Below, piece by piece: positions 1-64,000 of a stretch of DNA of 64,000 nucleotides (position 1 is the stretch's first letter; every line of letters starts with the position of its first letter). The notes beneath the pieces are model-generated. The model was not told the origin of the DNA and searched no databases. It was given only the letters and a program-made list of their open reading frames with translations. Origin of the DNA: Prochlorococcus sp. AG-442-B03 (GTDB lineage Bacteria > Cyanobacteriota > Cyanobacteriia > PCC-6307 > Cyanobiaceae); contig QCPU01000002.1 of assembly GCA_003212395.1 (NCBI GenBank), positions 1 to 64,000 on the forward strand. Direction: 5' to 3'. Both the position numbers and the translations under genes were made by a program.

Positions 1-1003
1 TTTTTATAGAATTTTCATCAAAGGAAATTATTACTAATTCAAGCCCAGCATTATCATTTGGTCTCCAACAATTATCTGGAGCGTCTTCAAACCAAGTATT
101 AATTTTCTTTCCAACAATTTGTATTTGTAAAGGCAATGATTTGTTTGGCATCCAAATACGTCCTTTTATTCGAAGAATATTTAATTCATCCAAGATTTTT
201 GACATCTCCTTTTCAAAGTCATTTTTTTCAAGGTAATAATTTAATTTAAATGAATCTGATACAAGCTCAACATGATTATGGTCATGTTCTTCAGTTAAAA
301 ATTCTTTATAAGTCTCTTTTTTAAAATTAAAGTCAAATAGATAATTTAAATCAATTTTGCCATTCTTGGATTTAAGGACTGGTGTAGATGAGTTTAGACT
401 TCCTTGAATTTTATTTTTTACAACGTCAAACTGATCATCATTTAAGATATCTGATCTAGAGACTAAAACGATATCAGAAACTTCTAGTTGCTCCTCAAAA
501 AGTTCATCTATGGTGGCATTGTGATCAATTTTATCTGTTTCATTATATTGTTTTGTTATTTTATTTAAATCATTAATTGGAGAATCATTAAGCATTGATT
601 CTCCATTAACGATGCCAACAACTACATCAAGATAGATGGAAGACCTAATCTCAGGCCAGTTAAGTGCTTGAATTAAGGGAATTGGTAGTGCTAAGCCACT
701 TGTTTCGATAATTATTGATTCGATAGCAGGATTAAATTCTAGGAGAGCTTTTATTGAAGGAACAAAATCATCTTGAACAGTACAACATAAACATCCATTG
801 TTTAATTCGATAACGCAGTCGTTTTCAGATTCATCACATCTATCACAACTTTTAATCAAATCACCGTCAATTCCAACATCACCAAATTCATTAATTATTA
901 AACCAAATTTTTTATTACTCTCTTTTAATAGATATCTTAGAAAAGTTGTTTTACCTGAACCAAGAAATCCCGAAACAACAATAACTGGAATTTTTTTTTT
1001 CAT
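1..1003 (-). CDS. CobW/COG0523-family GTPase (metal chaperone), C-terminus cut by window edge
   Basis: Reading leftward from an ATG at 1003, 334 codons stay open to the window edge. The N-terminus has a P-loop (GFLGSGKTT, residues 12-20), an ETSG motif (100-103) and the family CxCC metal motif (CLCC, 71-74). An HDHNH stretch lies near 240-244. This is the COG0523/CobW family: GTPases that bind zinc or cobalt and deliver metal, some tied to cobalamin synthesis. The usual NKxD guanine-specificity motif reads SRSD (182-185), a departure from canonical GTPases. A further cysteine group (C53, C56, C63) precedes CLCC. Which metal or client it serves cannot be told from the sequence; the link to cobalamin is family inference only. 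Confidence 0.9.
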   Translation of the reverse strand, partial: MKKKIPVIVVSGFLGSGKTTFLRYLLKESNKKFGLIINEFGDVGIDGDLIKSCDRCDESENDCVIELNNGCLCCTVQDDFVPSIKALLEFNPAIESIIIETSGLALPIPLIQALNWPEIRSSIYLDVVVGIVNGESMLNDSPINDLNKITKQYNETDKIDHNATIDELFEEQLEVSDIVLVSRSDILNDDQFDVVKNKIQGSLNSSTPVLKSKNGKIDLNYLFDFNFKKETYKEFLTEEHDHNHVELVSDSFKLNYYLEKNDFEKEMSKILDELNILRIKGRIWMPNKSLPLQIQIVGKKINTWFEDAPDNCWRPNDNAGLELVIISFDENSIK

Positions 1004-1012
1004 CTTTGATGA

Positions 1013-1525
1013 TTAACAACCTAAGCTATATTCTGTACTCTCTCCTGTAGAACTATTTGTGCCATTAGCAATAGCACATAATTGTTTTTGTTGTGTACGA
1101 CTAAGAACAGCATCAGTAAAATCTGCACCATCTATTTTTGCACCTTCGAAATTACTCTCCATTAATAAGGCATTAGTAAAATTAACATCCGAAAGATCAG
1201 CATCTGTAAAGTCTGTTGCATAAGCTAGTGCATCTCTTAAATTTGCTCCAGTAAACTTTGAGTTTTGCAATTTACTATTATTGAACACCGCCCCTTCTAA
1301 ATTACTTTCACTGAAATTAAACCCATTCAAATCAAATTTAACGTATTCGTTACCGCTTAAGTCTTGACCATGCATATCTGGCTCTAAATTAAGGTCTTGC
1401 TGGTTTCTAATCTCAGGAGGTCTTTTAGCCCATGCAGAATTTACAGAATTAAAAAATAAAATTCCAACGAATAACAAAGTAATTAATGCATTCTTTAGTG
1501 AGGGGAAAACAATTGATTTAATCAT
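1013..1525 (-). CDS. Secreted pentapeptide-repeat protein, probably thylakoid-lumenal
   Basis: 170 residues. A hydrophobic segment around residues 12-30 ends in SAWA, a good signal-peptidase site after A33, so export to the lumen or periplasm is likely. From about residue 55 to 140 the sequence follows the A(D/N)Lxx pentapeptide rhythm (for example GANLRDALAYATDFTDADLS), which folds as a right-handed beta-helix. Two cysteines (149 and 170) flank the C-terminal tail and could form a disulfide. Cyanobacteria and chloroplasts carry related lumenal pentapeptide proteins of unclear function. It lies 9 bases downstream of the CobW-like start and is probably its own transcription unit reading in the same direction. 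Confidence 0.8.
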   Translation of the reverse strand: MIKSIVFPSLKNALITLLFVGILFFNSVNSAWAKRPPEIRNQQDLNLEPDMHGQDLSGNEYVKFDLNGFNFSESNLEGAVFNNSKLQNSKFTGANLRDALAYATDFTDADLSDVNFTNALLMESNFEGAKIDGADFTDAVLSRTQQKQLCAIANGTNSSTGESTEYSLGC

Positions 1526-1588
1526 AATAAGACTGTATTTTAGAACTTAAGTATTTAAAGCTTGTATGAGTATCTTAAAGGAAAATAT

Positions 1589-2206
1589 ATGGCAATGTCA
1601 CTAAAGGTTATTGTTCCTCCTCATCCATTAATAAAACATTGGCTTTCAATATTGCGAGAAAAAAATACTCCAAATATTTTGTACTCAACAGGATATGAGC
1701 AATTAGGGAAATGGCTTACATATGAAGCATTACGTAATTGGCTGCCATATAAAAAAGAAATAGTAAATACTGATAATGGAGACGCAGATGGATTCTTTAT
1801 TAATAATGATTATCCAATAAAAGTGCTCGCAATGTTGCCCGAAGGGTTATCTCTTTGGTTTGGATCTAAAGAAGTAATTCCTAATTCAACCCTCTCATTA
1901 GGAGAACTTCCTAAAACTATTGCATCAAATGAAGGAGTTATATTTTATTCAGAACAAATAACAACAAAATCAGCAACATTAGAAACTTTAATTAAATTAA
2001 AGGAATTAGGTGTTGATTCAAATAGGATTCTTTTAATAACTGCTATTTGCTCAAATAAAGGGTTAAATGAAATTGCGAAATTACTCCCTAATCAGGTAAT
2101 TTACACTTCTTGCATAGATGAGGAAGATGAAAAAACACAATTATTAGTGCCGGGTATTGGGAATCCTATATCGCGTTTAAGTACTATATTTCAAGATAAG
2201 AACTAA
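1589..2206 (+). CDS. Uracil phosphoribosyltransferase-like protein with degenerate PRPP site
   Basis: I chose ATG 1589 because AAAGGAAAA sits just upstream; a TTG at 1562 would add nine residues. The 205-residue protein follows the UPRT fold from end to end, including a YTSCIDEE segment and the closing VPGIGNPISRL, which matches the family's VPGLGDAGDR. The decisive PRPP-binding loop, DPMLATGGS in true UPRTs, here reads YSEQITTKS, so the acidic pair and the TGG turn are gone. Family resemblance is inferred from these motifs. A working uracil salvage enzyme is doubtful; a repurposed or regulatory relative is possible. No start-to-stop damage is visible. Confidence 0.65.
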   Translation: MAMSLKVIVPPHPLIKHWLSILREKNTPNILYSTGYEQLGKWLTYEALRNWLPYKKEIVNTDNGDADGFFINNDYPIKVLAMLPEGLSLWFGSKEVIPNSTLSLGELPKTIASNEGVIFYSEQITTKSATLETLIKLKELGVDSNRILLITAICSNKGLNEIAKLLPNQVIYTSCIDEEDEKTQLLVPGIGNPISRLSTIFQDKN

Positions 2207-2235
2207 TATATAGTATAGGAGTAAATATTTAACCA

Positions 2236-2526
2236 ATGTCTGAATACAGAGATTCGTCTTCAAATAATCTTTTATCATTAATAAGCGGTGCTTTTATTGG
2301 AGCAGCAGGTCTAGCGTGGTGGTTAATATCCGAAGCAGACAAAAGAAAAGAGGAAAAAAAACAAAAAGCAATGATGTATTCCTCCAGAATTCAAGACGGC
2401 TCAGAAGCGATTGATTCAAATGAAAATATAAATGAAGTTGAAGGAGAGAATCTGGAGAAGAAAGTTGAGCAACTTAATTCTGCAATTGCTGATGTGAGGA
2501 AGCAACTTGAAGAGTTGGGGCAATAG
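2236..2526 (+). CDS. Small membrane-anchored coiled-coil protein, function unknown
   Basis: 96 residues. One glycine/alanine-rich membrane segment (about residues 12-31, LLSLISGAFIGAAGLAWWLI) is followed by a strongly charged stretch and a C-terminal heptad-like helix (about 70-95). It sits 29 bases after the UPRT-like gene and 23 bases before ilvD, so cotranscription with ilvD is likely. I recognise no family function. The layout (tail-out anchor plus coiled coil) suggests a scaffold, but that is only inference. Confidence 0.65.
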   Translation: MSEYRDSSSNNLLSLISGAFIGAAGLAWWLISEADKRKEEKKQKAMMYSSRIQDGSEAIDSNENINEVEGENLEKKVEQLNSAIADVRKQLEELGQ

Positions 2527-2549
2527 AATAAAAAAGGTTCTCAAATAAT

Positions 2550-4223
2550 ATGAATAAACTCAGATCATCTGCAATAACACAAGGTGTGCAAAGATCCCCT
2601 AACAGATCAATGTTAAGAGCTGTTGGATTTAATGATGAAGATTTTAATAAACCTATTATTGGAGTTGCAAATGGATACAGCACCATAACACCATGCAATA
2701 TAGGTTTAAATAAGTTAGCTCTAAAAGCTGAAGAGTCAATAAAAAGATCAGGTGGGATGCCTCAGATGTTTGGGACTATAACAGTAAGTGATGGGATTTC
2801 TATGGGAACAGAGGGCATGAAATATTCCCTAGTTTCAAGAGAAGTTATTGCTGATTCAATTGAAACAGCATGCAATGCTCAGAGTATGGATGGAGTACTT
2901 GCTATTGGTGGATGTGATAAAAATATGCCGGGTGCCATGATTGCGATTGCAAGAATGAATATTCCCTCAATCTTCATTTATGGAGGGACAATAAAGCCTG
3001 GGAAATTGCATGGAGAAGATCTTACTGTTGTTAGTGCATTTGAAGCTGTTGGACAATTAACATCAGGCAAAATTAATGAAGAAAGGCTAATCCAAGTTGA
3101 GAAAAATTGTATTCCTGGTGCTGGTAGCTGTGGAGGAATGTTTACAGCTAATACAATGTCTGCCGTTATTGAAGTATTAGGGTTAAGTCTTCCTCACAGT
3201 TCCACTATGGCTGCTGAAGATCTTGAAAAAGAACTAAGTGCAGATAAAAGTGCTGAGATATTAGTCTCTGCAATAGAAAAAGATATAAGACCTCTAGACC
3301 TAATGACAAAGAAAGCATTTGAAAATGCAATATCAGTAATTATGGCAATTGGCGGATCAACAAATGCGGTATTGCACATCTTAGCTATTGCGAATACTGC
3401 AGGAATAGATATCAACATTAATGATTTTGAGAGAATCAGACAAAAAGTACCCGTTATTTGTGACCTTAAACCGAGTGGTAAATATGTGACGGTGGATCTT
3501 CATAAGGCAGGTGGGATTCCACAAGTAATGAAAATACTTTTGAATGCAGGATTAATTCATGGCGATTGCAAAAACATTGAAGGCAAAACCATCTCAGAAT
3601 ACTTACAGAATATTCCAGATAAGCCTCCAACAAATCAAAATGTCATAAGAGACATAGATGACCCTCTTTATAAAAAAGGACATCTAGCGATATTAAAAGG
3701 TAACTTAGCGAGCGAAGGTTCTGTAGCCAAAATTAGCGGAGTAAAAAACCCTGTATTAACAGGTCCAGCAAAGATTTTTGAAAGTGAAGAGGATTGTTTA
3801 AAGTCGATATTAAATAACGATATCAAAGCTGGTGATGTTGTTGTTATTAGAAACGAAGGTCCTGTAGGAGGTCCAGGCATGAGAGAAATGTTAGCTCCAA
3901 CATCTGCGATTGTTGGCCAAGGGCTAGGAGAGAAGGTAGCTTTAATTACCGATGGCAGATTTAGCGGAGGTACCTATGGTCTTGTTGTGGGTCACATAGC
4001 TCCTGAGGCTGCTGTAGGAGGAAATATTGCTCTAATAAAACAAGGTGATTTAATTACAGTAGATGCTGTAAAACAACTAATTGAAGTTGATTTATCTGAA
4101 GAAGAATTAGAAAAAAGAAAAAAAGATTGGGTAAAACCTATTCAAAAATACAAAAGAGGAATTCTTTCAAAATATTCGAGAATCGTAAGCACATCAAGTT
4201 TAGGGGCTGTTACTGATTTATAA
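2550..4223 (+). CDS. ilvD: Dihydroxy-acid dehydratase
   Basis: 557 residues, full family length. The enzyme dehydrates 2,3-dihydroxy-isovalerate and 2,3-dihydroxy-3-methylvalerate to the keto acids that become valine and isoleucine. The iron-sulfur ligands are visible: C49 (TITPCN), C122 (GGCDKNMPG) and C194 ([10 protein letters not shown]). The C-terminal domain carries the conserved [12 protein letters not shown] and [11 protein letters not shown] motifs. It is cytoplasmic. It follows the small coiled-coil gene by 23 bases and ends 21 bases short of the convergent gene at 4245-4631. No anomaly seen. Confidence 0.98.
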
Positions 4224-4244
4224 ATCAGCTCAAATTTTATTTTC

Positions 4245-4631
4245 TTAATCAATAAAACTTTTTATCCTATTTGCTAAATTTTCCAATCTAGCGCTGTATT
4301 TTGGTGAGTTGCATTTTTTTCCATTATTGCTATCCATCCATAATGTTTTAACTCCACACCATAATATTGGTTCATCAGGGAAGTTAAGCTTAGAGATTAC
4401 TAAAACCAACTCTTTATTTGATTTGAAAAGTTCTAATTCAAGATCATAAATTTCTAATCTTTTACCTTCTTTATCTCGACATAAGATATTAACTGTTAAA
4501 TCAATATCTTCATCTTCGAATTCGTATTCACCATTTATTTTTACTACAGAATGTACAAAAGGTTTATTTGTTAAATCTGCTGACTTAGCGATTAAGCTCT
4601 CTATATTTTTAGGTGGATTTTCAAATAACAC
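4245..4631 (-). CDS. Conserved hypothetical protein
   Basis: 128 residues, no signal peptide or membrane segment. The sequence alternates short beta-like strands (YDLELELFKSN, ELVLVISKLNF) with a C-terminal basic helix (YSARLENLANRIKSFI). I do not recognise the family. Its start overlaps the end of the CIA30-like gene by 11 bases, so the two are translated as a pair. With that partner a role in assembling or stabilising a membrane complex is conceivable but unsupported. Confidence 0.6.
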   Translation of the reverse strand: MLFENPPKNIESLIAKSADLTNKPFVHSVVKINGEYEFEDEDIDLTVNILCRDKEGKRLEIYDLELELFKSNKELVLVISKLNFPDEPILWCGVKTLWMDSNNGKKCNSPKYSARLENLANRIKSFID

Positions 4632-5169
4632 TTATTGATTTAATTAAAACTTTTATTGAACCCTGTTTAAACTCATCATTAAGTAATCCATCATCACCGA
4701 ACTTAGAGTGTAGTAGTTGCAATCTTTTAATTTTAGCTGGCTTGAATTTAAATGGAAAACGTACTTTATTAGCTCTAACTGAAGGTTTTAACTCACTAAA
4801 AGGAATTTGAACATTTGTTGTCCCGAATTTTTTTGTTGGGAATGATTTAATCCATCTAAGTCCACCCGGAATAAATTCGGTTAGTCCTAGTAGATCATCT
4901 TCACAAGCGACAGCAAATTTAAAAGTTCTTCCTTGTCCATCAATATTTAATTCAAAGGATGAATACTCAGATACATTTAAAGAAGGTTTATATATAGACG
5001 ATCTACAACTAACAAATCCTCCTGCTTTCTCGACAATATTACCCTTTAATATCAAACCCGAATTTGAAATTTCACAAAAAGCTGAACTTGATCCGCCCAT
5101 AACAGTATCATTTAATGTTTTCCAACCATCGAACTCCTTTTTCTGGAATAAAAATTTTTTCTTACTCAT
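4621..5169 (-). CDS. CIA30-family protein (complex I intermediate-associated protein 30)
   Basis: 182 residues spanning the CIA30 beta-sandwich. It begins with WKTLNDTVMGGSSS, the typical NDxVMGG entry motif, then G-rich strands and a central LNIDGQGRTFKFAV. In mitochondria CIA30 helps assemble complex I; cyanobacterial members have been considered NDH-1 assembly helpers, but this is inference from the family. There is no signal peptide. It is cotranscribed with the downstream unknown gene (11-base overlap) and starts 30 bases after the end of pgl. Confidence 0.8.
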   Translation of the reverse strand: MSKKKFLFQKKEFDGWKTLNDTVMGGSSSAFCEISNSGLILKGNIVEKAGGFVSCRSSIYKPSLNVSEYSSFELNIDGQGRTFKFAVACEDDLLGLTEFIPGGLRWIKSFPTKKFGTTNVQIPFSELKPSVRANKVRFPFKFKPAKIKRLQLLHSKFGDDGLLNDEFKQGSIKVLIKSISVI

Positions 5170-5199
5170 TAAATAATTTAAATTATTAATAGACTTTAA

Positions 5200-5937
5200 C
5201 TAAATTTCTAATTCTTTTGCTGATTCCTGATCACAAAATATTGAAATTTGATTAATAGATTTTATTAATTTTGATGGTGTTCTATCTGATGGCTCTTTTG
5301 CATCTAATAACCTCTCAAGAGCAATTCTTTTAGAAGCTCCACTAACTAAAAATACTATCTTTGAAGAGGCTGAAAGAACCTTTGGAGTTAATGAAATTCT
5401 TTTTAAACCTTTACCTTCATTAAAAATAACAAAATCATCTACATTATTATTTTTTTGATAAGGGAATAGTGAGGCTGTATGACCATCGTCTCCAAGACCT
5501 AATAATGTTAAATCAAAAGTTGGAGGGTTTGATCCGCATTTTTCAAATAATTTAGAAATAAATTGATTTTTTGTAGCTTCATCATCAGCATTTAAATCAT
5601 TGAAAATTTCATAAAAAAAAGCTTTAGATCCAAAATTAGTTAACAATGAATTCTTCAACATTAACGAGTTACTCAATTCTGAATTTGGATCAACACATCT
5701 TTCATCCCCTAAAAAGACATCAACCATATCCCATCTAAGATCACTTTTTGATAAAAACTTATAGACAGATTTAGGAGTTGAACCTCCACTTACACAAAAT
5801 TTGAACCTGTCTTCCTTTTTTAAAGTTTGAATAATGTGACTTTCAATAAACTTAAAAACCGCTTTAGATAGCTCTAAATTGTCTTTGTAAATGTTAAGTG
5901 TGTATCCATTTTTAACCTTTTCAATCATTTCATCCAT
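5200..5937 (-). CDS. pgl: 6-phosphogluconolactonase
   Basis: 245 residues of the glucosamine-6-phosphate isomerase/6-phosphogluconolactonase family. Visible landmarks are the CVSGGSTP phosphate loop (about 49-56), the FLGDERCV motif and LLGLGDDGHTASLFP. It hydrolyses 6-phosphogluconolactone to 6-phosphogluconate, the second step of the oxidative pentose phosphate path. Its start overlaps the end of gnd by 13 bases, so gnd and pgl form one operon that supplies NADPH in the dark. ATG 5928 is an alternative start three codons in; it would just clear most of the overlap. Confidence 0.95.
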   Translation of the reverse strand: MDEMIEKVKNGYTLNIYKDNLELSKAVFKFIESHIIQTLKKEDRFKFCVSGGSTPKSVYKFLSKSDLRWDMVDVFLGDERCVDPNSELSNSLMLKNSLLTNFGSKAFFYEIFNDLNADDEATKNQFISKLFEKCGSNPPTFDLTLLGLGDDGHTASLFPYQKNNNVDDFVIFNEGKGLKRISLTPKVLSASSKIVFLVSGASKRIALERLLDAKEPSDRTPSKLIKSINQISIFCDQESAKELEI

Positions 5938-7343
5938 TCAGTATGAAAACTACCTTCTTTATCAATTCTTTCATATGTATGAGAGCCAAAACAGTCTCTC
6001 ATTGCCTGAACAAGGTTCTGAGGAAGTCTATTAGTTCTATAACTATTCAAATAATCTAAGGTACTAGATAGACATGGGACTGGTATACCAGCTTTTGTGG
6101 ATAAAGAAACAACTTTAGCTAAGTTATCTAATCTTGTCGCAATTTCATTATTGAACCAATCATCAAAAATTAAATTTTTTAGATTAGGGTCTTTGTTATA
6201 AGCATCTTGAATTTTACTTAATAATTTTGATCTAATTATGCAACCACCTTTCCATATTTGAGCAATTGACGTCATATTCAAACCATAGTTATATACTGAA
6301 GATGCTTCTCTTAAAATATCCATACCTTGGGCATAGCTAGCAATTGTGGCAAGGACTACAGCATCAAATAAAGGTTTCATTCCATCTGATATATTTCCTA
6401 AATCAAAATCCTCTATCTCTTTAGATGGAATAGTTTTTTCAATCTCACTACGTTGCTCTTTTAAAGAACTCATTACTCTTGCATTTAAAGATGCATAAAT
6501 AGTTGGGACTGATACCCCCAGTTCTAGAGCACTTACAACAGTCCATAATCCTGTACCTTTCTGGCCAGCTTTATCTAATATTTTTTCCACGACATCATCT
6601 CCTGTTATCTCATCTTTTGTATTTAGACAAATCTCTGTTATCTCAACAAGATAAGAAGCTAATTCATCAGTATTATTCCAAATACCAAATACCTCTGACA
6701 TTTGCTGACCGTTCATACCTTTGACTCTCTTCATAAGGTCATAAGCTTCTGCAAGTATTTGTTCAATTCCATATTCAATTCCGTTATGAACAGTTTTCAC
6801 AAAATGACCTGAGCCTCCTGGTCCAACATATGCAACACATGGTCCGTCTTCAACTTTGGCAGCCATTTTTGTTAATAAGCTTTCTATTGCATCATATGAA
6901 GCCTTAGTACCACCGGGCATCATACTTGGACCCTCTAAAGCTCCTTTGGCCCCTCCAGAGACTCCCATCCCAATGTATCCAAAACTTTTACTTTCAAGAG
7001 TATTCACCCTTCTTTCTGTATCTTTAAATTGAGAGTTGCCGCCATCTATTAATAAATCTCCTTCCTCGAGATATCCAGAAATATTATCAATGACAGCATC
7101 TGTTGCGGGCCCAGCTTTTACCATCATTAGAATTCTTCTAGGTCTCTCTAGCTTATTAACAAATTCTTGAAGAGTTTCAGCTCCCTCTATATTCTTCCCA
7201 AAGCCACGACCTTGTAAAAATTCTTCAGTTTTTGAGTAAGTTCTATTAAAAACTACACTAGAAAATCCATTTCTTTCTGCGTTAAGAACTAAATTTTCGC
7301 CCATAACACCAAGACCTATTAAACCAAAATGTGCCTTGGACAT
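5925..7343 (-). CDS. gnd: 6-phosphogluconate dehydrogenase, decarboxylating
   Basis: 472 residues, full length. The N-terminal NADP-binding fold carries GLIGLGVMGENL (7-18). The active-site signatures GVSGGAKGALEGPSMMPGG and HFVKTVHNGIEYG are intact, as is the C-terminal SSTLDYLNSYRTNRLPQNLVQAMRD tail. It converts 6-phosphogluconate to ribulose-5-phosphate with NADPH and CO2. It heads the gnd-pgl operon. The product feeds rpe, which also lies in this window. Confidence 0.98.
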   Translation of the reverse strand: MSKAHFGLIGLGVMGENLVLNAERNGFSSVVFNRTYSKTEEFLQGRGFGKNIEGAETLQEFVNKLERPRRILMMVKAGPATDAVIDNISGYLEEGDLLIDGGNSQFKDTERRVNTLESKSFGYIGMGVSGGAKGALEGPSMMPGGTKASYDAIESLLTKMAAKVEDGPCVAYVGPGGSGHFVKTVHNGIEYGIEQILAEAYDLMKRVKGMNGQQMSEVFGIWNNTDELASYLVEITEICLNTKDEITGDDVVEKILDKAGQKGTGLWTVVSALELGVSVPTIYASLNARVMSSLKEQRSEIEKTIPSKEIEDFDLGNISDGMKPLFDAVVLATIASYAQGMDILREASSVYNYGLNMTSIAQIWKGGCIIRSKLLSKIQDAYNKDPNLKNLIFDDWFNNEIATRLDNLAKVVSLSTKAGIPVPCLSSTLDYLNSYRTNRLPQNLVQAMRDCFGSHTYERIDKEGSFHTEWMK

Positions 7344-7438
7344 AAAAAATTAAAAAACTCAATAAATATAGTGTGCCTACAACTCAACAAAATTGCTCAA
7401 AAAAAATACTTATGTCAGCGAAAAATGATCGAAAAGAT

Positions 7439-8734
7439 TTAAATAACAGTTCCATTTGCAATAGTTGCATTTTTAACTACTACAACAATTCCATTTCTAA
7501 TATAAAAGCCTAATTCTGGCTTATCAGCTTCTTCTACTCGATCTTTATTAATGATCACGACATTATCACCAATTCTTGTATTTTTATCAAGAATTGCTCT
7601 TTTTACAGTAGTTCCTTCACCTACTCCAAGAGGCGTTCCGCCTCCTTTTCTTAATTCAATCCTCTCTTCAGGAGATTCAAAGAAATCTGCACCCATTACA
7701 AGGGTATCCTCAAGAACCGAATCACTTTCAATTCTGCTTCTTACACCTAAAACACAATGTAAAATACTGCATGACTTCAAGATCGTACCTTCACAAACTA
7801 TTGAATCAGTAATTTGAGCATCTACAAGTTTAGAAGGGGGGAGAAATCTAGGTCTTGTATATATTGGAAATTTTTCATCATAAAAACTGAATGGAGGTTT
7901 TGGTTGCTCAGTTAATGCAAGGTTTGACTCAAAGAATGCCCCAATGGTTCCGATATCTTCCCAATAATCATCAAATACATAACTTTTAAGAGTATCCCCC
8001 CTATCGAGGGCTTCAGGAATTATGTCTTTACCAAAGTCCGTATAACTAGGAAATTTATTTAGAAGATCGAAAAGAGTATTTCTGCTAAAAACGTAAATAC
8101 CCATGGAGGCTAGATAGGGTTTTTCAGCAGCTGACTCACTACTTAATCCAAATTTTGAAGTATCTACTGCCATTGCCTTCAACTTCTCTCCAGTGGGCTT
8201 TTCACTGAATTCTTTTATATTTCCTACATCGTCTGTTCTCATGAGGCCAAAACCCTCTGCTTGAGCTTCATCAACAGGCAAAGCTGCAACAGTTAAATCA
8301 GCACCATTATCTCTATGATGTTGAACAAATAAACTGTAGTCCATTCTGTAAAGTTGATCACCTGACAATATTAAATATTCATCAACATCCCATTCTTGAA
8401 ATAACCATTGGTATTTTCTTACAGCATCAGCAGTACCTTCAAACCACTTCGGACTATCAGGAGTCTGTTGCGCAGCTAAAACCTCCACGAATCCTTGTCC
8501 GAAAGGGCCATTTAAATTATAGGTTCTTCCTATATGTCTATTTAGAGATGCACTATTAAACTGGGTCAATACGTACATTTTTTCAATGCCTGAATTTATA
8601 CAATTACTAATAGGGATATCAATTAAACGATACTTACCTGCCAATGGCACGGCAGGTTTAGCCCTCATTTTTGTTAAAGGGTAAAGTCTAGAACCTTTTC
8701 CTCCTCCGAGGATTATGGCCAACACACGCTTCAT
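7439..8734 (-). CDS. glgC: Glucose-1-phosphate adenylyltransferase (ADP-glucose pyrophosphorylase)
   Basis: 431 residues, matching cyanobacterial GlgC. The nucleotidyl-transfer loop [12 protein letters not shown] and the substrate region [16 protein letters not shown] are near the N-terminus. The ISGDQ-like segment reads [11 protein letters not shown]. The C-terminal beta-helix carries the [17 protein letters not shown] allosteric region. It makes ADP-glucose, the committed step of glycogen storage, normally activated by 3-phosphoglycerate and inhibited by phosphate. It is separated from gnd by 95 bases and from hemA by 130 bases. Confidence 0.98.
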
Positions 8735-8864
8735 TCAATCTAATGGAGGTAAGATATACAACTACCTAAGGTAACTGATTATGGGCATATTTAGAAATAC
8801 TAATGGTCAGTTTACGAAGGTATTTCGATAAATCACTAGAAAAACTTAATATAAATCGAAAAAA

Positions 8865-10175
8865 TTATTTGTTTTTATCCTCTTCTACCAAAGAAAACAA
8901 TTTTTCAACGATTTTCAAAGAAACTTGTCTTTCTTCTCTTGATTGAGGACTTCTCAACTTGGTAACAGGAGTGTGAAGTATTTTATTGATAATTCCTTTA
9001 GTAAGAGCTTCCACAACTTTTCTTTCTCGAGCCGAAAAATCTGGTCCCATCCTGCTAAGTGCTTTTTGCAATTCCTCTTTTCTTATTAACTCCAAATCTG
9101 ATCTAAGTTTATTAATTACTGGCACCGCCTCTAAACTTGCCCACCATTCTAAAAAAATGATCCTTTCTTCTTCTACTAAAGATTCCGCTTCTTTTGCTAT
9201 TTTCTGTCTAAATTCTTGATTTCTTGAAACGACCTCTTGTAAATCATCCACATCAAATGATTTTACAAATTCATGTTGTTTGACATCATTAGATATATTT
9301 CTTGGTACACCAATATCAATAAATTTTAGTTTATTACTCAAATTTAATTTTTCAATTTTAGCGAGATCGATTATTGGCTCTTCAGCCGCTGTACTTGTGA
9401 AAACAAGAGAAGATGTTGATAAATTTTCATCTAATTCGTTTAACCCTCTACAAACAATCTCTAAGTCGGGAAAGTCTAGAGCAAGATTTAAAGCTCTATC
9501 AATATTTCTATTTACAAGAATAAGATTATGACATCCTTTTGATTTTAAATGAGTTATTAAAAGCCTACTCATTCGTCCGGCCCCAACTACAAGAACTTTC
9601 TCTGATTCCAAACTTACAAGAGTATCAAAACCCTTTTCTTGTCCAATTTTTAATTGAGCAAGTTCTACAGCTGCTGAACTTATTGATACTGCTCCAGTAC
9701 CTAAATTTGTTTCGGATCTTACTTTTTTACCTGTACTAACTGATTGAGTTAATAATCTATTAAGAATTGGTCCAATAGATTGATTATCTTGACCTAATCT
9801 CATCATTTTTTTTACCTGCGAAAGGATTTGACCTTCCCCTAAAACGAGGCTATCAAGTCCTGCCGAGACTTTCATCAAATGCAAAACTGCTTCTTCCTGT
9901 CTAAAGCAAAAAAGATGTGGATTTAAATCTTCAAAAACAATTCCAGAATATTCTGATATAAATTCTTTAATAGATGAAATTCCAGTATTTTTATCCTTTA
10001 CTAGTGCATATATTTCAAGCCTATTGCAAGTACTTAAAATTGACACCTCTAATACATCAGAGAAAGCTTTTAATGCTTTCAATGATTCTGTTATGGATTG
10101 GTCAGGAATACTTAACTTCTCACGCACTTCAACAGGTGCCGTGCGATGACTCAGTCCGACGACAACAATATGCAT
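8865..10175 (-). CDS. hemA: Glutamyl-tRNA reductase
   Basis: 436 residues. The catalytic cysteine is C50 in STCNRLEIYA, preceded by the conserved GLSHRTAPVEVREKL (8-22). The NADPH domain has VVGAGRMSRLL and the C-terminal dimerisation helix includes VVEALTKGIINKILHTP. The enzyme reduces glutamyl-tRNA to glutamate-1-semialdehyde, the entry to heme and chlorophyll synthesis. It lies only 18 bases downstream of glpX in the same direction, so tetrapyrrole and Calvin-cycle genes may share a transcript. Confidence 0.98.
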   Translation of the reverse strand: MHIVVVGLSHRTAPVEVREKLSIPDQSITESLKALKAFSDVLEVSILSTCNRLEIYALVKDKNTGISSIKEFISEYSGIVFEDLNPHLFCFRQEEAVLHLMKVSAGLDSLVLGEGQILSQVKKMMRLGQDNQSIGPILNRLLTQSVSTGKKVRSETNLGTGAVSISSAAVELAQLKIGQEKGFDTLVSLESEKVLVVGAGRMSRLLITHLKSKGCHNLILVNRNIDRALNLALDFPDLEIVCRGLNELDENLSTSSLVFTSTAAEEPIIDLAKIEKLNLSNKLKFIDIGVPRNISNDVKQHEFVKSFDVDDLQEVVSRNQEFRQKIAKEAESLVEEERIIFLEWWASLEAVPVINKLRSDLELIRKEELQKALSRMGPDFSARERKVVEALTKGIINKILHTPVTKLRSPQSREERQVSLKIVEKLFSLVEEDKNK

Positions 10176-10193
10176 AAAATTAAAAGTGAATTT

Positions 10194-11195
10194 TTAAAGG
10201 CTGATACTCTTAGCACCATCTTTTATATGGACAGTATTTGTGAACCTTGCAGTACTATCTAATGTACTAATAACTAAACTGCTTGTTCTAACACAATCTC
10301 TTTCAAATTTAACTCCGTCGAATAGCAATCCATCAGTTATTCCACTTCCGGCAAAAACAACATTTTCTCCCGATGCCAATTCGTTAGCTTCATAAATTTT
10401 ATCTATATCGGTTATGCCCATTTCATTAAGACGTTTTATATTGCCTTCTTTTGTGTAATCAGCCCATTCAGACGTTTGAGCGATTGCTGGATCATAAACT
10501 AGTTGTCCTTGAAAGTGTCCGCCTAGAGCTCTCATTGCAGCAGCTGAAATAACACCCTCTGGAGCTGCACCTATCCCCATCAAGCAATGTGTTCCAGTTC
10601 CTGCAAAACCACATGCAATCGCAGCTTGAACATCACCATCAGAAATCGGTTGCACTTTTGCACCACATCCTCGAATCTCTTTAATTAAATCCTTATGCCT
10701 AGTTCTATCCATTACAACAACTGTAAGCTCATCAATAGAAAGACCTAAGCAATCACTTAGTATCTTCAAGTTTTCAGTAGCCGAATTTCTAATATCTACT
10801 TTACCTTTTGCCGCAGGAGGCGCTGCTAATTTGTTCATATAAAAATCAGGAGCATTGAAAAGACCTCCCGTATCAGAGGCAGCCAAAACTGCCATAGAAC
10901 CTCTTTGATTATTCGCACAAAGATTAGTTCCTTCACAAGGATCTACTGCAAAGTCAACCCCTGGGCCACTTCCGCTACCAACCTCTTCGCCTATATAAAG
11001 CATAGGCGCTTCATCTCTTTCACCTTCTCCAATAACAATTTTTCCTTTCATTTCAATTTTGCCCATTCGCAATCTCATTGCTTCGACAGCTGCAGCATCA
11101 GCTTCATCTTTTTGACCAAGTCCTGTTAGTTTTGCTGAGGCAATAGCTGCTTGCTCGACAACTTCGAGAATTTCTTGAATTAAAGTTTGATTCAC
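10194..11195 (-). CDS. glpX: Class II fructose-1,6-/sedoheptulose-1,7-bisphosphatase
   Basis: 333 residues, the length of the cyanobacterial dual-function F/SBPase. Metal and substrate motifs are visible: [31 protein letters not shown] and a late [14 protein letters not shown] segment. It removes the 1-phosphate from fructose- and sedoheptulose-bisphosphate in the Calvin cycle. It is divergent from rpe across a 186-base shared control region and is followed closely by hemA. Confidence 0.96.
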
Positions 11196-11235
11196 AATTA
11201 AATTTTGAGGATTTTCTAAAAGGTTTTGAGTATGA

Positions 11236-11264
11236 TCTCATAAAAAATGTCATTTTATATGAGA
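11236..11264. promoter_or_regulatory. Inverted repeat between glpX and rpe
   Basis: TCTCATA (11236-11242) and TATGAGA (11258-11264) form a 7-base inverted repeat with 15 bases between them. It lies 41 bases before the glpX start and inside the shared upstream region of two Calvin-cycle genes. It could be an operator or the base of an RNA hairpin. No known regulator motif is recognised. Confidence 0.3.
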
Positions 11265-11381
11265 ATTTTTATGCTAATAAGCTTTTTTAACTCTTTACAG
11301 CTGTTACTTTATCAGGCCGTGACTTGAAATTAGGAATAAACAACTAAATATAGTATCTTTATTAAATATTTTAAAAATTAA

Positions 11382-12140
11382 ATGACTGAGTCAAATCAAA
11401 CAAATTTATCTGGCGTTAATAGACCAATTCAAATAATTCCTTCAGTTTTACCAGCAGACTGGGCCAATATGGGGGCATGTGTGAAAGAGCTCGAGGAAGC
11501 TGGGGTAGATAGAATTCAATTTGATGTAATGGATGGGAATTTCGTGCCAAACCTTACATTCGGTCCTGAAATGATTGCGGCATGCAGGAAATATTGTAAT
11601 GTCCCTTTTGAAACTCAATTAATGGTGAGTCAATACAACTGTGAAACTATGCTTGAATCATATGTAAACGCTACAAAAGGGGCTAATGGTGAACCAGGAG
11701 TAGTAATAGCTCATGCCGAAGCAAATATTCATTTGCATAGAGTTCTCGGAAGGATAAGAGACCTAGGAGGATCTCCCTCTGTTGCATTAAACCCTCATAC
11801 TCCTTTTGAAATGATTAAAAACATTATGGATATGGTTGATCATGTTTTGGTTATGACAGTTAATCCAGGTTTTGGTGGACAAGCTTATATACCAACAATG
11901 CTTAAAAAAATCAGAGAAATAAGAAACTTTGTTATCGAAAAAAACTTAAATGTCGACATTGAAGTTGATGGGGGGATAAAAGCAAATTGGACTATTTCAC
12001 AATGTGCCGATGCTGGTGCTAATTGTTTTATTGCAGGTAGCGGAATGTTTGCTTATCCAACATTGAAAGAAGGGTGTGATGACTTGAGAAAAGTTGCACA
12101 AGAAGCACAAATAGGGAATGTTCTTTCAGAACCTCAATAA
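11382..12140 (+). CDS. rpe: Ribulose-phosphate 3-epimerase
   Basis: 252 residues, a complete TIM barrel. Family motifs in order: IIPSVLPADWA, QFDVMDGNFVPNLTFGP (metal-binding histidine replaced as usual by the barrel set), MTVNPGFGGQAYIP and EVDGGIKANW. It interconverts ribulose-5-phosphate and xylulose-5-phosphate, serving both the Calvin cycle and the oxidative pentose phosphate path whose genes gnd-pgl are nearby. It is transcribed divergently from glpX and converges on ccsA. Confidence 0.97.
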   Translation: MTESNQTNLSGVNRPIQIIPSVLPADWANMGACVKELEEAGVDRIQFDVMDGNFVPNLTFGPEMIAACRKYCNVPFETQLMVSQYNCETMLESYVNATKGANGEPGVVIAHAEANIHLHRVLGRIRDLGGSPSVALNPHTPFEMIKNIMDMVDHVLVMTVNPGFGGQAYIPTMLKKIREIRNFVIEKNLNVDIEVDGGIKANWTISQCADAGANCFIAGSGMFAYPTLKEGCDDLRKVAQEAQIGNVLSEPQ

Positions 12141-12161
12141 ATATTCTGGATGATTGAGAAA

Positions 12162-13091
12162 TCACCCAAAAATCCATCCATAACTATGCAACCCTATTCC
12201 TAAAAAATTAACTCCTATATAACATACTAAAACAACTAAAAAGCCTGTAGATGCTAATAATGCTGGTTTTCGTCCTTGCCAACCCTTGCTTATTCTCATA
12301 TGCAGATAAGCGGCATAAAACAACCATGAGATAAATGCCCATGTTTCTTTTGGATCCCAACTCCACCATGTGCCCCAGGCCTCATTAGCCCAAACTGCAC
12401 CTGAAATTAAACCGAGAGTCAAAAGTACAAAACCTACTAATATAGAACGATAACTTAATGTATCTAATTCTTCTGAATGAGAAAATTCAATAGGTTCAAC
12501 TAAATCATTTACAGGATAACTGTTTGAAAGTTTAAATCCTCCTATACCTGTAGAACTACTTCTGATTTGAAGTGGCTTATTTTTATTAATAAACAAAACG
12601 GACATTGAAAGTAAAGAACCTAATATTAATGCTGCATAACTAAGCATTACGACGCTAACATGCATTACTAACCAACTAGACCTTAAAGCTGGAACTAAGT
12701 TGGATGATAATTTCAAATCCTCAGGTAAAACAAAACAAGCAAAAGCCACAGTCAGTAACTCAATAGGTATAGCAATTGAGGGAATTATTGGAGCCTGGTA
12801 TTCTCTTTCAACCAATAGTTGACCTAATGTGATACCCCAAGTAAGGAAATAAAGAGATTCATACAAATTGCTAATAGGAAAATGCCCAGAAATTGACCAC
12901 CTAAAAAGTAATTGTAATGTTATTAGTAAGTTCACTAAAATCGTGATAAGTCTTACTGCAGAAGAAGACTTTTTTTTAAAAACTGCACCCAAAGATATTG
13001 GTAAGTTAATTAATAAAAAATAAAAAACTAAAAGACCTAAAACTGAAACCGGTTCATATATTAAATTTTTAAAAAAATTATCTAGTATCAT
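12162..13091 (-). CDS. ccsA: Cytochrome c biogenesis protein CcsA (System II heme handling)
   Basis: 309 residues, polytopic. The heme-handling WWD motif is [10 protein letters not shown] (242-251). Conserved histidine candidates are H70, H144 and H264. About eight hydrophobic segments are visible. CcsA works with Ccs1/CcsB to carry heme across the thylakoid membrane and attach it to apocytochromes c and f, so it would serve the c6-like cytochrome encoded at 56007-56360. It ends 21 bases from the convergent rpe. Confidence 0.96.
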
Positions 13092-13205
13092 TTCTAGAAA
13101 TTTCTCAAGTTTTAATATTCGATAACAATCAAATAATAATTAAAATCGTTCTTATATGAGTAAATCTTTAATAATAAAGTTTTAATTTATTTTTTAAAAA
13201 GCATT

Positions 13206-13934
13206 TCAAAGTTTGAAATTATCTCCTAGATAATACTTCTTGACTATTGGATTATCAGCCAATTCACTTGATGAACCATTAGCTAAAATTTTTCCTTCAC
13301 TTAATACATATGATTTATTTGTTATTAAAAGGGTTTCCCTAACATTATGGTCTGTAATGAGAATCCCCACCCCATCACTAGTTAATTTAAGAATTAGTTT
13401 CTTTAGATCATTAACAGCTAGAGGATCGATCCCAGCAAAAGGTTCGTCTAATAACAAATATTTAGGTCCTTTTCTGCCTACAGCGAGAGCCCTAGCTATC
13501 TCACACCTCCTCCTCTCTCCTCCTGAAAGTTGATAACCATAATTATCTACAAAGTTATTCAAATTAAATTCATTAATTAATTGTTCTCTTCTATTTCTTA
13601 TAGCTGCTCTACTATAAGATGAATTCTGCAAAGCCAAATCTATATTATCCTTAACAGTGAGGTCTCTAAATATACTCGCTTCTTGAGTTAAGTACCCTAA
13701 CCCAAGTCTTGATCTAATTGGTAGAGGAAGATTGGTTATATTTTTCCCATTCATTAAAATTTCACCTTTATCTGGTTTTATATTCCCAACTGCAAGATTA
13801 AAAGTTGTAGTTTTCCCAGCACCATTAGGTCCCATCAAACCTACAACTTCCCCTGGATTAACAGTTATGGAAACATCATTTACGATTAATCTTCCTTTAA
13901 TTGAAAGGGATACATTATGAATCTTTAGGTTCAT
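13206..13934 (-). CDS. lptB: ABC transporter ATPase, LptB type
   Basis: 242 residues. Walker A GPNGAGKTT (35-43), signature LSGGERRRCEIARAL, Walker B YLLLDEPFAGIDP and the switch histidine in LITDHNVRETL are all present. The GYLTQEASIFRDLTVKDN stretch and overall length match LptB, which powers lipopolysaccharide transport to the outer membrane with LptF/LptG. No permease gene adjoins it here. Confidence is high for the ATPase, lower for the exact substrate. Confidence 0.85.
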   Translation of the reverse strand: MNLKIHNVSLSIKGRLIVNDVSITVNPGEVVGLMGPNGAGKTTTFNLAVGNIKPDKGEILMNGKNITNLPLPIRSRLGLGYLTQEASIFRDLTVKDNIDLALQNSSYSRAAIRNRREQLINEFNLNNFVDNYGYQLSGGERRRCEIARALAVGRKGPKYLLLDEPFAGIDPLAVNDLKKLILKLTSDGVGILITDHNVRETLLITNKSYVLSEGKILANGSSSELADNPIVKKYYLGDNFKL

Positions 13935-14022
13935 TTTCCTTGAGATCGATTAATTTTCTTATTTTCTTGAATAAAAAATGAAATAGATAATAATAATTTA
14001 ATTGAAGATAAAGATATATTCA

Positions 14023-14391
14023 TCAAATAGGTTTCAAAAAAGGCTTATCGTTCTCGTTTAATTGCTCTCTATATTGTAGTTTCCTCAATAAATCTTCCAA
14101 ACATTGGCAGAAGGACTCAAGATCAATCCCTAAATCAATCTTGGTTCTAGTTTTTATTCTGCCTAAACCCTCTCCAAGCAAAATAGTAGCTCCATTTAAA
14201 TTACCTTTACTTAAGTGAAACTGAGAAACAGATACTTGTAAAATTCCTTGGATAACTTGTCTTTCGTCACCATCTACGGAATTCCATATTTCTTCAAAAG
14301 CATCATGAGCCTCATACCATTGATGATTGTTAAAAAGATATAAAGCTGTAAAAAGGGAATCTTGAAAATTTTTTGGACTTTCTTCGTTCAT
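14023..14391 (-). CDS. DUF309-family protein
   Basis: 122 residues with the family pattern: ALYLFNNHQWYEAHDAFEEIW near the start, then QGILQVSVSQFHLSKGN. The HxxxE-type helix pair resembles a small metal-binding or TPR-like bundle. Function is unknown. It starts 11 bases after the typA stop, so the two are probably cotranscribed, and is followed 88 bases later by the LptB-type ATPase. Confidence 0.75.
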   Translation of the reverse strand: MNEESPKNFQDSLFTALYLFNNHQWYEAHDAFEEIWNSVDGDERQVIQGILQVSVSQFHLSKGNLNGATILLGEGLGRIKTRTKIDLGIDLESFCQCLEDLLRKLQYREQLNENDKPFLKPI

Positions 14392-14402
14392 TAAACCAAT
14401 TA

Positions 14403-16199
14403 CTAATTTTTTTTCTTTTTATTTATTTTTCTCATTCTTATTGAATCCGGTGTTACCTCTAACATTTCATCTGGACCAATATATTCGAGTGCTCTTTCAA
14501 GAGTAATATCGACAGGTGACTGCAAAGTATCAAGTTCTTCTGCCCCTGCAGACCTCATATTAGTCAACTGCTTAGTTTTACATATATTCAACTCAAGATC
14601 TTGAGGTCGATTATTCTCTCCAATTATCATTCCTTTATAAACTTTAACTCCGGGTTTAATGAAATAGACTCCCCTATCTTCAGCATTCTTTAAAGCATAA
14701 AATGTGGCTACACCTTCCTCAAAAGCTATAAGAACGCCATTCCTTCTGGTTTCAAAGTCTCCTGTTTTAGGTTTATATTCATAAAACGAATGACTCATGA
14801 TACCTTCACCTCTGGTCATCCTTACAAATTCCCCACGAAATCCAATTAATCCTCTTGATGGAATAAGAAATTCTAATTGAGTTCTACCATCTGAACTTGT
14901 CTGCATGTTTTTCATCTCTGCCCTTCTAGATCCAAGTTTTTCGATGCAAGAACCAACAGATACTTCAGGTACATCTAAAACCAAAGTCTCTATAGGTTCA
15001 CATTCAACATTATCAATTTCTCTGAAAATTACTTGAGGTTGTGAGATTTGAAACTCAAAACCCTCTCTTCTCATAGTTTCAATCAATATCCCTAAATGTA
15101 ATTCTCCTCTCCCTGAAACTGAGAACCTGTCAGGAGAATCAGTTTCCTCTACTCTCAGGGCAACATTTGTTAAAAGTTCCCTCTCCAATCTATTTTTCAA
15201 TTGTCTACTAGTAACAAATTTCCCTTCCTTACCCGAGAATGGTGAATCATTGACAACAAAAGTCATATTTAAGGTAGGTTCATCAACTTTAATTAATGGA
15301 AGAGGATGAGGAGAATCGGGACATGCAATGGTCTCTCCAATATTGACGTCATCGAAACCAGAAACAGCAACAATATCACCTGCAAATGCTTCATTTATAT
15401 CAATTCTTTGTAATCCTTCAAATCCTAAAAGCTTACTAACCTTACCTTTAATAGTTTTTCCGTTTTCTTTAATCAAACTAGCCTGTTGGCCATTTTTTAT
15501 AGTTCCATTGTGGATCTTTCCAATTACTATTCTGCCTAAGAAATCGGAATAGTCCAAGGTAGTTATTTGTAGCTGAAGAGGCTTATTAGAGTCACCTACT
15601 GGAGGAGGAACGTGTCTGATAATAGCTTCAAAAAGAGGCATCATATTGTCACTATTAGATTCCATCTCTTCTTTTGCGAAACCAGATAAGCCACTCCCAA
15701 AAAGATAAGGGAAATCACATTGATCATCATCAGCTCCTAATTCCAAAAACAAATCAAGGACCTTATCAATTGCTATTTCTGGTACTACTCGTGGTCTATC
15801 AATTTTATTTACAAAGACTATAGGCCTAAGTCCTTTTTCTAATGCTTTTTTTAAAACAAATCTTGTTTGAGGCATAGGTCCCTCATTTGCATCAACAATA
15901 AGCAGACAACCATCAACCATTCCCAGAACCCTTTCAACTTCTCCTCCAAAATCAGCATGTCCAGGTGTATCTATGATATTAATCCTGGTATCTTTATAGT
16001 TAACTGCAGTATTTTTTGAGAGAATTGTTATCCCCCTTTCTCTTTCAAGATCATTTGAATCCATTACACATGTAGGGATAACTTCATTGTCTCTAAATAT
16101 TCCTGATTGAGATAACAATGCATCTACAAGAGTTGTCTTCCCATGATCTACGTGAGCAATAATTGCAACATTTCTAATTTCTTTTATCGAAGATGACAT
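14403..16199 (-). CDS. typA: Ribosome-associated GTPase TypA/BipA
   Basis: 598 residues. GTPase motifs are complete: [15 protein letters not shown] (G1), RGITI (G2), [14 protein letters not shown] (G3) and NKIDRP (G4). EF-G-like domains follow, and the TypA-specific C-terminal part contains [11 protein letters not shown] and the basic end [11 protein letters not shown]. TypA binds the ribosome and helps assembly or translation under cold and other stress. It is followed closely by the DUF309 gene. Confidence 0.98.
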
Positions 16200-16328
16200 T
16201 TATAGAATCTATATAAATAGTAGATTGACTTTATTAAGGCTAACTCAAAGTATGCTTATTATGAGAATTTTCTCTTTAAGACTTTGAAAAATATAATCTA
16301 ATTGAATAATTAAATTAATCAATTAGAT

Positions 16329-17042
16329 TTATAATTTTCTATTTGAGCTTTCAAAAACTTTTAATGCTTCAATTGAACCCTCATATCTCCAATGCCAGGG
16401 TTCGTAATCTATATATTTATTATCTTTGTTGAAAGATAATTTAAAGTGAAACTTAGCTGCATTTTTTATTAGCCATCTAAAGGCGTCAGTATTTTCGAAG
16501 TCAGTTTCAAAGTCTGTCTCTCTTTGAGTAGCATCACCAATATCGATTGCGAAACCTGTACTATGCTCAGAATACCCTGGAGGGGCTGAAACTCTAGCTC
16601 TTTCTGCCGCTTCTTGATTTCTAATAGATTTTAGAGAATAAAAGATATCGTTTTGCAAATTTATTGATCTATAACCACTTAAGAAGACCAAATATATCCC
16701 ATCCTTTTTGGCTTCTTCTCTCATTTTTAGTAGAGAATCGCGCATATCCATATGAACTTTAATATTAGGCTCAATTAAAACTAGTTTCTCTTTAGGAGTT
16801 TCGTTATAGGGAAGATGACCCAAAATTCTGGCATCATGATTTCCTTCAACCTGAAATTTGAGATTATTAATAGGTATTAATTCTACATTTCTAATAAATC
16901 GCAATGCAGCGACAGAAAAGATAAGAAAGAGAAATGGAGAAAATATTAATAACTTTTTTAATAACTTCGAATTTGGGTTATTTAGGTAAGTTCTTTTGGC
17001 AAGTGGTATGTCAAATTGATCGATATCTTTGTTTAGTTCCAA
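16329..17042 (-). CDS. D-alanyl-D-alanine carboxypeptidase, VanY-like (M15B)
   Basis: 237 residues. A single membrane anchor lies at about 30-50, so the enzyme faces the periplasm. Zinc and catalytic residues are clear: H160 and D167 in SEHSTGFAIDIGD, E214 and H217 in EPWHWRYEG, plus LSGYRS (121-126). It trims the terminal D-Ala from peptidoglycan stem peptides. A VanX-like D-Ala-D-Ala dipeptidase of the same superfamily lies at 22517-23200. It is divergent from chlP. Confidence 0.9.
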   Translation of the reverse strand: MELNKDIDQFDIPLAKRTYLNNPNSKLLKKLLIFSPFLFLIFSVAALRFIRNVELIPINNLKFQVEGNHDARILGHLPYNETPKEKLVLIEPNIKVHMDMRDSLLKMREEAKKDGIYLVFLSGYRSINLQNDIFYSLKSIRNQEAAERARVSAPPGYSEHSTGFAIDIGDATQRETDFETDFENTDAFRWLIKNAAKFHFKLSFNKDNKYIDYEPWHWRYEGSIEALKVFESSNRKL

Positions 17043-17154
17043 TATTTAGAAGTGAATTTGGAAAAGATATTTCGATATTAACTATTATTTTAAGAAATGC
17101 ACTTTTATAAGCAAAAAAGATGTAGTTTTTATATACAGTATTATTTTTTTTCAT

Positions 17155-18495
17155 ATGTTGAGGGTAGCTGTTATTGGTGGAGGTCCAAGTGGTTCTTGTG
17201 CGGCAGAAATACTTGCTAAAGCTGGAATAAAAACTTGGCTCTTCGAGAGAAAATTAGATAATGCAAAACCATGTGGAGGAGCAATTCCACTTTGCATGGT
17301 CGAAGAATTTGATTTACCTGAGTCAATCATTGATAGAAAAGTAAGGCATATGAGAATGATATCTCCATCAAATAGAGAGGTAGATATAAGTTTAGATAGA
17401 GTTTATGGGAAAAGTGATAATGAGTTTATTGGAATGTGTAGAAGAGAAGTTATGGATGCCTTTATGCGCAACAGAGCATCAGACCTTGGTGCTACTTTAA
17501 TAAATGGATTAGTTACTTCTATTGATACTGGCGATAATAATCAAGGGCCTTATAAGCTTTCCTACTCAGATTTTACGAATGGAGATAAAAAAGGGGAACT
17601 CAAAGAGCTTACCGTTGACCTTTTGATCGGAGCTGATGGAGCCAATAGCAGAGTCGCAAAAGCAATGGATGCAGGAGATTACAAAGTTGCTATAGCATTT
17701 CAGGAAAGAATTAAATTGCCTAAAGAAGAAATGAGTTACTACGAAGATCTTGCTGAAATGTATGTCGGAACTGATGTTTCTCCTGATTTTTATGGGTGGG
17801 TATTTCCTAAATATGATCATGTTGCTGTGGGCACTGGAACCATGCAAAAGAATCAGTCATTAATTAAAGGACTTCAAGAGGGTGTAAGAAATAGGGCAAA
17901 GAAAAGACTTGTTAATGGTGAAGTAATAAAGGTAGAAGCTCATCCTATTCCTGAGCATCCAAGACCAAGAAGAGTAGTTGGGAGAATGGCATTGGTTGGT
18001 GATGCAGCTGGATATGTTACAAAAAGTTCTGGAGAGGGTATTTATTTTGCTGCAAAAAGCGGAAGAATGTGTGCTGAAGAAATTGTTGAAGCATCAAAAA
18101 ACGGTCAAGTAATTCCATCAGAAAAAGATTTAAAAAACTATCTTAAAAAATGGGATAAAAAATATGGCACAACTTATAAGGTGCTAGAAATCCTTCAAAA
18201 TATTTTCTACAGAAATGATTCTGCTAGAGAAGCCTTTGTTGAGATGTGTGATGACATGGATGTACAAAGACTTACTTTTGATAGTTACTTGTACAAAAGA
18301 GTTGTCTCCATGAAACCATTACAGCAACTTAAAATTACAATGCTTACACTTGGTTCGATTTTAAGAGGTAAAGCCCTAGCCCCTCTAAAATATAAACCTG
18401 TTGATAGTGCTGTTAGGGAAAATAAAGAAGTTGAAAAAATGCTAGCAAATTATTCAATAAAGGGGGGCATTAAAGTTAAGAGTTCAAAAGTGTAA
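17155..18495 (+). CDS. chlP: Geranylgeranyl reductase
   Basis: 446 residues. The FAD-binding GGGPSG (8-13) is at the N-terminus, with CGGAIP, IGADGANSRVAKA and the second FAD motif LVGDAAGYVTKSSGEGIYFA further on. ChlP reduces geranylgeranyl groups to phytyl for divinyl-chlorophyll and tocopherol. TATACAGTATTAT just upstream offers a promoter-like element, though very close to the ATG. The last 20 bases overlap the end of glyS on the opposite strand. Confidence 0.97.
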   Translation: MLRVAVIGGGPSGSCAAEILAKAGIKTWLFERKLDNAKPCGGAIPLCMVEEFDLPESIIDRKVRHMRMISPSNREVDISLDRVYGKSDNEFIGMCRREVMDAFMRNRASDLGATLINGLVTSIDTGDNNQGPYKLSYSDFTNGDKKGELKELTVDLLIGADGANSRVAKAMDAGDYKVAIAFQERIKLPKEEMSYYEDLAEMYVGTDVSPDFYGWVFPKYDHVAVGTGTMQKNQSLIKGLQEGVRNRAKKRLVNGEVIKVEAHPIPEHPRPRRVVGRMALVGDAAGYVTKSSGEGIYFAAKSGRMCAEEIVEASKNGQVIPSEKDLKNYLKKWDKKYGTTYKVLEILQNIFYRNDSAREAFVEMCDDMDVQRLTFDSYLYKRVVSMKPLQQLKITMLTLGSILRGKALAPLKYKPVDSAVRENKEVEKMLANYSIKGGIKVKSSKV

Positions 18496-20638
18496 AGTCG
18501 GCTATTTTTAGAGAATAATTTCTTATTAAGCTCAACAAATTGAGTCTATTATTTCTTATTTTTAAATCCTCTGACATTATTAGGACTCCCTTTTCTTTGT
18601 CAAATAAATCCTCGATAGTGTTTATATTAATCTCAAACAAATTTAGAATTTCCAAATAATTGCAATAACCTTCCGAAAAAAGTTTTTCTAATTCACCAAT
18701 AAATTCAAAAACTTTCAATTCACAATCTTTTTCAAAAAGTTTTGTGTTTACATAATCTCTTGTTGAGAGAACATCTCTTGAAAGATCACTATTATTTACT
18801 AATTTGCTTACCCTAGTGATTACCTTCTGGATTTCAACAAAATTACCCTTTTTGTTAAAATTAATAATGGAATTGATCCTATTTTTAAGATCAACAATAT
18901 TAAATACTCTTTTTTGAGATAATTCATCAGGAGAGCAAACGGCCTTTATTAATTCTTTACTAAGTGATATTTCTTCTAGATGACTAACAATTCTTTGAAC
19001 TAAAAATTCATTTAAATCATTAGATACTGTTTCTCTTGAGAAGTTTAAATTCGGAAATACGATTTTCCAAAAATCAATTAGTTCATTGAACAATTTATCT
19101 AAAGGTAAATCAAGTTCATAATCCCAAATTATTTTAATCACTCCATTCAAATTTCTTCTTAAAGCATAAGGATCAGATGATCCACTGGGACGTTTACCAG
19201 AAATAAATATACTTATTAATGTTTCGACCTTATCTGCTATAGAAACTATTGCACCATATTTTGTGGAGGGCAAAGCATCTTTATAAAAAGAAGGTAAATA
19301 ATGTTCAGCGACCGCCAAGCAAACATCCTCACTAAATCCCTCATATTTAAGATATTTACCACCCATTATTCCTTGCAGCTCAGGGAATTCAAAAACAATT
19401 TCGCTACACAAGTCGTTTTTACAGTATTTAGCAGCTTCTATTATTTTTTTTTCTTCTATAGAATTATCATTTAAAAATTTAAGAATTTTTTTAGTAACTT
19501 CCTCTATCCTTTCTACCCTCTGAAATATATTTCCAAGTCCTTTCAAATATGAAACAGATTTAAGCTTTTCATTTCTTTCGATTGAAGCAACTTTTTTGTC
19601 ACTTTCTACGAAAAACTTTGCATCTGAAAACCTTGCCCTTAATACTTTCTCATTACCTTTGGCAATATTATTATTTGATTCTTCAAGACCATTTGAAATA
19701 ACGCAGAAAGTTGTACTAATATTTTTTTCAGAGCTTAAATCTAGTTTAGAAAAACTTTTGTTTTTCAATAAAAGAGGAACGTATCTCTGATGACTTTTCA
19801 TAACTGTTGAGAGAACTTCAACCGGAAGATCAAGAAATTCATCACTAAATTTGCCAATAATTAAGTCTGGCCATTCAACTAAATCAGTTAGTTCATTCAG
19901 TAATCCTTCTGAAAGGTCAGGTTTCAGATTTAAAGATTTAGATGCGTGATTTATTAAACTTTCAATTTTTTCTTTTCTTTCTTTTCGAATAGCTATTACT
20001 CTCTTTTGTTTCAATAATTCAAAAAAATCATCAGGATTCTGAACTTCTAAAACTTCATTAATTAACCTATGACTTTTTGTTTTATTACTTATTTTGATCT
20101 TTGGATCAGATTCATCAAATTCAAAATCAAGAATTTCATCATTATAAATAGAGACAATCCACCTAATAGGTCTTGAAAATTTTATTTCCCCAGCCCCCCA
20201 TTTCATAAATCGAGGGCCTTGAAGACTCTTTACTAATTTTGGGATAATCGAAGACAAGGAAATTTTTGTTGATATTCCTTTCTCAATTTTCTTTCCAAAT
20301 ACAAAATCACCCTTTTCTGTATTTTTTATTTCTAGCTCACCTATATCTATGTCTAGGCTATTAGCAAATCCTAAAGCAGCATTAGTAGGACATCCATTTA
20401 AATAAGCTGAATTTGCTTTAGGCCCTTTTCTTTCTATTATCTTATCTTCTGCATAATCAACTAAACCTTCGAGAAGTAGAACTATCCTCCTTGGTGTGGA
20501 GGTAACAACTATATGTTCGAATTTGATTAACTTTTTATCCAATTCAAATTCTATTAAAGATTTAAATTGCTCTAGAACAGAATGAGAAAATTTTGCGGGC
20601 AACTCTTCTGTTCCTATCTCAAGTAAATATTTAGACAA
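18476..20638 (-). CDS. glyS: Glycyl-tRNA synthetase beta subunit
   Basis: 720 residues, full length for the beta chain. It opens with the standard YLLEIGTEELPAKF and contains KRPSGSSDPYALRR, a hallmark near the anticodon-binding end. The beta subunit works with GlyQ, which is not in the window, to charge glycine tRNA. It converges with chlP, and the two coding regions share 20 bases tail to tail, an economy seen elsewhere in this window (ftsH/clpP). Confidence 0.97.
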   Translation of the reverse strand: MSKYLLEIGTEELPAKFSHSVLEQFKSLIEFELDKKLIKFEHIVVTSTPRRIVLLLEGLVDYAEDKIIERKGPKANSAYLNGCPTNAALGFANSLDIDIGELEIKNTEKGDFVFGKKIEKGISTKISLSSIIPKLVKSLQGPRFMKWGAGEIKFSRPIRWIVSIYNDEILDFEFDESDPKIKISNKTKSHRLINEVLEVQNPDDFFELLKQKRVIAIRKERKEKIESLINHASKSLNLKPDLSEGLLNELTDLVEWPDLIIGKFSDEFLDLPVEVLSTVMKSHQRYVPLLLKNKSFSKLDLSSEKNISTTFCVISNGLEESNNNIAKGNEKVLRARFSDAKFFVESDKKVASIERNEKLKSVSYLKGLGNIFQRVERIEEVTKKILKFLNDNSIEEKKIIEAAKYCKNDLCSEIVFEFPELQGIMGGKYLKYEGFSEDVCLAVAEHYLPSFYKDALPSTKYGAIVSIADKVETLISIFISGKRPSGSSDPYALRRNLNGVIKIIWDYELDLPLDKLFNELIDFWKIVFPNLNFSRETVSNDLNEFLVQRIVSHLEEISLSKELIKAVCSPDELSQKRVFNIVDLKNRINSIINFNKKGNFVEIQKVITRVSKLVNNSDLSRDVLSTRDYVNTKLFEKDCELKVFEFIGELEKLFSEGYCNYLEILNLFEININTIEDLFDKEKGVLIMSEDLKIRNNRLNLLSLIRNYSLKIADFTLLNS

Positions 20639-20725
20639 GAAAAAAATATGACTTCACTTACTATAATTTACTACCAGTTAAATAAGCTTTTCGCTAATGT
20701 ATAAAAAGAGATATTTTTTTGTCCT

Positions 20726-22513
20726 TTGATCAAGGTTGAGAAAGTAAAAAAGAAAAAAGATCCTACCAAGGAAGAAACTGTTTGTTTGGCAAATGGACTA
20801 GAAGTTTCTAAATTTGAAAATTTTAAAAAAAGTAGCCAATTTCTTAAAGAACCACTTGCTACGGAATTAGTTAACGAGAGCGATCATTTTACCAATGATG
20901 CAGTTCAGTTATTAAAATTTCATGGTAGTTATCAACAAGATAACAGAGAAAATAGAAGGCCGGGCAAAAGTAAAGATTGGCAAATGATGCTTAGGTTAAG
21001 AAATCCCGGCGGTGAAGTCCCTGGGAAATTATTTTTAGCATTAGATGAATTATCTGACAAACTAGGTAATGGAACACTTAGGGCCACTACAAGACAAGCC
21101 TTTCAAATGCATGGCATTAGAAAGGAGAACCTAAAGGAAGTAATTCAAACAATAGTTAATTCAATGGGGTCCACATTAGCTGCATGTGGAGACATAAATA
21201 GAAACGTTATGGCTCCTGCGGCCCCATTTGCTTCGCCAGACTATAAAATAGCAAGAGCATTGGCAAAAAAAGTTGCAGATCTTCTCACCCCAATGGCTGG
21301 CCAAGGTACTTTTTTAGAGCTTTGGGCTGATGGAGATTTAGAGTACACCATAAAGCCTGACAAAGATATTGAAGAAATTAGGAAGCTCCAATTCAAAGAT
21401 AATGTTTTTAGTGGGATAAAAGATGAGCCTCTTTATGGTTCAACTTATTTACCAAGAAAATTCAAATGTGCTGTGACAGTTCCTGGGGACAATTCAGTTG
21501 ATCTTCTTACCAATGACATAGGAATAGTGGTCTTTACTTCTAAAGATGGAAACTTAGAAGGGTGCAACTTCTATGTTGGAGGTGGTATGGGTCGCACACA
21601 TAATAATGAAGAGACCTTTGCCAGAATTGCAGATCCTCTTGGATATGTTGAAGAACCATATGTTTATGAATTAATACAAAGCATTGTGGCTATTCAAAGA
21701 GATTATGGTGATAGAAAATCAAGAAAAAATTCAAGAATGAAATATCTTCTTCATAGAAAAGGTATTAAATGGTTCAAAAAAATACTTTTTGATAAGTATT
21801 TCAAAAAAGAAATTAAAAAAATCAGAAAGGAACCGGATAAAGTTCTTATTGATTACCTAGGTTGGCATAAACAAAATAAAACCTCCTATTTCGTAGGTTT
21901 ACCATTATTATCAGGGAGATTATCTGGAGAGAAGAAGAATACAATCACAAGTATTGTTAAAAAATTTAATTTAGATTTAAGACTCACACCTAACCAAGAT
22001 ATTTTACTTTGTAATATCGCCAATAAAAACAAAGGTGAAGTTCAAAAATCTCTATCAAAAATTGGATACGAAAATTTAGAAAACATTAATGAAATACAAA
22101 GACATGCTTTAGCTTGTCCTGCTTTACCACTTTGTGGTCTTGCGATGACTGAAGCTGAAAGAATATTACCTGATGTATTAAAAAGGATTGAGAATTTACT
22201 ATTAGACCTAAAAATACAAAAGACAATTTTATTCAGAATGACAGGATGTCCGAATGGATGTACTAGGCCTTACATGGCCGAATTAGCACTTGTTGGAAGT
22301 GGGCAAAACAAATACCAATTATGGTTGGGGGGAAGTAAAAATCTACAAAGGCTGGCTAAACCATATTTACAAAGAATGGAACTTAACAATTTAGAGAAAA
22401 CTCTTCAACCACTATTTGATAATTGGAAGAGTAATTTGGATTTGGATTTCGGAGATTTTATAAATACTCAAGATGAAAATTATATATTGAATTTACTAAA
22501 TAAAAATCAATAG
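20726..22513 (+). CDS. sir: Ferredoxin-dependent sulfite reductase
   Basis: 595 residues from a TTG start; no in-frame ATG occurs before well into the conserved domain, so a non-ATG start is needed. Siroheme/4Fe-4S cysteines are C464, C470, C508 and C512 (Cx5C then Cx3C, in CPALPLC and GCPNGC). N-terminal half motifs include RATTRQAFQMHGI. The enzyme reduces sulfite to sulfide with reduced ferredoxin for cysteine synthesis. A ferredoxin nitrite reductase is the nearest alternative; the cysteine spacing and flanking sequence favour sulfite. It ends 3 bases from the convergent VanX-like gene. Confidence 0.92.
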   Translation: MIKVEKVKKKKDPTKEETVCLANGLEVSKFENFKKSSQFLKEPLATELVNESDHFTNDAVQLLKFHGSYQQDNRENRRPGKSKDWQMMLRLRNPGGEVPGKLFLALDELSDKLGNGTLRATTRQAFQMHGIRKENLKEVIQTIVNSMGSTLAACGDINRNVMAPAAPFASPDYKIARALAKKVADLLTPMAGQGTFLELWADGDLEYTIKPDKDIEEIRKLQFKDNVFSGIKDEPLYGSTYLPRKFKCAVTVPGDNSVDLLTNDIGIVVFTSKDGNLEGCNFYVGGGMGRTHNNEETFARIADPLGYVEEPYVYELIQSIVAIQRDYGDRKSRKNSRMKYLLHRKGIKWFKKILFDKYFKKEIKKIRKEPDKVLIDYLGWHKQNKTSYFVGLPLLSGRLSGEKKNTITSIVKKFNLDLRLTPNQDILLCNIANKNKGEVQKSLSKIGYENLENINEIQRHALACPALPLCGLAMTEAERILPDVLKRIENLLLDLKIQKTILFRMTGCPNGCTRPYMAELALVGSGQNKYQLWLGGSKNLQRLAKPYLQRMELNNLEKTLQPLFDNWKSNLDLDFGDFINTQDENYILNLLNKNQ

Positions 22514-22516
22514 ATT

Positions 22517-23200
22517 TTAAATTTTTCCATAAAGGGCATTTGCTTTTTTATTTTTCCAAGCCCATAATTGATCGCCATAACTAAAATGCCACCATTCATT
22601 AGGATGTTGAGCAAATCCGAATTTAATCATAATTTTCCTTAATAAATTCCTTCTACTGTTCCAAATAACTGCTTCTTCATTTTTTATATTTGCATAAAAA
22701 TAAGGATTTGAGGTCTCATCCATTTGATCAACCATGCTTCCCATTTCAACAAGATTTCCTTCTTTATCTGATAAACAAACATCCAATGCACCCCCAGTTG
22801 AATGAGGGGGAGGATACCTAGTGTCATAAGAAGGATATGCCCAAAATTTTTCAACTTTTTTTAAAATGGATGGGTAAGATTTTATATTTTCAAAAGAAAT
22901 ATCAATATCGGATTTTTCACACTCTAATAAAAATGCTCTTCTAAACATATATTCTTGGACTTCTAAAGGTCGCCAACTGTCATAAATCAAAAGGTTAAAA
23001 CTACTATTTGATATTAAATAATCATTTACTTTTACTAATCTAATTACAACCTCCTCTCTTAATTTCCAAATAGAAGTTTTATCTTTGTAAGGTGCTCCTA
23101 AATCAAAGTAAGGGTGGGGATCTAAAAACTTTAAGCAGCTAGGTATAGCTATTAATTTATCTCCATTATCTTTAATTGGTATTTTATTCCAAATTTTCAA
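22517..23200 (-). CDS. D-alanyl-D-alanine dipeptidase, VanX-like (M15D)
   Basis: 227 residues. Zinc ligands and catalytic residues are visible: H133 and D140 in HSTGGALD, E202 and H205 in NEWWHFSYG, and R77 in YDSWRP. VanX-type enzymes split free D-Ala-D-Ala. In a non-resistant marine bacterium this most likely recycles cell-wall dipeptide. No signal peptide is evident, so it is probably cytoplasmic. There is no VanHAS-type operon around it. Confidence 0.9.
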   Translation of the reverse strand: MKIWNKIPIKDNGDKLIAIPSCLKFLDPHPYFDLGAPYKDKTSIWKLREEVVIRLVKVNDYLISNSSFNLLIYDSWRPLEVQEYMFRRAFLLECEKSDIDISFENIKSYPSILKKVEKFWAYPSYDTRYPPPHSTGGALDVCLSDKEGNLVEMGSMVDQMDETSNPYFYANIKNEEAVIWNSRRNLLRKIMIKFGFAQHPNEWWHFSYGDQLWAWKNKKANALYGKI

Positions 23201-23257
23201 TTGAAATTTGCAATTGATTTATAGTTGCATATATACCAAAAATTACAATGATAGTTA

Positions 23258-25717
23258 TCAATTCAAGAAATCATGAATGAATTTATTATCAGAATTATCA
23301 ATAAGTATATTCCTTAAAACAATATTTTCTTTTAAATGAGGATCATCACTAACAATCTTAGTAGCCTCTTCACGAGCCTTATCAATAAGAAATTTATTGT
23401 TTGGTAAATTATCCAGTACAAAATCAGGTAATCCGGATTGTCTATATCCTAAAATCTGCCCTGGTCCTCTAAGCTCCAAATCTTTTTCAGCGATATAAAA
23501 GCCATCATTAGATTTTTGTAAAACACAAAGTCGTTTATTTTCTAATCCATTTTTGTCGGAGGTTACCAGATAACAAGAAGATTTTGTTGATCCTCTTCCA
23601 ACTCTCCCCCTTAATTGATGTAGCTGGGACAACCCAAATCTTTCCGAATTATAAATAATCATAATTGTGGCGTTAGGCACATCAATGCCAACCTCAATTA
23701 CAGTGGTTGAAACCAATATATTAATTTCATTCTTTACAAAAGAATTAATCACTTCATTCTTTTCCTGTGAACTTAATTTGCCATGTAATAATCCAACTTT
23801 TTTGTTGAAAAAGACCTTCTCTGATAAATGTTTAAATGTTTTCTTTGCGGAGCTTAAATTCAATTTTTCTGAATCTTCTATAAGTGGCAATATCACATAA
23901 GCTTGCTTTCCCTTATTGATCTCATCGTCAACAATCTTGAACAAGTTAGTTAAATCATCTTCTGAAATTATTTTTGTAGTTATTGGAACTCTCCCAGGGG
24001 GGAGTTCTGTAATTTGACTTACATCTAAATCACCGTAAATGGCGAGCGCAAGAGTTCTGGGTATTGGCGTTGCTGTCATTGATAACAAATTAGTATTTTC
24101 TCCTTTATTAAGTAATCTATTCCTTTGAGTAACTCCAAACCTATGTTGTTCATCAATTACGACCATCCCTAATGAATTAAAGATGACTTTATCCTCAAAT
24201 AATGCATGAGTACCAACGAGAATATCAACTAATCCATTCTTCAAATTCAAGAGAATTTCTTTTCTCTTTTTTTGAGGGGTATTCCCAGTAAGAAGTTCAA
24301 CAGTAACTAATAGGGGGTTCAAATATTTTAATAAATTTTTATAATGCTGTTCTGCTAATACCTCAGTTGGGACCATAAATGCACCCTGCAGATTTTTTTC
24401 AATGACAATTAAAAGAGATGCTATTGCAATTATAGTTTTACCGCTTCCAACATCTCCCTGAAGCAACCTAGACATTGGTTCGGGATTAGATAAATCTTTC
24501 TTAATTTCACTTAAAACATTTACTTGAGATTTTGTTAATTTAAAAGGAAAAGTATTTAAAAATTCTCTAAGTAAAGTTTTCTTTTGAGATAATTGTTGGG
24601 TAATTAAATTTTTTTTCGTCTTTCTTTTTCTAAGCAGGAACTTTATTTGTAGTAGGAACAACTCTTCAAATACCAAACGTTTTTTTGACTCAATAAGTGC
24701 CTGTTGCGTTGGTGGAAAATGAATATTAATCAAAGACTCTCCTTTTGATAATAAAGATAATGAATCAAGTTGTTTTTTATTTAAAATTTCTGGATATTGC
24801 TTTGCATAAATTAGTACCTTTTTCAAAAGTTTTATAAAACTCATATTTGATAATGAATCACCTAATGAATACAAGGGTAATATTTTTCCTGAAAAATTAA
24901 AATTATCATTGTTATCCTTAAGAATTTCAATCTGTGGGTCTACAAAAGTTTTGCCATACTCTGTCAATTTAACCTTACCGGAAATTGCTAATTTGGTTCC
25001 AGGCTTATACAAAGATTTTTGAGATGCGAAGAAGGAATAAGATCTAAATCTTCTTCCTAAAAAAAATTTTGTAACCTTTATTGAAGAAGTTTCATCAGAA
25101 ACTACAAAATTCATTATGGATAAATTACTATTCTTTTTACTCTTATGAATATAAAATCTTTTAAGATTTGCGATGCACGTATATAAATTATCTGGTTTTA
25201 AATACATTATCTTAACTCTATTCGTATAGTCTAAATATGTTCGCGGGAAATAATTAATAAGATCTTTTATATGAAAAATCCCTAATTCATTAAGCTTATT
25301 TATATGAACTTTTCCTACATTTTTTATTAATGAAATATCTGAATTAAAAGTCAAACTTGAATCAGCTTTATTCAGAAAAACTTCATTAGAAAAATTATTA
25401 GAGCTTTCTATTTCTAAAGTTTTAGCAAGTTTATAAAGATTTTTTCTTGTATCTATAATTAACCTTTTTCTTTGATTTTCATCTAATTTATTATATTCAT
25501 TATATTTTTTAGAGAATTCATTAAAAATCCTCAAATATTCGTCTGAGAGATTTAAATTATCTAGTTTTTTCAATGATTCATGCAAATAATCATTAAAATA
25601 TTTTTCTCTTCCTAGGGTATTAATAAATTTGTTTTCGGTTTCAATAGTTAGAGATTTTTGAAGAGGTCTTATCCAATCTTTAATTAATTTATTATTATTA
25701 TTTCCGCTAATAGTCAA
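23258..25717 (-). CDS. recG: ATP-dependent DNA helicase RecG
   Basis: 819 residues. The wedge/OB region is followed by helicase motifs: GDVGSGKT (motif I), VVIDEQHRFGVTQR (motif II, DEQH box), SMTATPIPRTLAL (III) and QLRGRVGRG (VI). RecG reverses stalled forks and processes branched DNA. The N-terminus (about 120 residues before the helix-hairpin region GKVHINKLNELGI) is an extra cyanobacterial extension rich in Lys and Asn. It is followed upstream, in the same direction, by the unknown gene at 25739. Confidence 0.97.
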   Translation of the reverse strand: MTISGNNNNKLIKDWIRPLQKSLTIETENKFINTLGREKYFNDYLHESLKKLDNLNLSDEYLRIFNEFSKKYNEYNKLDENQRKRLIIDTRKNLYKLAKTLEIESSNNFSNEVFLNKADSSLTFNSDISLIKNVGKVHINKLNELGIFHIKDLINYFPRTYLDYTNRVKIMYLKPDNLYTCIANLKRFYIHKSKKNSNLSIMNFVVSDETSSIKVTKFFLGRRFRSYSFFASQKSLYKPGTKLAISGKVKLTEYGKTFVDPQIEILKDNNDNFNFSGKILPLYSLGDSLSNMSFIKLLKKVLIYAKQYPEILNKKQLDSLSLLSKGESLINIHFPPTQQALIESKKRLVFEELFLLQIKFLLRKRKTKKNLITQQLSQKKTLLREFLNTFPFKLTKSQVNVLSEIKKDLSNPEPMSRLLQGDVGSGKTIIAIASLLIVIEKNLQGAFMVPTEVLAEQHYKNLLKYLNPLLVTVELLTGNTPQKKRKEILLNLKNGLVDILVGTHALFEDKVIFNSLGMVVIDEQHRFGVTQRNRLLNKGENTNLLSMTATPIPRTLALAIYGDLDVSQITELPPGRVPITTKIISEDDLTNLFKIVDDEINKGKQAYVILPLIEDSEKLNLSSAKKTFKHLSEKVFFNKKVGLLHGKLSSQEKNEVINSFVKNEINILVSTTVIEVGIDVPNATIMIIYNSERFGLSQLHQLRGRVGRGSTKSSCYLVTSDKNGLENKRLCVLQKSNDGFYIAEKDLELRGPGQILGYRQSGLPDFVLDNLPNNKFLIDKAREEATKIVSDDPHLKENIVLRNILIDNSDNKFIHDFLN

Positions 25718-25738
25718 ATTTGAAAAAGAGTTATTTTT

Positions 25739-26893
25739 TCAACGTATCTTATTCAAAGTTATTTCTTTTTGCCTCCAGTATGTCTCTTTTTTAATCAAAT
25801 GCTGAAATTGATTTTTTAGCTCATTTATTTTATTCCTTTGGATAGAAAGATTTAAATTTTTAAATTCTAACTCAACAATAGATATATTAAAGAAAATAAT
25901 GCTTGGAATATTATTGCCGCTTAATAATGACCGATTTAAGTTAAATTCGAAATTAATTACAAAAGGATATGGGTGTTTTATCATCAGTTTTTTGCCTACT
26001 AAGTACTCAAAGGAATCTCTAGATATCATCTTTTTAATTAGATTGGCATTAAATAATTCTTGGTTAATCTTGTATGAAAGATTTAATAGTAAATTTCCCA
26101 ATGACTTGTCTAATAATTCAAAATTTTCAAGGCTCTGATATTTGGGTAAAAAATCCATTTGATTAATATTTTCTTTTTCTGAATGTCTTGGTTTTTCAAA
26201 CTTTACTTCCTCAATTAATTCAAGCAAAGAAGAAATAAATTGTTTATCAACTCCTAAATTTTCAATAATATTGTTATCAGATAAAAAATTATTTTGGTCA
26301 TTATTATCTAGTTCAAGTGATAAGAATTTCTCACAACTATCAACTTGATAATATTCAGTAGTATTTGAAATATCTTTACTAATCTCGAACTGAACGGGTT
26401 TTTCTAATTGAGAACTATCTTCATATTGAAATTTTTCTTTTTGGTCATCCTTTCTTTTTGTGGAACTATCAAAACTATTAATACTAATTTTCTTATTTAT
26501 GTTTTTTTCAATTTCATTTATTTTTAATTGTTCTACTGTTAATAAAGGCAAATTCGTATAAATAAGTTCATTTATTTTTTTTTCAAAGAGGGTGCAAAAT
26601 TCATTTTCATTTAAGAAATTATCATTAATTTTTGGATAACTATATATTTGGTTAAGGCCTTTTTCTACAGAGATATAAAGTAAATCTCTCACTAGATTAA
26701 GATAAAGTTCATATTCCCTGTAGATATTTCTAATTAATATTCTTTTTTGTATTTCTGCTCTCTCTAATTGAGAATTAATTTTATCTATATCTAGGTAATT
26801 ATTGAAATAGTTCAAATCATTCAAGTGACTAGTTTGATTGCATTGATGCAACCTCTTCAGCAAAGTCCATCTGATTTTTTTCGATACCTTCAC
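25739..26893 (-). CDS. Large hypothetical protein downstream of tsf
   Basis: Up to 384 residues, lysine/asparagine-rich, no signal peptide. Predicted mostly helical, with a low-complexity acidic middle (about 150-230) and a conserved-looking C-terminal half containing [24 protein letters not shown] recognise no domain. The ATG at 26893 overlaps tsf by 65 bases, which is more than usual here. Non-ATG starts (TTG codons just after the tsf stop near 26820) would remove the overlap. Position between tsf and recG is consistent with one transcript. Confidence 0.6.
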
Positions 26894-27485
26894 CCAATGT
26901 ATATCTTGTAAATCTTCTTACTTTGATATTTTCCCCAATTTTTGCAGCTGCTTGTTTAACGAGATCCTCAACAGTAAGAGAACTATCTTTAATATAAGGT
27001 TGTGAAAGCAAAACAAGCTCATTAAGTCTTTTCGCAATTCTCCCTTCAACTATTTTTTCTTTAATTTGTTCTGGTTTTCCAGATAAATCATCTCTTCCCA
27101 TTTCAATTTGCTTTTCTTTTTCCACAACATCTTCTGGTATTTCTTCAATTGAGACATACTCAACATTTGGGCAAGCTGCTACTTGCATTGAGACATCCTT
27201 CAAAAGAGCTTGAAAAATATCACCTCTAGCAACAAAATCAGTTTCACAATTTAACTCTAGTAAAACTCCCACTCTTGATCCAGTATGTATATAACTACCA
27301 ATTGAACCTTCAGCCGCAACTCTTCCCGATTTCTTTTCAGCACTAGCTATGCCTTTCTTTCTTAACCATTCCAAAGCTTTATCAACATTTCCATCGGTTT
27401 CGTTAAGTGCTTTTTTGCAATCCATCATTCCTGCACCAGTCTTGTCTCTAAGATCTTTTACAAGTTTTGCTGTAATGTTTCCCAT
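26829..27485 (-). CDS. tsf: Elongation factor Ts
   Basis: 218 residues, the short cyanobacterial/plastid form. The N-terminal UBA-like domain carries [16 protein letters not shown], followed by the TDFVAR motif ([11 protein letters not shown]) that contacts EF-Tu. It regenerates EF-Tu-GTP. It lies 50 bases downstream of rpsB, the classic rpsB-tsf operon. Confidence 0.98.
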
Positions 27486-27535
27486 TTGAATTAATAAAGA
27501 TAGTAATTAGTAATTAGTAAATTTTAAATTGGAAT

Positions 27536-28240
27536 TTAATTTTTTCTTTCGGAATTAGAACCCTTCCTGCCCTCATTTATAGCATCTGCAAGTCTTCCTA
27601 AAATAAGTTGTACAGATCTAACGGCATCGTCGTTACATGGAATGGGAACCTCACACAAATCCGGATCACAGTTTGTATCCAGCATTGACACTAATGAGAT
27701 ATCTAATTTCCTAGCTTCTAGTACTGCATTAGATTCTCTTCTCTGATCAACTAAAACAACTACGTCTGGTAATCTTCTCATACCCTTAAGTCCGCCTAAA
27801 TATTTTTGTAATCTTTCAAGTTCTCTCCTTAAAACTGCAGCTTCTTTTTTTGGTCTCATTGCTATTGAACCACTACTTTCCATTCTTTCTAGATCCTTTA
27901 ATCTTTCAATCCTGGCTTTCATTGTTGTCCAGTTAGTCAACATCCCTCCAAGCCATCTTTGATTTACATATGCAGCTCCACATCTTGTAGCTTCCTGTGC
28001 TACTACATCTGATGCCTGTTTTTTTGTACCGACGAATAGGAAACGTTTACCACTTTTTGCTGCGTTTCTTGTCCATTTATACGCATTGTTCATACACAAT
28101 GCTGTTTTCACAAGATCAATAATATGTACTCCATTTCTTGCACAATATATATACTTTGACATCTTGGGATTCCAACGTCTGGTTTGATGCCCAAAATGAG
28201 CACCAGCTTCCATCATTTCAGATAGTGATACAACAGCCAT
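27536..28240 (-). CDS. rpsB: 30S ribosomal protein S2
   Basis: 234 residues. Hallmarks are [22 protein letters not shown] at the N-terminus, FVGTKKQA and the [10 protein letters not shown] segment. S2 binds late to the 30S platform. In E. coli S2 represses its own operon through the rpsB leader; here too the leader is structured (see 28252-28315). A basic tail [11 protein letters not shown] ends the protein. Confidence 0.99.
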
Positions 28241-28251
28241 AATTTAAAAGG

Positions 28252-28315
28252 GTTTCGGGTTAGCCTCCATCTGACGGGGAATTAATGTTAGTAAATCACC
28301 CGAAACTGTCAGATG
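28252..28315 (-). promoter_or_regulatory. Structured rpsB leader with two crossing helices (possible pseudoknot)
   Basis: Two perfect inverted repeats interleave just ahead of rpsB. GTTTCGGGT (28252-28260) pairs with ACCCGAAAC (28298-28306), nine bases. CATCTGAC (28268-28275) pairs with GTCAGATG (28308-28315), eight bases. Because the arms alternate, both can form only as a pseudoknot; otherwise they are alternative states. The 3' arm of the first helix ends 11 bases before the start codon, so folding could control access to it. Autoregulation by S2 is the natural hypothesis by analogy with E. coli. A GGAGG in the leader is too far (23 bases) from the ATG to be its ribosome site. Confidence 0.6.
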
Positions 28316-28334
28316 TGTGGTTTTAATTTCAATA

Positions 28335-28340
28335 ATTCTA
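28335..28340 (-). promoter_or_regulatory. Candidate -10 element for rpsB-tsf
   Basis: TAGAAT on the minus strand differs from TATAAT by one base and lies about 20 bases before the first leader helix. Transcription would begin near 28328, giving a leader of roughly 90 bases that contains both helices whole. No clear -35 is seen. Confidence 0.4.
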
Positions 28341-28368
28341 GCAAGTGATGTGTATTTCTAAAAGTTTT

Positions 28369-29286
28369 TTATCTTGATTTAGTTAACTGTTTAATGTAAA
28401 TCATATTAAGAGGGATCCTAAGTATCTCAAGTGCAAGTCTATTTCTTTTTTTATTTACTAGAAATTTTAATAAAGGAAGGATTCTATCAATACTGATTAG
28501 TCCTCCTAAGCAAAGAATTTGCCAAAGTAAATTATGAAGAGGAGTTAATTGAATCATAAATCTAACCCTTAAATTTGGATGTTTCTCATAAAACACTAAT
28601 GCCATTTTTGCTCTTTCTTTTTCTTGAGCTATTAATGAATCTATTTGTTCGCACTTAAATGGTGGATGCCAATGAAAACCTACTGCATTTGGACATTTAA
28701 TTAATTTTGTCCCAATTTTTTTTAATCTTTCTCCAAGTTCTAAATCCTCCCAACCGTAAAGACTAAAAGAAGTGTCAAATAAGCCGACACTTAAAATCAA
28801 TTCTTTTGATATCGCAACATTCCCAGTAGCAAAGTAAGCAAAAGAAGAGTCCATTATTTTATGTTTTTCACTCTGAGGATTTAGGAAATTGGAAGTATTG
28901 ACCACCGAGCCATAGGTAAAACATTTTTTATTATTTTTTCTCCAAAAGGCAAGTAATTTTTCTACGTGGCAATTTATAAAATTATCTAACACAATAAGAT
29001 CACTATCAATAAATATAATAATTTCATATTTTGATTTAATTACCCCAAGATTTCTTCCCAGTGCAGGTCCACCATGTTCTTGCTGAAATAGAATCACGTG
29101 TGGGAGCTTAGCTTTATTGTTCATTATCCATGAGCTTGTTCCGTCAGTGGATCCATCATCAACAACTATTACTTCATAATTACTTATATTTGTATTTAAT
29201 TTTTGATTCTCAAGTGCAATGAGACATTTTTCTAAGATAGGTAATCTATTGTAAGTCGGTATAACAATACTTACATTCATGATCAA
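28369..29286 (-). CDS. Family 2 glycosyltransferase
   Basis: 305 residues of GT-A fold. SIVIPTYNRLPILEKCL starts the domain, followed by VVDDGSTDGTSSW (nucleotide-sugar binding), FIDSDLIVLD (the DxD metal site) and GWEDLELGERL, the ED motif of the galactosyltransferase-like C-terminal half. There is no signal or membrane segment. It probably adds a sugar to surface polysaccharide or lipid; donor and acceptor are not evident. It lies downstream of the rpsB leader on the same strand in the opposite flank, with no other sugar genes nearby. Confidence 0.85.
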   Translation of the reverse strand: MIMNVSIVIPTYNRLPILEKCLIALENQKLNTNISNYEVIVVDDGSTDGTSSWIMNNKAKLPHVILFQQEHGGPALGRNLGVIKSKYEIIIFIDSDLIVLDNFINCHVEKLLAFWRKNNKKCFTYGSVVNTSNFLNPQSEKHKIMDSSFAYFATGNVAISKELILSVGLFDTSFSLYGWEDLELGERLKKIGTKLIKCPNAVGFHWHPPFKCEQIDSLIAQEKERAKMALVFYEKHPNLRVRFMIQLTPLHNLLWQILCLGGLISIDRILPLLKFLVNKKRNRLALEILRIPLNMIYIKQLTKSR

Positions 29287-29341
29287 GACTTAAATATGCA
29301 TAATATATTGGACTACAAAAAGATAAAATAAATGATATTCC

Positions 29342-29491
29342 TTAATCAGCTGCCCCGCCATTATTTGCTGTACCTGTAACGTTTCCACCGTCAGGTCTTC
29401 CATCAGTTCTTAATTTCCTTTTTTTGAATTTTCTAGCATACGCTCGATTACGTTCCTGCTTTTCTTTTTTTAGATTTCTTCTCTTAGACAT
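29342..29491 (-). CDS. Small basic protein, 49 residues
   Basis: An ATG at 29491 opens 49 codons ending in TAA at 29342. The first 30 residues are extremely basic (SKRRNLKKEKQERNRAYARK and on), the last 20 are glycine/asparagine-rich (PDGGNVTGTANNGGAAD). Such a layout fits an RNA- or ribosome-binding protein, but I recognise no family. It starts 18 bases after the DevA-like stop and precedes the glycosyltransferase by 55 bases, all on one strand. Confidence 0.6.
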   Translation of the reverse strand: MSKRRNLKKEKQERNRAYARKFKKRKLRTDGRPDGGNVTGTANNGGAAD

Positions 29492-29509
29492 GAAATTTTT
29501 TACTTTTTT

Positions 29510-30238
29510 TTATATTAGCTCACTATGAGCATTATATATTTTACCATCTTCCATATTTAATATCCTATCCGCCATATCAGAAATTCTTGGATCATGAGTC
29601 ACCATAAGCACAGAACAATTTTGCTCTTTTGCTAGTTTTCTTAAAAGGGTTACTATTTCTCTTCCTGTGACGCTATCTAAAGCAGAAGTGGGCTCATCAG
29701 CCAGTAAAAGTTTTGGGTTAGCAGATAAAGCTCGAGCAATTGCAACTCTCTGTTTCTGCCCACCAGATAAGTCATTTGGCAACTTTTTATTATGATCTTC
29801 TAATCCTACTGCTGACAACCAATTCCTTGCTATTTCACGTCTTTGCAAATATGTTAAACCTTTTATCAGATCGGCTCCCATTTGAACATTTTGTTCTGCT
29901 GTTAAACATCTCAGAAGATTGTGACCTTGAAAAATCATCCCAATGCTTCTTCTAAGAATCTGACGTGTTTTCCTTGACGCTCCATTTAACTGATTATTTA
30001 ATACAGTTAAATCACCACTTTGACAGGTTCTCAATGCACCAATTAAGGTTAAAAGAGTAGTTTTACCGCATCCTGAAGGTCCTTTTAAAAGAACCAACTC
30101 TCCTTTATCAATATTTAAATTAACGTCATTAAGTACCTTTTTTTTATTTTCATTTTTTCCATAAAAGTGACTTAAATTATTTATTGAAACTGTTTTAAAG
30201 TTTTTAACATTATTTTTTGATTTATTAGATTTAACCAT
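29510..30238 (-). CDS. devA: ABC exporter ATPase, DevA type
   Basis: 242 residues. Walker A GPSGCGKT (53-60), signature LSGGQKQRVAIARAL and Walker B LLLADEPTSALDS are present. It belongs to the MacB/LolD/DevA subfamily that powers three-part exporters. With the permease at 30251 and the membrane-fusion protein at 31423 it forms a DevBCA set. In filamentous relatives DevBCA exports heterocyst glycolipids; a unicellular strain has no heterocysts, so another lipid or peptide substrate is likely. Confidence 0.88.
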   Translation of the reverse strand: MVKSNKSKNNVKNFKTVSINNLSHFYGKNENKKKVLNDVNLNIDKGELVLLKGPSGCGKTTLLTLIGALRTCQSGDLTVLNNQLNGASRKTRQILRRSIGMIFQGHNLLRCLTAEQNVQMGADLIKGLTYLQRREIARNWLSAVGLEDHNKKLPNDLSGGQKQRVAIARALSANPKLLLADEPTSALDSVTGREIVTLLRKLAKEQNCSVLMVTHDPRISDMADRILNMEDGKIYNAHSELI

Positions 30239-30250
30239 TTATAGTTTTTG

Positions 30251-31423
30251 TTAAAAAATTTCGGCAGGATCGGCGTCAACTAATTTACGCATAGCAACAG
30301 CAGCGGAGCCCATACACATTACTAGAACTAATACGAAAATTAAAATCGTTTTATCTGCATCCATTATTATTGGAAGTTTAGTAGAACTTCTTATTACTGA
30401 ATAAAGTATTTGACCAGAGAAATAAGCAGGTAAATATCCAAACAATGCCAACAAAAACCCCTCTCTAGCAACTACAAAGAAAAGGGACTTAAGTCTATAC
30501 CCCATCGCCAATAAGGTTGCATACTCTGGGAGGTGGTCTGTAACATCACTATAAAGAATTTGATAAACGACCACACACCCTACAACGAACCCCATCAAAG
30601 CTCCAAGACTAAATATAAAACCTATTGCAGTGCTATTTTTCCAATAATTCTTCTCAAATTCTATAAATTGATTTTTTGTAAGAACACGAACATCATTGGG
30701 GAGTGAGTTATTTAATATTCTTGAAATAAATTCAGGATCAGATCCTTTTTTTAGCTTTACCAAACCAATTTCTATACTTCCAGGAGGATTAGCAGGAAAA
30801 AGTCTTAAGAAGGTTTCTCGGCTAGTTATCAAATTACCATCTGCACCAAAAGATGGTCCCAACTCCACGAGGCCTTCGACAATTACTCTTTTCCCAGCAA
30901 CCTCAGTCTCAACTTTTTTTTCTGATAAAAACCATTCTTCAATTGGCCCAAATTCTGGTCTAGATAGTTTATCAAAAAGAACTCTTGAGGGATTTCTCAA
31001 TTTATAAGCTTTCCTTGAGAATCCATCATCTAAAAGAAGTGAATCTGAGGGATTAAAACCTAATGCGAGTATCGATCTGGTTTTAAGATTTTCGGGATTT
31101 CTCCAAAGTAAATAATTTAGATTTACAGGAGCTGTTTTTTCAACATCTTCTACCGCCAGAGTTTGAATCAGCCTTCTTTTTGGGAATCCACTCATGCTTA
31201 TAGAACTTTTTGATCTAGGACTTATCAAAACCAGATCAGCATCTAGAAGTTTATGAATAGTTACGCTAGTGTCAAATAAACCATCTCTGAAACCCAGTTG
31301 CATGAACATCAAAATCCCTGCAAAACTTATTCCAGCTATGGCAACTGCGAGCCTTAATGGTTGTCTGGTTAATAATAGCCAAGCCAAGGGTATTTTTCTA
31401 AATTTTAAAAAAGAAAAACTCAT
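30251..31423 (-). CDS. devC: ABC exporter permease, DevC type
   Basis: 390 residues. One N-terminal membrane segment (about 22-40), a large periplasmic domain, then three C-terminal segments in FtsX arrangement, the last followed by the conserved RKLVDADPAEIF end. The start overlaps the end of the fusion-protein gene by one base, and it ends 12 bases before devA. The DevC match rests on length, topology and operon. Confidence 0.87.
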   Translation of the reverse strand: MSFSFLKFRKIPLAWLLLTRQPLRLAVAIAGISFAGILMFMQLGFRDGLFDTSVTIHKLLDADLVLISPRSKSSISMSGFPKRRLIQTLAVEDVEKTAPVNLNYLLWRNPENLKTRSILALGFNPSDSLLLDDGFSRKAYKLRNPSRVLFDKLSRPEFGPIEEWFLSEKKVETEVAGKRVIVEGLVELGPSFGADGNLITSRETFLRLFPANPPGSIEIGLVKLKKGSDPEFISRILNNSLPNDVRVLTKNQFIEFEKNYWKNSTAIGFIFSLGALMGFVVGCVVVYQILYSDVTDHLPEYATLLAMGYRLKSLFFVVAREGFLLALFGYLPAYFSGQILYSVIRSSTKLPIIMDADKTILIFVLVLVMCMGSAAVAMRKLVDADPAEIF

Positions 31424-32337
31424 TAGGGGATAAATATTGCAATGACTTTCATTCCTGCATAATTTTGCACGATATCTATAGAATCTTGATCTAGTTCTAC
31501 TAATACCTCAATAATTCGAGAATCAGCGTCCCCTGTTGGATCAGTCGATAAAACTTTTCTTTGTTTTACCTGAGGGCTAATCCTAATCACCTTTCCTTTA
31601 AGATTTTTTTGGAAACCGCCATTCTCACTGCTCAATTCAACATTCTGAGAGATAAATACTCTATCGATATCAGATTCATAAACCTCTATCAAAGCTTCCA
31701 TTTTTTGACTAGAACCAATATCTAAGATTCCTTCATTTTTTGGCCTCTCACCAACTCTCGTATTTATCCCCAGAATAAAACCATCAATTGGACTCCTTAG
31801 TTTTGAATTAAATAAATCTATCTTGATATTTTTTTGATCTCCGATAAGGTTTATTTTCTGTTTTTGCAATTTTAATAATTCATCTTTTCTCTGCGAAAAC
31901 TGTACGAAAGAATATGCATCTTTGCTCAAAGCCAACTCATACCTTTGAATTTGATCTTCCTTTAAGGCAATTTCATCGTTGATAGTATTAATTAGATTTT
32001 CATTTCTTTCAAGATCAGAAATTAACTTTTCACCATTTTCAAAAATTGCGAGGATATCACCTTTTTTTACAAAATCTCCTTCTTTGACTAAAATTTCGAC
32101 AACTCGTGGGGACGAACCAAACTGACTTATAGGAGCTGCTAATTGCCTAATCTCTCCCGAAGGAGAAAGTTGACCTAATGCTGCAACAGCTGTAATAGGC
32201 GGAATAATATCTGCAGTTATTTCCTCTTTAAATTTTGAATTAGATTTATTATTGCTAGAACAAGAAATCATCCCGAAAGACATGGGTGTAATTAGTAATA
32301 AATAAATAAATAAATTTTTAAATGTTTTTATTTTCAT
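31423..32337 (-). CDS. devB: HlyD/DevB-type membrane-fusion lipoprotein
   Basis: 304 residues. The N-terminus is a lipoprotein signal with lipobox GMISC (residues about 22-26). A lipoyl-like domain (VKEGDFVKKGDILAIFENGE), a long alpha-hairpin (about 110-165) and a beta-barrel (SPIDGFILGINTRVGERP) follow in HlyD order. It links the inner-membrane exporter to the outer envelope. Start and stop junctions touch pcyA and devC by one base each, so four genes read as one operon. Confidence 0.87.
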   Translation of the reverse strand: MKIKTFKNLFIYLLLITPMSFGMISCSSNNKSNSKFKEEITADIIPPITAVAALGQLSPSGEIRQLAAPISQFGSSPRVVEILVKEGDFVKKGDILAIFENGEKLISDLERNENLINTINDEIALKEDQIQRYELALSKDAYSFVQFSQRKDELLKLQKQKINLIGDQKNIKIDLFNSKLRSPIDGFILGINTRVGERPKNEGILDIGSSQKMEALIEVYESDIDRVFISQNVELSSENGGFQKNLKGKVIRISPQVKQRKVLSTDPTGDADSRIIEVLVELDQDSIDIVQNYAGMKVIAIFIP

Positions 32338-33062
32338 TAAAAATCGAAGAGCACTGTTTTTATGTATTTATTGACCCATTTTTCATCAAAATATTTTAAA
32401 AGAACCATGCTAGTCTTCTCGTTTTTCATTTGTTGCACACAATAATTTTTTTGATGATCTATTCTCTCCTGGATAACTTCCTCCTTAAATTCAGGTTTGG
32501 CTTCTTTACTTAATTTGATCAAAACAGAGAGGTATTGATCAACAACTCTGCAAAAATCATTTTTTTCAGATTCACTTTTTAAAGAAGCAAAAAATACATT
32601 TTTAGAAAAAATCCCCCCCCATTTAGGAATTTCTCTCAATGAGGTGAAAGAACTTTTATCAACCTCAGAAAGAGATTTTTCGTATTTAAAACCTTGATTT
32701 TGAGATGCCGGCGATAAGTCAACAATGGCAGCAGAAACAATATCATTTATTTTTACTAAATCCATCCCAAATATTGGAATATCAAACATTGGATCAGGGA
32801 AAAAAACACAGTGTAGAATTTTAAGATTCTTTGAAAATTCTGCCACCTCAATATGTAACTTTCTAAATCCTTTTGCCTTGTGAAATTCATTTTCTATATA
32901 GAGTTCTTTACCTACTTCGTTAGATATTATGTTAGTAAGATTTGGATCGACTTTTATAATTTCAAGATTTTCAAGCATAGATCTACGATCTCTAATATTT
33001 TGTATCAATTCCAAAATAAGAGGGTCTTTTAATTTTGTTTTAGTAAAAGATTCAGACAACAA
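32337..33062 (-). CDS. pcyA: Phycocyanobilin:ferredoxin oxidoreductase
   Basis: 241 residues. PcyA reduces biliverdin IX-alpha to phycocyanobilin using ferredoxin. The catalytic set is intact: E72 in LHIE, H84 in ILHCVFFP and D101 in [15 protein letters not shown] follows as in other members. No phycobiliprotein or phycobilisome gene lies in this window. In Prochlorococcus bilins are made although phycobilisomes are absent, so the pigment probably serves residual phycoerythrin or signalling. It heads the devBCA operon, with a one-base overlap. Confidence 0.93.
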
Positions 33063-33102
33063 GGTTAAAAAGTACCAAAATAAGTTTAAAAAGAGGCTTT
33101 AA

Positions 33103-34371
33103 ATGAACGTAGGAGAGCTTAACTACTTTACCCATTCAAGCAAAACTAAATGTGTGTTTGTGGATAAAAAAGAATTACCGCTTATAAGCATTGATATTTG
33201 GTGCAAAGCAGGTTCTTCATTTGAGGAGGTTGATAAAAATGGCACTGCTCATTTTCTAGAGCATATGATTTTTAAAGGATCAAACAAAATAATGCCAGGT
33301 GAATTTGACTATAAAATTGAATCACTTGGCGGATTAAGCAACGCTTCAACAGGTTATGATGATGTACATTACCACGTCCTAGTTCCACCAACTAACTTTA
33401 GAGAATCACTTGCTCTTTTGACAAATATTGTAGTTTCTCCAAATTTTAATCCTGATGAATTTATAAAAGAAAAAGGGGTGGTTATTGATGAAATAAAACA
33501 ACAAAATGATCAGCCTGAAGAACGATTATTTAATTATTTTTTGAAACGAGTTTGGCTTAGTCCTAATTATGCTAATCCAATTCTTGGAACTGAACATAGT
33601 ATTAAAAACTTAGAGATAAATGACCTTGAGAAATTTCATAGCAAACATTACACTACTGAAAAAATTTGCATTGCAATTGCTGGTAATCTCTCTGACGAAA
33701 TTTATAAAATTTTTGAAAAAAGTGATCTATCTGAGATAAATAAAAATCTAAACTATAAAGATTCAAACTTAATAAATCTAAAAAAAAATAAACCTTCTCT
33801 GAAAATTAGGCATGGGAGAGAGTTAATTAAGTTTGATAATTTAGAGTTTTCAAGAATTTTTATGGCTTGGTTTATCCCAAACCTCAATGATCAAAAAAAT
33901 ATTATTGGACTGGAAATATTAGCATCAATACTCTCTGTAGGAAGAAACAGCAGGCTAGTGAAAATTTTAAAAGAAGATAGTAATCTTGTTGAATCAGTAT
34001 ATGTAGATGTAAACAGTGGTGAATTAGGTGGATTATTTATAGTGGAAGCAAGTTGTGAATCCAAAGATATTTTATTAGTAGAAAAGCAAATTAATAAAAT
34101 ACTAGATGAAGTTTCAAATTTCAAGGCCTTAACTTTGGATGAAATAAATAAAGCTATAAATATTGTGAAAAGTAATTATGTCTTTAATTTAGAGACATCC
34201 ACTCAGCTTTCTTCATTCTTTGGTAATGAACTACTTTGGGATAGAAAATCTTCAATCAATAATTTAGAACGTCATTTAAAGTACTGGAATGAATTGGATA
34301 ACTTTAAAGAGATAACAAAATACATAGATGGAGATAAATTCACTTTGGTTGCATCCCCTGGTAAATGTTAA
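33103..34371 (+). CDS. M16-family zinc peptidase (catalytic subunit)
   Basis: 422 residues. The inverted zinc motif HxxEH is H50, E53, H54 (HFLEH), with the third ligand E130 in the VVIDEIKQ segment. The second half is the inactive-type M16 domain common to the family. Such peptidases are PqqL/MPP-like and act on small peptides or leader sequences. The next gene overlaps by seven bases and encodes the metal-free partner, so the active form is probably a heterodimer. No signal peptide is evident. Confidence 0.92.
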   Translation: MNVGELNYFTHSSKTKCVFVDKKELPLISIDIWCKAGSSFEEVDKNGTAHFLEHMIFKGSNKIMPGEFDYKIESLGGLSNASTGYDDVHYHVLVPPTNFRESLALLTNIVVSPNFNPDEFIKEKGVVIDEIKQQNDQPEERLFNYFLKRVWLSPNYANPILGTEHSIKNLEINDLEKFHSKHYTTEKICIAIAGNLSDEIYKIFEKSDLSEINKNLNYKDSNLINLKKNKPSLKIRHGRELIKFDNLEFSRIFMAWFIPNLNDQKNIIGLEILASILSVGRNSRLVKILKEDSNLVESVYVDVNSGELGGLFIVEASCESKDILLVEKQINKILDEVSNFKALTLDEINKAINIVKSNYVFNLETSTQLSSFFGNELLWDRKSSINNLERHLKYWNELDNFKEITKYIDGDKFTLVASPGKC

Positions 34372-35582
34372 AAAGATATTTTTTAAATAACAAAAAAAGA
34401 AATTTTTCAATTGCTTCGATTTGGATTAAAGGTGGGAGTGATATGGATAGTTACAGCAAAAAAGGGGTAAACAAGATCCTTTGTTCATTACTTACCAGAG
34501 GATGTGAAGGTTTTAATAATTTCACTCTCTCTGAGTATATTGAGTCCTATGGAGCAGAATTAAATCAAGAAGTATTTGAAGATGGTATTTCAATAAGCAT
34601 TAAATCCCTAAATGAACATTTCAGCAAATTATTCCCCTTATTAGATTTGATAATTAATAAGCCAATCCTCTCGGAAACAGAATTTAAAAAAGCAAAAAAA
34701 TCTTCTATTGATTACATTAAAAAAGATAAAGAGAATCCATTTAATATCTGTTTTGAAAAATGGAGAAAAATTGTTTACTCAAATCATCCTTATGCTTCTA
34801 ACACAATCGGCAATGCAAATGATGTCTCAAAAATTACCTATGAAGATGTTTTGCTTGAGTTTAAAAATTTTAAAAATAGAGAAAAGTATTTAATTTCAAA
34901 TAATCCCGAAATAAATGGCGAAAATTTTGGAACATTAGAAAAAAAAATAATAAAAGAAAAATCAGGACATTTAGAACATAATTTAATTGCTATGAAAAGA
35001 TTTGATTACTTTAATAATGATTCAAATCAAACAATAATAATGATTGGGAACCAAACTTGCTCGCGAAGAAGTAGTGAATATTTGCTACTTAAGGTTTTGG
35101 AGTCATATTTATCTTATGGAATGAGCGCTGCTTTATTTAAACTTTTTAGAGAAAAACATGGTATTACATACGATTTAGGTGTCTATTATCCTATCAGGAG
35201 TGGGAATGCCCCATTTTTAATTTATTTATCAGTCTCTAATAAGCAAGCCCTTTTTGCTTTTGAACTTTTATCAACACTATGGAAAAATTTACTTTTTAAT
35301 CAGTTGACTGACGCTGAAATATTTTTAGCAAAAGAAAAACTAAAAGGTTCTTTTCTATTAGGAAATCAATCACTAGATGAAATTTTACAGAGAAAGATAC
35401 AATTAATAAGTTATGGTATTCCACCAATTTCTGAGATCCATTTAAATTCAAAAATAGAAGAAATATCTTCGTTAGACATTCTCAAATTAACTAATAAGTT
35501 TTTTTCAAAACCTTTTCTGAGTATTTCTGGAAATGAAAAAGTATGTTTAGAAATTTTTAATAGGTGGAAGAAAAACTTTTAA
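34365..35582 (+). CDS. M16-family peptidase-like partner without zinc site
   Basis: 405 residues with the M16 fold but no HxxEH: the matching position reads LLTRG. The R/Y pair region resembling family substrate-binding sites is present as FREKHGITYDLGVYYP. Like the regulatory subunit of mitochondrial processing peptidase, it probably completes the chamber for the catalytic gene just before it. Seven-base overlap ensures coupled translation. It ends 2 bases from the convergent sipA-like gene. Confidence 0.9.
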   Translation: MLKRYFLNNKKRNFSIASIWIKGGSDMDSYSKKGVNKILCSLLTRGCEGFNNFTLSEYIESYGAELNQEVFEDGISISIKSLNEHFSKLFPLLDLIINKPILSETEFKKAKKSSIDYIKKDKENPFNICFEKWRKIVYSNHPYASNTIGNANDVSKITYEDVLLEFKNFKNREKYLISNNPEINGENFGTLEKKIIKEKSGHLEHNLIAMKRFDYFNNDSNQTIIMIGNQTCSRRSSEYLLLKVLESYLSYGMSAALFKLFREKHGITYDLGVYYPIRSGNAPFLIYLSVSNKQALFAFELLSTLWKNLLFNQLTDAEIFLAKEKLKGSFLLGNQSLDEILQRKIQLISYGIPPISEIHLNSKIEEISSLDILKLTNKFFSKPFLSISGNEKVCLEIFNRWKKNF

Positions 35583-35583
35583 G

Positions 35584-35793
35584 TTAGTTTTTCTCAATCT
35601 TATCAATATCGATTAAAAACGAACCTCTTCTAAACTTTACTTCAACAGTATCTGGGGATTTAATTGATAGGATTTCACCAATTTCATCAATTGCCACTAA
35701 ATCAGGTGGTCTTAACATAGGCATATTATCTGAAGTCTTCAAATAAGAGACTGGAGCAATCAACTTAACCTTATCCTTGATATCAAATTTCAT
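35584..35793 (-). CDS. SipA-like / DUF3148 small regulatory protein
   Basis: 69 residues, SH3-like beta barrel. The signature PMLRPPDLV (about 25-33) and the closing VKFRRGSFLIDIDKIE match the DUF3148 family. In cyanobacteria SipA binds and activates the histidine kinase NblS (Hik33), which controls high-light and nutrient responses; a plant relative is linked to NDH assembly. Which role applies here cannot be seen. It is divergent from ftsH across 108 bases. Confidence 0.7.
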   Translation of the reverse strand: MKFDIKDKVKLIAPVSYLKTSDNMPMLRPPDLVAIDEIGEILSIKSPDTVEVKFRRGSFLIDIDKIEKN

Positions 35794-35901
35794 TTATAAA
35801 TTCTATACATCCAATAGTAGTATAAGCATAAAGTTAGTGAAATTATCAACGAAATGCACTGATTCAGTTTAGAATCTTAGAATTAACTTTCTACAAATTT
35901 A

Positions 35902-37815
35902 ATGAATAAGAAATTTAAAACAATAATTTTATGGGCTTTACCTATTATTTTGGTAATAGCCCTTTCTTACCAATTTTTATCTTCAAGCAATGTTGATTCA
36001 CTTAAATCTAATGGGACTACTGTTGCACCAAGAAATTCTGCAGTAGCAAGAGTTAGTTACGGCAGATTTTTAGATTACATTAATTCAGGAAGGGTTACAT
36101 CCGTTGATATTTTTGAGGGAGGCAGAAATGCAGTTATAGAGACAATAGATTCGGATTTAGATAATAAAGTTCAAAGATTGCGTGTAGATCTTCCAGGCTT
36201 AACACCGGAACTTATAAATATTTTAAAAAATGAAGGAATAAGTTTTGATGTTCATCCAGTTAAAACAACCCCTCCTGCATTAGGAATTTTGGGTAATTTA
36301 CTCTTCCCAGCCATCTTAATAGGAGGTTTAATTTTGTTAGCGAGGAGATCAAATGGGATGCCTGGAGGTCCTGGTCAAGCAATGCAGTTTGGAAAGACAA
36401 AGGCAAGATTTGCAATGGAAGCTGAAACAGGAGTTGTTTTCGATGATGTTGCAGGTGTTAACGAAGCAAAACAGGATTTACAAGAAGTTGTCACTTTTCT
36501 GAAAAAACCAGAAAAATTCACTTCTGTTGGAGCAAGGATTCCAAAAGGTGTTCTTTTGGTAGGTCCTCCTGGTACTGGTAAAACCCTTTTAGCCAAAGCA
36601 ATTGCAGGTGAAGCAGGTGTACCATTTTTCTCATTATCGGGTTCTGAATTTGTTGAAATGTTTGTTGGTGTTGGTGCTAGTAGAGTAAGAGATCTTTTCA
36701 AAAGAGCTAAAGAGAATAGTCCTTGTTTAATTTTTATTGATGAAATCGATGCTGTCGGAAGGCAAAGAGGTGCTGGTATTGGAGGAGGTAATGATGAGAG
36801 AGAACAAACTCTCAATCAATTACTTACTGAAATGGACGGCTTCGAAGGCAATAGTGGCATAATAATAATTGCAGCCACAAACAGGCCAGATGTTTTAGAC
36901 TCAGCTCTAATGAGACCAGGCAGATTTGATAGACAGGTAACTGTAGACGCGCCTGATATCAAGGGCAGACTATCAATATTAGAAGTTCATGCTAGGAATA
37001 AGAAACTTCAAGAGGATTTAACACTTGAAAGCATTGCAAGAAGGACACCAGGGTTTACTGGAGCAGATTTAGCAAATTTATTAAATGAGGCTGCTATTTT
37101 AACCGCTAGGAGGAGGAAAGACTCTATAAGTATTTCAGAAATTGATGACTCTGTAGATAGAATTGTTGCAGGAATGGAAGGTTCTCCATTAACAGATGGC
37201 AGAAGTAAGAGATTAATTGCTTATCACGAAGTTGGCCATGCTCTCATAGGTTCACTTGTGAAAGCACATGATCCAGTGCAAAAAGTGACCGTCATTCCAA
37301 GAGGTCAGGCTAAAGGATTAACTTGGTTTACCCCAGACGATGAACAAACCCTTGTTAGCAGGGCTCAACTAAAAGCAAGAATAATGGGCGCTTTAGGAGG
37401 AAGAGCTGCTGAAGATGTAGTTTTTGGAAAAGGTGAGATTACAACAGGAGCAGGAGGTGATTTCCAACAAGTAGCTTCTATGGCTCGCCAAATGGTTACC
37501 AGATTTGGAATGAGTAATTTAGGTCCGATAGCTTTAGAAAGTGGTAATCAAGAAGTATTTGTTGGTAGAGATTTAATGACAAGAAGTGAAGTTTCTGATT
37601 CAATCTCTAAACAAATAGATGAAAGCGTCAGAGTAATGGTCAAGGAATGTTATAAAGAAACCTACGATATAGTAAGCAAAAATAGAGAAGCTATGGATAA
37701 GATAGTTGATCTATTGATCGAAAAAGAAACATTAGATGGTGATGAGTTTGTGAGTATTCTTTCCAAATTCACAAAAATTCCTGAGAAAGAGAGAACACCT
37801 CAATTATTAAGCTAA
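35902..37815 (+). CDS. ftsH: ATP-dependent zinc metalloprotease FtsH
   Basis: 637 residues. Two membrane segments (about 7-26 and 130-147) flank a lumenal domain. Walker A is GPPGTGKT (221-228), Walker B FIDEIDA, and the zinc site HEVGH is H442, E443, H446. FtsH degrades damaged membrane proteins; in cyanobacteria a paralogue removes photodamaged D1 from photosystem II. Its last four bases overlap the end of clpP on the other strand. Confidence 0.98.
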
Positions 37816-38399
37816 ACTTTAATAGGTTTCTTGTCTAATACGAGATCAATTAAACCGTACTCAACTGCTTCGTTTGGGGACATATAAAAATCTCTATCAG
37901 TATCTTCTTTGATAGTGTCATAATCCTTTCCAGTTCTCTCTGATAATTCAGTATTAAGTCTCTCTTTTAAGAACAAAATTTCATCTGCTTGAATTCTAAT
38001 ATCACTGGCTTGTCCTCTAGCACCTCCAAGTGGTTGATGAATCATTATTCTTGAATGTCTAAGGCTGCTTCTTTTACCTTTAGTGCCTGCCGCAAGCAAA
38101 AATGCGCCCATACTAGCTGCTAGGCCCACACAAACTGTATGAATGTCAGGCTTAACATGTTGCATTGTGTCAAAGATACCCAATCCATCATATACTGATC
38201 CTCCTGGTGAATTTATGTACATATAAATGTCCTTATCTGGATCCTCTGCTTCAAGGAATAATAGTTGCGCAACAATTCTATTGGCAGTTTCACTAGTAAC
38301 TTGTTCCCCCAAAAAGATTATTCTCTCTCTTAATAGTCTCGAATAAATATCAAAGACTCTTTCACTTCCACCAGATTCTTCTAATACTAAAGGGATCAT
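37812..38399 (-). CDS. clpP: ATP-dependent Clp protease proteolytic subunit
   Basis: 195 residues. The catalytic triad is S96 (AASMGAF), H121 (MIHQPLGG) and D170. The N-terminal [23 protein letters not shown] is standard. It forms the tetradecameric protease with ClpC or ClpX; one of several cyanobacterial ClpP paralogues. Divergent from thf1 and tail-to-tail with ftsH, so two quality-control proteases share one locus. Confidence 0.96.
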
Positions 38400-38491
38400 A
38401 ATAATATTTATCGGTTTATTAGATACTAACGATATTGAGTCAACATACGCTAACCTTATTAAGGTTTACATATAAAAAATTGAAAGAAAAA

Positions 38492-39091
38492 TTGACTGTT
38501 TCAGATAGCAAAAAGTTATTTCATGAAAAATTTCCTTACGTAATTCCAGGTTTATACAAAAGAATAGTTGATGAAATGCTTGTCGAACTAAATCTTCTAA
38601 ACCATCAAAATGAATTTGCGCAAGATTATCTCTTTTGTGTTGGTCTCACCGAAACATTCAAAGAATTAATGAAAGGATATCAACCTCAGAAACATTTGGA
38701 TCTTCTTTTTGAATCTTTATGCAGCTCTACAAATTTTGAAGCTAAGGAAATTAATGAAATATCTCAAAAATCTCAAAAGGAATTCAAGGATAAAACATCT
38801 AAAGATATCTTGAAATTATTGATAGAAAAAAAGGATTCAAAGCTTTATCCTTCTAGGATATTGAACTTAGGAATATATATATTAATTTCAAATTCCCAAG
38901 ATCTAAAAGAGAAAAATCAATCAGATATAAATAAAATGACCTCTGATATTTTTGAGAAGTTAAGCTTATCTAATAATAAAGCAGAAAAAGATATTGGGAT
39001 TTACAAAAGCAGCATAAAAAAAATGGAACAAGCAAAAGAATTAATTGAAGAGCTCAGAATTAAGGATAAGAAAAAAGAGCAAAAACTATAA
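38492..39091 (+). CDS. thf1: Photosystem II biogenesis protein Thf1/Psb29
   Basis: The TTG at 38492 gives MTVSDSKKLFHEKFPYVIP, which matches the family N-terminus and is preceded by GAAAG; a longer TTG start at 38435 adds 19 residues without homology. The 199-residue protein contains LYKRIVDEMLVELNLL and ends in the family's C-terminal coiled coil. Thf1 supports assembly or stability of photosystem II and interacts with FtsH in other cyanobacteria; here it is close to ftsH and divergent from clpP. Confidence 0.9.
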   Translation: MTVSDSKKLFHEKFPYVIPGLYKRIVDEMLVELNLLNHQNEFAQDYLFCVGLTETFKELMKGYQPQKHLDLLFESLCSSTNFEAKEINEISQKSQKEFKDKTSKDILKLLIEKKDSKLYPSRILNLGIYILISNSQDLKEKNQSDINKMTSDIFEKLSLSNNKAEKDIGIYKSSIKKMEQAKELIEELRIKDKKKEQKL

Positions 39092-39094
39092 TAT

Positions 39095-39235
39095 CTATTT
39101 TTTTAATCTTTTTTTATCTTTCCAAGAAACATAGGATATATAAATTACAGCGAATGTTATGAATATTAGTAAAAGGAACGATGTTAAGATAAGAAATTTA
39201 CTTAAATAGACTTCATAAGTTAAAAATGAAATCAT
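39095..39235 (-). CDS. Tiny single-membrane-segment protein coupled to petN
   Basis: 46 residues: a short polar start, a membrane segment (about 14-35) and a basic end WKDKKRLKK. Its ATG overlaps the petN stop as ATGA (39232-39235), so translation is coupled. It stops four bases from the thf1 stop. I recognise no family; context suggests a thylakoid protein near cytochrome b6f. Confidence 0.6.
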
Positions 39236-39333
39236 ATATCAATGGATCCGTCACCATTCCTTCCCCAAACAACCATGGCGATTGAAAAAGTAAAAATTGC
39301 AGCCAATGCTGCCCAACCTATTTGAAAGATCAT
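39232..39333 (-). CDS. petN: Cytochrome b6f complex subunit VIII
   Basis: 33 residues, near-identical in pattern to Pet[21 protein letters not shown] then [13 protein letters not shown], one membrane helix with a polar end. PetN stabilises the cytochrome b6f dimer. It is followed by the coupled 46-residue gene. Confidence 0.95.
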
Positions 39334-39449
39334 TAGAATTAAATCATTTTTATAAATATAACAGAACTTGAAAATTTTTTAATCATTTAATAGCTAAAGT
39401 TAATTTCTCAGAAACAAATTTTTCTCAATAGAATTAAGAAAAATCTAAA

Positions 39450-39728
39450 TTGGGAAGGGTAGTTTTAAATCATAGTTCAAATATAGAAGGTCTAATTCCA
39501 ATACTCCGAAAATTAGCCCTAAATATAAATATCAAAACAATAACTCCAGCTGCTATATCAAGAGTCAGGGGAAGATCTTCTAAATTGATAATTAGATTAT
39601 CAGTAAAAACTATAAACGGATATAAAGCAATAGCAAGAAAAGGTAAAACAGCACAAGAAGTTTTTATTTCAACAGACTTAAGTAAGGATGAACTAAAAAA
39701 AATTATAGATATTTATAATAAAAAGTAG
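39450..39728 (+). CDS. DUF2103-family protein
   Basis: 92 residues from a TTG start. NHSSNIEGLIPILRKLA, ITPAAISRVRGRSSKL and ARKGKTAQEVFISTDLS match the DUF2103 pattern found across cyanobacteria and annotated as a predicted metal- or nucleic-acid-binding protein. It is basic, so RNA binding is possible. No operon partner: 41 bases separate it from the next small secreted protein. Confidence 0.75.
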   Translation: MGRVVLNHSSNIEGLIPILRKLALNINIKTITPAAISRVRGRSSKLIIRLSVKTINGYKAIARKGKTAQEVFISTDLSKDELKKIIDIYNKK

Positions 39729-39768
39729 TTAAATTAAAGAAAATTAGAAAACAATCAGGGGAGAAACA

Positions 39769-39975
39769 ATGAAATTGAGATTAAATTTATTTTTAATTTT
39801 ATTGTCTTTTTTTTTATTTAGTAATAAATCATTATCACTTACTGACTACCAAATAAAAAGATATTGCGCAAAACATAAAAGAATGTCTTCATGTATAAAA
39901 GATTTACAAGAGAAAAGATCTAAGCTCCAAGAAGGAAAGCATATTGAAATACCTGTGGTGCCTTATAAACGGTAA
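39769..39975 (+). CDS. Small secreted protein
   Basis: 68 residues. A signal peptide covers residues 1-23 (cleavage near SLS). The mature part is basic with two cysteines (C34, C43 approx.) and ends in PVVPYKR. A strong ribosome site, AGGGGAGA, lies 7 to 8 bases before the ATG. Function unknown. Confidence 0.65.
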   Translation: MKLRLNLFLILLSFFLFSNKSLSLTDYQIKRYCAKHKRMSSCIKDLQEKRSKLQEGKHIEIPVVPYKR

Positions 39976-39987
39976 TTAAAATTAAAT

Positions 39988-40257
39988 CTAAATTTCAAAT
40001 TCTGATTCGAAAACATTAAAAGCATTCTCATAGTTTGTAAGAAGTTCTTCGGAATTTTCAGTAAATCCTTGCCTTTCATAATCTTCTTTTAAGATATCAA
40101 ATAAGTAAACCACTCTATTAAAAGCTTCCATATATTCTTTTTGTATATCTTCATCATCGATATCATAGATTTTTGCCAGAACCAATTCTACATTTTTTTT
40201 TGATGAATATATTTTTTTCTCGTAATCTTTATTTAACTTCCTTCTTTTTTTTGCCAT
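39988..40257 (-). CDS. Small charged hypothetical protein
   Basis: 89 residues, highly charged, helical throughout. A lysine/arginine-rich start (KKRRKLNKDYEKK) is followed by an acidic middle (IDDEDIQKEYMEAF). No motif is recognised. It converges on the secreted protein at 39769 with 12 bases between. Confidence 0.55.
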   Translation of the reverse strand: MAKKRRKLNKDYEKKIYSSKKNVELVLAKIYDIDDEDIQKEYMEAFNRVVYLFDILKEDYERQGFTENSEELLTNYENAFNVFESEFEI

Positions 40258-40385
40258 TTAAAAATTTTCAAATACAGATTAACAATACTCAAATTCATAG
40301 ATAAATTAAATTAAAACTTATAAAATAAAAATATAGTTTCCAAATCAAAATAAAACCTCTATATTCCAAAAAATCATTCGATGAT

Positions 40386-40451
40386 ATGAGAAAAAACAAA
40401 CAGCCAATCCTAAAGAGTTTAGAATACAAAATCAAGAAGATAAGAAAATGA
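40386..40451 (+). CDS. Possible 21-residue leader peptide
   Basis: ATG 40386 opens 21 mostly basic codons whose TGA overlaps the next gene's ATG as ATGA (40448-40451). Coupling suggests it is translated, but so short an open frame could be chance. Confidence 0.3.
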   Translation: MRKNKQPILKSLEYKIKKIRK

Positions 40452-40822
40452 ATCCTTACGAAAACTCAAAGAAAAAGAAAGATAAGCATCTTCCATGGTG
40501 GGTAGAATTATTATTTGTTCAAATAGGATTACCAGATAAATTACTAGTAAAAATATTAAAAGCCAAGAAAAGCTCTAATGAATTTATTAAAAATGAAAAA
40601 AAATCATTAATGACATTTTTGTTTGTAATTACTACATTGGCATATTTTTATCCAGTTATTAAACATGCAAAAAACAAATTAGATTGTGAAGCGATTGCCA
40701 AAAATTATATTATTAAAAATAAAAATACAATCGGAATTAATAATAGGGAAATAAAAATGTTATCTACAAATTTTTGTCATGGTGGCGAAGAAATCTATGA
40801 AATAGACAATTTAAAAAATTAA
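40448..40822 (+). CDS. Hypothetical membrane protein
   Basis: 124 residues. One membrane segment (about 57-72, LMTFLFVITTLAYFYPVI) divides a basic cytoplasmic part starting with PWWVELLFVQIGLPDKLL from an outer domain with two cysteines (CEAIAKNY and NFCHGGEE). The outer domain's Cys...CHGGEE ending resembles other small Prochlorococcus proteins. No function known. Confidence 0.6.
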   Translation: MNPYENSKKKKDKHLPWWVELLFVQIGLPDKLLVKILKAKKSSNEFIKNEKKSLMTFLFVITTLAYFYPVIKHAKNKLDCEAIAKNYIIKNKNTIGINNREIKMLSTNFCHGGEEIYEIDNLKN

Positions 40823-40902
40823 ATCTTAATTGTTCTCTATAAATAATTATCCTAATATTATGATAATAAGTTTAAGTTTAATAAAGTTTAAATTTTAATC
40901 CT

Positions 40903-41079
40903 ATGACTGAAATATCAGAAAAGAAAGAAAACTTAAAAATGCATTTAAAAGATTTGAGGCAAACCTTGAAGAAAATGCATTTAGAAGTTTCAGAAGAATT
41001 AATATTACCTAAGCCCGATGATGTAAAAAAATTGATGAATAAAATGGATGAACTTTTAAAATTAATAGAATCAAAATAA
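40903..41079 (+). CDS. Short helical protein, paralogue of the one at 42344
   Basis: 58 residues, all helical. HLKDLRQTLKKMH then a break and MNKMDELLKLIE. This resembles HLRYIRLELREMH and HAQLDALLDLLSE in the gene at 42344-42541, suggesting two members of one family placed 1.3 kb apart on opposite strands. Function unknown. Confidence 0.5.
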   Translation: MTEISEKKENLKMHLKDLRQTLKKMHLEVSEELILPKPDDVKKLMNKMDELLKLIESK

Positions 41080-41119
41080 TCTATAATTTAAAGAATTTCA
41101 AATCATAAAAATTTTAAAA

Positions 41120-41470
41120 ATGAAAATCATAAAACAATTTATACAAATAATTCTAATTGCAATTTTCTCAAGTTCTTGTATGAAATCAATTAATAAAGAG
41201 GATCCTATAGAAAATATGAAAAAAAATATTAATGAAAATTCAAATACAGAAAAGAAAAGAATGGAAATAAAGTTTTCCTGTGAAGAGGATGGCATTTCAG
41301 AATATTTAGATGATGGATGGAATATTTTAAAAGAAGATTCCCAAGAAAAAATTTGCACCTGGAAATCTGTTCCTGCCACAAAAGATTGTAATATGGAAAA
41401 AGATAAAGGATGTAAAATAACAACCCCAGATAGAATAGGAGAAGAGAAAATTTACTTATTAGAAAAATAA
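41120..41470 (+). CDS. Putative small lipoprotein
   Basis: 116 residues. The N-terminal signal ends in a lipobox-like FSSSC (C20), so lipid anchoring is likely. The mature part has five more cysteines, including CTWKSVPATKDC and KGCK, and may fold around disulfides. No family recognised. It is followed 8 bases later by a 42-residue gene. Confidence 0.6.
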   Translation: MKIIKQFIQIILIAIFSSSCMKSINKEDPIENMKKNINENSNTEKKRMEIKFSCEEDGISEYLDDGWNILKEDSQEKICTWKSVPATKDCNMEKDKGCKITTPDRIGEEKIYLLEK

Positions 41471-41478
41471 ATTTATAT

Positions 41479-41607
41479 ATGAATCCAGAATACGAACACT
41501 TAGTTGATTTAATTTTTAAGAAATTAAAAACAAATAAGAATAAAAAGATATTTTTAGAAAAGGAAAATTTGAATAAATTTATTCTTTCACTTTTTAAAGA
41601 AAACTAA
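41479..41607 (+). CDS. Tiny hypothetical protein, 42 residues
   Basis: Starts 8 bases after the lipoprotein-like gene. Sequence MNPEYEHLVDLIFKKLKTNK then a lysine-rich middle and a hydrophobic end; likely one or two helices. Adjacent spacing supports translation, function unknown. Confidence 0.4.
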   Translation: MNPEYEHLVDLIFKKLKTNKNKKIFLEKENLNKFILSLFKEN

Positions 41608-41666
41608 AGGCAAAACTTATTTAAGTTAACTGCTATAATCAAGTCAATTTTTTAACTAATAAATAT

Positions 41667-41762
41667 ATGGATAATTTTTCTTCATTAACTATCGTTTTGG
41701 TAATTATTTTTATTATGAGTATTTATTTTTTATTTAGAGTTACCACTAGTACAAAAAATTAG
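41667..41762 (+). CDS. Tiny single-membrane-segment protein, 31 residues
   Basis: A membrane helix (about 7-24, LTIVLVIIFIMSIYFLF) with a polar tail VTTSTKN. The layout resembles small photosystem or NDH subunits, but I cannot match a named one. Confidence 0.45.
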   Translation: MDNFSSLTIVLVIIFIMSIYFLFRVTTSTKN

Positions 41763-41782
41763 AAAATATTTTTAAATCATTT

Positions 41783-41965
41783 TTAGATGATCGGATCATC
41801 TCTTAGTAGTAAAACTGTATGCTTAGTTAAACCATCATTAATCCATTCCTTATATTCTTCTATAACGCAATGTTTATTAGAATTATCTAGAAGTTTAATT
41901 CTTTTTTTTGCATTATCTAAAGCTAAGTTAATACAGAATTTATAATCGTTTGAGTTATTTTGCAT
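41783..41965 (-). CDS. Hypothetical protein, 60 residues
   Basis: Soluble, helical, with two cysteines (C12, C33) and a C-terminal LLLRDDPII. No family recognised. Its start region is duplicated in tandem (41954-41990). Confidence 0.45.
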   Translation of the reverse strand: MQNNSNDYKFCINLALDNAKKRIKLLDNSNKHCVIEEYKEWINDGLTKHTVLLLRDDPII

Positions 41966-41990
41966 AATTTAGGGTTATTTTGCATAATTT
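41954..41990. repeat. Two-copy tandem repeat over a start codon, period 20
   Basis: GTTATTTTGCATAATTT occurs at 41954-41970 and again at 41974-41990. The first copy holds the start codon of the 41783-41965 gene (CAT at 41963-41965). The second copy's ATG is in another frame because 20 is not a multiple of three. This looks like a recent slip-type duplication. Confidence 0.7.
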
Positions 41991-42124
41991 TAATTAGATT
42001 TTAGTAAAACTAATTCCTTATTCTGTAATGAAAATTACAATAATAAGCCTTGAATTGATAAGGGTATCAAGCAATACGGAAGAATTTTTAATATATTTGT
42101 GATAATTATATTTATTTAAATCAC

Positions 42125-42319
42125 ATGTCCTACGAAGCAGGCAGTAAAGAATGTAGACATTTAATTGAAGCAAAGGAAAGCCTACTATCAGCATTAGATG
42201 CGCTAAGTAATATAAATTCAACCGATCTAATACAAATCCAAATTAAGGAAATTTACAATAAACTAGAGCAAATGCATGATAATCGAAAAAAAATAGAATC
42301 AGCTACAAATTACTTTTGA
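42125..42319 (+). CDS. Hypothetical helical protein, 64 residues
   Basis: Helical with SKECRHLIEAKESLLSALDA and IYNKLEQMHDNRKK. Loosely similar in size to the short helical proteins at 40903 and 42344, but the match is weak. Function unknown. Confidence 0.5.
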   Translation: MSYEAGSKECRHLIEAKESLLSALDALSNINSTDLIQIQIKEIYNKLEQMHDNRKKIESATNYF

Positions 42320-42343
42320 ATAAATTCAAATTAGAAGAATTTT

Positions 42344-42541
42344 TCAAAATTGGGTTTTTATATTCTTTACTCTTTTTTCTGATAATAAATCCAATAAAGC
42401 ATCGAGCTGTGCATGAACTTCCTTTGCTTCATTAAGATCTGGCATCAAATCTTCTTTTATAAGCATTTGATGCATCTCTCTAAGCTCTAACCTTATATAT
42501 CTAAGGTGAGAACAAACTTCCTCTCTCTTAGTTGCACTCAT
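42344..42541 (-). CDS. Short helical protein, paralogue of the one at 40903
   Basis: 65 residues. HLRYIRLELREMHQMLIKED and HAQLDALLDLLSEKR line up with the 40903-41079 protein. It converges on the 42125 gene. Function unknown. Confidence 0.55.
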   Translation of the reverse strand: MSATKREEVCSHLRYIRLELREMHQMLIKEDLMPDLNEAKEVHAQLDALLDLLSEKRVKNIKTQF

Positions 42542-42677
42542 ATTTGCTTTATAGTCTTTACATTATACAATATGATCTTTTTTGATTTTCAAATTAATTT
42601 CTTTAAATTGAAAAATTATTTCAAACTCAATAACATATCAAAATCTTCTAAAGTTGCTCTGTAGTAATATATCGTAC

Positions 42678-42851
42678 ATGAAAAAGAAAAAATCAAAAAA
42701 AAATCAAGCTAATTCAAATTTAATAGATCACAAGTTAGGACAAACAAAAAATTCTGCAAAACTAGTTCTATTTATATTTGGAATAGGTCCAATAATTGGC
42801 ATCATAATATTTTTATATAGTAAAGGATTTTTTAATTCGCCATCTATGTAA
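42678..42851 (+). CDS. Small membrane protein, 57 residues
   Basis: I prefer ATG 42678 over the TTG at 42654 because it opens directly into the basic KKKKSKKNQANSN segment. One membrane helix (about 28-50, AKLVLFIFGIGPIIGIIIFL). Function unknown; a lysine-rich N-terminus before a helix suggests inside-positive insertion. Confidence 0.5.
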   Translation: MKKKKSKKNQANSNLIDHKLGQTKNSAKLVLFIFGIGPIIGIIIFLYSKGFFNSPSM

Positions 42852-42907
42852 ACTCAATTAATGAAGATAAAATTTAAATAATTAATCTCAATATAACTTA
42901 AAACTAA

Positions 42908-43111
42908 TTATTGAAATTTTTTTAATGAAAATATCCTAAATTCTGCCATTTTTCTTGCATTTTCAGGATTAGAGATTAAAAAAGGGTGGTCTGATAAAAG
43001 TTCAAATACCTTATCTATCTTTAATATTAAATCATCACAATCAATATTTTTCCATTTCTCGTCAAATGACATCGCAAAGCTATCAGCATTGTCATATAGT
43101 TTATCTTTCAT
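42908..43111 (-). CDS. Hypothetical protein, 67 residues
   Basis: Soluble, mixed acidic/basic: SFDEKWKNIDCDDLILKIDK then SNPENARKMAEFRIFSLKK. No recognised domain. It is preceded by a 232-base gap that holds the inverted repeat at 43223-43250. Confidence 0.5.
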   Translation of the reverse strand: MKDKLYDNADSFAMSFDEKWKNIDCDDLILKIDKVFELLSDHPFLISNPENARKMAEFRIFSLKKFQ

Positions 43112-43222
43112 GATATTTAAAATTTAAAATAAGAAAATTTCAGAAATCCCAACAAATCTGAAAGAGCAATTTGAAGAAGCATATCAAACTATCCTTATTA
43201 CTATTTTAGAAATAAATTACAA

Positions 43223-43250
43223 TAGAGTGTACCTTAAAAATTATACTCTA
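43223..43250. promoter_or_regulatory. Inverted repeat upstream of the RHH-like gene
   Basis: TAGAGTGTA (43223-43231) and TATACTCTA (43242-43250) pair over eight of nine positions. It lies about 95 bases before the ribbon-helix-helix-like gene and could be its operator or, on the minus strand, part of a leader. A lone TTGACA follows at 43307, without a convincing -10 at the right distance. Confidence 0.3.
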
Positions 43251-43343
43251 ATCTATTTATTAAAATTTATTCTTGTTACTCTAAAAATCAAAATCCGATT
43301 TAATTTGACAGAAGTGTTACAATATCGACATATATAAATATTC

Positions 43344-43712
43344 ATGGACAATAAAGTTAAAAGGATAGGATATCTACCTAGAAAAAGAGTACTTGAAATT
43401 ATTGATGAAATATCCAAGAGCGAATCTATAAGTAGATCTAAGGTAGTTGGAATATTAGTCGAGGAAGCATTAGATGCAAGAGGAATTGCGAACTTTGGAT
43501 ATAGCAATGTCAGTAAATCAAATATATACAAGTCGGATAATTATAAAAATCTCCAAAGTGAGAATGCCCACTTAAAAGATGCAGAAGATGAATTTGTTGA
43601 TGATAGTGGTTACACACTTTCTTCTCAAAAAACTTTAGATCGCTCAATATCCTCTGCAGATATTGAATTAGCAAATAAAATTAATATTCTTAAGGAATCT
43701 GGATTAATATGA
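43344..43712 (+). CDS. Ribbon-helix-helix-like DNA-binding protein
   Basis: 122 residues. The N-terminal 50 (KRIGYLPRKRVLEIIDEISK, SISRSKVVGILVEEALDAR) follow the strand-helix-helix pattern of CopG/Arc-type binders. The rest is polar, serine- and asparagine-rich, ending in a helix (SSADIELANKINILKESG). No toxin partner adjoins it. DNA binding is inferred; the neighbouring inverted repeat is a possible site. Confidence 0.55.
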   Translation: MDNKVKRIGYLPRKRVLEIIDEISKSESISRSKVVGILVEEALDARGIANFGYSNVSKSNIYKSDNYKNLQSENAHLKDAEDEFVDDSGYTLSSQKTLDRSISSADIELANKINILKESGLI

Positions 43713-43843
43713 ATCTCATTAATTAATTATTTTATCTTTTAGTGCATAACATTGGTTCTTTGATTATTCTTAGTCAAGAATAATATTCTTTTTAAATAAT
43801 TAGAATATTAAATCCTTTCTAGTATTAATGTTGTAATTAAAAA

Positions 43844-45163
43844 ATGAAAGATATTAAATGTCCTTCATGCGGCAAAACTTTCCGAATTGATCCCAGCAGC
43901 TTTGAAGAAATACTTCTTCAAATAAAAGACGATGAATTCAATAAACAAATCAAAGAAAGACTTCTTTTAGCTGAAGAAGATAATAAAAAAGCTTTAGAAA
44001 TTTTAAAGAGAGAATTAAAAATTCAGTTAATAGAGCAAAACCGCGTTAAAGAAACTGAAATACAAGCTCTTGAATCTAAATTAAATATTGTTGAAGAAAA
44101 AAAAACAAATGCCTTAAATGAATTAAGAAATCAAGCAACAACTAAAATTAATTTACTAAATAATGAATTAAAAAACTTAAAGGATGAAATTAAAAATCAG
44201 TCTTTAATTTCAGAATTATCTTTAAAAAATAAAATTAATGAAGCTGTAACTAATTTAGAAAAAGAAAACTCTTACTTAACTAATTCAATTGAAAAGATAA
44301 AGCTTGAACAATCAATAAATGAAAAGTTAATTGAGGAAAAGTTTAAAAGCAAAATTAGTGAAAGGGACCTGACTATTCAGGAGCTTAGAGAAATGAAATC
44401 AAGATTGTCTACAAAAATGGTAGGTGAAACCTTAGAAATCCATTGCGAAACCCAATTCAATCTTAATCGTGCAACAGCATTCAAAAACTCATATTTTGAA
44501 AAGGATAATGATGTCACTTCAGGAAGTAAAGGTGACTATATATTTAGAGAGTTTGATGAAAATAAACTTGAAGTCGTATCCATAATGTTTGAGATGAAGA
44601 ACGAGAGTTTAAATGGAACTAATAAAAGAAAAAATGAAGATTTTTTAAAAGAGTTAGATAAAGATAGAAGACAAAAATCTTGTGAGTATGCAGTGCTCGT
44701 TTCCCTTCTAGAACCAGATAGTGAACTATATAATGCAGGAATAGTAGATGTGTCTCATAGATTCCCAAAGATGTATGTCATAAGACCGCAATTTTTCTTG
44801 CCGATTATTTCTCTACTAAGAAATGCATCTATGGAAACCTTAAAATACAAATCACAAATTGATTTAATGAAACGCGAGAATTACGATATAACCAATTTTG
44901 AAAGTACTCTTGAGCAATTCAAGAATGCCGTTGGTAAAAATGTTTCACTGGCCCAAGATAGATTTAATGATGCAATTTCAGAAATTGATAAATCAATAAC
45001 CCATTTACAAAAAACTAAAGAAGCTTTAATTCTCTCGAAAAAACATCTTTTGTCCGCAGACAGTAAATCTCAAGATTTAACAGTAAAGAAATTAACTAGA
45101 AATAACCCAACCATGCAGAAAAAGTTTAATGATTTAAATAATTTCGAAGATGAAGTAGCCTAA
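43844..45163 (+). CDS. DUF2130 coiled-coil protein
   Basis: 439 residues. A zinc-ribbon start (CPSCGKTF, 6-13) leads into about 150 residues of lysine/glutamate coiled coil, then the DUF2130 domain around MVGETLEIHCETQFN, KGDYIFREFDENKLEVVSIM and SCEYAVLVSLLEPDSELYN. DUF2130 resembles restriction-endonuclease-like folds, and a DNA or phage-defence role has been speculated, but function is unproven. Its isolated position gives no further hint. Confidence 0.8.
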   Translation: MKDIKCPSCGKTFRIDPSSFEEILLQIKDDEFNKQIKERLLLAEEDNKKALEILKRELKIQLIEQNRVKETEIQALESKLNIVEEKKTNALNELRNQATTKINLLNNELKNLKDEIKNQSLISELSLKNKINEAVTNLEKENSYLTNSIEKIKLEQSINEKLIEEKFKSKISERDLTIQELREMKSRLSTKMVGETLEIHCETQFNLNRATAFKNSYFEKDNDVTSGSKGDYIFREFDENKLEVVSIMFEMKNESLNGTNKRKNEDFLKELDKDRRQKSCEYAVLVSLLEPDSELYNAGIVDVSHRFPKMYVIRPQFFLPIISLLRNASMETLKYKSQIDLMKRENYDITNFESTLEQFKNAVGKNVSLAQDRFNDAISEIDKSITHLQKTKEALILSKKHLLSADSKSQDLTVKKLTRNNPTMQKKFNDLNNFEDEVA

Positions 45164-45259
45164 TTAAAAAAGTTTTTGAAATTAATAATAGTTAAAAATA
45201 TATTTAATTTCTAACTTATAAATATACTATAAATAATAAATTACATAGTAAAGAAAATA

Positions 45260-45547
45260 ATGTCTATCAACACTCCTATATTCAGTATTGCCAAAGATCT
45301 TAATGTCGAAAGTAAAAGAATATTATTAGCCTGCAAGAAACTTGGAATCAATGCAAAAGGTTCGACAAAAAAACTTAATGAAGAAGAATTAGAAAAAATT
45401 AAAAGTTATTTTGAAAAGGGCAAAAATGTGTCAGATGAAGTGATCAATTTAAATAAAGTTAAACCCAAAAGCAGTTCTAAAAAAACTTTAGAAAAGGAAA
45501 AGTTAAAGATAAAATATTTTGCAAACAGACTTATTCGCAAATCTTAA
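45260..45547 (+). CDS. Free-standing IF-2 N-terminal-like domain protein
   Basis: 95 residues. Residues 8-54 (SIAKDLNVESKRILLACKKL then GINAKGSTKKLNEEELEKI) match the IF2_N subdomain normally found at the N-terminus of translation initiation factor IF-2. Here it stands alone with a basic tail. It may bind ribosomes or RNA, or be a duplicated fragment of infB. A full infB is not in the window. Confidence 0.65.
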   Translation: MSINTPIFSIAKDLNVESKRILLACKKLGINAKGSTKKLNEEELEKIKSYFEKGKNVSDEVINLNKVKPKSSSKKTLEKEKLKIKYFANRLIRKS

Positions 45548-45631
45548 ATAAAAATAATTTTTTTAAATTACTTAAAGGAATAAGCCACAGAAGAAAAAAA
45601 TAATAATTTATCATAAGTAAAAATACTTAAA

Positions 45632-46048
45632 ATGAGCATAAGCAAAATTTTAAATTCTCTTGAAACATCCTGGCAAAGAGATGATATTCTTTTAAATATA
45701 AAAAAGGGGTTAGGAAGTGATGAGATAATTAATAAATTTCTTGTGAAAAACGAAAGACAAATTAAAGAATTAAATTCTTTATTAAGACCAAAAGATATTG
45801 ATTTATTAAATCAAGTAGAACAACTCTCAACTTGCGAATCTAAACTAATAAATGAGATTAAAAATTTAAATTACTTAAAAAATAATGAGAACCAAAACTA
45901 TACAATAAATAAGACGGAAATTTCGCCATCTAATAAGGTTCCTTCTAACAGAATTAGTTCATTTATGATTAAATGGAGCAACAAATTTGTAGTTATTGCC
46001 TTACTAACAATTTCAGCCATAGCTTTATTAAAACAAGCATGGGCATAA
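45632..46048 (+). CDS. Hypothetical tail-anchored protein
   Basis: 138 residues. A helical soluble part (SLETSWQRDDILLNIKKGLG and onward) is followed by one C-terminal membrane helix (about 115-136, KFVVIALLTISAIALLKQAW). The N-terminal pattern suggests helical pairing. It stops 35 bases before the repair operon and could be its first gene. Confidence 0.55.
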   Translation: MSISKILNSLETSWQRDDILLNIKKGLGSDEIINKFLVKNERQIKELNSLLRPKDIDLLNQVEQLSTCESKLINEIKNLNYLKNNENQNYTINKTEISPSNKVPSNRISSFMIKWSNKFVVIALLTISAIALLKQAWA

Positions 46049-46083
46049 TTAGCTAAATTAACTACATTGTAATAGAAGTAGTT

Positions 46084-47070
46084 TTGAGAACTAAAAAAGA
46101 AGATTTAATTAGATATAAAGATGGAAATCTTTATTGTGAACTTGCTGATATCTGGATTGATCCAAGAAAGCCAGTAAAAACTGCATTAATAACACATGCT
46201 CATTTTGATCACTTTACATTTGGCTGCGAGCAATATATTTCTACTAAGGAGACTGCGATACTTCTTAAAAAAAGAGTTGGAGATAATATCAAAATTAAGA
46301 CTTTTGAATATGGAGAAGAATTCAAGATAAATGGCATAAATATTTCTTTTCATCCTTCTGGTCACATTCTTGGATCTAGTCAAATAAGATTTATTTTTGC
46401 TGAAGAAAAATGGCTAATTTCAGGTGACTTTAAGCTTCAAAAAGATGAGACTTGTAAACAATATGAAATAGTAAAAACTGATTATTTAATAAGCGAATGT
46501 ACTTTTGGTTTGCCAATATTTAAGTGGGATCAAACAAACAAAATAGCAAATAATATTTCAGAATGGATAACTAATTCTCCAGAAAAAACTTCTTTACTTT
46601 TCTGCTACTCACTTGGAAAAGCTCAGAGATTAATAAACGAAATTACTCAAACAAATTTTAATGGCAATATTTATTCCCATGGCAGTATTTATAAAATAAA
46701 CAATTGTTATAAAGAACTTGGAATTGATATAAAAGATACAATAAAAATCGAAAATAAAAAAAAGTTTGAGGAACTTAGAGGAAGTTTAATATTATTACCG
46801 CCATCTTTAAGTAAGGGTTCTTATCTAAAAAATTTCAAAAATATTCAAACAGCTTTTGCGAGTGGATGGATGTCAATAAGAGCTCTGAGAAAAAGATCAG
46901 GATATGATAAAGGATTCACAATCTCTGATCATGCAGATTGGGATGGAATTTTGGAAGTAGTAAAAAAATCTGAAGCAAAAAATGTATTTTTTCATCATGG
47001 AGATAGTGAAGCCTTAAGTAAATATTTAGTTGAGAAGGAATCAATAAATGTTCTTTTCCTTGGTCAATAA
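46084..47070 (+). CDS. Ligase-associated exonuclease, metallo-beta-lactamase fold
   Basis: 328 residues from a TTG start. The MBL metal motif is THAHFDH (37-43), with GHILGSSQI and the late SDHADWDGI. This is the nuclease of the bacterial ligase/Lhr/phosphoesterase module, related to the MBL/beta-CASP nucleases. The next gene, the ligase, begins two bases after its stop. Confidence 0.92.
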   Translation: MRTKKEDLIRYKDGNLYCELADIWIDPRKPVKTALITHAHFDHFTFGCEQYISTKETAILLKKRVGDNIKIKTFEYGEEFKINGINISFHPSGHILGSSQIRFIFAEEKWLISGDFKLQKDETCKQYEIVKTDYLISECTFGLPIFKWDQTNKIANNISEWITNSPEKTSLLFCYSLGKAQRLINEITQTNFNGNIYSHGSIYKINNCYKELGIDIKDTIKIENKKKFEELRGSLILLPPSLSKGSYLKNFKNIQTAFASGWMSIRALRKRSGYDKGFTISDHADWDGILEVVKKSEAKNVFFHHGDSEALSKYLVEKESINVLFLGQ

Positions 47071-47072
47071 AT

Positions 47073-48713
47073 ATGAGCTTAAAAAAGTTTTCAGAATTAT
47101 TTGCAGATCTAGATTCAATTAATAGTACAAATAATAAAATTGAAGTTTTAAAAAGTTATTTTCTATCAAATGAACCAATAGATAATTCATGGGCAATATA
47201 TTTACTAACTGGGAAAAGTAATAAGAGATTAATTAGTGGAAGATATTTAAAAAAACTTTTTTCTCAAATATATGAATATCCTCAATGGTTAATTGATGCA
47301 TGTTATTTAAAAGTTGGTGATTCTGCTGAGGTAATAACATTATTACTTAAAAATAAAACTACTTCCAGAAATAAAAAATTATCAAATATAAGTCTCAATG
47401 AATTACTAAGCAAAATAATACCTGAGTTATCAAAACTTGATGAGGAGAAGAAAATTTTAGAAATTAAAAAAATTTGGGAAACAATTCCTGAAGATAACCA
47501 TCTAATTTTTAATAAAATTCTTACAGGTACTTTTAGAATAGGAGTCTCTACAGCACTAATAAGAAAATCAATATCAAAACTAATTAATATTGATGAAACA
47601 ATTATTTCGCATAGGTTGATGGGTAATTTCAAGCCTTCAATTGAATCATATGAATTTTTAATTAATAAGAATATCAATATTGAAGAGTTAAATACCAAAC
47701 CATTTCCATTTCTTCTAGCAAATACCTTTGAAGATAAAATCTTGAAACGTACAATAAATGATTTTCAATTTGAATGGAAATACGACGGTATTAGGATGCA
47801 ATTAATTAAAAGATCAGGGAATATTTCGTTGTGGACAAGAGGGCAAGAATTAGTAAATGAATCTTTCCCAGAATTAGTAGAAAAAATGTCACATATAGAA
47901 GATAATTTCGTTCTTGATGGGGAATTATTAGTTTGGAATTTTAAAGAACAAATTGCCTTTGATTTTTCTTTACTTCAAAAAAGAATAAATAGAAAATCTC
48001 CTGCTAGATCAATCCAAATAAAATATCCAATTATTTTTATTGCTTATGATCTTTTAGAGATTAATGGAAGAGATATAAGAGAAATTAAATTAGAAAAAAG
48101 AAGAATTGATTTAGAAAAATATTTTTCAAAATGGCAAAATAAAACTGAGAATAATTTCTCTGATATTTTCAAAATATGTGATTTAATCTATCCTAAAGAT
48201 TGGTCTGATGCTTTAACTTATAAAGAAAAATCTCGAGAAAATAATACTGAAGGATTAATAATTAAGCAAAAGAATTCCGTATACGCCTCTGGGAGAAAAA
48301 AAGGTTTTTGGTGGAAATATAAAGTTGATCCTATGCAACTAGATGCTGTTCTAATTTACGCTAAGGGAGGCAGCGGTAGAAGAGCAGGTCTGTATACAGA
48401 TTATAGTTTTGCATTATGGAAAGACCAAGAATTAATTAAATTTGCAAGTGCATATTCTGGTTTAACGAATATTGAGATTAAAGAGCTAGATAAATGGATA
48501 AGGAAAAATACAATAAAAAAATTTGGCCCTGTTCGATCATTGAAACCAGAAATGGTATTCGAAATATCTTTTGAGAAAATACAAATTTCAAAACGTCATA
48601 AGTCTGGTATAGCAGTAAGATTTCCAAGAATAACAAAATGGAGAAAAGATAAAAAAATCAAAGATGCAGATAGCCTAGAGAATGCTTATGAACTAATGAA
48701 AAAAATAACATGA
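47073..48713 (+). CDS. ATP-dependent DNA ligase
   Basis: 546 residues. The adenylated lysine is K236 in WKYDGIRMQL; the other nucleotidyl-transfer motifs DGELLVWNF, LIYPKDW..., NTEGLIIKQ and WWKYKVD follow in order, then the OB domain. It is the second, ATP-using ligase beside the NAD-type ligase expected for replication, and belongs to a repair module. It overlaps the helicase by four bases. Confidence 0.95.
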   Translation: MSLKKFSELFADLDSINSTNNKIEVLKSYFLSNEPIDNSWAIYLLTGKSNKRLISGRYLKKLFSQIYEYPQWLIDACYLKVGDSAEVITLLLKNKTTSRNKKLSNISLNELLSKIIPELSKLDEEKKILEIKKIWETIPEDNHLIFNKILTGTFRIGVSTALIRKSISKLINIDETIISHRLMGNFKPSIESYEFLINKNINIEELNTKPFPFLLANTFEDKILKRTINDFQFEWKYDGIRMQLIKRSGNISLWTRGQELVNESFPELVEKMSHIEDNFVLDGELLVWNFKEQIAFDFSLLQKRINRKSPARSIQIKYPIIFIAYDLLEINGRDIREIKLEKRRIDLEKYFSKWQNKTENNFSDIFKICDLIYPKDWSDALTYKEKSRENNTEGLIIKQKNSVYASGRKKGFWWKYKVDPMQLDAVLIYAKGGSGRRAGLYTDYSFALWKDQELIKFASAYSGLTNIEIKELDKWIRKNTIKKFGPVRSLKPEMVFEISFEKIQISKRHKSGIAVRFPRITKWRKDKKIKDADSLENAYELMKKIT

Positions 48714-51196
48714 GAAATATCAAGCAACATAGTAAGCAAAATAATTTAATTTCTAAAATTAAACAGTTTTTCTTCACAAATGGATGGGAGCCATTACCTT
48801 ACCAAGTCGAATCTTGGGAAGCATTTTTAAATGGAGAGAATGGAATAATACAGGTTCCTACAGGATGTGGCAAAACTTATGCTGCATTAATGGGACCCCT
48901 ATCAAAGATAGAAGATCCCAAAGATAAAAATAGTGTGAGTATATTATTAATAACTCCTTTAAAAGCACTTAGCAGAGATTTAAAAAATTCCATACAATTA
49001 GCAGCTTTACATTTTAATAAAGATATCACTGTTGAAATTAGGAATGGGGATACCACCTCTTATCAAAAGAAAAAGCAATTAGCTAAACCACCTAATATTC
49101 TTATCACGACTCCGGAGTCACTATCTCTTTTACTTTCTAGTAAAGAATCTAATAATCTATTTAAAGAGTTGTCATCAATAATTATTGATGAATGGCATGA
49201 ATTGATGGGTAGCAAAAGAGGTAACCAGTGCGAATTATCTTTAAGTTGGCTAAGAGGTAATATAAAAAATTTACAAATATGGGCAATGTCTGCAACTATA
49301 GGAAATATTGAACTAGCTGCAAGAGCAATAGTTGGTATGAGTGCTATTAAGCCCAAAATAATAAGTACAAATATTCAAAAAAAAATTGACATTATAAGTG
49401 TTTTACCAGAGGAGGAAACGACCTTTCCATGGAGTGGGCATCTTGGAATTAGGAGTCATTCTTCACTTTTAAAAATCCTAGATAAAAATAAAAGCACCTT
49501 ATTATTCACCAATACAAGAAACCAATCTGAAAGATGGTATCAATGTCTTAAATTTTTTGTCCCAGAAATGGAAGATAAAATCGCACTTCATCACGGCTCC
49601 CTAGATAAAGAAGATAGAAAAAGAGTTGAAGAAGGGGTTAAAGACGGATTAATAAAATGGGTAGTCTGCACCAGCTCGTTAGATTTAGGCGTTGACTTCC
49701 AACCTGTAGATCAAATAGTTCAAATTGGTAGTGCAAAGAATTTAGCTAGACTTATCCAAAGAGCGGGAAGAAGTGCTCATAGACCCGGCGGAAAATCAAA
49801 AATAATTTTTATGCCTACTAATTCTTTGGAGTTATTAGAGATTAGTGCTATGAGAAGAATAATAAAAAGTGGTATATCTGAGGAAATTAAACTTCCTGAA
49901 TTATCTTATGATGTGCTTCTTCAACATCTAATAAGTTTGGCATGCGGAAATGGCTTTGATCCGAAAATTGAGAAAGAAAGAATTAAAAATTGCTGGAGTT
50001 ATAGAAACTTAAAAGATCAAGATTGGAATTGGTGTCTTGACTTTTTAGAATATGGAGGAAAATGTCTTAAAGCATACCCAAAATATAAAAAGATAGTTAA
50101 AGAAGAATCACAAAATAAAAATGAAAACTTTAAATATTTTGTAAAAGATAAATCTTTAATAAGAATGCATAAGTTCAATATTGGGACAATTACAAGTGAC
50201 AAATTTGTGAATGTTAAATATATGAAAGGTAAATCCTTAGGAAATTTAGAGGAGAATTTTGCTTCAAAATTAAATCCTGGAGATACATTTTACTTTGCCG
50301 GCAAAATGCTTCAATTTGTAAGAATAAGAGATATGATTTTGTACGTTAAAAAATCCACAAAAAAAAGTTCTCTAATTCCTGCATGGGTTGGAGGTCAAAT
50401 GGCAATTTCTGATCTACTTTGTGAAAGTTTGAGAAAAGAAATAGATATATGCAACGAACTAGAAAATTATGATTACTTAAATCCTGAACTAAATTCATTA
50501 CGCCCAATATTGAATAAACAAAAGGTTCTTTCAAATATTCCAAAGAAAGATGAATTCCTTATAGAAATATATAAAACCAAGGATTTATCAAATCTTTTTG
50601 TTTTTACTCTTGATGGCAAATTTGTAAATGAAGGAATTGCATTTCTATGGGCCTTAAGATTGGCAAAACTAAAACAATCTACATTTAGTATTACTGCTAA
50701 TGATTTTGGATTCAGCTTAACTACCGCAGAAGATTATGATTTTTCCATAATAAGAAAAGAAGCTGATTACTTTTTCGACAACAAAAAATTAGAAGAAGAT
50801 CTAGAAAATGCAATTAATTTTTCAGAATTAACAAAACGTAGATTTAAAAATATTGCCCAAATAAGTGGACTTGTAAATCAAAATAATCCAACTAAAACAA
50901 AAACTTCTTCTCAACTTCAAATAAGTTCTAGTCTTTTCTACGATGTCTTTACTAAATATGAAGAAGGCCATCTTTTGATAAAACAATCGCATCAAGAAGT
51001 TAAAGAATATCAATTAGAAAATAAAAGAATATCTAGATCATTAGAAAGATTAAAAAATTTACAAATGCTGCTAAACGACATAGAAACTCCAACTCCTTTT
51101 GCTTTCCCTTTATTAGTTGAGAGACTTAAAAATACGTTAAGCAATGAACCGATAGAAAAAAGAGTAGAAAAACTTATAAAAAAATATAGTGATTAA
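48710..51196 (+). CDS. Ligase-associated DEXH helicase, Lhr-core type
   Basis: 828 residues. Walker A TGCGKT (51-56), DEWH box D160-H163, the SAT motif MSATIG and the QRAGRSAHRPGG motif VI. A winged-helix/Lhr domain follows. Lhr-type enzymes move 3'-to-5' on single-stranded DNA. It is the largest member of this four-gene repair set, translated by ATGA overlap with the ligase. Confidence 0.95.
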   Translation: MRNIKQHSKQNNLISKIKQFFFTNGWEPLPYQVESWEAFLNGENGIIQVPTGCGKTYAALMGPLSKIEDPKDKNSVSILLITPLKALSRDLKNSIQLAALHFNKDITVEIRNGDTTSYQKKKQLAKPPNILITTPESLSLLLSSKESNNLFKELSSIIIDEWHELMGSKRGNQCELSLSWLRGNIKNLQIWAMSATIGNIELAARAIVGMSAIKPKIISTNIQKKIDIISVLPEEETTFPWSGHLGIRSHSSLLKILDKNKSTLLFTNTRNQSERWYQCLKFFVPEMEDKIALHHGSLDKEDRKRVEEGVKDGLIKWVVCTSSLDLGVDFQPVDQIVQIGSAKNLARLIQRAGRSAHRPGGKSKIIFMPTNSLELLEISAMRRIIKSGISEEIKLPELSYDVLLQHLISLACGNGFDPKIEKERIKNCWSYRNLKDQDWNWCLDFLEYGGKCLKAYPKYKKIVKEESQNKNENFKYFVKDKSLIRMHKFNIGTITSDKFVNVKYMKGKSLGNLEENFASKLNPGDTFYFAGKMLQFVRIRDMILYVKKSTKKSSLIPAWVGGQMAISDLLCESLRKEIDICNELENYDYLNPELNSLRPILNKQKVLSNIPKKDEFLIEIYKTKDLSNLFVFTLDGKFVNEGIAFLWALRLAKLKQSTFSITANDFGFSLTTAEDYDFSIIRKEADYFFDNKKLEEDLENAINFSELTKRRFKNIAQISGLVNQNNPTKTKTSSQLQISSSLFYDVFTKYEEGHLLIKQSHQEVKEYQLENKRISRSLERLKNLQMLLNDIETPTPFAFPLLVERLKNTLSNEPIEKRVEKLIKKYSD

Positions 51197-51847
51197 ATGA
51201 AAAAAAGTTCTTTTAAATTTAGTTGGGAAGATACATTGTTAGAGATGCTTCCTTCAAGAGCATTATTTCTACCGAAAACAAAAGAGTTGTTAATATGCGA
51301 TATTCATCTTGGGAAAGCTGAGTATTTTCAGCAAAATGGTATACCTCTTACTAATAATTCAGATAAATATAATTTCGAAAGAATAAAAAAAATAGTAAAA
51401 AAATATAGTCCTAAAAAATTAATAATATTGGGAGATTTATTTCACAGTAAATATTCAATAGATAACGCTCTTAAAAAAAAAGTTGAAGATCTTCCTGAAC
51501 TACTAAAAACTGATGTTGAACTTGTCCTTGGAAATCACGATGTAGGTTGTGATATTAAAAATATAAAAATTTTTGATATTAAAAAAACTAAAAATATTAC
51601 TTTTAGCCATGAACCAGTTTATTTAGAAAACAATAATACCTTGAATATTTGTGGACATTATCATCCAAAAATCTATATAAAAAACAATAGAGATAAATTA
51701 TCTTTTAGGTGCTTTGCAATGGATAAGAATAAAAATACTTTATTTTTGCCTGCCTTTGGAGATTTAACAGGCGGATATCCCTGCAAAAAGTCATTTAAAA
51801 AATGGGCAATTGTTTCTGAAGAAGAAATTATCGAAATAAAATCTTAA
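51197..51847 (+). CDS. Ligase-associated metallophosphoesterase, PdeM type
   Basis: 216 residues. Metallophosphoesterase motifs are DIHLGKAEYF, LGDLFHS, LGNHD and CGHYHP, all metal ligands. It starts on the base after the helicase stop. In the known module it removes 3' or 2',3' blocking groups or similar DNA-end lesions so the ligase can seal; exact substrate is inferred. Confidence 0.93.
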   Translation: MKKSSFKFSWEDTLLEMLPSRALFLPKTKELLICDIHLGKAEYFQQNGIPLTNNSDKYNFERIKKIVKKYSPKKLIILGDLFHSKYSIDNALKKKVEDLPELLKTDVELVLGNHDVGCDIKNIKIFDIKKTKNITFSHEPVYLENNNTLNICGHYHPKIYIKNNRDKLSFRCFAMDKNKNTLFLPAFGDLTGGYPCKKSFKKWAIVSEEEIIEIKS

Positions 51848-52055
51848 AAAAAAATCCTATTGAAGTGACTTAAATTTTTTATTTTGATATACCAATTTAT
51901 ACTAAAAAGTCTCGTTTAGTTTTTTTATCAATTAATTTGAACCTATTAATCTATTTATTACAGGTAAAAATAGATAATTAAATATTTATTAAGCTAATGA
52001 CCCTTTCTTTAGCAGAAAATCCACGTTATAAAAAAAATAAACACTATTTATAGAA

Positions 52056-52358
52056 ATGAATAAATTAATAGCCTTGATTTTATTCCCATTTCTTGTGATC
52101 TCGTATGGGGCAAAAGCAAATGATAACTTTTCCGTTGAGATAGAGGCACTTACACTAGTGATGGAGCAATATAATGAAGACACTAAAACAAGTGTTGAAT
52201 TAGGCATAAAAGATAAAAAGCCAAGTTACATGGCTCTTAAACAAGACGAATGCAACGCTACTGTTGAAGTTACAGAGAAAACAGGATTAGAAGTTGTAAA
52301 TACTGAATATTTCGATGTAAATGTCTGTTTGAAAGAAATCTATAAAGTAATCAACTAA
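52056..52358 (+). CDS. Small secreted protein
   Basis: 100 residues. The signal peptide ends near GAKA (about residue 21). The mature part is acidic with two cysteines (CNATVEVT and VNVCLKE), which could pair. Function unknown; it lies 208 bases after the repair operon and immediately before the hairpin-rich gap. Confidence 0.6.
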   Translation: MNKLIALILFPFLVISYGAKANDNFSVEIEALTLVMEQYNEDTKTSVELGIKDKKPSYMALKQDECNATVEVTEKTGLEVVNTEYFDVNVCLKEIYKVIN

Positions 52359-52376
52359 ATAAGCAGTCAATAAAAA

Positions 52377-52382
52377 TATAAT
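52377..52382 (+). promoter_or_regulatory. Perfect -10 hexamer before candidate small RNA
   Basis: TATAAT at 52377-52382 is a consensus -10. It stands 19 bases ahead of the first of several hairpins, so transcription would start near 52389. No good -35 is visible, which is common in this group. AT-rich DNA makes chance matches likely. Confidence 0.4.
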
Positions 52383-52388
52383 AAAACA

Positions 52389-52542
52389 AAGAAATTAAAG
52401 AGGTCTTTTACTTAAAGAAGGAAAGACCTAGAGACCTAACAGAAAACTTTGGAACGGGTTCTGTATAACTAATAAATAACTACAAAAGAAATGTAGAGGT
52501 GTAATTAAAATTACAAAAACTTAAATTATTTTTTAAATAATT
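52389..52542 (+). ncRNA. Candidate small RNA made of serial hairpins
   Basis: Four perfect hairpins follow one another without a gene. AGGTCTTT/AAAGACCT (52401-52408 with 52422-52429), ACAGAA/TTCTGT (52439-52444 with 52459-52464), CTACA/TGTAG (52480-52484 with 52492-52496) and GTAATT/AATTAC (52501-52514). An AT-only hairpin, AATTATTT/AAATAATT (52524-52542), could end the transcript. The strand is inferred from the TATAAT box; the reverse is possible. It is not one of the cyanobacterial RNAs I can recognise, such as Yfr1, 6S, SRP or RNase P RNA. The 3' edge is set at the last hairpin. Confidence 0.4.
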
Positions 52543-52687
52543 ATTTCTTCTTTGATAATGTTTTTGATTCTTCCCTAGACATTAAAGCTTCAATTTGAGC
52601 AAGAACTTTTTGAAGTTCATCCGTTTTTGTAAGAGATGCTTCTGCTACTTCTCTTAATTTTTCTAACTGTTCTTTAGTTTTATCCAT
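52541..52687 (-). CDS. Small coiled-coil protein, 48 residues
   Basis: ATG 52687 to TAA 52541: one continuous amphipathic helix, KTKEQLEKLREVAEASLTK then ELQKVLAQIEALMSREE. It is highly charged and leucine-spaced like a coiled coil. The AT hairpin at its stop could be a terminator. Function unknown. Confidence 0.55.
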   Translation of the reverse strand: MDKTKEQLEKLREVAEASLTKTDELQKVLAQIEALMSREESKTLSKKK

Positions 52688-52697
52688 GATAAATAAA

Positions 52698-52853
52698 TTA
52701 GAAATTAACCACTTTTAAAAATGGTTTTAATACAGATTTTTCACTCCCACACAGATTCATATTCTCTCTTTTTTTTATAAAGTCAAATAAATTCCTCTTT
52801 ATTAAGGTTTTATGAGGACTTCCAATTAATTGATTATTTATTATTGAAAGCAT
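52698..52853 (-). CDS. Possible small protein, 51 residues
   Basis: An open frame of 51 codons, basic, MLSIINNQLIGSPHKTLIKR then a cysteine and KSVLKPFLKVV. It ends 10 bases before the coiled-coil gene on the same strand. No homology recognised; could be chance. Confidence 0.35.
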   Translation of the reverse strand: MLSIINNQLIGSPHKTLIKRNLFDFIKKRENMNLCGSEKSVLKPFLKVVNF

Positions 52854-52883
52854 AAGATTACCTGAAATAGAAATACTTTTAAA

Positions 52884-52973
52884 TTATGAAGTAAATACGG
52901 GCAATCCTATTGTTGCAGTTGTTATAAGAGCCCCTGCAAAAATCAAGAAAGGTAGAAAAGGGTAGTTTTTCAA
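52884..52973 (-). CDS. Possible tiny membrane protein, 29 residues
   Basis: From a TTG at 52973: LKNYPFLPFLIFAGALITTA then TIGLPVFTS, one membrane helix with proline-rich start, like the minute photosystem subunits. Non-ATG start and small size limit confidence. It lies in the region downstream of pstB. Confidence 0.35.
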   Translation of the reverse strand: MKNYPFLPFLIFAGALITTATIGLPVFTS

Positions 52974-53080
52974 AGATAAACTTACTAATTCGAAATAACT
53001 ATATAGGTATTTATACCTTTTGTCTACCCTTTATCCGTTTTAAAGCTTAAAATCTTTCTTTTATAAGTAAAAATTAAAAA

Positions 53081-53890
53081 TTAACCAAATTTACCAGATA
53101 TGTATTCTTGAGTAGTTTTTTCTTTTGGAGAGTTAAAAATTTTCTTTGTCGAATTAAATTCGGCAAGATAACCAACCTTTCCTCCATCACCATCTTCATA
53201 TTCAATAGCATTAAAAAATGCAGTCATATCACTAACTCTTAATGCCTGTTGCATATTATGGGTAACGATAATTATTGTGTAATTCTTCTTAAGTTCATGC
53301 ATCGTCTCTTCTATTTTTAAAGTAGATATAGGATCCAAAGCTGAACATGGCTCATCCATTAGAATTATTTCAGGCTCAATAGCAATAGTTCTAGCGATAC
53401 ATAATCTTTGTTGTTGTCCGCCAGATAAGGAGTAACCACTATCTTTTAATTTATCCTTACATTCGTCCCATAAAGCAGCCTTTCTTAGTGAACTTTCCAC
53501 TAATTCATCCATATCTCCCGTAAAGCCATTAATTCTTGCTCCAAATGCAATATTTTCGTAAATAGATTTAGGAAAAGGATTAGGTTGTTGAAAAACCATC
53601 CCAATTCTTCTTCTTACTTCAACTGGATCTACTCTTTTATCGTAAATATTAGTTCCATCAAAGAGGATAGTCCCTTTTAACGAACAATTAGGAATTAAAT
53701 CGTTCATCCTATTTAATGATCTAAGAACAGTTGATTTACCACAACCTGAAGGTCCAATCAGGGAGGTTATATTTCCTTTTTTAAAATTACAAAAAACATT
53801 TCTTACTGCTTCAAAAGTTCCATAGCTAATAGAGACATTCTCAAGAGATAAAATGATATTCTTTGGTGTTTTTTTATTAGTTTTAATCAT
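53081..53890 (-). CDS. pstB: Phosphate ABC transporter ATPase
   Basis: 269 residues. Walker A GPSGCGKS (46-53), signature [16 protein letters not shown], Walker [14 protein letters not shown]. The SLNRMNDL and [10 protein letters not shown] stretches are typical of PstB. It energises high-affinity phosphate uptake. It follows pstA with no gap: pstA stops at 53891. Confidence 0.98.
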
Positions 53891-54784
53891 TTATACTCTC
53901 TTAGTTTTCTCAGTAAAAGCGGCTAATATCCTTGAAAATATATTTACTGATAGTATCGACAATACAAGAATAAACGAAGCTGCCCAGGCTAATTTATTCT
54001 GAGCGTCGTATGGTTCTAGAGCAAAGTTGTATATCAATACAGCCAAAGACCCCATCTCATAAAACAAGTCTCCAAAGCCTGTTATGTAGTAGTAAGAGAA
54101 TAAAGCCGTGAATATCAAAGGTGCGGTTTCACCTGCAGCTCTTGCGATTCCAAGTACAACGCCAGTAGCAATAGATCTAAAGGCAGAAGGCAAAGTAACT
54201 TTCAATATAGTTGTATACATACTTGCTCCAACACCAAGGGACGCATATCTTAATTCGTTAGGAACTAACTTTAAACCTTCGTCAGTGGTCTTAATAACAG
54301 TAGGCAACATCAATATAGAAAGAGCCATACCGCCTGCTAAACCGCTATACATACTTCCAAACAAAATTCTTGTTGAAACAATCAAGGCATAAATAAATAC
54401 TCCAGCAATAATTGAAGGGACTCCCGCAAGAACATTAACTCCAAATCTAATAAATCTTGAAAAAGCACCGCCTTTAGAATATTCCGCCAAATATATTCCA
54501 CCGCCAACACCTACTGGTATTGCAATAATTGAAGCAATGCTAGTAATTATTAATGTCCCTATTAATGCAGGATTAATACCTCCTGCATCTAAATCATCTC
54601 CAGGAGGATTTGGTTCTAAAGAAAATAATTCCGGTGTAATTTGAGATCCACCTTTGTAAAGGATATAAGTCACCAAAAAGATCAAAGGAAGTATTGCTAT
54701 CAATGCACAAATTACTGATAAAGAAGTAAAGAATTTATCTCCTATATTTCTTGATAATCTTTTCTGGTAATAGAGCGAATTCAT
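53891..54784 (-). CDS. pstA: Phosphate ABC transporter permease PstA
   Basis: 297 residues, six membrane segments. Conserved GVGGGIYLAEYS, the LAGVPSIIAG loop and the ABC-contact GIARAAGETAPL are visible. Middle gene of pstCAB, six bases after pstC. Confidence 0.97.
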   Translation of the reverse strand: MNSLYYQKRLSRNIGDKFFTSLSVICALIAILPLIFLVTYILYKGGSQITPELFSLEPNPPGDDLDAGGINPALIGTLIITSIASIIAIPVGVGGGIYLAEYSKGGAFSRFIRFGVNVLAGVPSIIAGVFIYALIVSTRILFGSMYSGLAGGMALSILMLPTVIKTTDEGLKLVPNELRYASLGVGASMYTTILKVTLPSAFRSIATGVVLGIARAAGETAPLIFTALFSYYYITGFGDLFYEMGSLAVLIYNFALEPYDAQNKLAWAASFILVLSILSVNIFSRILAAFTEKTKRV

Positions 54785-54790
54785 AATTAT

Positions 54791-55738
54791 CTAATATTTA
54801 AGACTAAATTTCTTAACTAGCCATTGAGCAAAGATATTGACCACTAGAGATAGGATCATCAGTACAAAAGCCGCATAAAATAGTGATGAAACCTGACTTC
54901 CATCAGCTTCACCGAACTGGTTTGCGAGCATGGAGGAAATGGTATATCCAGGGGATAATAGAGACCAACTAAATGCATTGGAATTACCAATAATCATGGT
55001 TACAGCCATTGTTTCTCCCATTGCCCTACCTAAAGCCAGTAGAACACCTGCCATAATTCCTGATAATGCTGCCGGCAAAATTACTGAAAATATTGTTTTC
55101 CACCTGCTTGCTCCAATTCCATAGGCTGCATTTCTTAACTTTTTAGGAACCTGGTTAAGAGAATCTCTAGCAATGGAAGTCACTATTGGTAAAAGCATTA
55201 CAACTAAAATCAATATCGCCAAAAGTGAATTCCTAGCTGTAGGTTCTGTACTGAATAACGGTATCCATCCAAAGAAATTATGTAAAAAGACAAAAAATGC
55301 TTTAAAAAAAGGCTCCATAACAAATATTGCCCAAAGTCCTAAAACAACTGATGGAATTGCTGCCAGTAATTCAACAAAAGAACCTATTATTTCTCTAAAA
55401 ACTTTCGGTACAAAGTCCTCAGTAATAAATATTGCAGTTCCAACTCCCAAAGGGATAGTTATTAATAACGAAAGAAATGAGGTTACTAATGTACCATATA
55501 TTGCGGTAAAAGCTCCGTATTCGTCCTTAACTGGGTTCCATTCAGAGGTTACAAGAAACTTCAAGCCATACCTTGAAAAGGATTCAAATGACTGAAAAAA
55601 GACTACTAAAATAATTCCTAAAAGTATTATTGCTACGAAACTAGACAAGACTAGGGCAGTATTCTTGAAGATAATATCTATATTTTTTTCGATACCGAAT
55701 CTTTTACGATTCTTGAAAAGAGTTAATTTCTCTTCCAT
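54791..55738 (-). CDS. pstC: Phosphate ABC transporter permease PstC
   Basis: 315 residues, six membrane segments. Landmarks are LLAAIPSVVLGLWAI and the EAA-type contact LALGRAMGETMAV. First gene of the operon; the phosphate-binding protein gene pstS is not in the window, so it must lie elsewhere. A Pho-box-like sequence lies about 35 bases upstream. Confidence 0.97.
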   Translation of the reverse strand: MEEKLTLFKNRKRFGIEKNIDIIFKNTALVLSSFVAIILLGIILVVFFQSFESFSRYGLKFLVTSEWNPVKDEYGAFTAIYGTLVTSFLSLLITIPLGVGTAIFITEDFVPKVFREIIGSFVELLAAIPSVVLGLWAIFVMEPFFKAFFVFLHNFFGWIPLFSTEPTARNSLLAILILVVMLLPIVTSIARDSLNQVPKKLRNAAYGIGASRWKTIFSVILPAALSGIMAGVLLALGRAMGETMAVTMIIGNSNAFSWSLLSPGYTISSMLANQFGEADGSQVSSLFYAAFVLMILSLVVNIFAQWLVKKFSLKY

Positions 55739-55772
55739 TAAAAAAAGAATATCTCTATAAATCTACTACTAA

Positions 55773-55802
55773 ATGCTGTAAAAGACTTTAAGAGGGGTTA
55801 AA
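55773..55802 (-). promoter_or_regulatory. Possible Pho box before pstC
   Basis: On the minus strand TTTAACCC (55802-55795) and, with an 11-base period, TTAAAGTC (55791-55784) resemble the cyanobacterial PhoB site PyTTAAPyPy in direct repeat; the third expected copy, TACAGCAT (55780-55773), is poor. Placement ahead of pstC fits phosphate control. Only one copy matches well. Confidence 0.35.
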
Positions 55803-55847
55803 GGTATATGAAAGTCATGATAATTTGACATGTAGTGAAAAATTTAT

Positions 55848-56006
55848 CTACCTATTTTTTTTAACGGCGTCTCTTGATTTCTCAAGGATATCACCTTCTA
55901 AAGTATTGACTTGAGAATCAGATGTAATTGTGTAATTAATTAATGCATCAGCAAAAGAATATTTAGCTAATAAAAATAAAAAAGATGCAAAAAATAAGCT
56001 TTTCAT
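55848..56006 (-). CDS. Small secreted peptide abutting the cytochrome gene
   Basis: 52 residues. Signal peptide MKSLFFASFLFLLAKYSFA (cleavage after A19), then a mature part of about 33 residues, TITSDSQVNTLEGDILEKSR and a basic end. The ATG follows the cytochrome stop without a gap (56007 to 56006). Export to the same compartment as the cytochrome is likely. No family known. Confidence 0.6.
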   Translation of the reverse strand: MKSLFFASFLFLLAKYSFADALINYTITSDSQVNTLEGDILEKSRDAVKKNR

Positions 56007-56360
56007 TTACTCCCAACCCTTTTCAGCATTTTGAATAATCCATTGTGCAAGAATCTTATCCTCCCCTTCCTTTAATTTATGTTTATAACCTTTCATAAAA
56101 CCAACCCCTTCATTAGCAATTTTTGCTATCGAAATCTCATCTGCTATTCCTCTTTTTTCAAGATCGGAAAGTTTTAATGACTTAGATCCTTTAAGAACAA
56201 CTGATCCACCTCTTACATGACAGCCTGCACAAACATTTCTAAAAATTGTTTCTCCATTTCTAATATCCGAAGCCATTAAATATCTATTTTGCAAAGAGGT
56301 TTGAAAAATAATTATTAACGTTATTACAGGAATTACAATTAGTAATTTAAATATTTTCAT
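56007..56360 (-). CDS. petJ: Cytochrome c6-like protein
   Basis: 117 residues. N-terminal signal/anchor (1-30). Heme attachment is C44-A-G-C47-H48; the likely axial methionine is M89 in GVGFMKGY. C-terminal helix AQWIIQNAEKGW is typical of c6. It carries electrons from cytochrome b6f to photosystem I or a related acceptor. Symbol petJ is by resemblance; a divergent c6-like paralogue is possible. Confidence 0.8.
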   Translation of the reverse strand: MKIFKLLIVIPVITLIIIFQTSLQNRYLMASDIRNGETIFRNVCAGCHVRGGSVVLKGSKSLKLSDLEKRGIADEISIAKIANEGVGFMKGYKHKLKEGEDKILAQWIIQNAEKGWE

Positions 56361-56414
56361 GTGATTTATTTCACCGACAATTAATTTAGCAATTAATTCT
56401 GAATCTAAATATAT

Positions 56415-57470
56415 CTATTTTAATAACTCTACTGCTACAACAAGATTTCCTAATAAACCGTTCAAAATATTTAGCTGTTCTTTACTACCAAATGCTATTA
56501 ATACTTGTCCTGGTTGAAGTAAAAAATCACCTCCTGGATTAGTTATTAACTTTTCATCTTCTTTTATTGCCAATATTTTTGCTCCACTCTTTTTACCTAT
56601 TCCAAGTTCTAAAAGAGTTATCTTTTCTGCAGTTTCAAAAAGACTAATATCATTACTTAATTCAAATTCTTCAATTTCACATTCACTTCCTGCTAAAAGA
56701 TCTAAAAAATCTATTGCTATTGGTCTTAAAGCCATTGACGCCATCGCTCTTCCTGCTGCAATATAGGGGCTTACAACTATACTTGCACCGGCTAATCTCA
56801 ACTTACTTGCGGCTTCTTCAGTTCCTGCCCTTGCAATTACTCTTATAGAACTTCTTATTCCTTTAGCGCTTAAAACGACATATAAATTAGCCGCATCATT
56901 AGGTAAGGTAACAACCAAACTTTTACATTTTTCTAACCCTGCAAGTTTTAAAGTCTCATCAAGAGTGGCGTCAGCGCAAAGAACTTCTAAACCATTTTCT
57001 TCAGCAATCTTTTTCCTATCTTCATCACTCTCAACTACAATAATCGGAATATTTTGCGTTTTTATTTGATTAGATATTTCCTGACCTACCCTCCCATATC
57101 CGCACAAAATTACATGATTTTCCATTTTTCTAAGAATTCTTTTAAAACGTAATTCGTTTACTCTTTGAAAATAGCCGGATTCGAACAATCTTACAGCTTT
57201 TTGAAAGGTAAATTGAATAAAGATCAATCCGCCAACGATTACCAAGACAGTTACAATCCTGCCTTCAGGACTTAAAGGTTGAACTTCTCCAAAACCAATA
57301 GTGGTTATTGTGATCAGAACCATCCATAAGCAATCACTCCATTCCCATCCCTCTGTTATTCGATAGCCAATTGCACCTAAAAAAAACAGAAAGAATAAAG
57401 AATAAATAAGGCCAAACCAAGGCCTTAAATAGTCTTTAATAAAATAGAACTCAAATAATCTAAGCTTCAT
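56415..57470 (-). CDS. Potassium channel with TrkA/RCK domain
   Basis: 351 residues. Two membrane segments enclose a selectivity filter TTIGFGE (56-62), a phenylalanine variant of the usual GYG. The cytoplasmic RCK domain begins ILCGYGRVGQEI with a GxGxxG nucleotide loop, followed by a TrkA-C domain ending LLQPGQVLIAFG. It gates potassium by ligand binding. It is 54 bases upstream of the cytochrome gene, same strand. Confidence 0.93.
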   Translation of the reverse strand: MKLRLFEFYFIKDYLRPWFGLIYSLFFLFFLGAIGYRITEGWEWSDCLWMVLITITTIGFGEVQPLSPEGRIVTVLVIVGGLIFIQFTFQKAVRLFESGYFQRVNELRFKRILRKMENHVILCGYGRVGQEISNQIKTQNIPIIVVESDEDRKKIAEENGLEVLCADATLDETLKLAGLEKCKSLVVTLPNDAANLYVVLSAKGIRSSIRVIARAGTEEAASKLRLAGASIVVSPYIAAGRAMASMALRPIAIDFLDLLAGSECEIEEFELSNDISLFETAEKITLLELGIGKKSGAKILAIKEDEKLITNPGGDFLLQPGQVLIAFGSKEQLNILNGLLGNLVVAVELLK

Positions 57471-57547
57471 ATCCCTTATTATCGTTAACTATTCAAAAAT
57501 TTCAAAAAAATTTTCTATTATGTTCCTAAAACTATTTATTTGTTTTA

Positions 57548-57634
57548 GTGAAATATGTATTAAGCAGAATAATAATATTTATTTTCCTAGCTGTTTGTAT
57601 TAAACAAATGATTACTGTATCAGGTCTTATTTAA
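57548..57634 (+). CDS. Possible tiny membrane peptide, 28 residues
   Basis: From a GTG: one hydrophobic helix (RIIIFIFLAVCI). It lies in a 183-base gap and has no ribosome site I can point to. Could be chance. Confidence 0.2.
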   Translation: MKYVLSRIIIFIFLAVCIKQMITVSGLI

Positions 57635-57653
57635 TGCTTCATTAAAAATTAAT

Positions 57654-57785
57654 TCAAGGTTTTACTTGTACTGATTCAATAAGAATATCAGAAGCTGCTT
57701 TTAACCAATCAGCGACTGTAAGACGAAGGTCAGGTTGAGAATATACTAGCGCTACGATTATTCCAATTAAGATTATCTTTACCAT
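57654..57785 (-). CDS. Tiny membrane-anchored protein, 43 residues
   Basis: ATG 57785: MVKIILIGIIVALVYSQPDL then RLTVADWLKAASDILIESVQ. One N-terminal helix and an amphipathic second half. No family recognised. Confidence 0.5.
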   Translation of the reverse strand: MVKIILIGIIVALVYSQPDLRLTVADWLKAASDILIESVQVKP

Positions 57786-57862
57786 GGCATTTCAATTATT
57801 CTTATGAATTAAAGCACAACTATTTAGTAAAAAGAACCTTAAATTTATAAAAAAAAGATTAA

Positions 57863-58216
57863 CTAAAATTTTTCTAATTGATTAAACAAGTATTCCACTC
57901 TTCTGAGATTAACACCTAAATCTGATTGACCTAATCTTGCTGCAGATCTTATTTGGATTATTCCTTTAGATCTGTCTACATAACTTCTTACATCAAGCTT
58001 TAAAATTTCAAGATCATCAGGAAATCTAAAAATCAAGCTTCTACAAACACCTCTCCAATAATTCCTTCCACTTTCAATGACTTCTGTCCGAGGTAACCCT
58101 TCTGCTAGGGAGACAAGTTGAATAAACTTCTGGTCAACATTTATTAGTTTCTTTTCTATTAAGACACTGTTTAATGGATTGGTTATTGGAGCAAGACCTT
58201 GAATGGAGGAAACCAT
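57863..58216 (-). CDS. DUF1499-family protein
   Basis: 117 residues. FRFPDDLEILKLDVRSYVDR and RSAARLGQSDLGVNLRRVE match the DUF1499 signature (RSASRxGxSDLGVNxxR), found in cyanobacteria, plants and proteobacteria, function unknown. No signal peptide is visible. It lies alone, 77 bases from the tiny protein at 57654. Confidence 0.85.
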   Translation of the reverse strand: MVSSIQGLAPITNPLNSVLIEKKLINVDQKFIQLVSLAEGLPRTEVIESGRNYWRGVCRSLIFRFPDDLEILKLDVRSYVDRSKGIIQIRSAARLGQSDLGVNLRRVEYLFNQLEKF

Positions 58217-58296
58217 ATTTTATAAGAACGACATAAATGTTCTAACCGATTTCATGCGCATAGTGAGAGAAAAAAAGAAAAGAATTTTCCCATAAA

Positions 58297-58335
58297 TTTG
58301 ATCTCTTTATAAAAATTCCTTATTTTGAGATCAAA
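58297..58335 (-). terminator. Hairpin after the 58339-58956 small-protein operon
   Basis: TTTGATCTC (58297-58305) and GAGATCAAA (58327-58335) form a nine-base stem with 21 bases between, directly after the stop of the 45-residue gene. The T-run is weak, so it may be an RNA end protector instead. Confidence 0.4.
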
Positions 58336-58338
58336 ATT

Positions 58339-58476
58339 CTAAAATTTGAGATTTTTTATTGTTTTTTTTGATAAAGATGGTTGCCTACCTTTTTTACTAG
58401 TAAGTTTCCTAACCCATAAAAAAACTCCCACAAACAAAAATATTTCAACAATAATTCCAACATTTATGAAGTTCAT
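58339..58476 (-). CDS. Small membrane protein, 45 residues
   Basis: One membrane helix (about 5-24, NVGIIVEIFLFVGVFLWV) with a lysine-rich tail. The ATG overlaps the previous 30-residue gene's stop as ATGA. The frame on the opposite strand (58346-58546) is less convincing. Confidence 0.6.
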   Translation of the reverse strand: MNFINVGIIVEIFLFVGVFLWVRKLTSKKGRQPSLSKKTIKNLKF

Positions 58477-58565
58477 TTTTTATTCTCTTTTTTCCTGTTG
58501 GTGCCCTCAATGTATGGCACAAGAATATTTAATAACCACTTTTTAAATGAATTTAACGGTTTCAT
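58473..58565 (-). CDS. Tiny protein, 30 residues, between two coupled genes
   Basis: MKPLNSFKKWLLNILVPYIE then a lysine-rich end. An amphipathic helix with basic tail. It begins 7 bases after the 127-residue gene and its stop is shared with the next start, so all three are probably made from one message. Confidence 0.5.
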   Translation of the reverse strand: MKPLNSFKKWLLNILVPYIEGTNRKKENKK

Positions 58566-58572
58566 AATCTGT

Positions 58573-58956
58573 TTACTTGCCTTTTCTCCACAAACTCCTC
58601 CCTTTAATAAGATCCTCTATATTTGGCCAAGCTGCTATTAATTCTTTTAATGCCTTTCTATTAGGAGTATAGAAAACACATGACAATGCACTTATTACAT
58701 AAAGTATGAACCACAACTTACTTTCTGAATAAGCTAAAAACAAAGAGAAAGTAAAACTTCCAATAAAGAAAAAGAAAAATGTCCTATTTACTATTTCTAA
58801 TGGACTTCTTTTAAGTCTGTAAAATTTAGTCTTTTTTTTGTCTGGTTCAGGATCTTTCAGAAATTTACTTTCGTACGAATTAATTATTTCTTCTTCTATA
58901 ACTTTTTCATACTCTAAATTATCAATTGGATCACTTTGATCCTTTTTATTTATCAT
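58573..58956 (-). CDS. Two-segment membrane protein, function unknown
   Basis: 127 residues. An acidic N-terminal 45 (DPIDNLEYEKVIEEEII) precedes two membrane helices (about 61-78, 82-96) and a soluble end NRKALKELIAAWPNIEDLIK. Widely seen layout in picocyanobacteria but I recognise no named family. First gene of the three-gene set. Confidence 0.6.
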   Translation of the reverse strand: MINKKDQSDPIDNLEYEKVIEEEIINSYESKFLKDPEPDKKKTKFYRLKRSPLEIVNRTFFFFFIGSFTFSLFLAYSESKLWFILYVISALSCVFYTPNRKALKELIAAWPNIEDLIKGRSLWRKGK

Positions 58957-59239
58957 TGGTATCTATTCAGTACAAATATGGTAACTAATTTAAGGTATTT
59001 TAAAAAGTATCAAATTTTATCTCTTAACTTGAGCTATACGAACAGATCATGGTTTTGAAAATACTTCAAGATTGTTTTATTTATAAAAGATAAATTAGTC
59101 AAAATATTCTTTTTAATTTTCCCAAATCTTTCGGTCATTTAAAACAATCACTTCTATAAATTTCATAGCATTAATTAAATTGGGAGGCAATATCTAAATC
59201 TATAGTTAAAATAGTTTAGAGATTTTAATAATAATCTAT

Positions 59240-59551
59240 ATGCAAAGGTATTTAATTTCTTACGAATTTACAGATGGCGAGGATCAAGAAGAAGGCGCAG
59301 AAATGCTAATTAATTGGTACGAATCAGGTGGACCCCAAAACAGACCTGAAAACTATGAGGTTCATTCTTGGATTTTTATGGTTCAAAATGGCATTGGACA
59401 TTCTGTAGTGAGTGCAGATTCTCTTGAGACAATTTGGAAGCAATGGCATCCCTGGAGAAGGTTAATGGATATAAGTATTCAGCCGTGTATGGATCTCGAT
59501 GAGACAGTCGGATTATTTAAAAAACAAAAAATGAATACAAGGATAGTCTAA
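59240..59551 (+). CDS. DUF3303-like protein
   Basis: 103 residues. RYLISYEFTDGEDQEEGAEM, INWYESGGPQNRPENYEVHS and WKQWHPWRRLMDISIQPCMD match the DUF3303 pattern, a small ferredoxin-like fold. Function unknown. It stands alone on the plus strand after a 283-base gap in which I see no feature. Confidence 0.7.
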   Translation: MQRYLISYEFTDGEDQEEGAEMLINWYESGGPQNRPENYEVHSWIFMVQNGIGHSVVSADSLETIWKQWHPWRRLMDISIQPCMDLDETVGLFKKQKMNTRIV

Positions 59552-59644
59552 AAGTATTTGACTTCCAAATATAAATTTATTTTTAGTAGCACCTAATACT
59601 ACATACATATTTCACTGCGTTAAAAAGGATAAGATTAATTTTCC

Positions 59645-59839
59645 ATGATGAATGATTCTTATCACATTTACTTCAAAGGAGAAATTCTTTTCAAGAATTT
59701 AAGTAAAGATGAATTTGAATTTGTTTGGGGAAAACTTTATACATCTTATATAAATGCCCTAAATAAAGAGCTAACCTACGAAGTAGTTAGCGAAAACAAT
59801 ATTATGGAGCCTGCCTTTAACCTTGAGCCATCTTACTAA
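59645..59839 (+). CDS. Hypothetical protein, 64 residues
   Basis: Soluble: YHIYFKGEILFKNLSKDEFE then FVWGKLYTSYINAL and an acidic end. The strand-helix pattern with DEFEFVWGKL is common among small picocyanobacterial proteins, unnamed. Confidence 0.55.
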   Translation: MMNDSYHIYFKGEILFKNLSKDEFEFVWGKLYTSYINALNKELTYEVVSENNIMEPAFNLEPSY

Positions 59840-59859
59840 TTCAAGGAGTAAATCCTAGA

Positions 59860-60102
59860 TTATGAATAAAACAAGAACAGCTGTCTCTCTTTTATTTTGA
59901 GGAACTCTTTATCTTCTTTAGTTATATCTAAAGCAATTTTGTTTGCCTCAATTTCGACATTCGAAGTATAAGTTTCAAAGTTTTCCTCTCTTTTAAAAAG
60001 GGCAACAATGCCAATATCTGTTATGAACCAAATAAAATGATCAGTTTCTCCAATTGGCTCTTCTTTTAAAGAATCAATAATCAAATCACAAGTTGAATCC
60101 AC
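59860..60102 (-). CDS. Hypothetical protein, 80 residues
   Basis: From a GTG. Soluble, mixed strands and helices: DHFIWFITDIGIVALFKREE. It begins 21 bases after the 60124-60360 gene ends, so the two may be cotranscribed. Unknown. Confidence 0.5.
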   Translation of the reverse strand: MDSTCDLIIDSLKEEPIGETDHFIWFITDIGIVALFKREENFETYTSNVEIEANKIALDITKEDKEFLKIKERQLFLFYS

Positions 60103-60123
60103 TTAATTAATTAGAGAGAGGTT

Positions 60124-60360
60124 TTAATTGCCCCCATTGCAATACCTTACGGCCTCAGAATAGGTGACACCATCTTCAATTATTTCTGCAACACATTTAT
60201 TAAAAAGTTTAGATTCCTTTTTTACTGAACAGAATCCAAAAGCGATTGCAGCTAAAGCTATTGCCGATACGAAACTAGAACCTAGTTGTATAAAACCATA
60301 GGCAAACATAATGTTTTTCTTTCCAGAACATTTTTTTGAATCCTTTTTTTCTTCTGTCAT
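60124..60360 (-). CDS. Small membrane protein with Cys-Gly end
   Basis: 78 residues. A lysine-rich start, one membrane segment (about 17-45, MFAYGFIQLGSSFVSAIALA) and an outer part with CVAEIIEDGVTYSEAVRYCNGG, a paired-cysteine ending seen in several small proteins of this group. Function unknown. Confidence 0.6.
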   Translation of the reverse strand: MTEEKKDSKKCSGKKNIMFAYGFIQLGSSFVSAIALAAIAFGFCSVKKESKLFNKCVAEIIEDGVTYSEAVRYCNGGN

Positions 60361-60892
60361 TTTAAATACTTTACTTATACAAACTTATTTGATTAATCTT
60401 GCGTTTGGGAAGTGTTGCTATAGAGAAAACCGAATTAAACAATTTATAATCAGCTATGACAAAAATTAAAAATTGCAAGTTTAGATTGATTTTTCTTCAC
60501 TTTAATTTTCAATTTGATACATGATGAAGAAAAAACTTTTTTAATTTTTTATCAACATGAGCTTCTGGTATAGATACCTTATCTTTTTTTAAAAGTAATG
60601 ATCCCACAGTTATAACAACAGATTATGATACTTTTTAAAGTATATTTTATTTTTTTTGATGAAGTATTAATACTTAAAATTTTTTCCAGAAAAGCTTGTT
60701 TTGGTAATGCTCCCGAAGAGTTATCCACTTTTTAAGCGTTTTTCAACAGGGTTTTCCACAATATGTTGATTTAATTTGAATTTCTATGTGCAAAATAAAA
60801 TATTATCTTCTTTAGAGTAAAAGCTATCCACAAATTGTTTTTGGGATCACTATGATTTCCAGTGTCTTTAAATAATTTTAAGTATAAATCCT
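60361..60892. other. Mostly gene-free region with DnaA-box-like sites and palindromes
   Basis: About 530 bases without a convincing gene. On the plus strand it holds TTATCAACA (60549-60557), TTATCCACT (60721-60729), TTTTCCACA (60752-60760, a match to the cyanobacterial DnaA box) and CTATCCACA (60824-60832). It also has ATACTTTTTAAAGTAT (60628-60643) and the perfect palindrome AAGTATTAATACTT (60662-60675), which share the half-site ATACTT. This could be a DnaA-binding or regulatory region. No dnaA or dnaN is near, so I do not call it an origin. Confidence 0.45.
60509..60607 (-). CDS. Possible 32-residue peptide in the gene-free region
   Basis: From a GTG at 60607: LLLKKDKVSIPEAHVDKKLK then a hydrophobic end. 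It has no ribosome site and overlaps one DnaA-box-like site. Probably a remnant or chance. Confidence 0.2.
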   Translation of the reverse strand: MGSLLLKKDKVSIPEAHVDKKLKKFFLHHVSN

Positions 60893-61018
60893 ATGAATTT
60901 AAAAGAGACAAAAAAGGATTTAAATCCAGAAATTAAAAAAGAATTGGAAAAATCTAAGTTCGAAGTTCTTACTAGTGAAAATGATTTTTTAGTTAAAAAC
61001 CTCAAGAAGGCTGGATAA
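60893..61018 (+). CDS. Small charged protein, 41 residues
   Basis: NLKETKKDLNPEIKKELEKS then KFEVLTSENDFLVKNLKKAG. Helical, lysine/glutamate-rich. Located directly after the DnaA-box region. No family known. Confidence 0.45.
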   Translation: MNLKETKKDLNPEIKKELEKSKFEVLTSENDFLVKNLKKAG

Positions 61019-61308
61019 TCCACTAGAACTTAAAAATTTTTTAAAAAAATAAATTTCTATACCTCCTTCCTGAGATAAAAAAATATTTTCTTTAATGATC
61101 ACCCAAAAAGTTAAAGTTTATCAAATATAAAATTTCTATTAAATATACAAATTAATACTCTTTACAACAAACATATAAAACAAATCCTAGTTATATTATT
61201 CTAATCTCAGTAAGAGATCAGTTTAGAAATATAAACGGGAAATTCATAGTTTTTCATTTACTAACACGTTCAGTTTTTCCTTCATTTGCATTATATTTTC
61301 CATAAAAG
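61019..61308. other. Gene-free stretch
   Basis: About 290 AT-rich bases between two small genes. I see no open frame over 20 codons that looks coding, and no strong hairpin or repeat. Confidence 0.4.
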
Positions 61309-61560
61309 ATGAATACTCAAGAACTTAAAGTCAACTACAAAAAGCTTTTAAACAAAGCTGTCAAAGCAAACGGCCGTAAAGAAACTGTTTTTTACTTAAA
61401 TCGTGCTGCTAAAATTAAATCAAAAATCTATTCAAACACTAAAGTAAATTGCTTTAGATGTAATGGAGCAGGTTTTCTAAGAATTTCATTAGATGAGACT
61501 AAAACATGTCTATCTTGCTACGGGAAAGGTTTTTTAATTAAAGAAATTCAGCAGGTTTAA
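61309..61560 (+). CDS. DnaJ-type zinc-finger protein
   Basis: 83 residues. Two CxxCxGxG motifs at the end (CFRCNGAG, about 49-56; CLSCYGKG, about 68-75) form one zinc-binding unit as in the DnaJ cysteine-rich domain. The basic N-terminal part (LKVNYKKLLNKAVKANGRKE) is helical. Free-standing proteins of this type often act as chaperone or assembly helpers; here function is unknown. Confidence 0.7.
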   Translation: MNTQELKVNYKKLLNKAVKANGRKETVFYLNRAAKIKSKIYSNTKVNCFRCNGAGFLRISLDETKTCLSCYGKGFLIKEIQQV

Positions 61561-61575
61561 AAAATTTGATTGTTC

Positions 61576-61731
61576 ATGAAAGATCTAATTCAAGCTCACA
61601 AAAAATTAATTAAAACAGTAAAAGAACAAATGGGATTTTCTGATTATGGGATGTATTGGTTGGCTTTCCTTGAAGGGGGTCTAACTATATGGCTGCTGGA
61701 TAGAATATTTTTCCACTGGTTAAATTTTTAG
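61576..61731 (+). CDS. Small membrane protein, 51 residues
   Basis: KDLIQAHKKLIKTVKEQMGF then a membrane segment WLAFLEGGLTIWLLDRIFFH. 15 bases after the zinc-finger gene; likely cotranscribed. Unknown. Confidence 0.55.
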   Translation: MKDLIQAHKKLIKTVKEQMGFSDYGMYWLAFLEGGLTIWLLDRIFFHWLNF

Positions 61732-61821
61732 TTTTTATTTAGGTCAAAAAATTTCTGCAGGTATTAAATAAATTAATTTATCGAAACCATTTGAAAAGTT
61801 GTAGGATGGTAAAAAACTAAT

Positions 61822-62049
61822 ATGCAATTACTCGGATTAATTCTTCTTCTAGCTAGTAGCTGGTATTTATGGAAATTAACATCAAACTTTCTTGATGAAC
61901 CAACAAAAAAAGAACTGACTAATAGTTTAAATAACCTCAAAAATAAATTCTCTGAAGGAAAACAAAATTTCTCTAAAGCAAAAATAAGCGAAGCTTGGGA
62001 AAAATACAAAGAAGAAGGTGGTGCCTTATCTAATAAAGAAAAAAGCTAG
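61822..62049 (+). CDS. Membrane-anchored helical protein, first of a four-gene set
   Basis: 75 residues. N-terminal membrane helix (1-18, MQLLGLILLLASSWYLWK), then a long charged helix with KKELTNSLNNLKNKFSEGKQ. Its TAG overlaps the next GTG start (TAGTG). Unknown. Confidence 0.6.
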   Translation: MQLLGLILLLASSWYLWKLTSNFLDEPTKKELTNSLNNLKNKFSEGKQNFSKAKISEAWEKYKEEGGALSNKEKS

Positions 62050-62303
62050 TGGACTTTTTTATTATTACAAGTCTAACTAAAGAGATTTCTAGAATTGATC
62101 TAATTGGTATTTTGTTTGGTCATTTAATTTTTGGTGTTGCATTTACACAGCTTTTAGATTGGACGTGGTTAAAGAACCTTATGAGTGAAGAAGATAAAAC
62201 AAGGATGCTAAAAAGTTATACATGGAAAGACTTATTAGTAGATGGAGCAATTGTTACGGTAGTTCTAGGAATAATCTTTTTGATAATTAGCATTTTTCTA
62301 TAA
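62049..62303 (+). CDS. Two-segment membrane protein
   Basis: 84 residues from GTG. Two membrane helices (about 19-39 and 64-84) linked by a loop WTWLKNLMSEEDKTRMLKSY. It overlaps the previous stop by one base and is followed by the next ATG with no gap (TAA then ATG at 62304). Confidence 0.6.
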   Translation: MDFFIITSLTKEISRIDLIGILFGHLIFGVAFTQLLDWTWLKNLMSEEDKTRMLKSYTWKDLLVDGAIVTVVLGIIFLIISIFL

Positions 62304-62393
62304 ATGAACACAACTTACATCCTTTTAGTTTTTTTAATGATATCAATTGTGATTTTCACTCAAATAATCACTACTTTCGATAAATCAAAATAA
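62304..62393 (+). CDS. Tiny membrane protein, 29 residues
   Basis: One helix (TTYILLVFLMISIVIFTQII) with a short tail FDKSK. Starts on the base after the previous stop and stops on the base before the next start. Confidence 0.55.
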   Translation: MNTTYILLVFLMISIVIFTQIITTFDKSK

Positions 62394-62495
62394 ATGAACG
62401 AAGTAACTAGCAACTCCTCAACTGGATGGTACTTAATCGCTTTGGTAAGCACTTTATCTTTTTTAGCTTTAATTTACTTCGGCCAAAAAAGATAG
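62394..62495 (+). CDS. Tiny membrane protein, 33 residues
   Basis: Polar start NEVTSNSSTGWY, one helix (LIALVSTLSFLALIYFG) and a basic end. Last of four head-to-tail genes; a strong terminator follows 33 bases later. Confidence 0.55.
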   Translation: MNEVTSNSSTGWYLIALVSTLSFLALIYFGQKR

Positions 62496-62528
62496 AGTAA
62501 ATTTTGAAAGACTATTTAAATTCATAAA

Positions 62529-62563
62529 AAAAGCTCTGCAACTTCATGAGATGCAGAGCTTTT
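62529..62563. terminator. Strong bidirectional terminator hairpin
   Basis: AAAAGCTCTGCA (62529-62540) and TGCAGAGCTTTT (62552-62563) pair perfectly over 12 bases with an 11-base loop. Read leftward it is followed by seven T, and read rightward by four T. It ends the small-membrane-protein set and can also stop the SDR transcript. Confidence 0.75.
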
Positions 62564-62576
62564 AATTATTAAGTAA

Positions 62577-62795
62577 CTAATTTATATAAATCTATTAATT
62601 ATAAAACCTTTTTTCTTAATCAAAGAAAAAGAGACCGATGAATGTGATGAAGATACTGAATTCACGGCCCCTTTAATAACCGCATTTTTCGGTAGATACG
62701 ACAATGAATCACCTCCTTTACTAATGTTTTTTTTAAAGATAACTAAAAGAATTGAAGAAGGAAAGAAATTCGTTAAAACTTTAAAAGTTTTTTAA
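62577..62795 (+). pseudogene. Open frame without a usable start codon
   Basis: The frame from 62577 to TAA 62795 has 72 sense codons, and the later part looks coding (EFTAPLITAFFGRYDNESPP, KITKRIEEGKKFV). No ATG, GTG or TTG lies ahead of it; the only ATG is near the end. It could be the remnant of a gene or start at a rare codon such as ATA or ATT. Confidence 0.3.
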
Positions 62796-62837
62796 CAAAT
62801 TAATAGTACAAATCTCTTCAACATAAAAGTTTAGATA

Positions 62838-63503
62838 CTACCAAGGCAAAACTTCTCCATTGGCATGCCAAAACGTACCCGAGTTATTTTTATTTAAAGA
62901 ATCAATACGTTTTAAAAGACCATTTGCTGATTCTTCAGGGCTAATTCCATTTCTTGTAAAGCCAGTCATTCCTGTACTCACTAACCCAGGATGCAAAATA
63001 GCTACATAAATATCTTCCCTTGATAAATCTATCGAAAGTGATTTTGCTGCCATGGACAAGGCTACCTTAGACATCCTGTAACCATAAGAACTTCCAGATG
63101 TATTATCTTCAATAGATCCCATTCTACTTGTGATAAAAGCAACTTTAGAAGATCTTTTTAAAAGATGTTTAAGTGATTGAGTCATACATATTGGGCTCAA
63201 TGCATTTACTTCAAATTGCCGCAAAATACTTTTTTTATCTAAGTTTTCGAAAGAATTAAATTCATAAATTCCTGCATTATGAATTAAGCAATCTAAATTA
63301 ACTCCAGAAAGTTTTTTACATAAATTTGTTACCGACTCATCAGAAGAAATTTCTATATTCTCTTCAATTCTCACTCCTAAATCTCTAAGTTCTTTTGAAG
63401 CTTTCCTACACGTGGCAATTACATTATCTCCCCTCTTATGAATTTGCCTACATAGTTCTAATCCAATACCCCTATTTGATCCTGTAATTAGATAAGTCAA
63501 CAT
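62838..63503 (-). CDS. Short-chain dehydrogenase/reductase
   Basis: 221 residues. Cofactor loop TGSNRGIGLELC (7-18), NAG in HNAGIYEF, catalytic serine in ITSRMGSIED and the YxxxK in GYRMSKVAL. A classical SDR of the sniffer/CsgA-like branch by length; substrate unknown. Cytoplasmic. It stands alone on the minus strand. Confidence 0.92.
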   Translation of the reverse strand: MLTYLITGSNRGIGLELCRQIHKRGDNVIATCRKASKELRDLGVRIEENIEISSDESVTNLCKKLSGVNLDCLIHNAGIYEFNSFENLDKKSILRQFEVNALSPICMTQSLKHLLKRSSKVAFITSRMGSIEDNTSGSSYGYRMSKVALSMAAKSLSIDLSREDIYVAILHPGLVSTGMTGFTRNGISPEESANGLLKRIDSLNKNNSGTFWHANGEVLPW

Positions 63504-63676
63504 CTCTAAACTAAAAAATAAAAAATTAATCTATATACAAATATAAAAAAACAAACTAGAAAAACAAAAAATTTTTTAAAATTCCTCAAAAGATTTTTTA
63601 AGGTTATGATAGATTGTGAGTTTTAAAAGATTTTATAAAAGAAAGCAAAAATATTTTTATCATCAAAATTTAATGT

Positions 63677-63883
63677 ATGGAAATTTTCAATCAAGAATTT
63701 ATACAAGAGATTATTAGGTTAACTTGGAGAAATCCTGCTTTCATGGCTATAGCTATTGGATTAGTCTGGCTTATCCCACAATTATTTATCAGAAAAATAA
63801 TGGAAAAAAAATATGAACAAAGAAAAATAGAAATTCAGAAAAATAAAATTCAGAAGCTTTACCCAAGCAATACTCCTAAATAA
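63677..63883 (+). CDS. Small membrane protein, 68 residues
   Basis: Amphipathic start NQEFIQEIIRLTWRNP, one membrane helix (AFMAIAIGLVWLIPQLFI) and a long basic tail ending KLYPSNTPK. Unknown. Confidence 0.6.
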   Translation: MEIFNQEFIQEIIRLTWRNPAFMAIAIGLVWLIPQLFIRKIMEKKYEQRKIEIQKNKIQKLYPSNTPK

Positions 63884-63944
63884 GATTTTTATTTATAAAA
63901 TGATCTAATGGATCAAAAGAATACTATTCGCATCTAAGTAAAAT

Positions 63945-64000
63945 ATGACCTACAAAATAATTAGAATTGATGGGAAAGATGACGAATTAACCGCTCAAAG
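63945..64000 (+). CDS. Gene fragment cut by window edge
   Basis: ATG 63945 begins TYKIIRIDGKDDELTAQ, still open at 64000. Too short to name. Confidence 0.4.
   Translation, partial: MTYKIIRIDGKDDELTAQ

Follow-up and report, generated by a model that had tools for sequence, protein, structure and literature searches.

What does the gap of 182 bases (52359-52540) between two convergent ORFs of Prochlorococcus sp. AG-442-B03 encode, and on which strand? The window is the whole analysed stretch of 64,000 nucleotides, and within it the gap is free of genes, as stated in the initial annotation. That annotation had proposed a plus-strand small RNA, transcribed from a TATAAT box and folded into five serial hairpins, numbered here 1 to 5 in plus-strand order. 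The TATAAT is present (52377-52382), and the inverted repeats were found where they had been placed. Upstream of the gap lie an Lhr-like helicase ORF and a metallophosphatase ORF. The locus adjoins an ABC-transporter ATPase ORF, presumably pstB (Table 1). The flanking 48-aa ORF has no Pfam match at cut-off; two neighbouring relatives of it, about 0.6 kb apart, occur in three genomes of genus g56 (L040, L049, L044, L048, L042, L050). The failure to match known RNAs was confirmed: no Rfam family reached its cut-off in this region, and a scan of 51850-53080 at E up to 5 returned only three sub-threshold matches, all outside the element. A known Prochlorococcus ncRNA, Yfr17 (Rfam RF02365, 91.6 bits), is located in the window at 60605-60871 (-).

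Table 1. Coordinates and strands of the features at the locus (window positions) and of two comparison loci (positions of the fetched sequences L127, L128 and L125).
Feature	Position	Strand	Basis
ORF, 100 aa, one flank of the gap	52056-52358	+	
Predicted sRNA, ~75 nt (start and end are predictions)	52391..52466	-	R1 match, fold
3' terminator-like hairpin, then CTTTAATTT (hairpin 1)	52401..52429	-	block identity, fold
5' seed hairpin ACAGAA/TTCTGT (hairpin 2)	52439..52464	-	block identity
Loop seed CCCGUUCCAAAG, complementary to the glutamine-II core UGGAACGGG	52447..52458	-	
-10-like element, here TATTTAT, consensus TATtAAT, 22 nt past the box	52472..52478	-	block identity, alignment
NtcA-type box GTAATTTTAATTAC (GTAN8TAC; hairpin 4)	52501..52514	-	block identity, strict-box count
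ORF, 48 aa, other flank of the gap	52541-52687	-	
ABC-transporter ATPase ORF	53081-53890	-	
R1-type RNAs in L127 (G258)	474-555; 740-818	+; -	
Glutamine-II riboswitch in L127 (G258)	371-309	-	
sRNA/Yfr11 pair in L128 (G146)	718-860; 1053-1130	-; +	
sRNA/Yfr13 pair in L125 (G146)	703-800; 552-629	-; +	

A query of 221 bases (E up to 0.01) found a match in 253 of the genus's 266 genomes; the weakest matches are short or located elsewhere. The alignment shrinks to a core of about 120 bases in divergent genomes. The fetched loci gave 112 matches with 104 unique sequences, 62 of them below 87% identity. Eight of these 62 were set aside: L124, whose normal-site copy is decayed, and others that are extra, truncated or partial. 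Among the remaining 54 sequences, mean pairwise identity is 0.91 in hairpin 1, 0.92 in the linker, 0.91 in hairpin 2 and 0.90 in hairpin 4. A -10-like block reaches 0.88 between a spacer of 0.60, which coincides with hairpin 3, and a start region of 0.63. Hairpin 5 and the TATAAT fall to 0.47 each and the surroundings of the TATAAT to 0.43-0.48; the flanking coding ends show 0.72 and 0.81. Use of all 62 sequences leaves the order unchanged (hairpin 1, 0.85; linker, 0.88; hairpin 2, 0.85; -10-like block, 0.86; hairpin 4, 0.86; hairpin 3, 0.57; hairpin 5, 0.45; TATAAT, 0.42). The five hairpins do not form one set: hairpins 1, 2 and 4 are kept, hairpin 3 is a variable spacer and hairpin 5 is unconserved. 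Hairpin 4 is a palindrome resembling a protein site, kept as the sequence GTAN8TAC.

Of the 104 unique sequences, 41 have the TATAAT; of the 62 divergent ones, 4 do. A plus-strand sRNA starting from it would have a fitting distance to the first hairpin, and 52385-52560 folds better on the plus strand (-32.7 kcal/mol, z -3.2; 1 of 200 shuffles equally good) than on the minus strand (z -2.0; 5 of 200). However, the terminator scan found no plus-strand terminator, and block conservation led to the rejection of this transcript, which is extremely unlikely. To judge from the alignments, the hairpins are real and the strand first chosen for them is wrong. A small-RNA gene does appear to exist in the gap; the strand, promoter and extent assigned to it, including the unconserved TATAAT and hairpins 3 and 5, did not hold.

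Read on the minus strand, the kept blocks follow each other as GTAN8TAC, 22 nt, TATtAAT, about 6 nt, an open-loop hairpin, the linker, a GC-containing hairpin and a T-rich tail. Such blocks and the variable spacers between them fit a putative minus-strand promoter plus transcript. The minus-strand covariance model R1 matches 52391-52468 (-) with 102.5 bits. A strict GTAN8TAC precedes the loop motif in 89 of the 104 unique sequences; among the 62 below 87% identity the count is 50. Sequences with an unrecognised loop motif were scored as boxless. GTAN8TAC by itself is not rare (10 in the window vs 6.6 expected), so the argument for the box is built on conservation and place. Control of the sRNA gene by NtcA is likely. 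For the prediction of the start, the box centre was put at -41.5, as reported for NsiR4, which sets the start at 52466 and the length at about 75 nt. The distance from the box centre to ACAGAA is 43 nt, and the start is a prediction.

Over 61 sequences, 94.7% of the cells are paired, vs 46.9-60.2% with slid partners; for the seed hairpin the value is 96.2%. Wobble counts on the minus strand (51 G.U vs 17 A.C cells) say little about the strand, because 42 and 10 of them come from helix end pairs; the remaining 9 vs 7 barely favour the minus strand. Covariation among close relatives, initially suggested as a check, was almost uninformative since most stem pairs hardly vary, with a double change in 1 of 14 pairs. 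RNAalifold did not predict the seed hairpin and preferred the upstream copy of AGGUCU as partner of the terminator. The simple terminator scan did not list the hairpin at 52401-52429. The predicted sRNA alone folds with -13.1 kcal/mol (z -1.5; 16 of 200 shuffles as good), a modest value. AGGUCU stands twice in tandem at 52424-52437 (-), once in the linker and once in the terminator stem, each copy being able to pair with AGACCU. The copy in the linker hardly varies, and a switchable terminator is possible. A coding sequence was not supported: the core contains stops and differs in length by single bases, and in the window no open frame across the seed is longer than 30 codons. Stronger support is given by distant relatives that carry another stem and terminator and retain the loop.

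The loop recurs on three further sequence frames, two of which carry NtcA-type boxes at the same place. In the first, from genus g56, the frame reads TTATCAGAAAACCCGTTCCAAAGTTTTCTG and is followed by another terminator, GGGAGGTCA..TGACCTCCC, of variable spelling. R1 matched 21 genomes of this genus, and ACCCGTTCCAAAGTTTTCTG was present in all ten loci fetched at the main site; the box position reads GTATCAATTA(A/T)GTC, without a strict box, in the two loci tested. The second frame was seen as an additional copy in six of the genomes fetched from the window's genus; it has a different terminator and the loop CCGTTCCAAA. Its box is strict in one genome and GTTN8TAC in five. The third frame, GAGTTAACCCGTTCCAATTTGTTGACTC (class iii), was found at six loci in 5 of 20 genomes searched, the window's own genome included (C15:24147), and a strict box precedes the seed by 59-60 nt at all six. 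Class iii was likened to the window's class by loop and box; it is scored weakly by R1, and a common origin is therefore only putative. It is present in three of ten R1-negative near-complete genomes (G112, G156, G167) and in G164, which has a weak R1 match. In the window's genome, the class-iii hairpin is followed downstream by a 45-aa ORF and by an ORF made of near-identical tandem repeats (L319, 1607-2140, +) and could therefore be a leader instead of a free sRNA.

Of the 24 exact CCCGTTCCAA sites in 20 genomes, the window's class accounts for 4, class iii for 6 and the g56 class for 2, which leaves 12 others. The longest open frame over the seed spans 24-51 codons at the 12 family sites vs 181-702 codons at the 12 others, none of which has a strict box 45-70 nt upstream. 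Three of these 12 others (L305, L313, L315), which are one homologous site inside a frame of 698-702 codons, fold weakly with the motif in a loop. A cluster in G258 (L127) combines an R1-type frame bearing a Yfr1-type loop, CTCCTCACAC, with another, weak match to R1 and a riboswitch of the glutamine-II type. L127 is an intermediate that scores 44.8 bits with R1 and 36.2 bits with Yfr10, below the cut-off of 43; it is Yfr10-like on the other strand. In both R1-type RNAs a strict GTAN8TAC precedes the model start by 44-45 nt. The cluster suggests loop swapping on a shared NtcA-driven frame. A Yfr2 paralogue, considered because of GTGTGAGGAG in L127, was ruled out by comparison with MED4 Yfr2-5 and by Rfam scans. 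The three other frames and L127 together imply that stem and terminator vary, while the loop and mostly the box are kept. A minus-strand sRNA gene is very probable. At the level of sequence, the comparison demonstrates conservation of the predicted gene, its strand, the box, the seed hairpin and the terminator-like hairpin.

R1 matched 202 of the 266 genomes of the genus and 77 of the 87 near-complete ones. A family-wide draw yielded matches in 83 of 400 genomes and 3 of 59 genera. Weak or second R1 matches carried the seed at 16 of 18 fetched loci. The seedless L256, sole match in genus g4, and L263, a second match in G431, were not counted as family members. The exact 20-mer of the loop hairpin occurs in at least 118 stretches of named genomes; among the matches listed (80), the titles name Prochlorococcus or uncultured Synechococcaceae. 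It was not found in viral contigs. G033 has Rfam Yfr matches at the published places of MED4; its copy is situated at 689149-689225, where Table 1 of PMC2518516 (Yfr8-Yfr21) has no ncRNA; nothing is entered there between 664930 and 972284.

G146 possesses three copies, two of them adjoining Yfr11 (L128) and Yfr13 (L125) on the opposite strand, similar to the reported clustering of Yfr RNAs in islands. G146 and G119 have lost the exact seed from the normal-site copy and retain it in another copy. An element of this kind could also be the terminator and 3' end of the message of the 48-aa gene, a processed 3' UTR with no separate gene. The RNA shares its strand with this ORF, which is kept beside it in many genomes, and ends with a terminator-like hairpin. 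Yet a conserved box, a -10-like element and a variable spacer lie between ORF and RNA, a terminator has no need of the invariant open loop, and in G146 the 48-aa gene is on a different contig from the copies L125 and L128, which adjoin Yfr13 and Yfr11. A processed 3' UTR is very unlikely.

The loop seed holds the only CCCGTTCCAA of the window, where 0.01 are expected. Its part CCCGUUCCA is the exact reverse complement of UGGAACGGG, the 3' loop of Rfam Glutamine-II. In the glutamine-bound form of the riboswitch, the UGGAACGGG strand pairs with a 5' CGUUCA as a pseudoknot. The window's genome contains five type 2 glutamine riboswitches, two with the core UGGAACGGG, one with AGGAACGGG and two with AGGACGGG and a matching CGUCC strand. 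GGAACGGG is found in three of the five, and all nine bases are matched in only two. Small ORFs follow all five; their peptides score above the cut-off of Pfam DUF4278 in two cases and not in the other three. Duplexes of the seed hairpin with the five riboswitches reach -22.5, -24.4, -17.1, -22.0 and -22.5 kcal/mol as plain duplex energies. As strong were 8, 5, 170, 14 and 8 of 3654 window slices, counts that include slices holding the RNA's own complement. Of 1000 mononucleotide shuffles, 1 attained the mean over the five and 41 attained the best single energy; the latter result is weak. Type 2 riboswitches are described in passages of PMC6316151 as multi-copy, limited to marine picocyanobacteria, linked to DUF4278 and activating expression with glutamine.

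Main targets of the NtcA-driven sRNA could instead be other mRNAs, the riboswitch match being coincidental or secondary. The loop is conserved past CCCGUUCCA, and the additional bases (CCAAAG) are unaccounted for by the riboswitch. Against the riboswitch reading, GGAACGGG is not enriched overall, with 10 sites genome-wide vs 13 for a reversed-pattern control; the pattern TTTGGAACGGGTT with up to 2 mismatches showed no excess either (47 vs 75 sites). The ten sites comprise three in riboswitches, two complementary to seed RNAs and five inside ORFs, three of them in sense in rpoA-, pdxA- and ftsZ-like ORFs (named by reading). Moreover, 1-4 riboswitches and no seed RNA by exact motif were found in seven of the ten R1-negative near-complete genomes (G023, G026, G037, G109, G117, G144, G261). 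Also against the riboswitch reading, the window's own class shows no linkage to a riboswitch, and no compensatory change between sRNA and riboswitch was visible. Against other mRNAs as main targets, the riboswitches are the only leader sites with GGAACGGG in the window's genome, and riboswitches lie near two unrelated seed loci. The g56 RNA follows a riboswitch by 620-625 nt on the same strand in all four genomes compared (G372, G391, G420, G431), behind a YRG-type ORF that is DUF4278-like by eye. A riboswitch lies within about 0.6 kb at three of the six class-iii loci. The chance that one locus falls within 0.7 kb of any of five riboswitches in 1.7 Mb is about 0.4%, a rough estimate made after the fact. 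Other mRNAs as main targets are rather unlikely, and the riboswitch is on balance the favoured main target.

The main reading, with a probability of roughly 0.6, is an sRNA activated by NtcA that, under nitrogen starvation, represses small-peptide genes controlled by riboswitches. We infer transcription, NtcA control, pairing in the cell and repression. A minus-strand sRNA of about 75 nt would be transcribed from its own promoter, and an NtcA box near -41.5 would cause it to be made when nitrogen is short. Its 5' hairpin would offer CCCGUUCCAA in an open loop, where it would pair in trans with the UGGAACGGG of type 2 glutamine riboswitches, their 3' loop strand. This pairing would compete with the aptamer's own CGUUCA strand and bar the riboswitch from the glutamine-bound ON form. 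Small peptide genes of the DUF4278 type behind the riboswitch would then remain off during nitrogen shortage. A wider proposal is tentative: dispersed NtcA-driven hairpin sRNAs on interchangeable frames may jam the whole class of glutamine riboswitches in trans by a shared loop, with loops as exchangeable modules (L127).

Among open papers, with subscription papers and supplements outside the scope, no report was found of an sRNA against glutamine riboswitches or of an NtcA-driven sRNA in Prochlorococcus. No Prochlorococcus paper naming Yfr22-27 was found, a lone 'Yfr26' being Yfr2 plus a citation mark. These numbers presumably exist, since Yfr28 and Yfr29 are new in PMC7368042. The RNA itself may already be listed by Voigt 2014, among TibYfr1-5 (PMC3898218) or among 152 MED4 candidates (PMC7368042). 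NsiR4, IF7 and PirA, which in other cyanobacteria provide RNA-linked fine control of nitrogen assimilation, have been described as missing from Prochlorococcus. If the main reading is true, a conserved NtcA-type sRNA supplies such a layer of nitrogen control in a very abundant marine phototroph, and the conserved core of a riboswitch class is the target of a trans-acting RNA.

sRNAs with an NtcA box are a known kind, represented by NsiR4; directing one against the core of a riboswitch class would be a novel variation. According to PMC9196836, NsiR4 is an NtcA-activated sRNA of other cyanobacteria that represses gifA and pirA. Its NtcA box is reported in PMC6316151 to be centred near -41.5, and both papers report NsiR4 as absent from alpha-cyanobacteria and Prochlorococcus. 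As predicted, the present RNA would resemble NsiR4 in being a free-standing small RNA and in its box, which was here placed to centre near -41.5. Repression of nitrogen-surplus genes at times of starvation is proposed for the present sRNA in likeness to NsiR4. In contrast, the proposed target here is a riboswitch core instead of a ribosome-binding region.

Yfr10, Yfr1 and relatives (Rfam RF02362) share the order of a 5' open-loop hairpin and a terminator hairpin as well as the stem core CAGAA/UUCUG, but have the loop CUCCUCACAC where this sRNA has CCCGUUCCAA. The Yfr10 model gave no match in 51850-53080 at E up to 5, the loop there being CCCGUUCCAAAG and not CUCCUCACAC. R1 gave no match to the MED4 regions of Yfr10, Yfr12 and Yfr18 (L143, L144, L146) at E up to 10, and the Cyano-1/Yfr2-5 model (RF01701) had no match at the locus. 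The glutamine-II riboswitch (RF01704), the proposed partner, has the CGUUC element and the nitrogen theme in common with the sRNA; its aptamer model found no match in the window. A precedent for an sRNA and a riboswitch acting on one mRNA is given by OmrA/OmrB and the AdoCbl riboswitch on btuB of Escherichia coli, as outlined in PMC11162775. Distinct pathways are used there, whereas the present sRNA is proposed to pair inside the conserved aptamer of several riboswitches.
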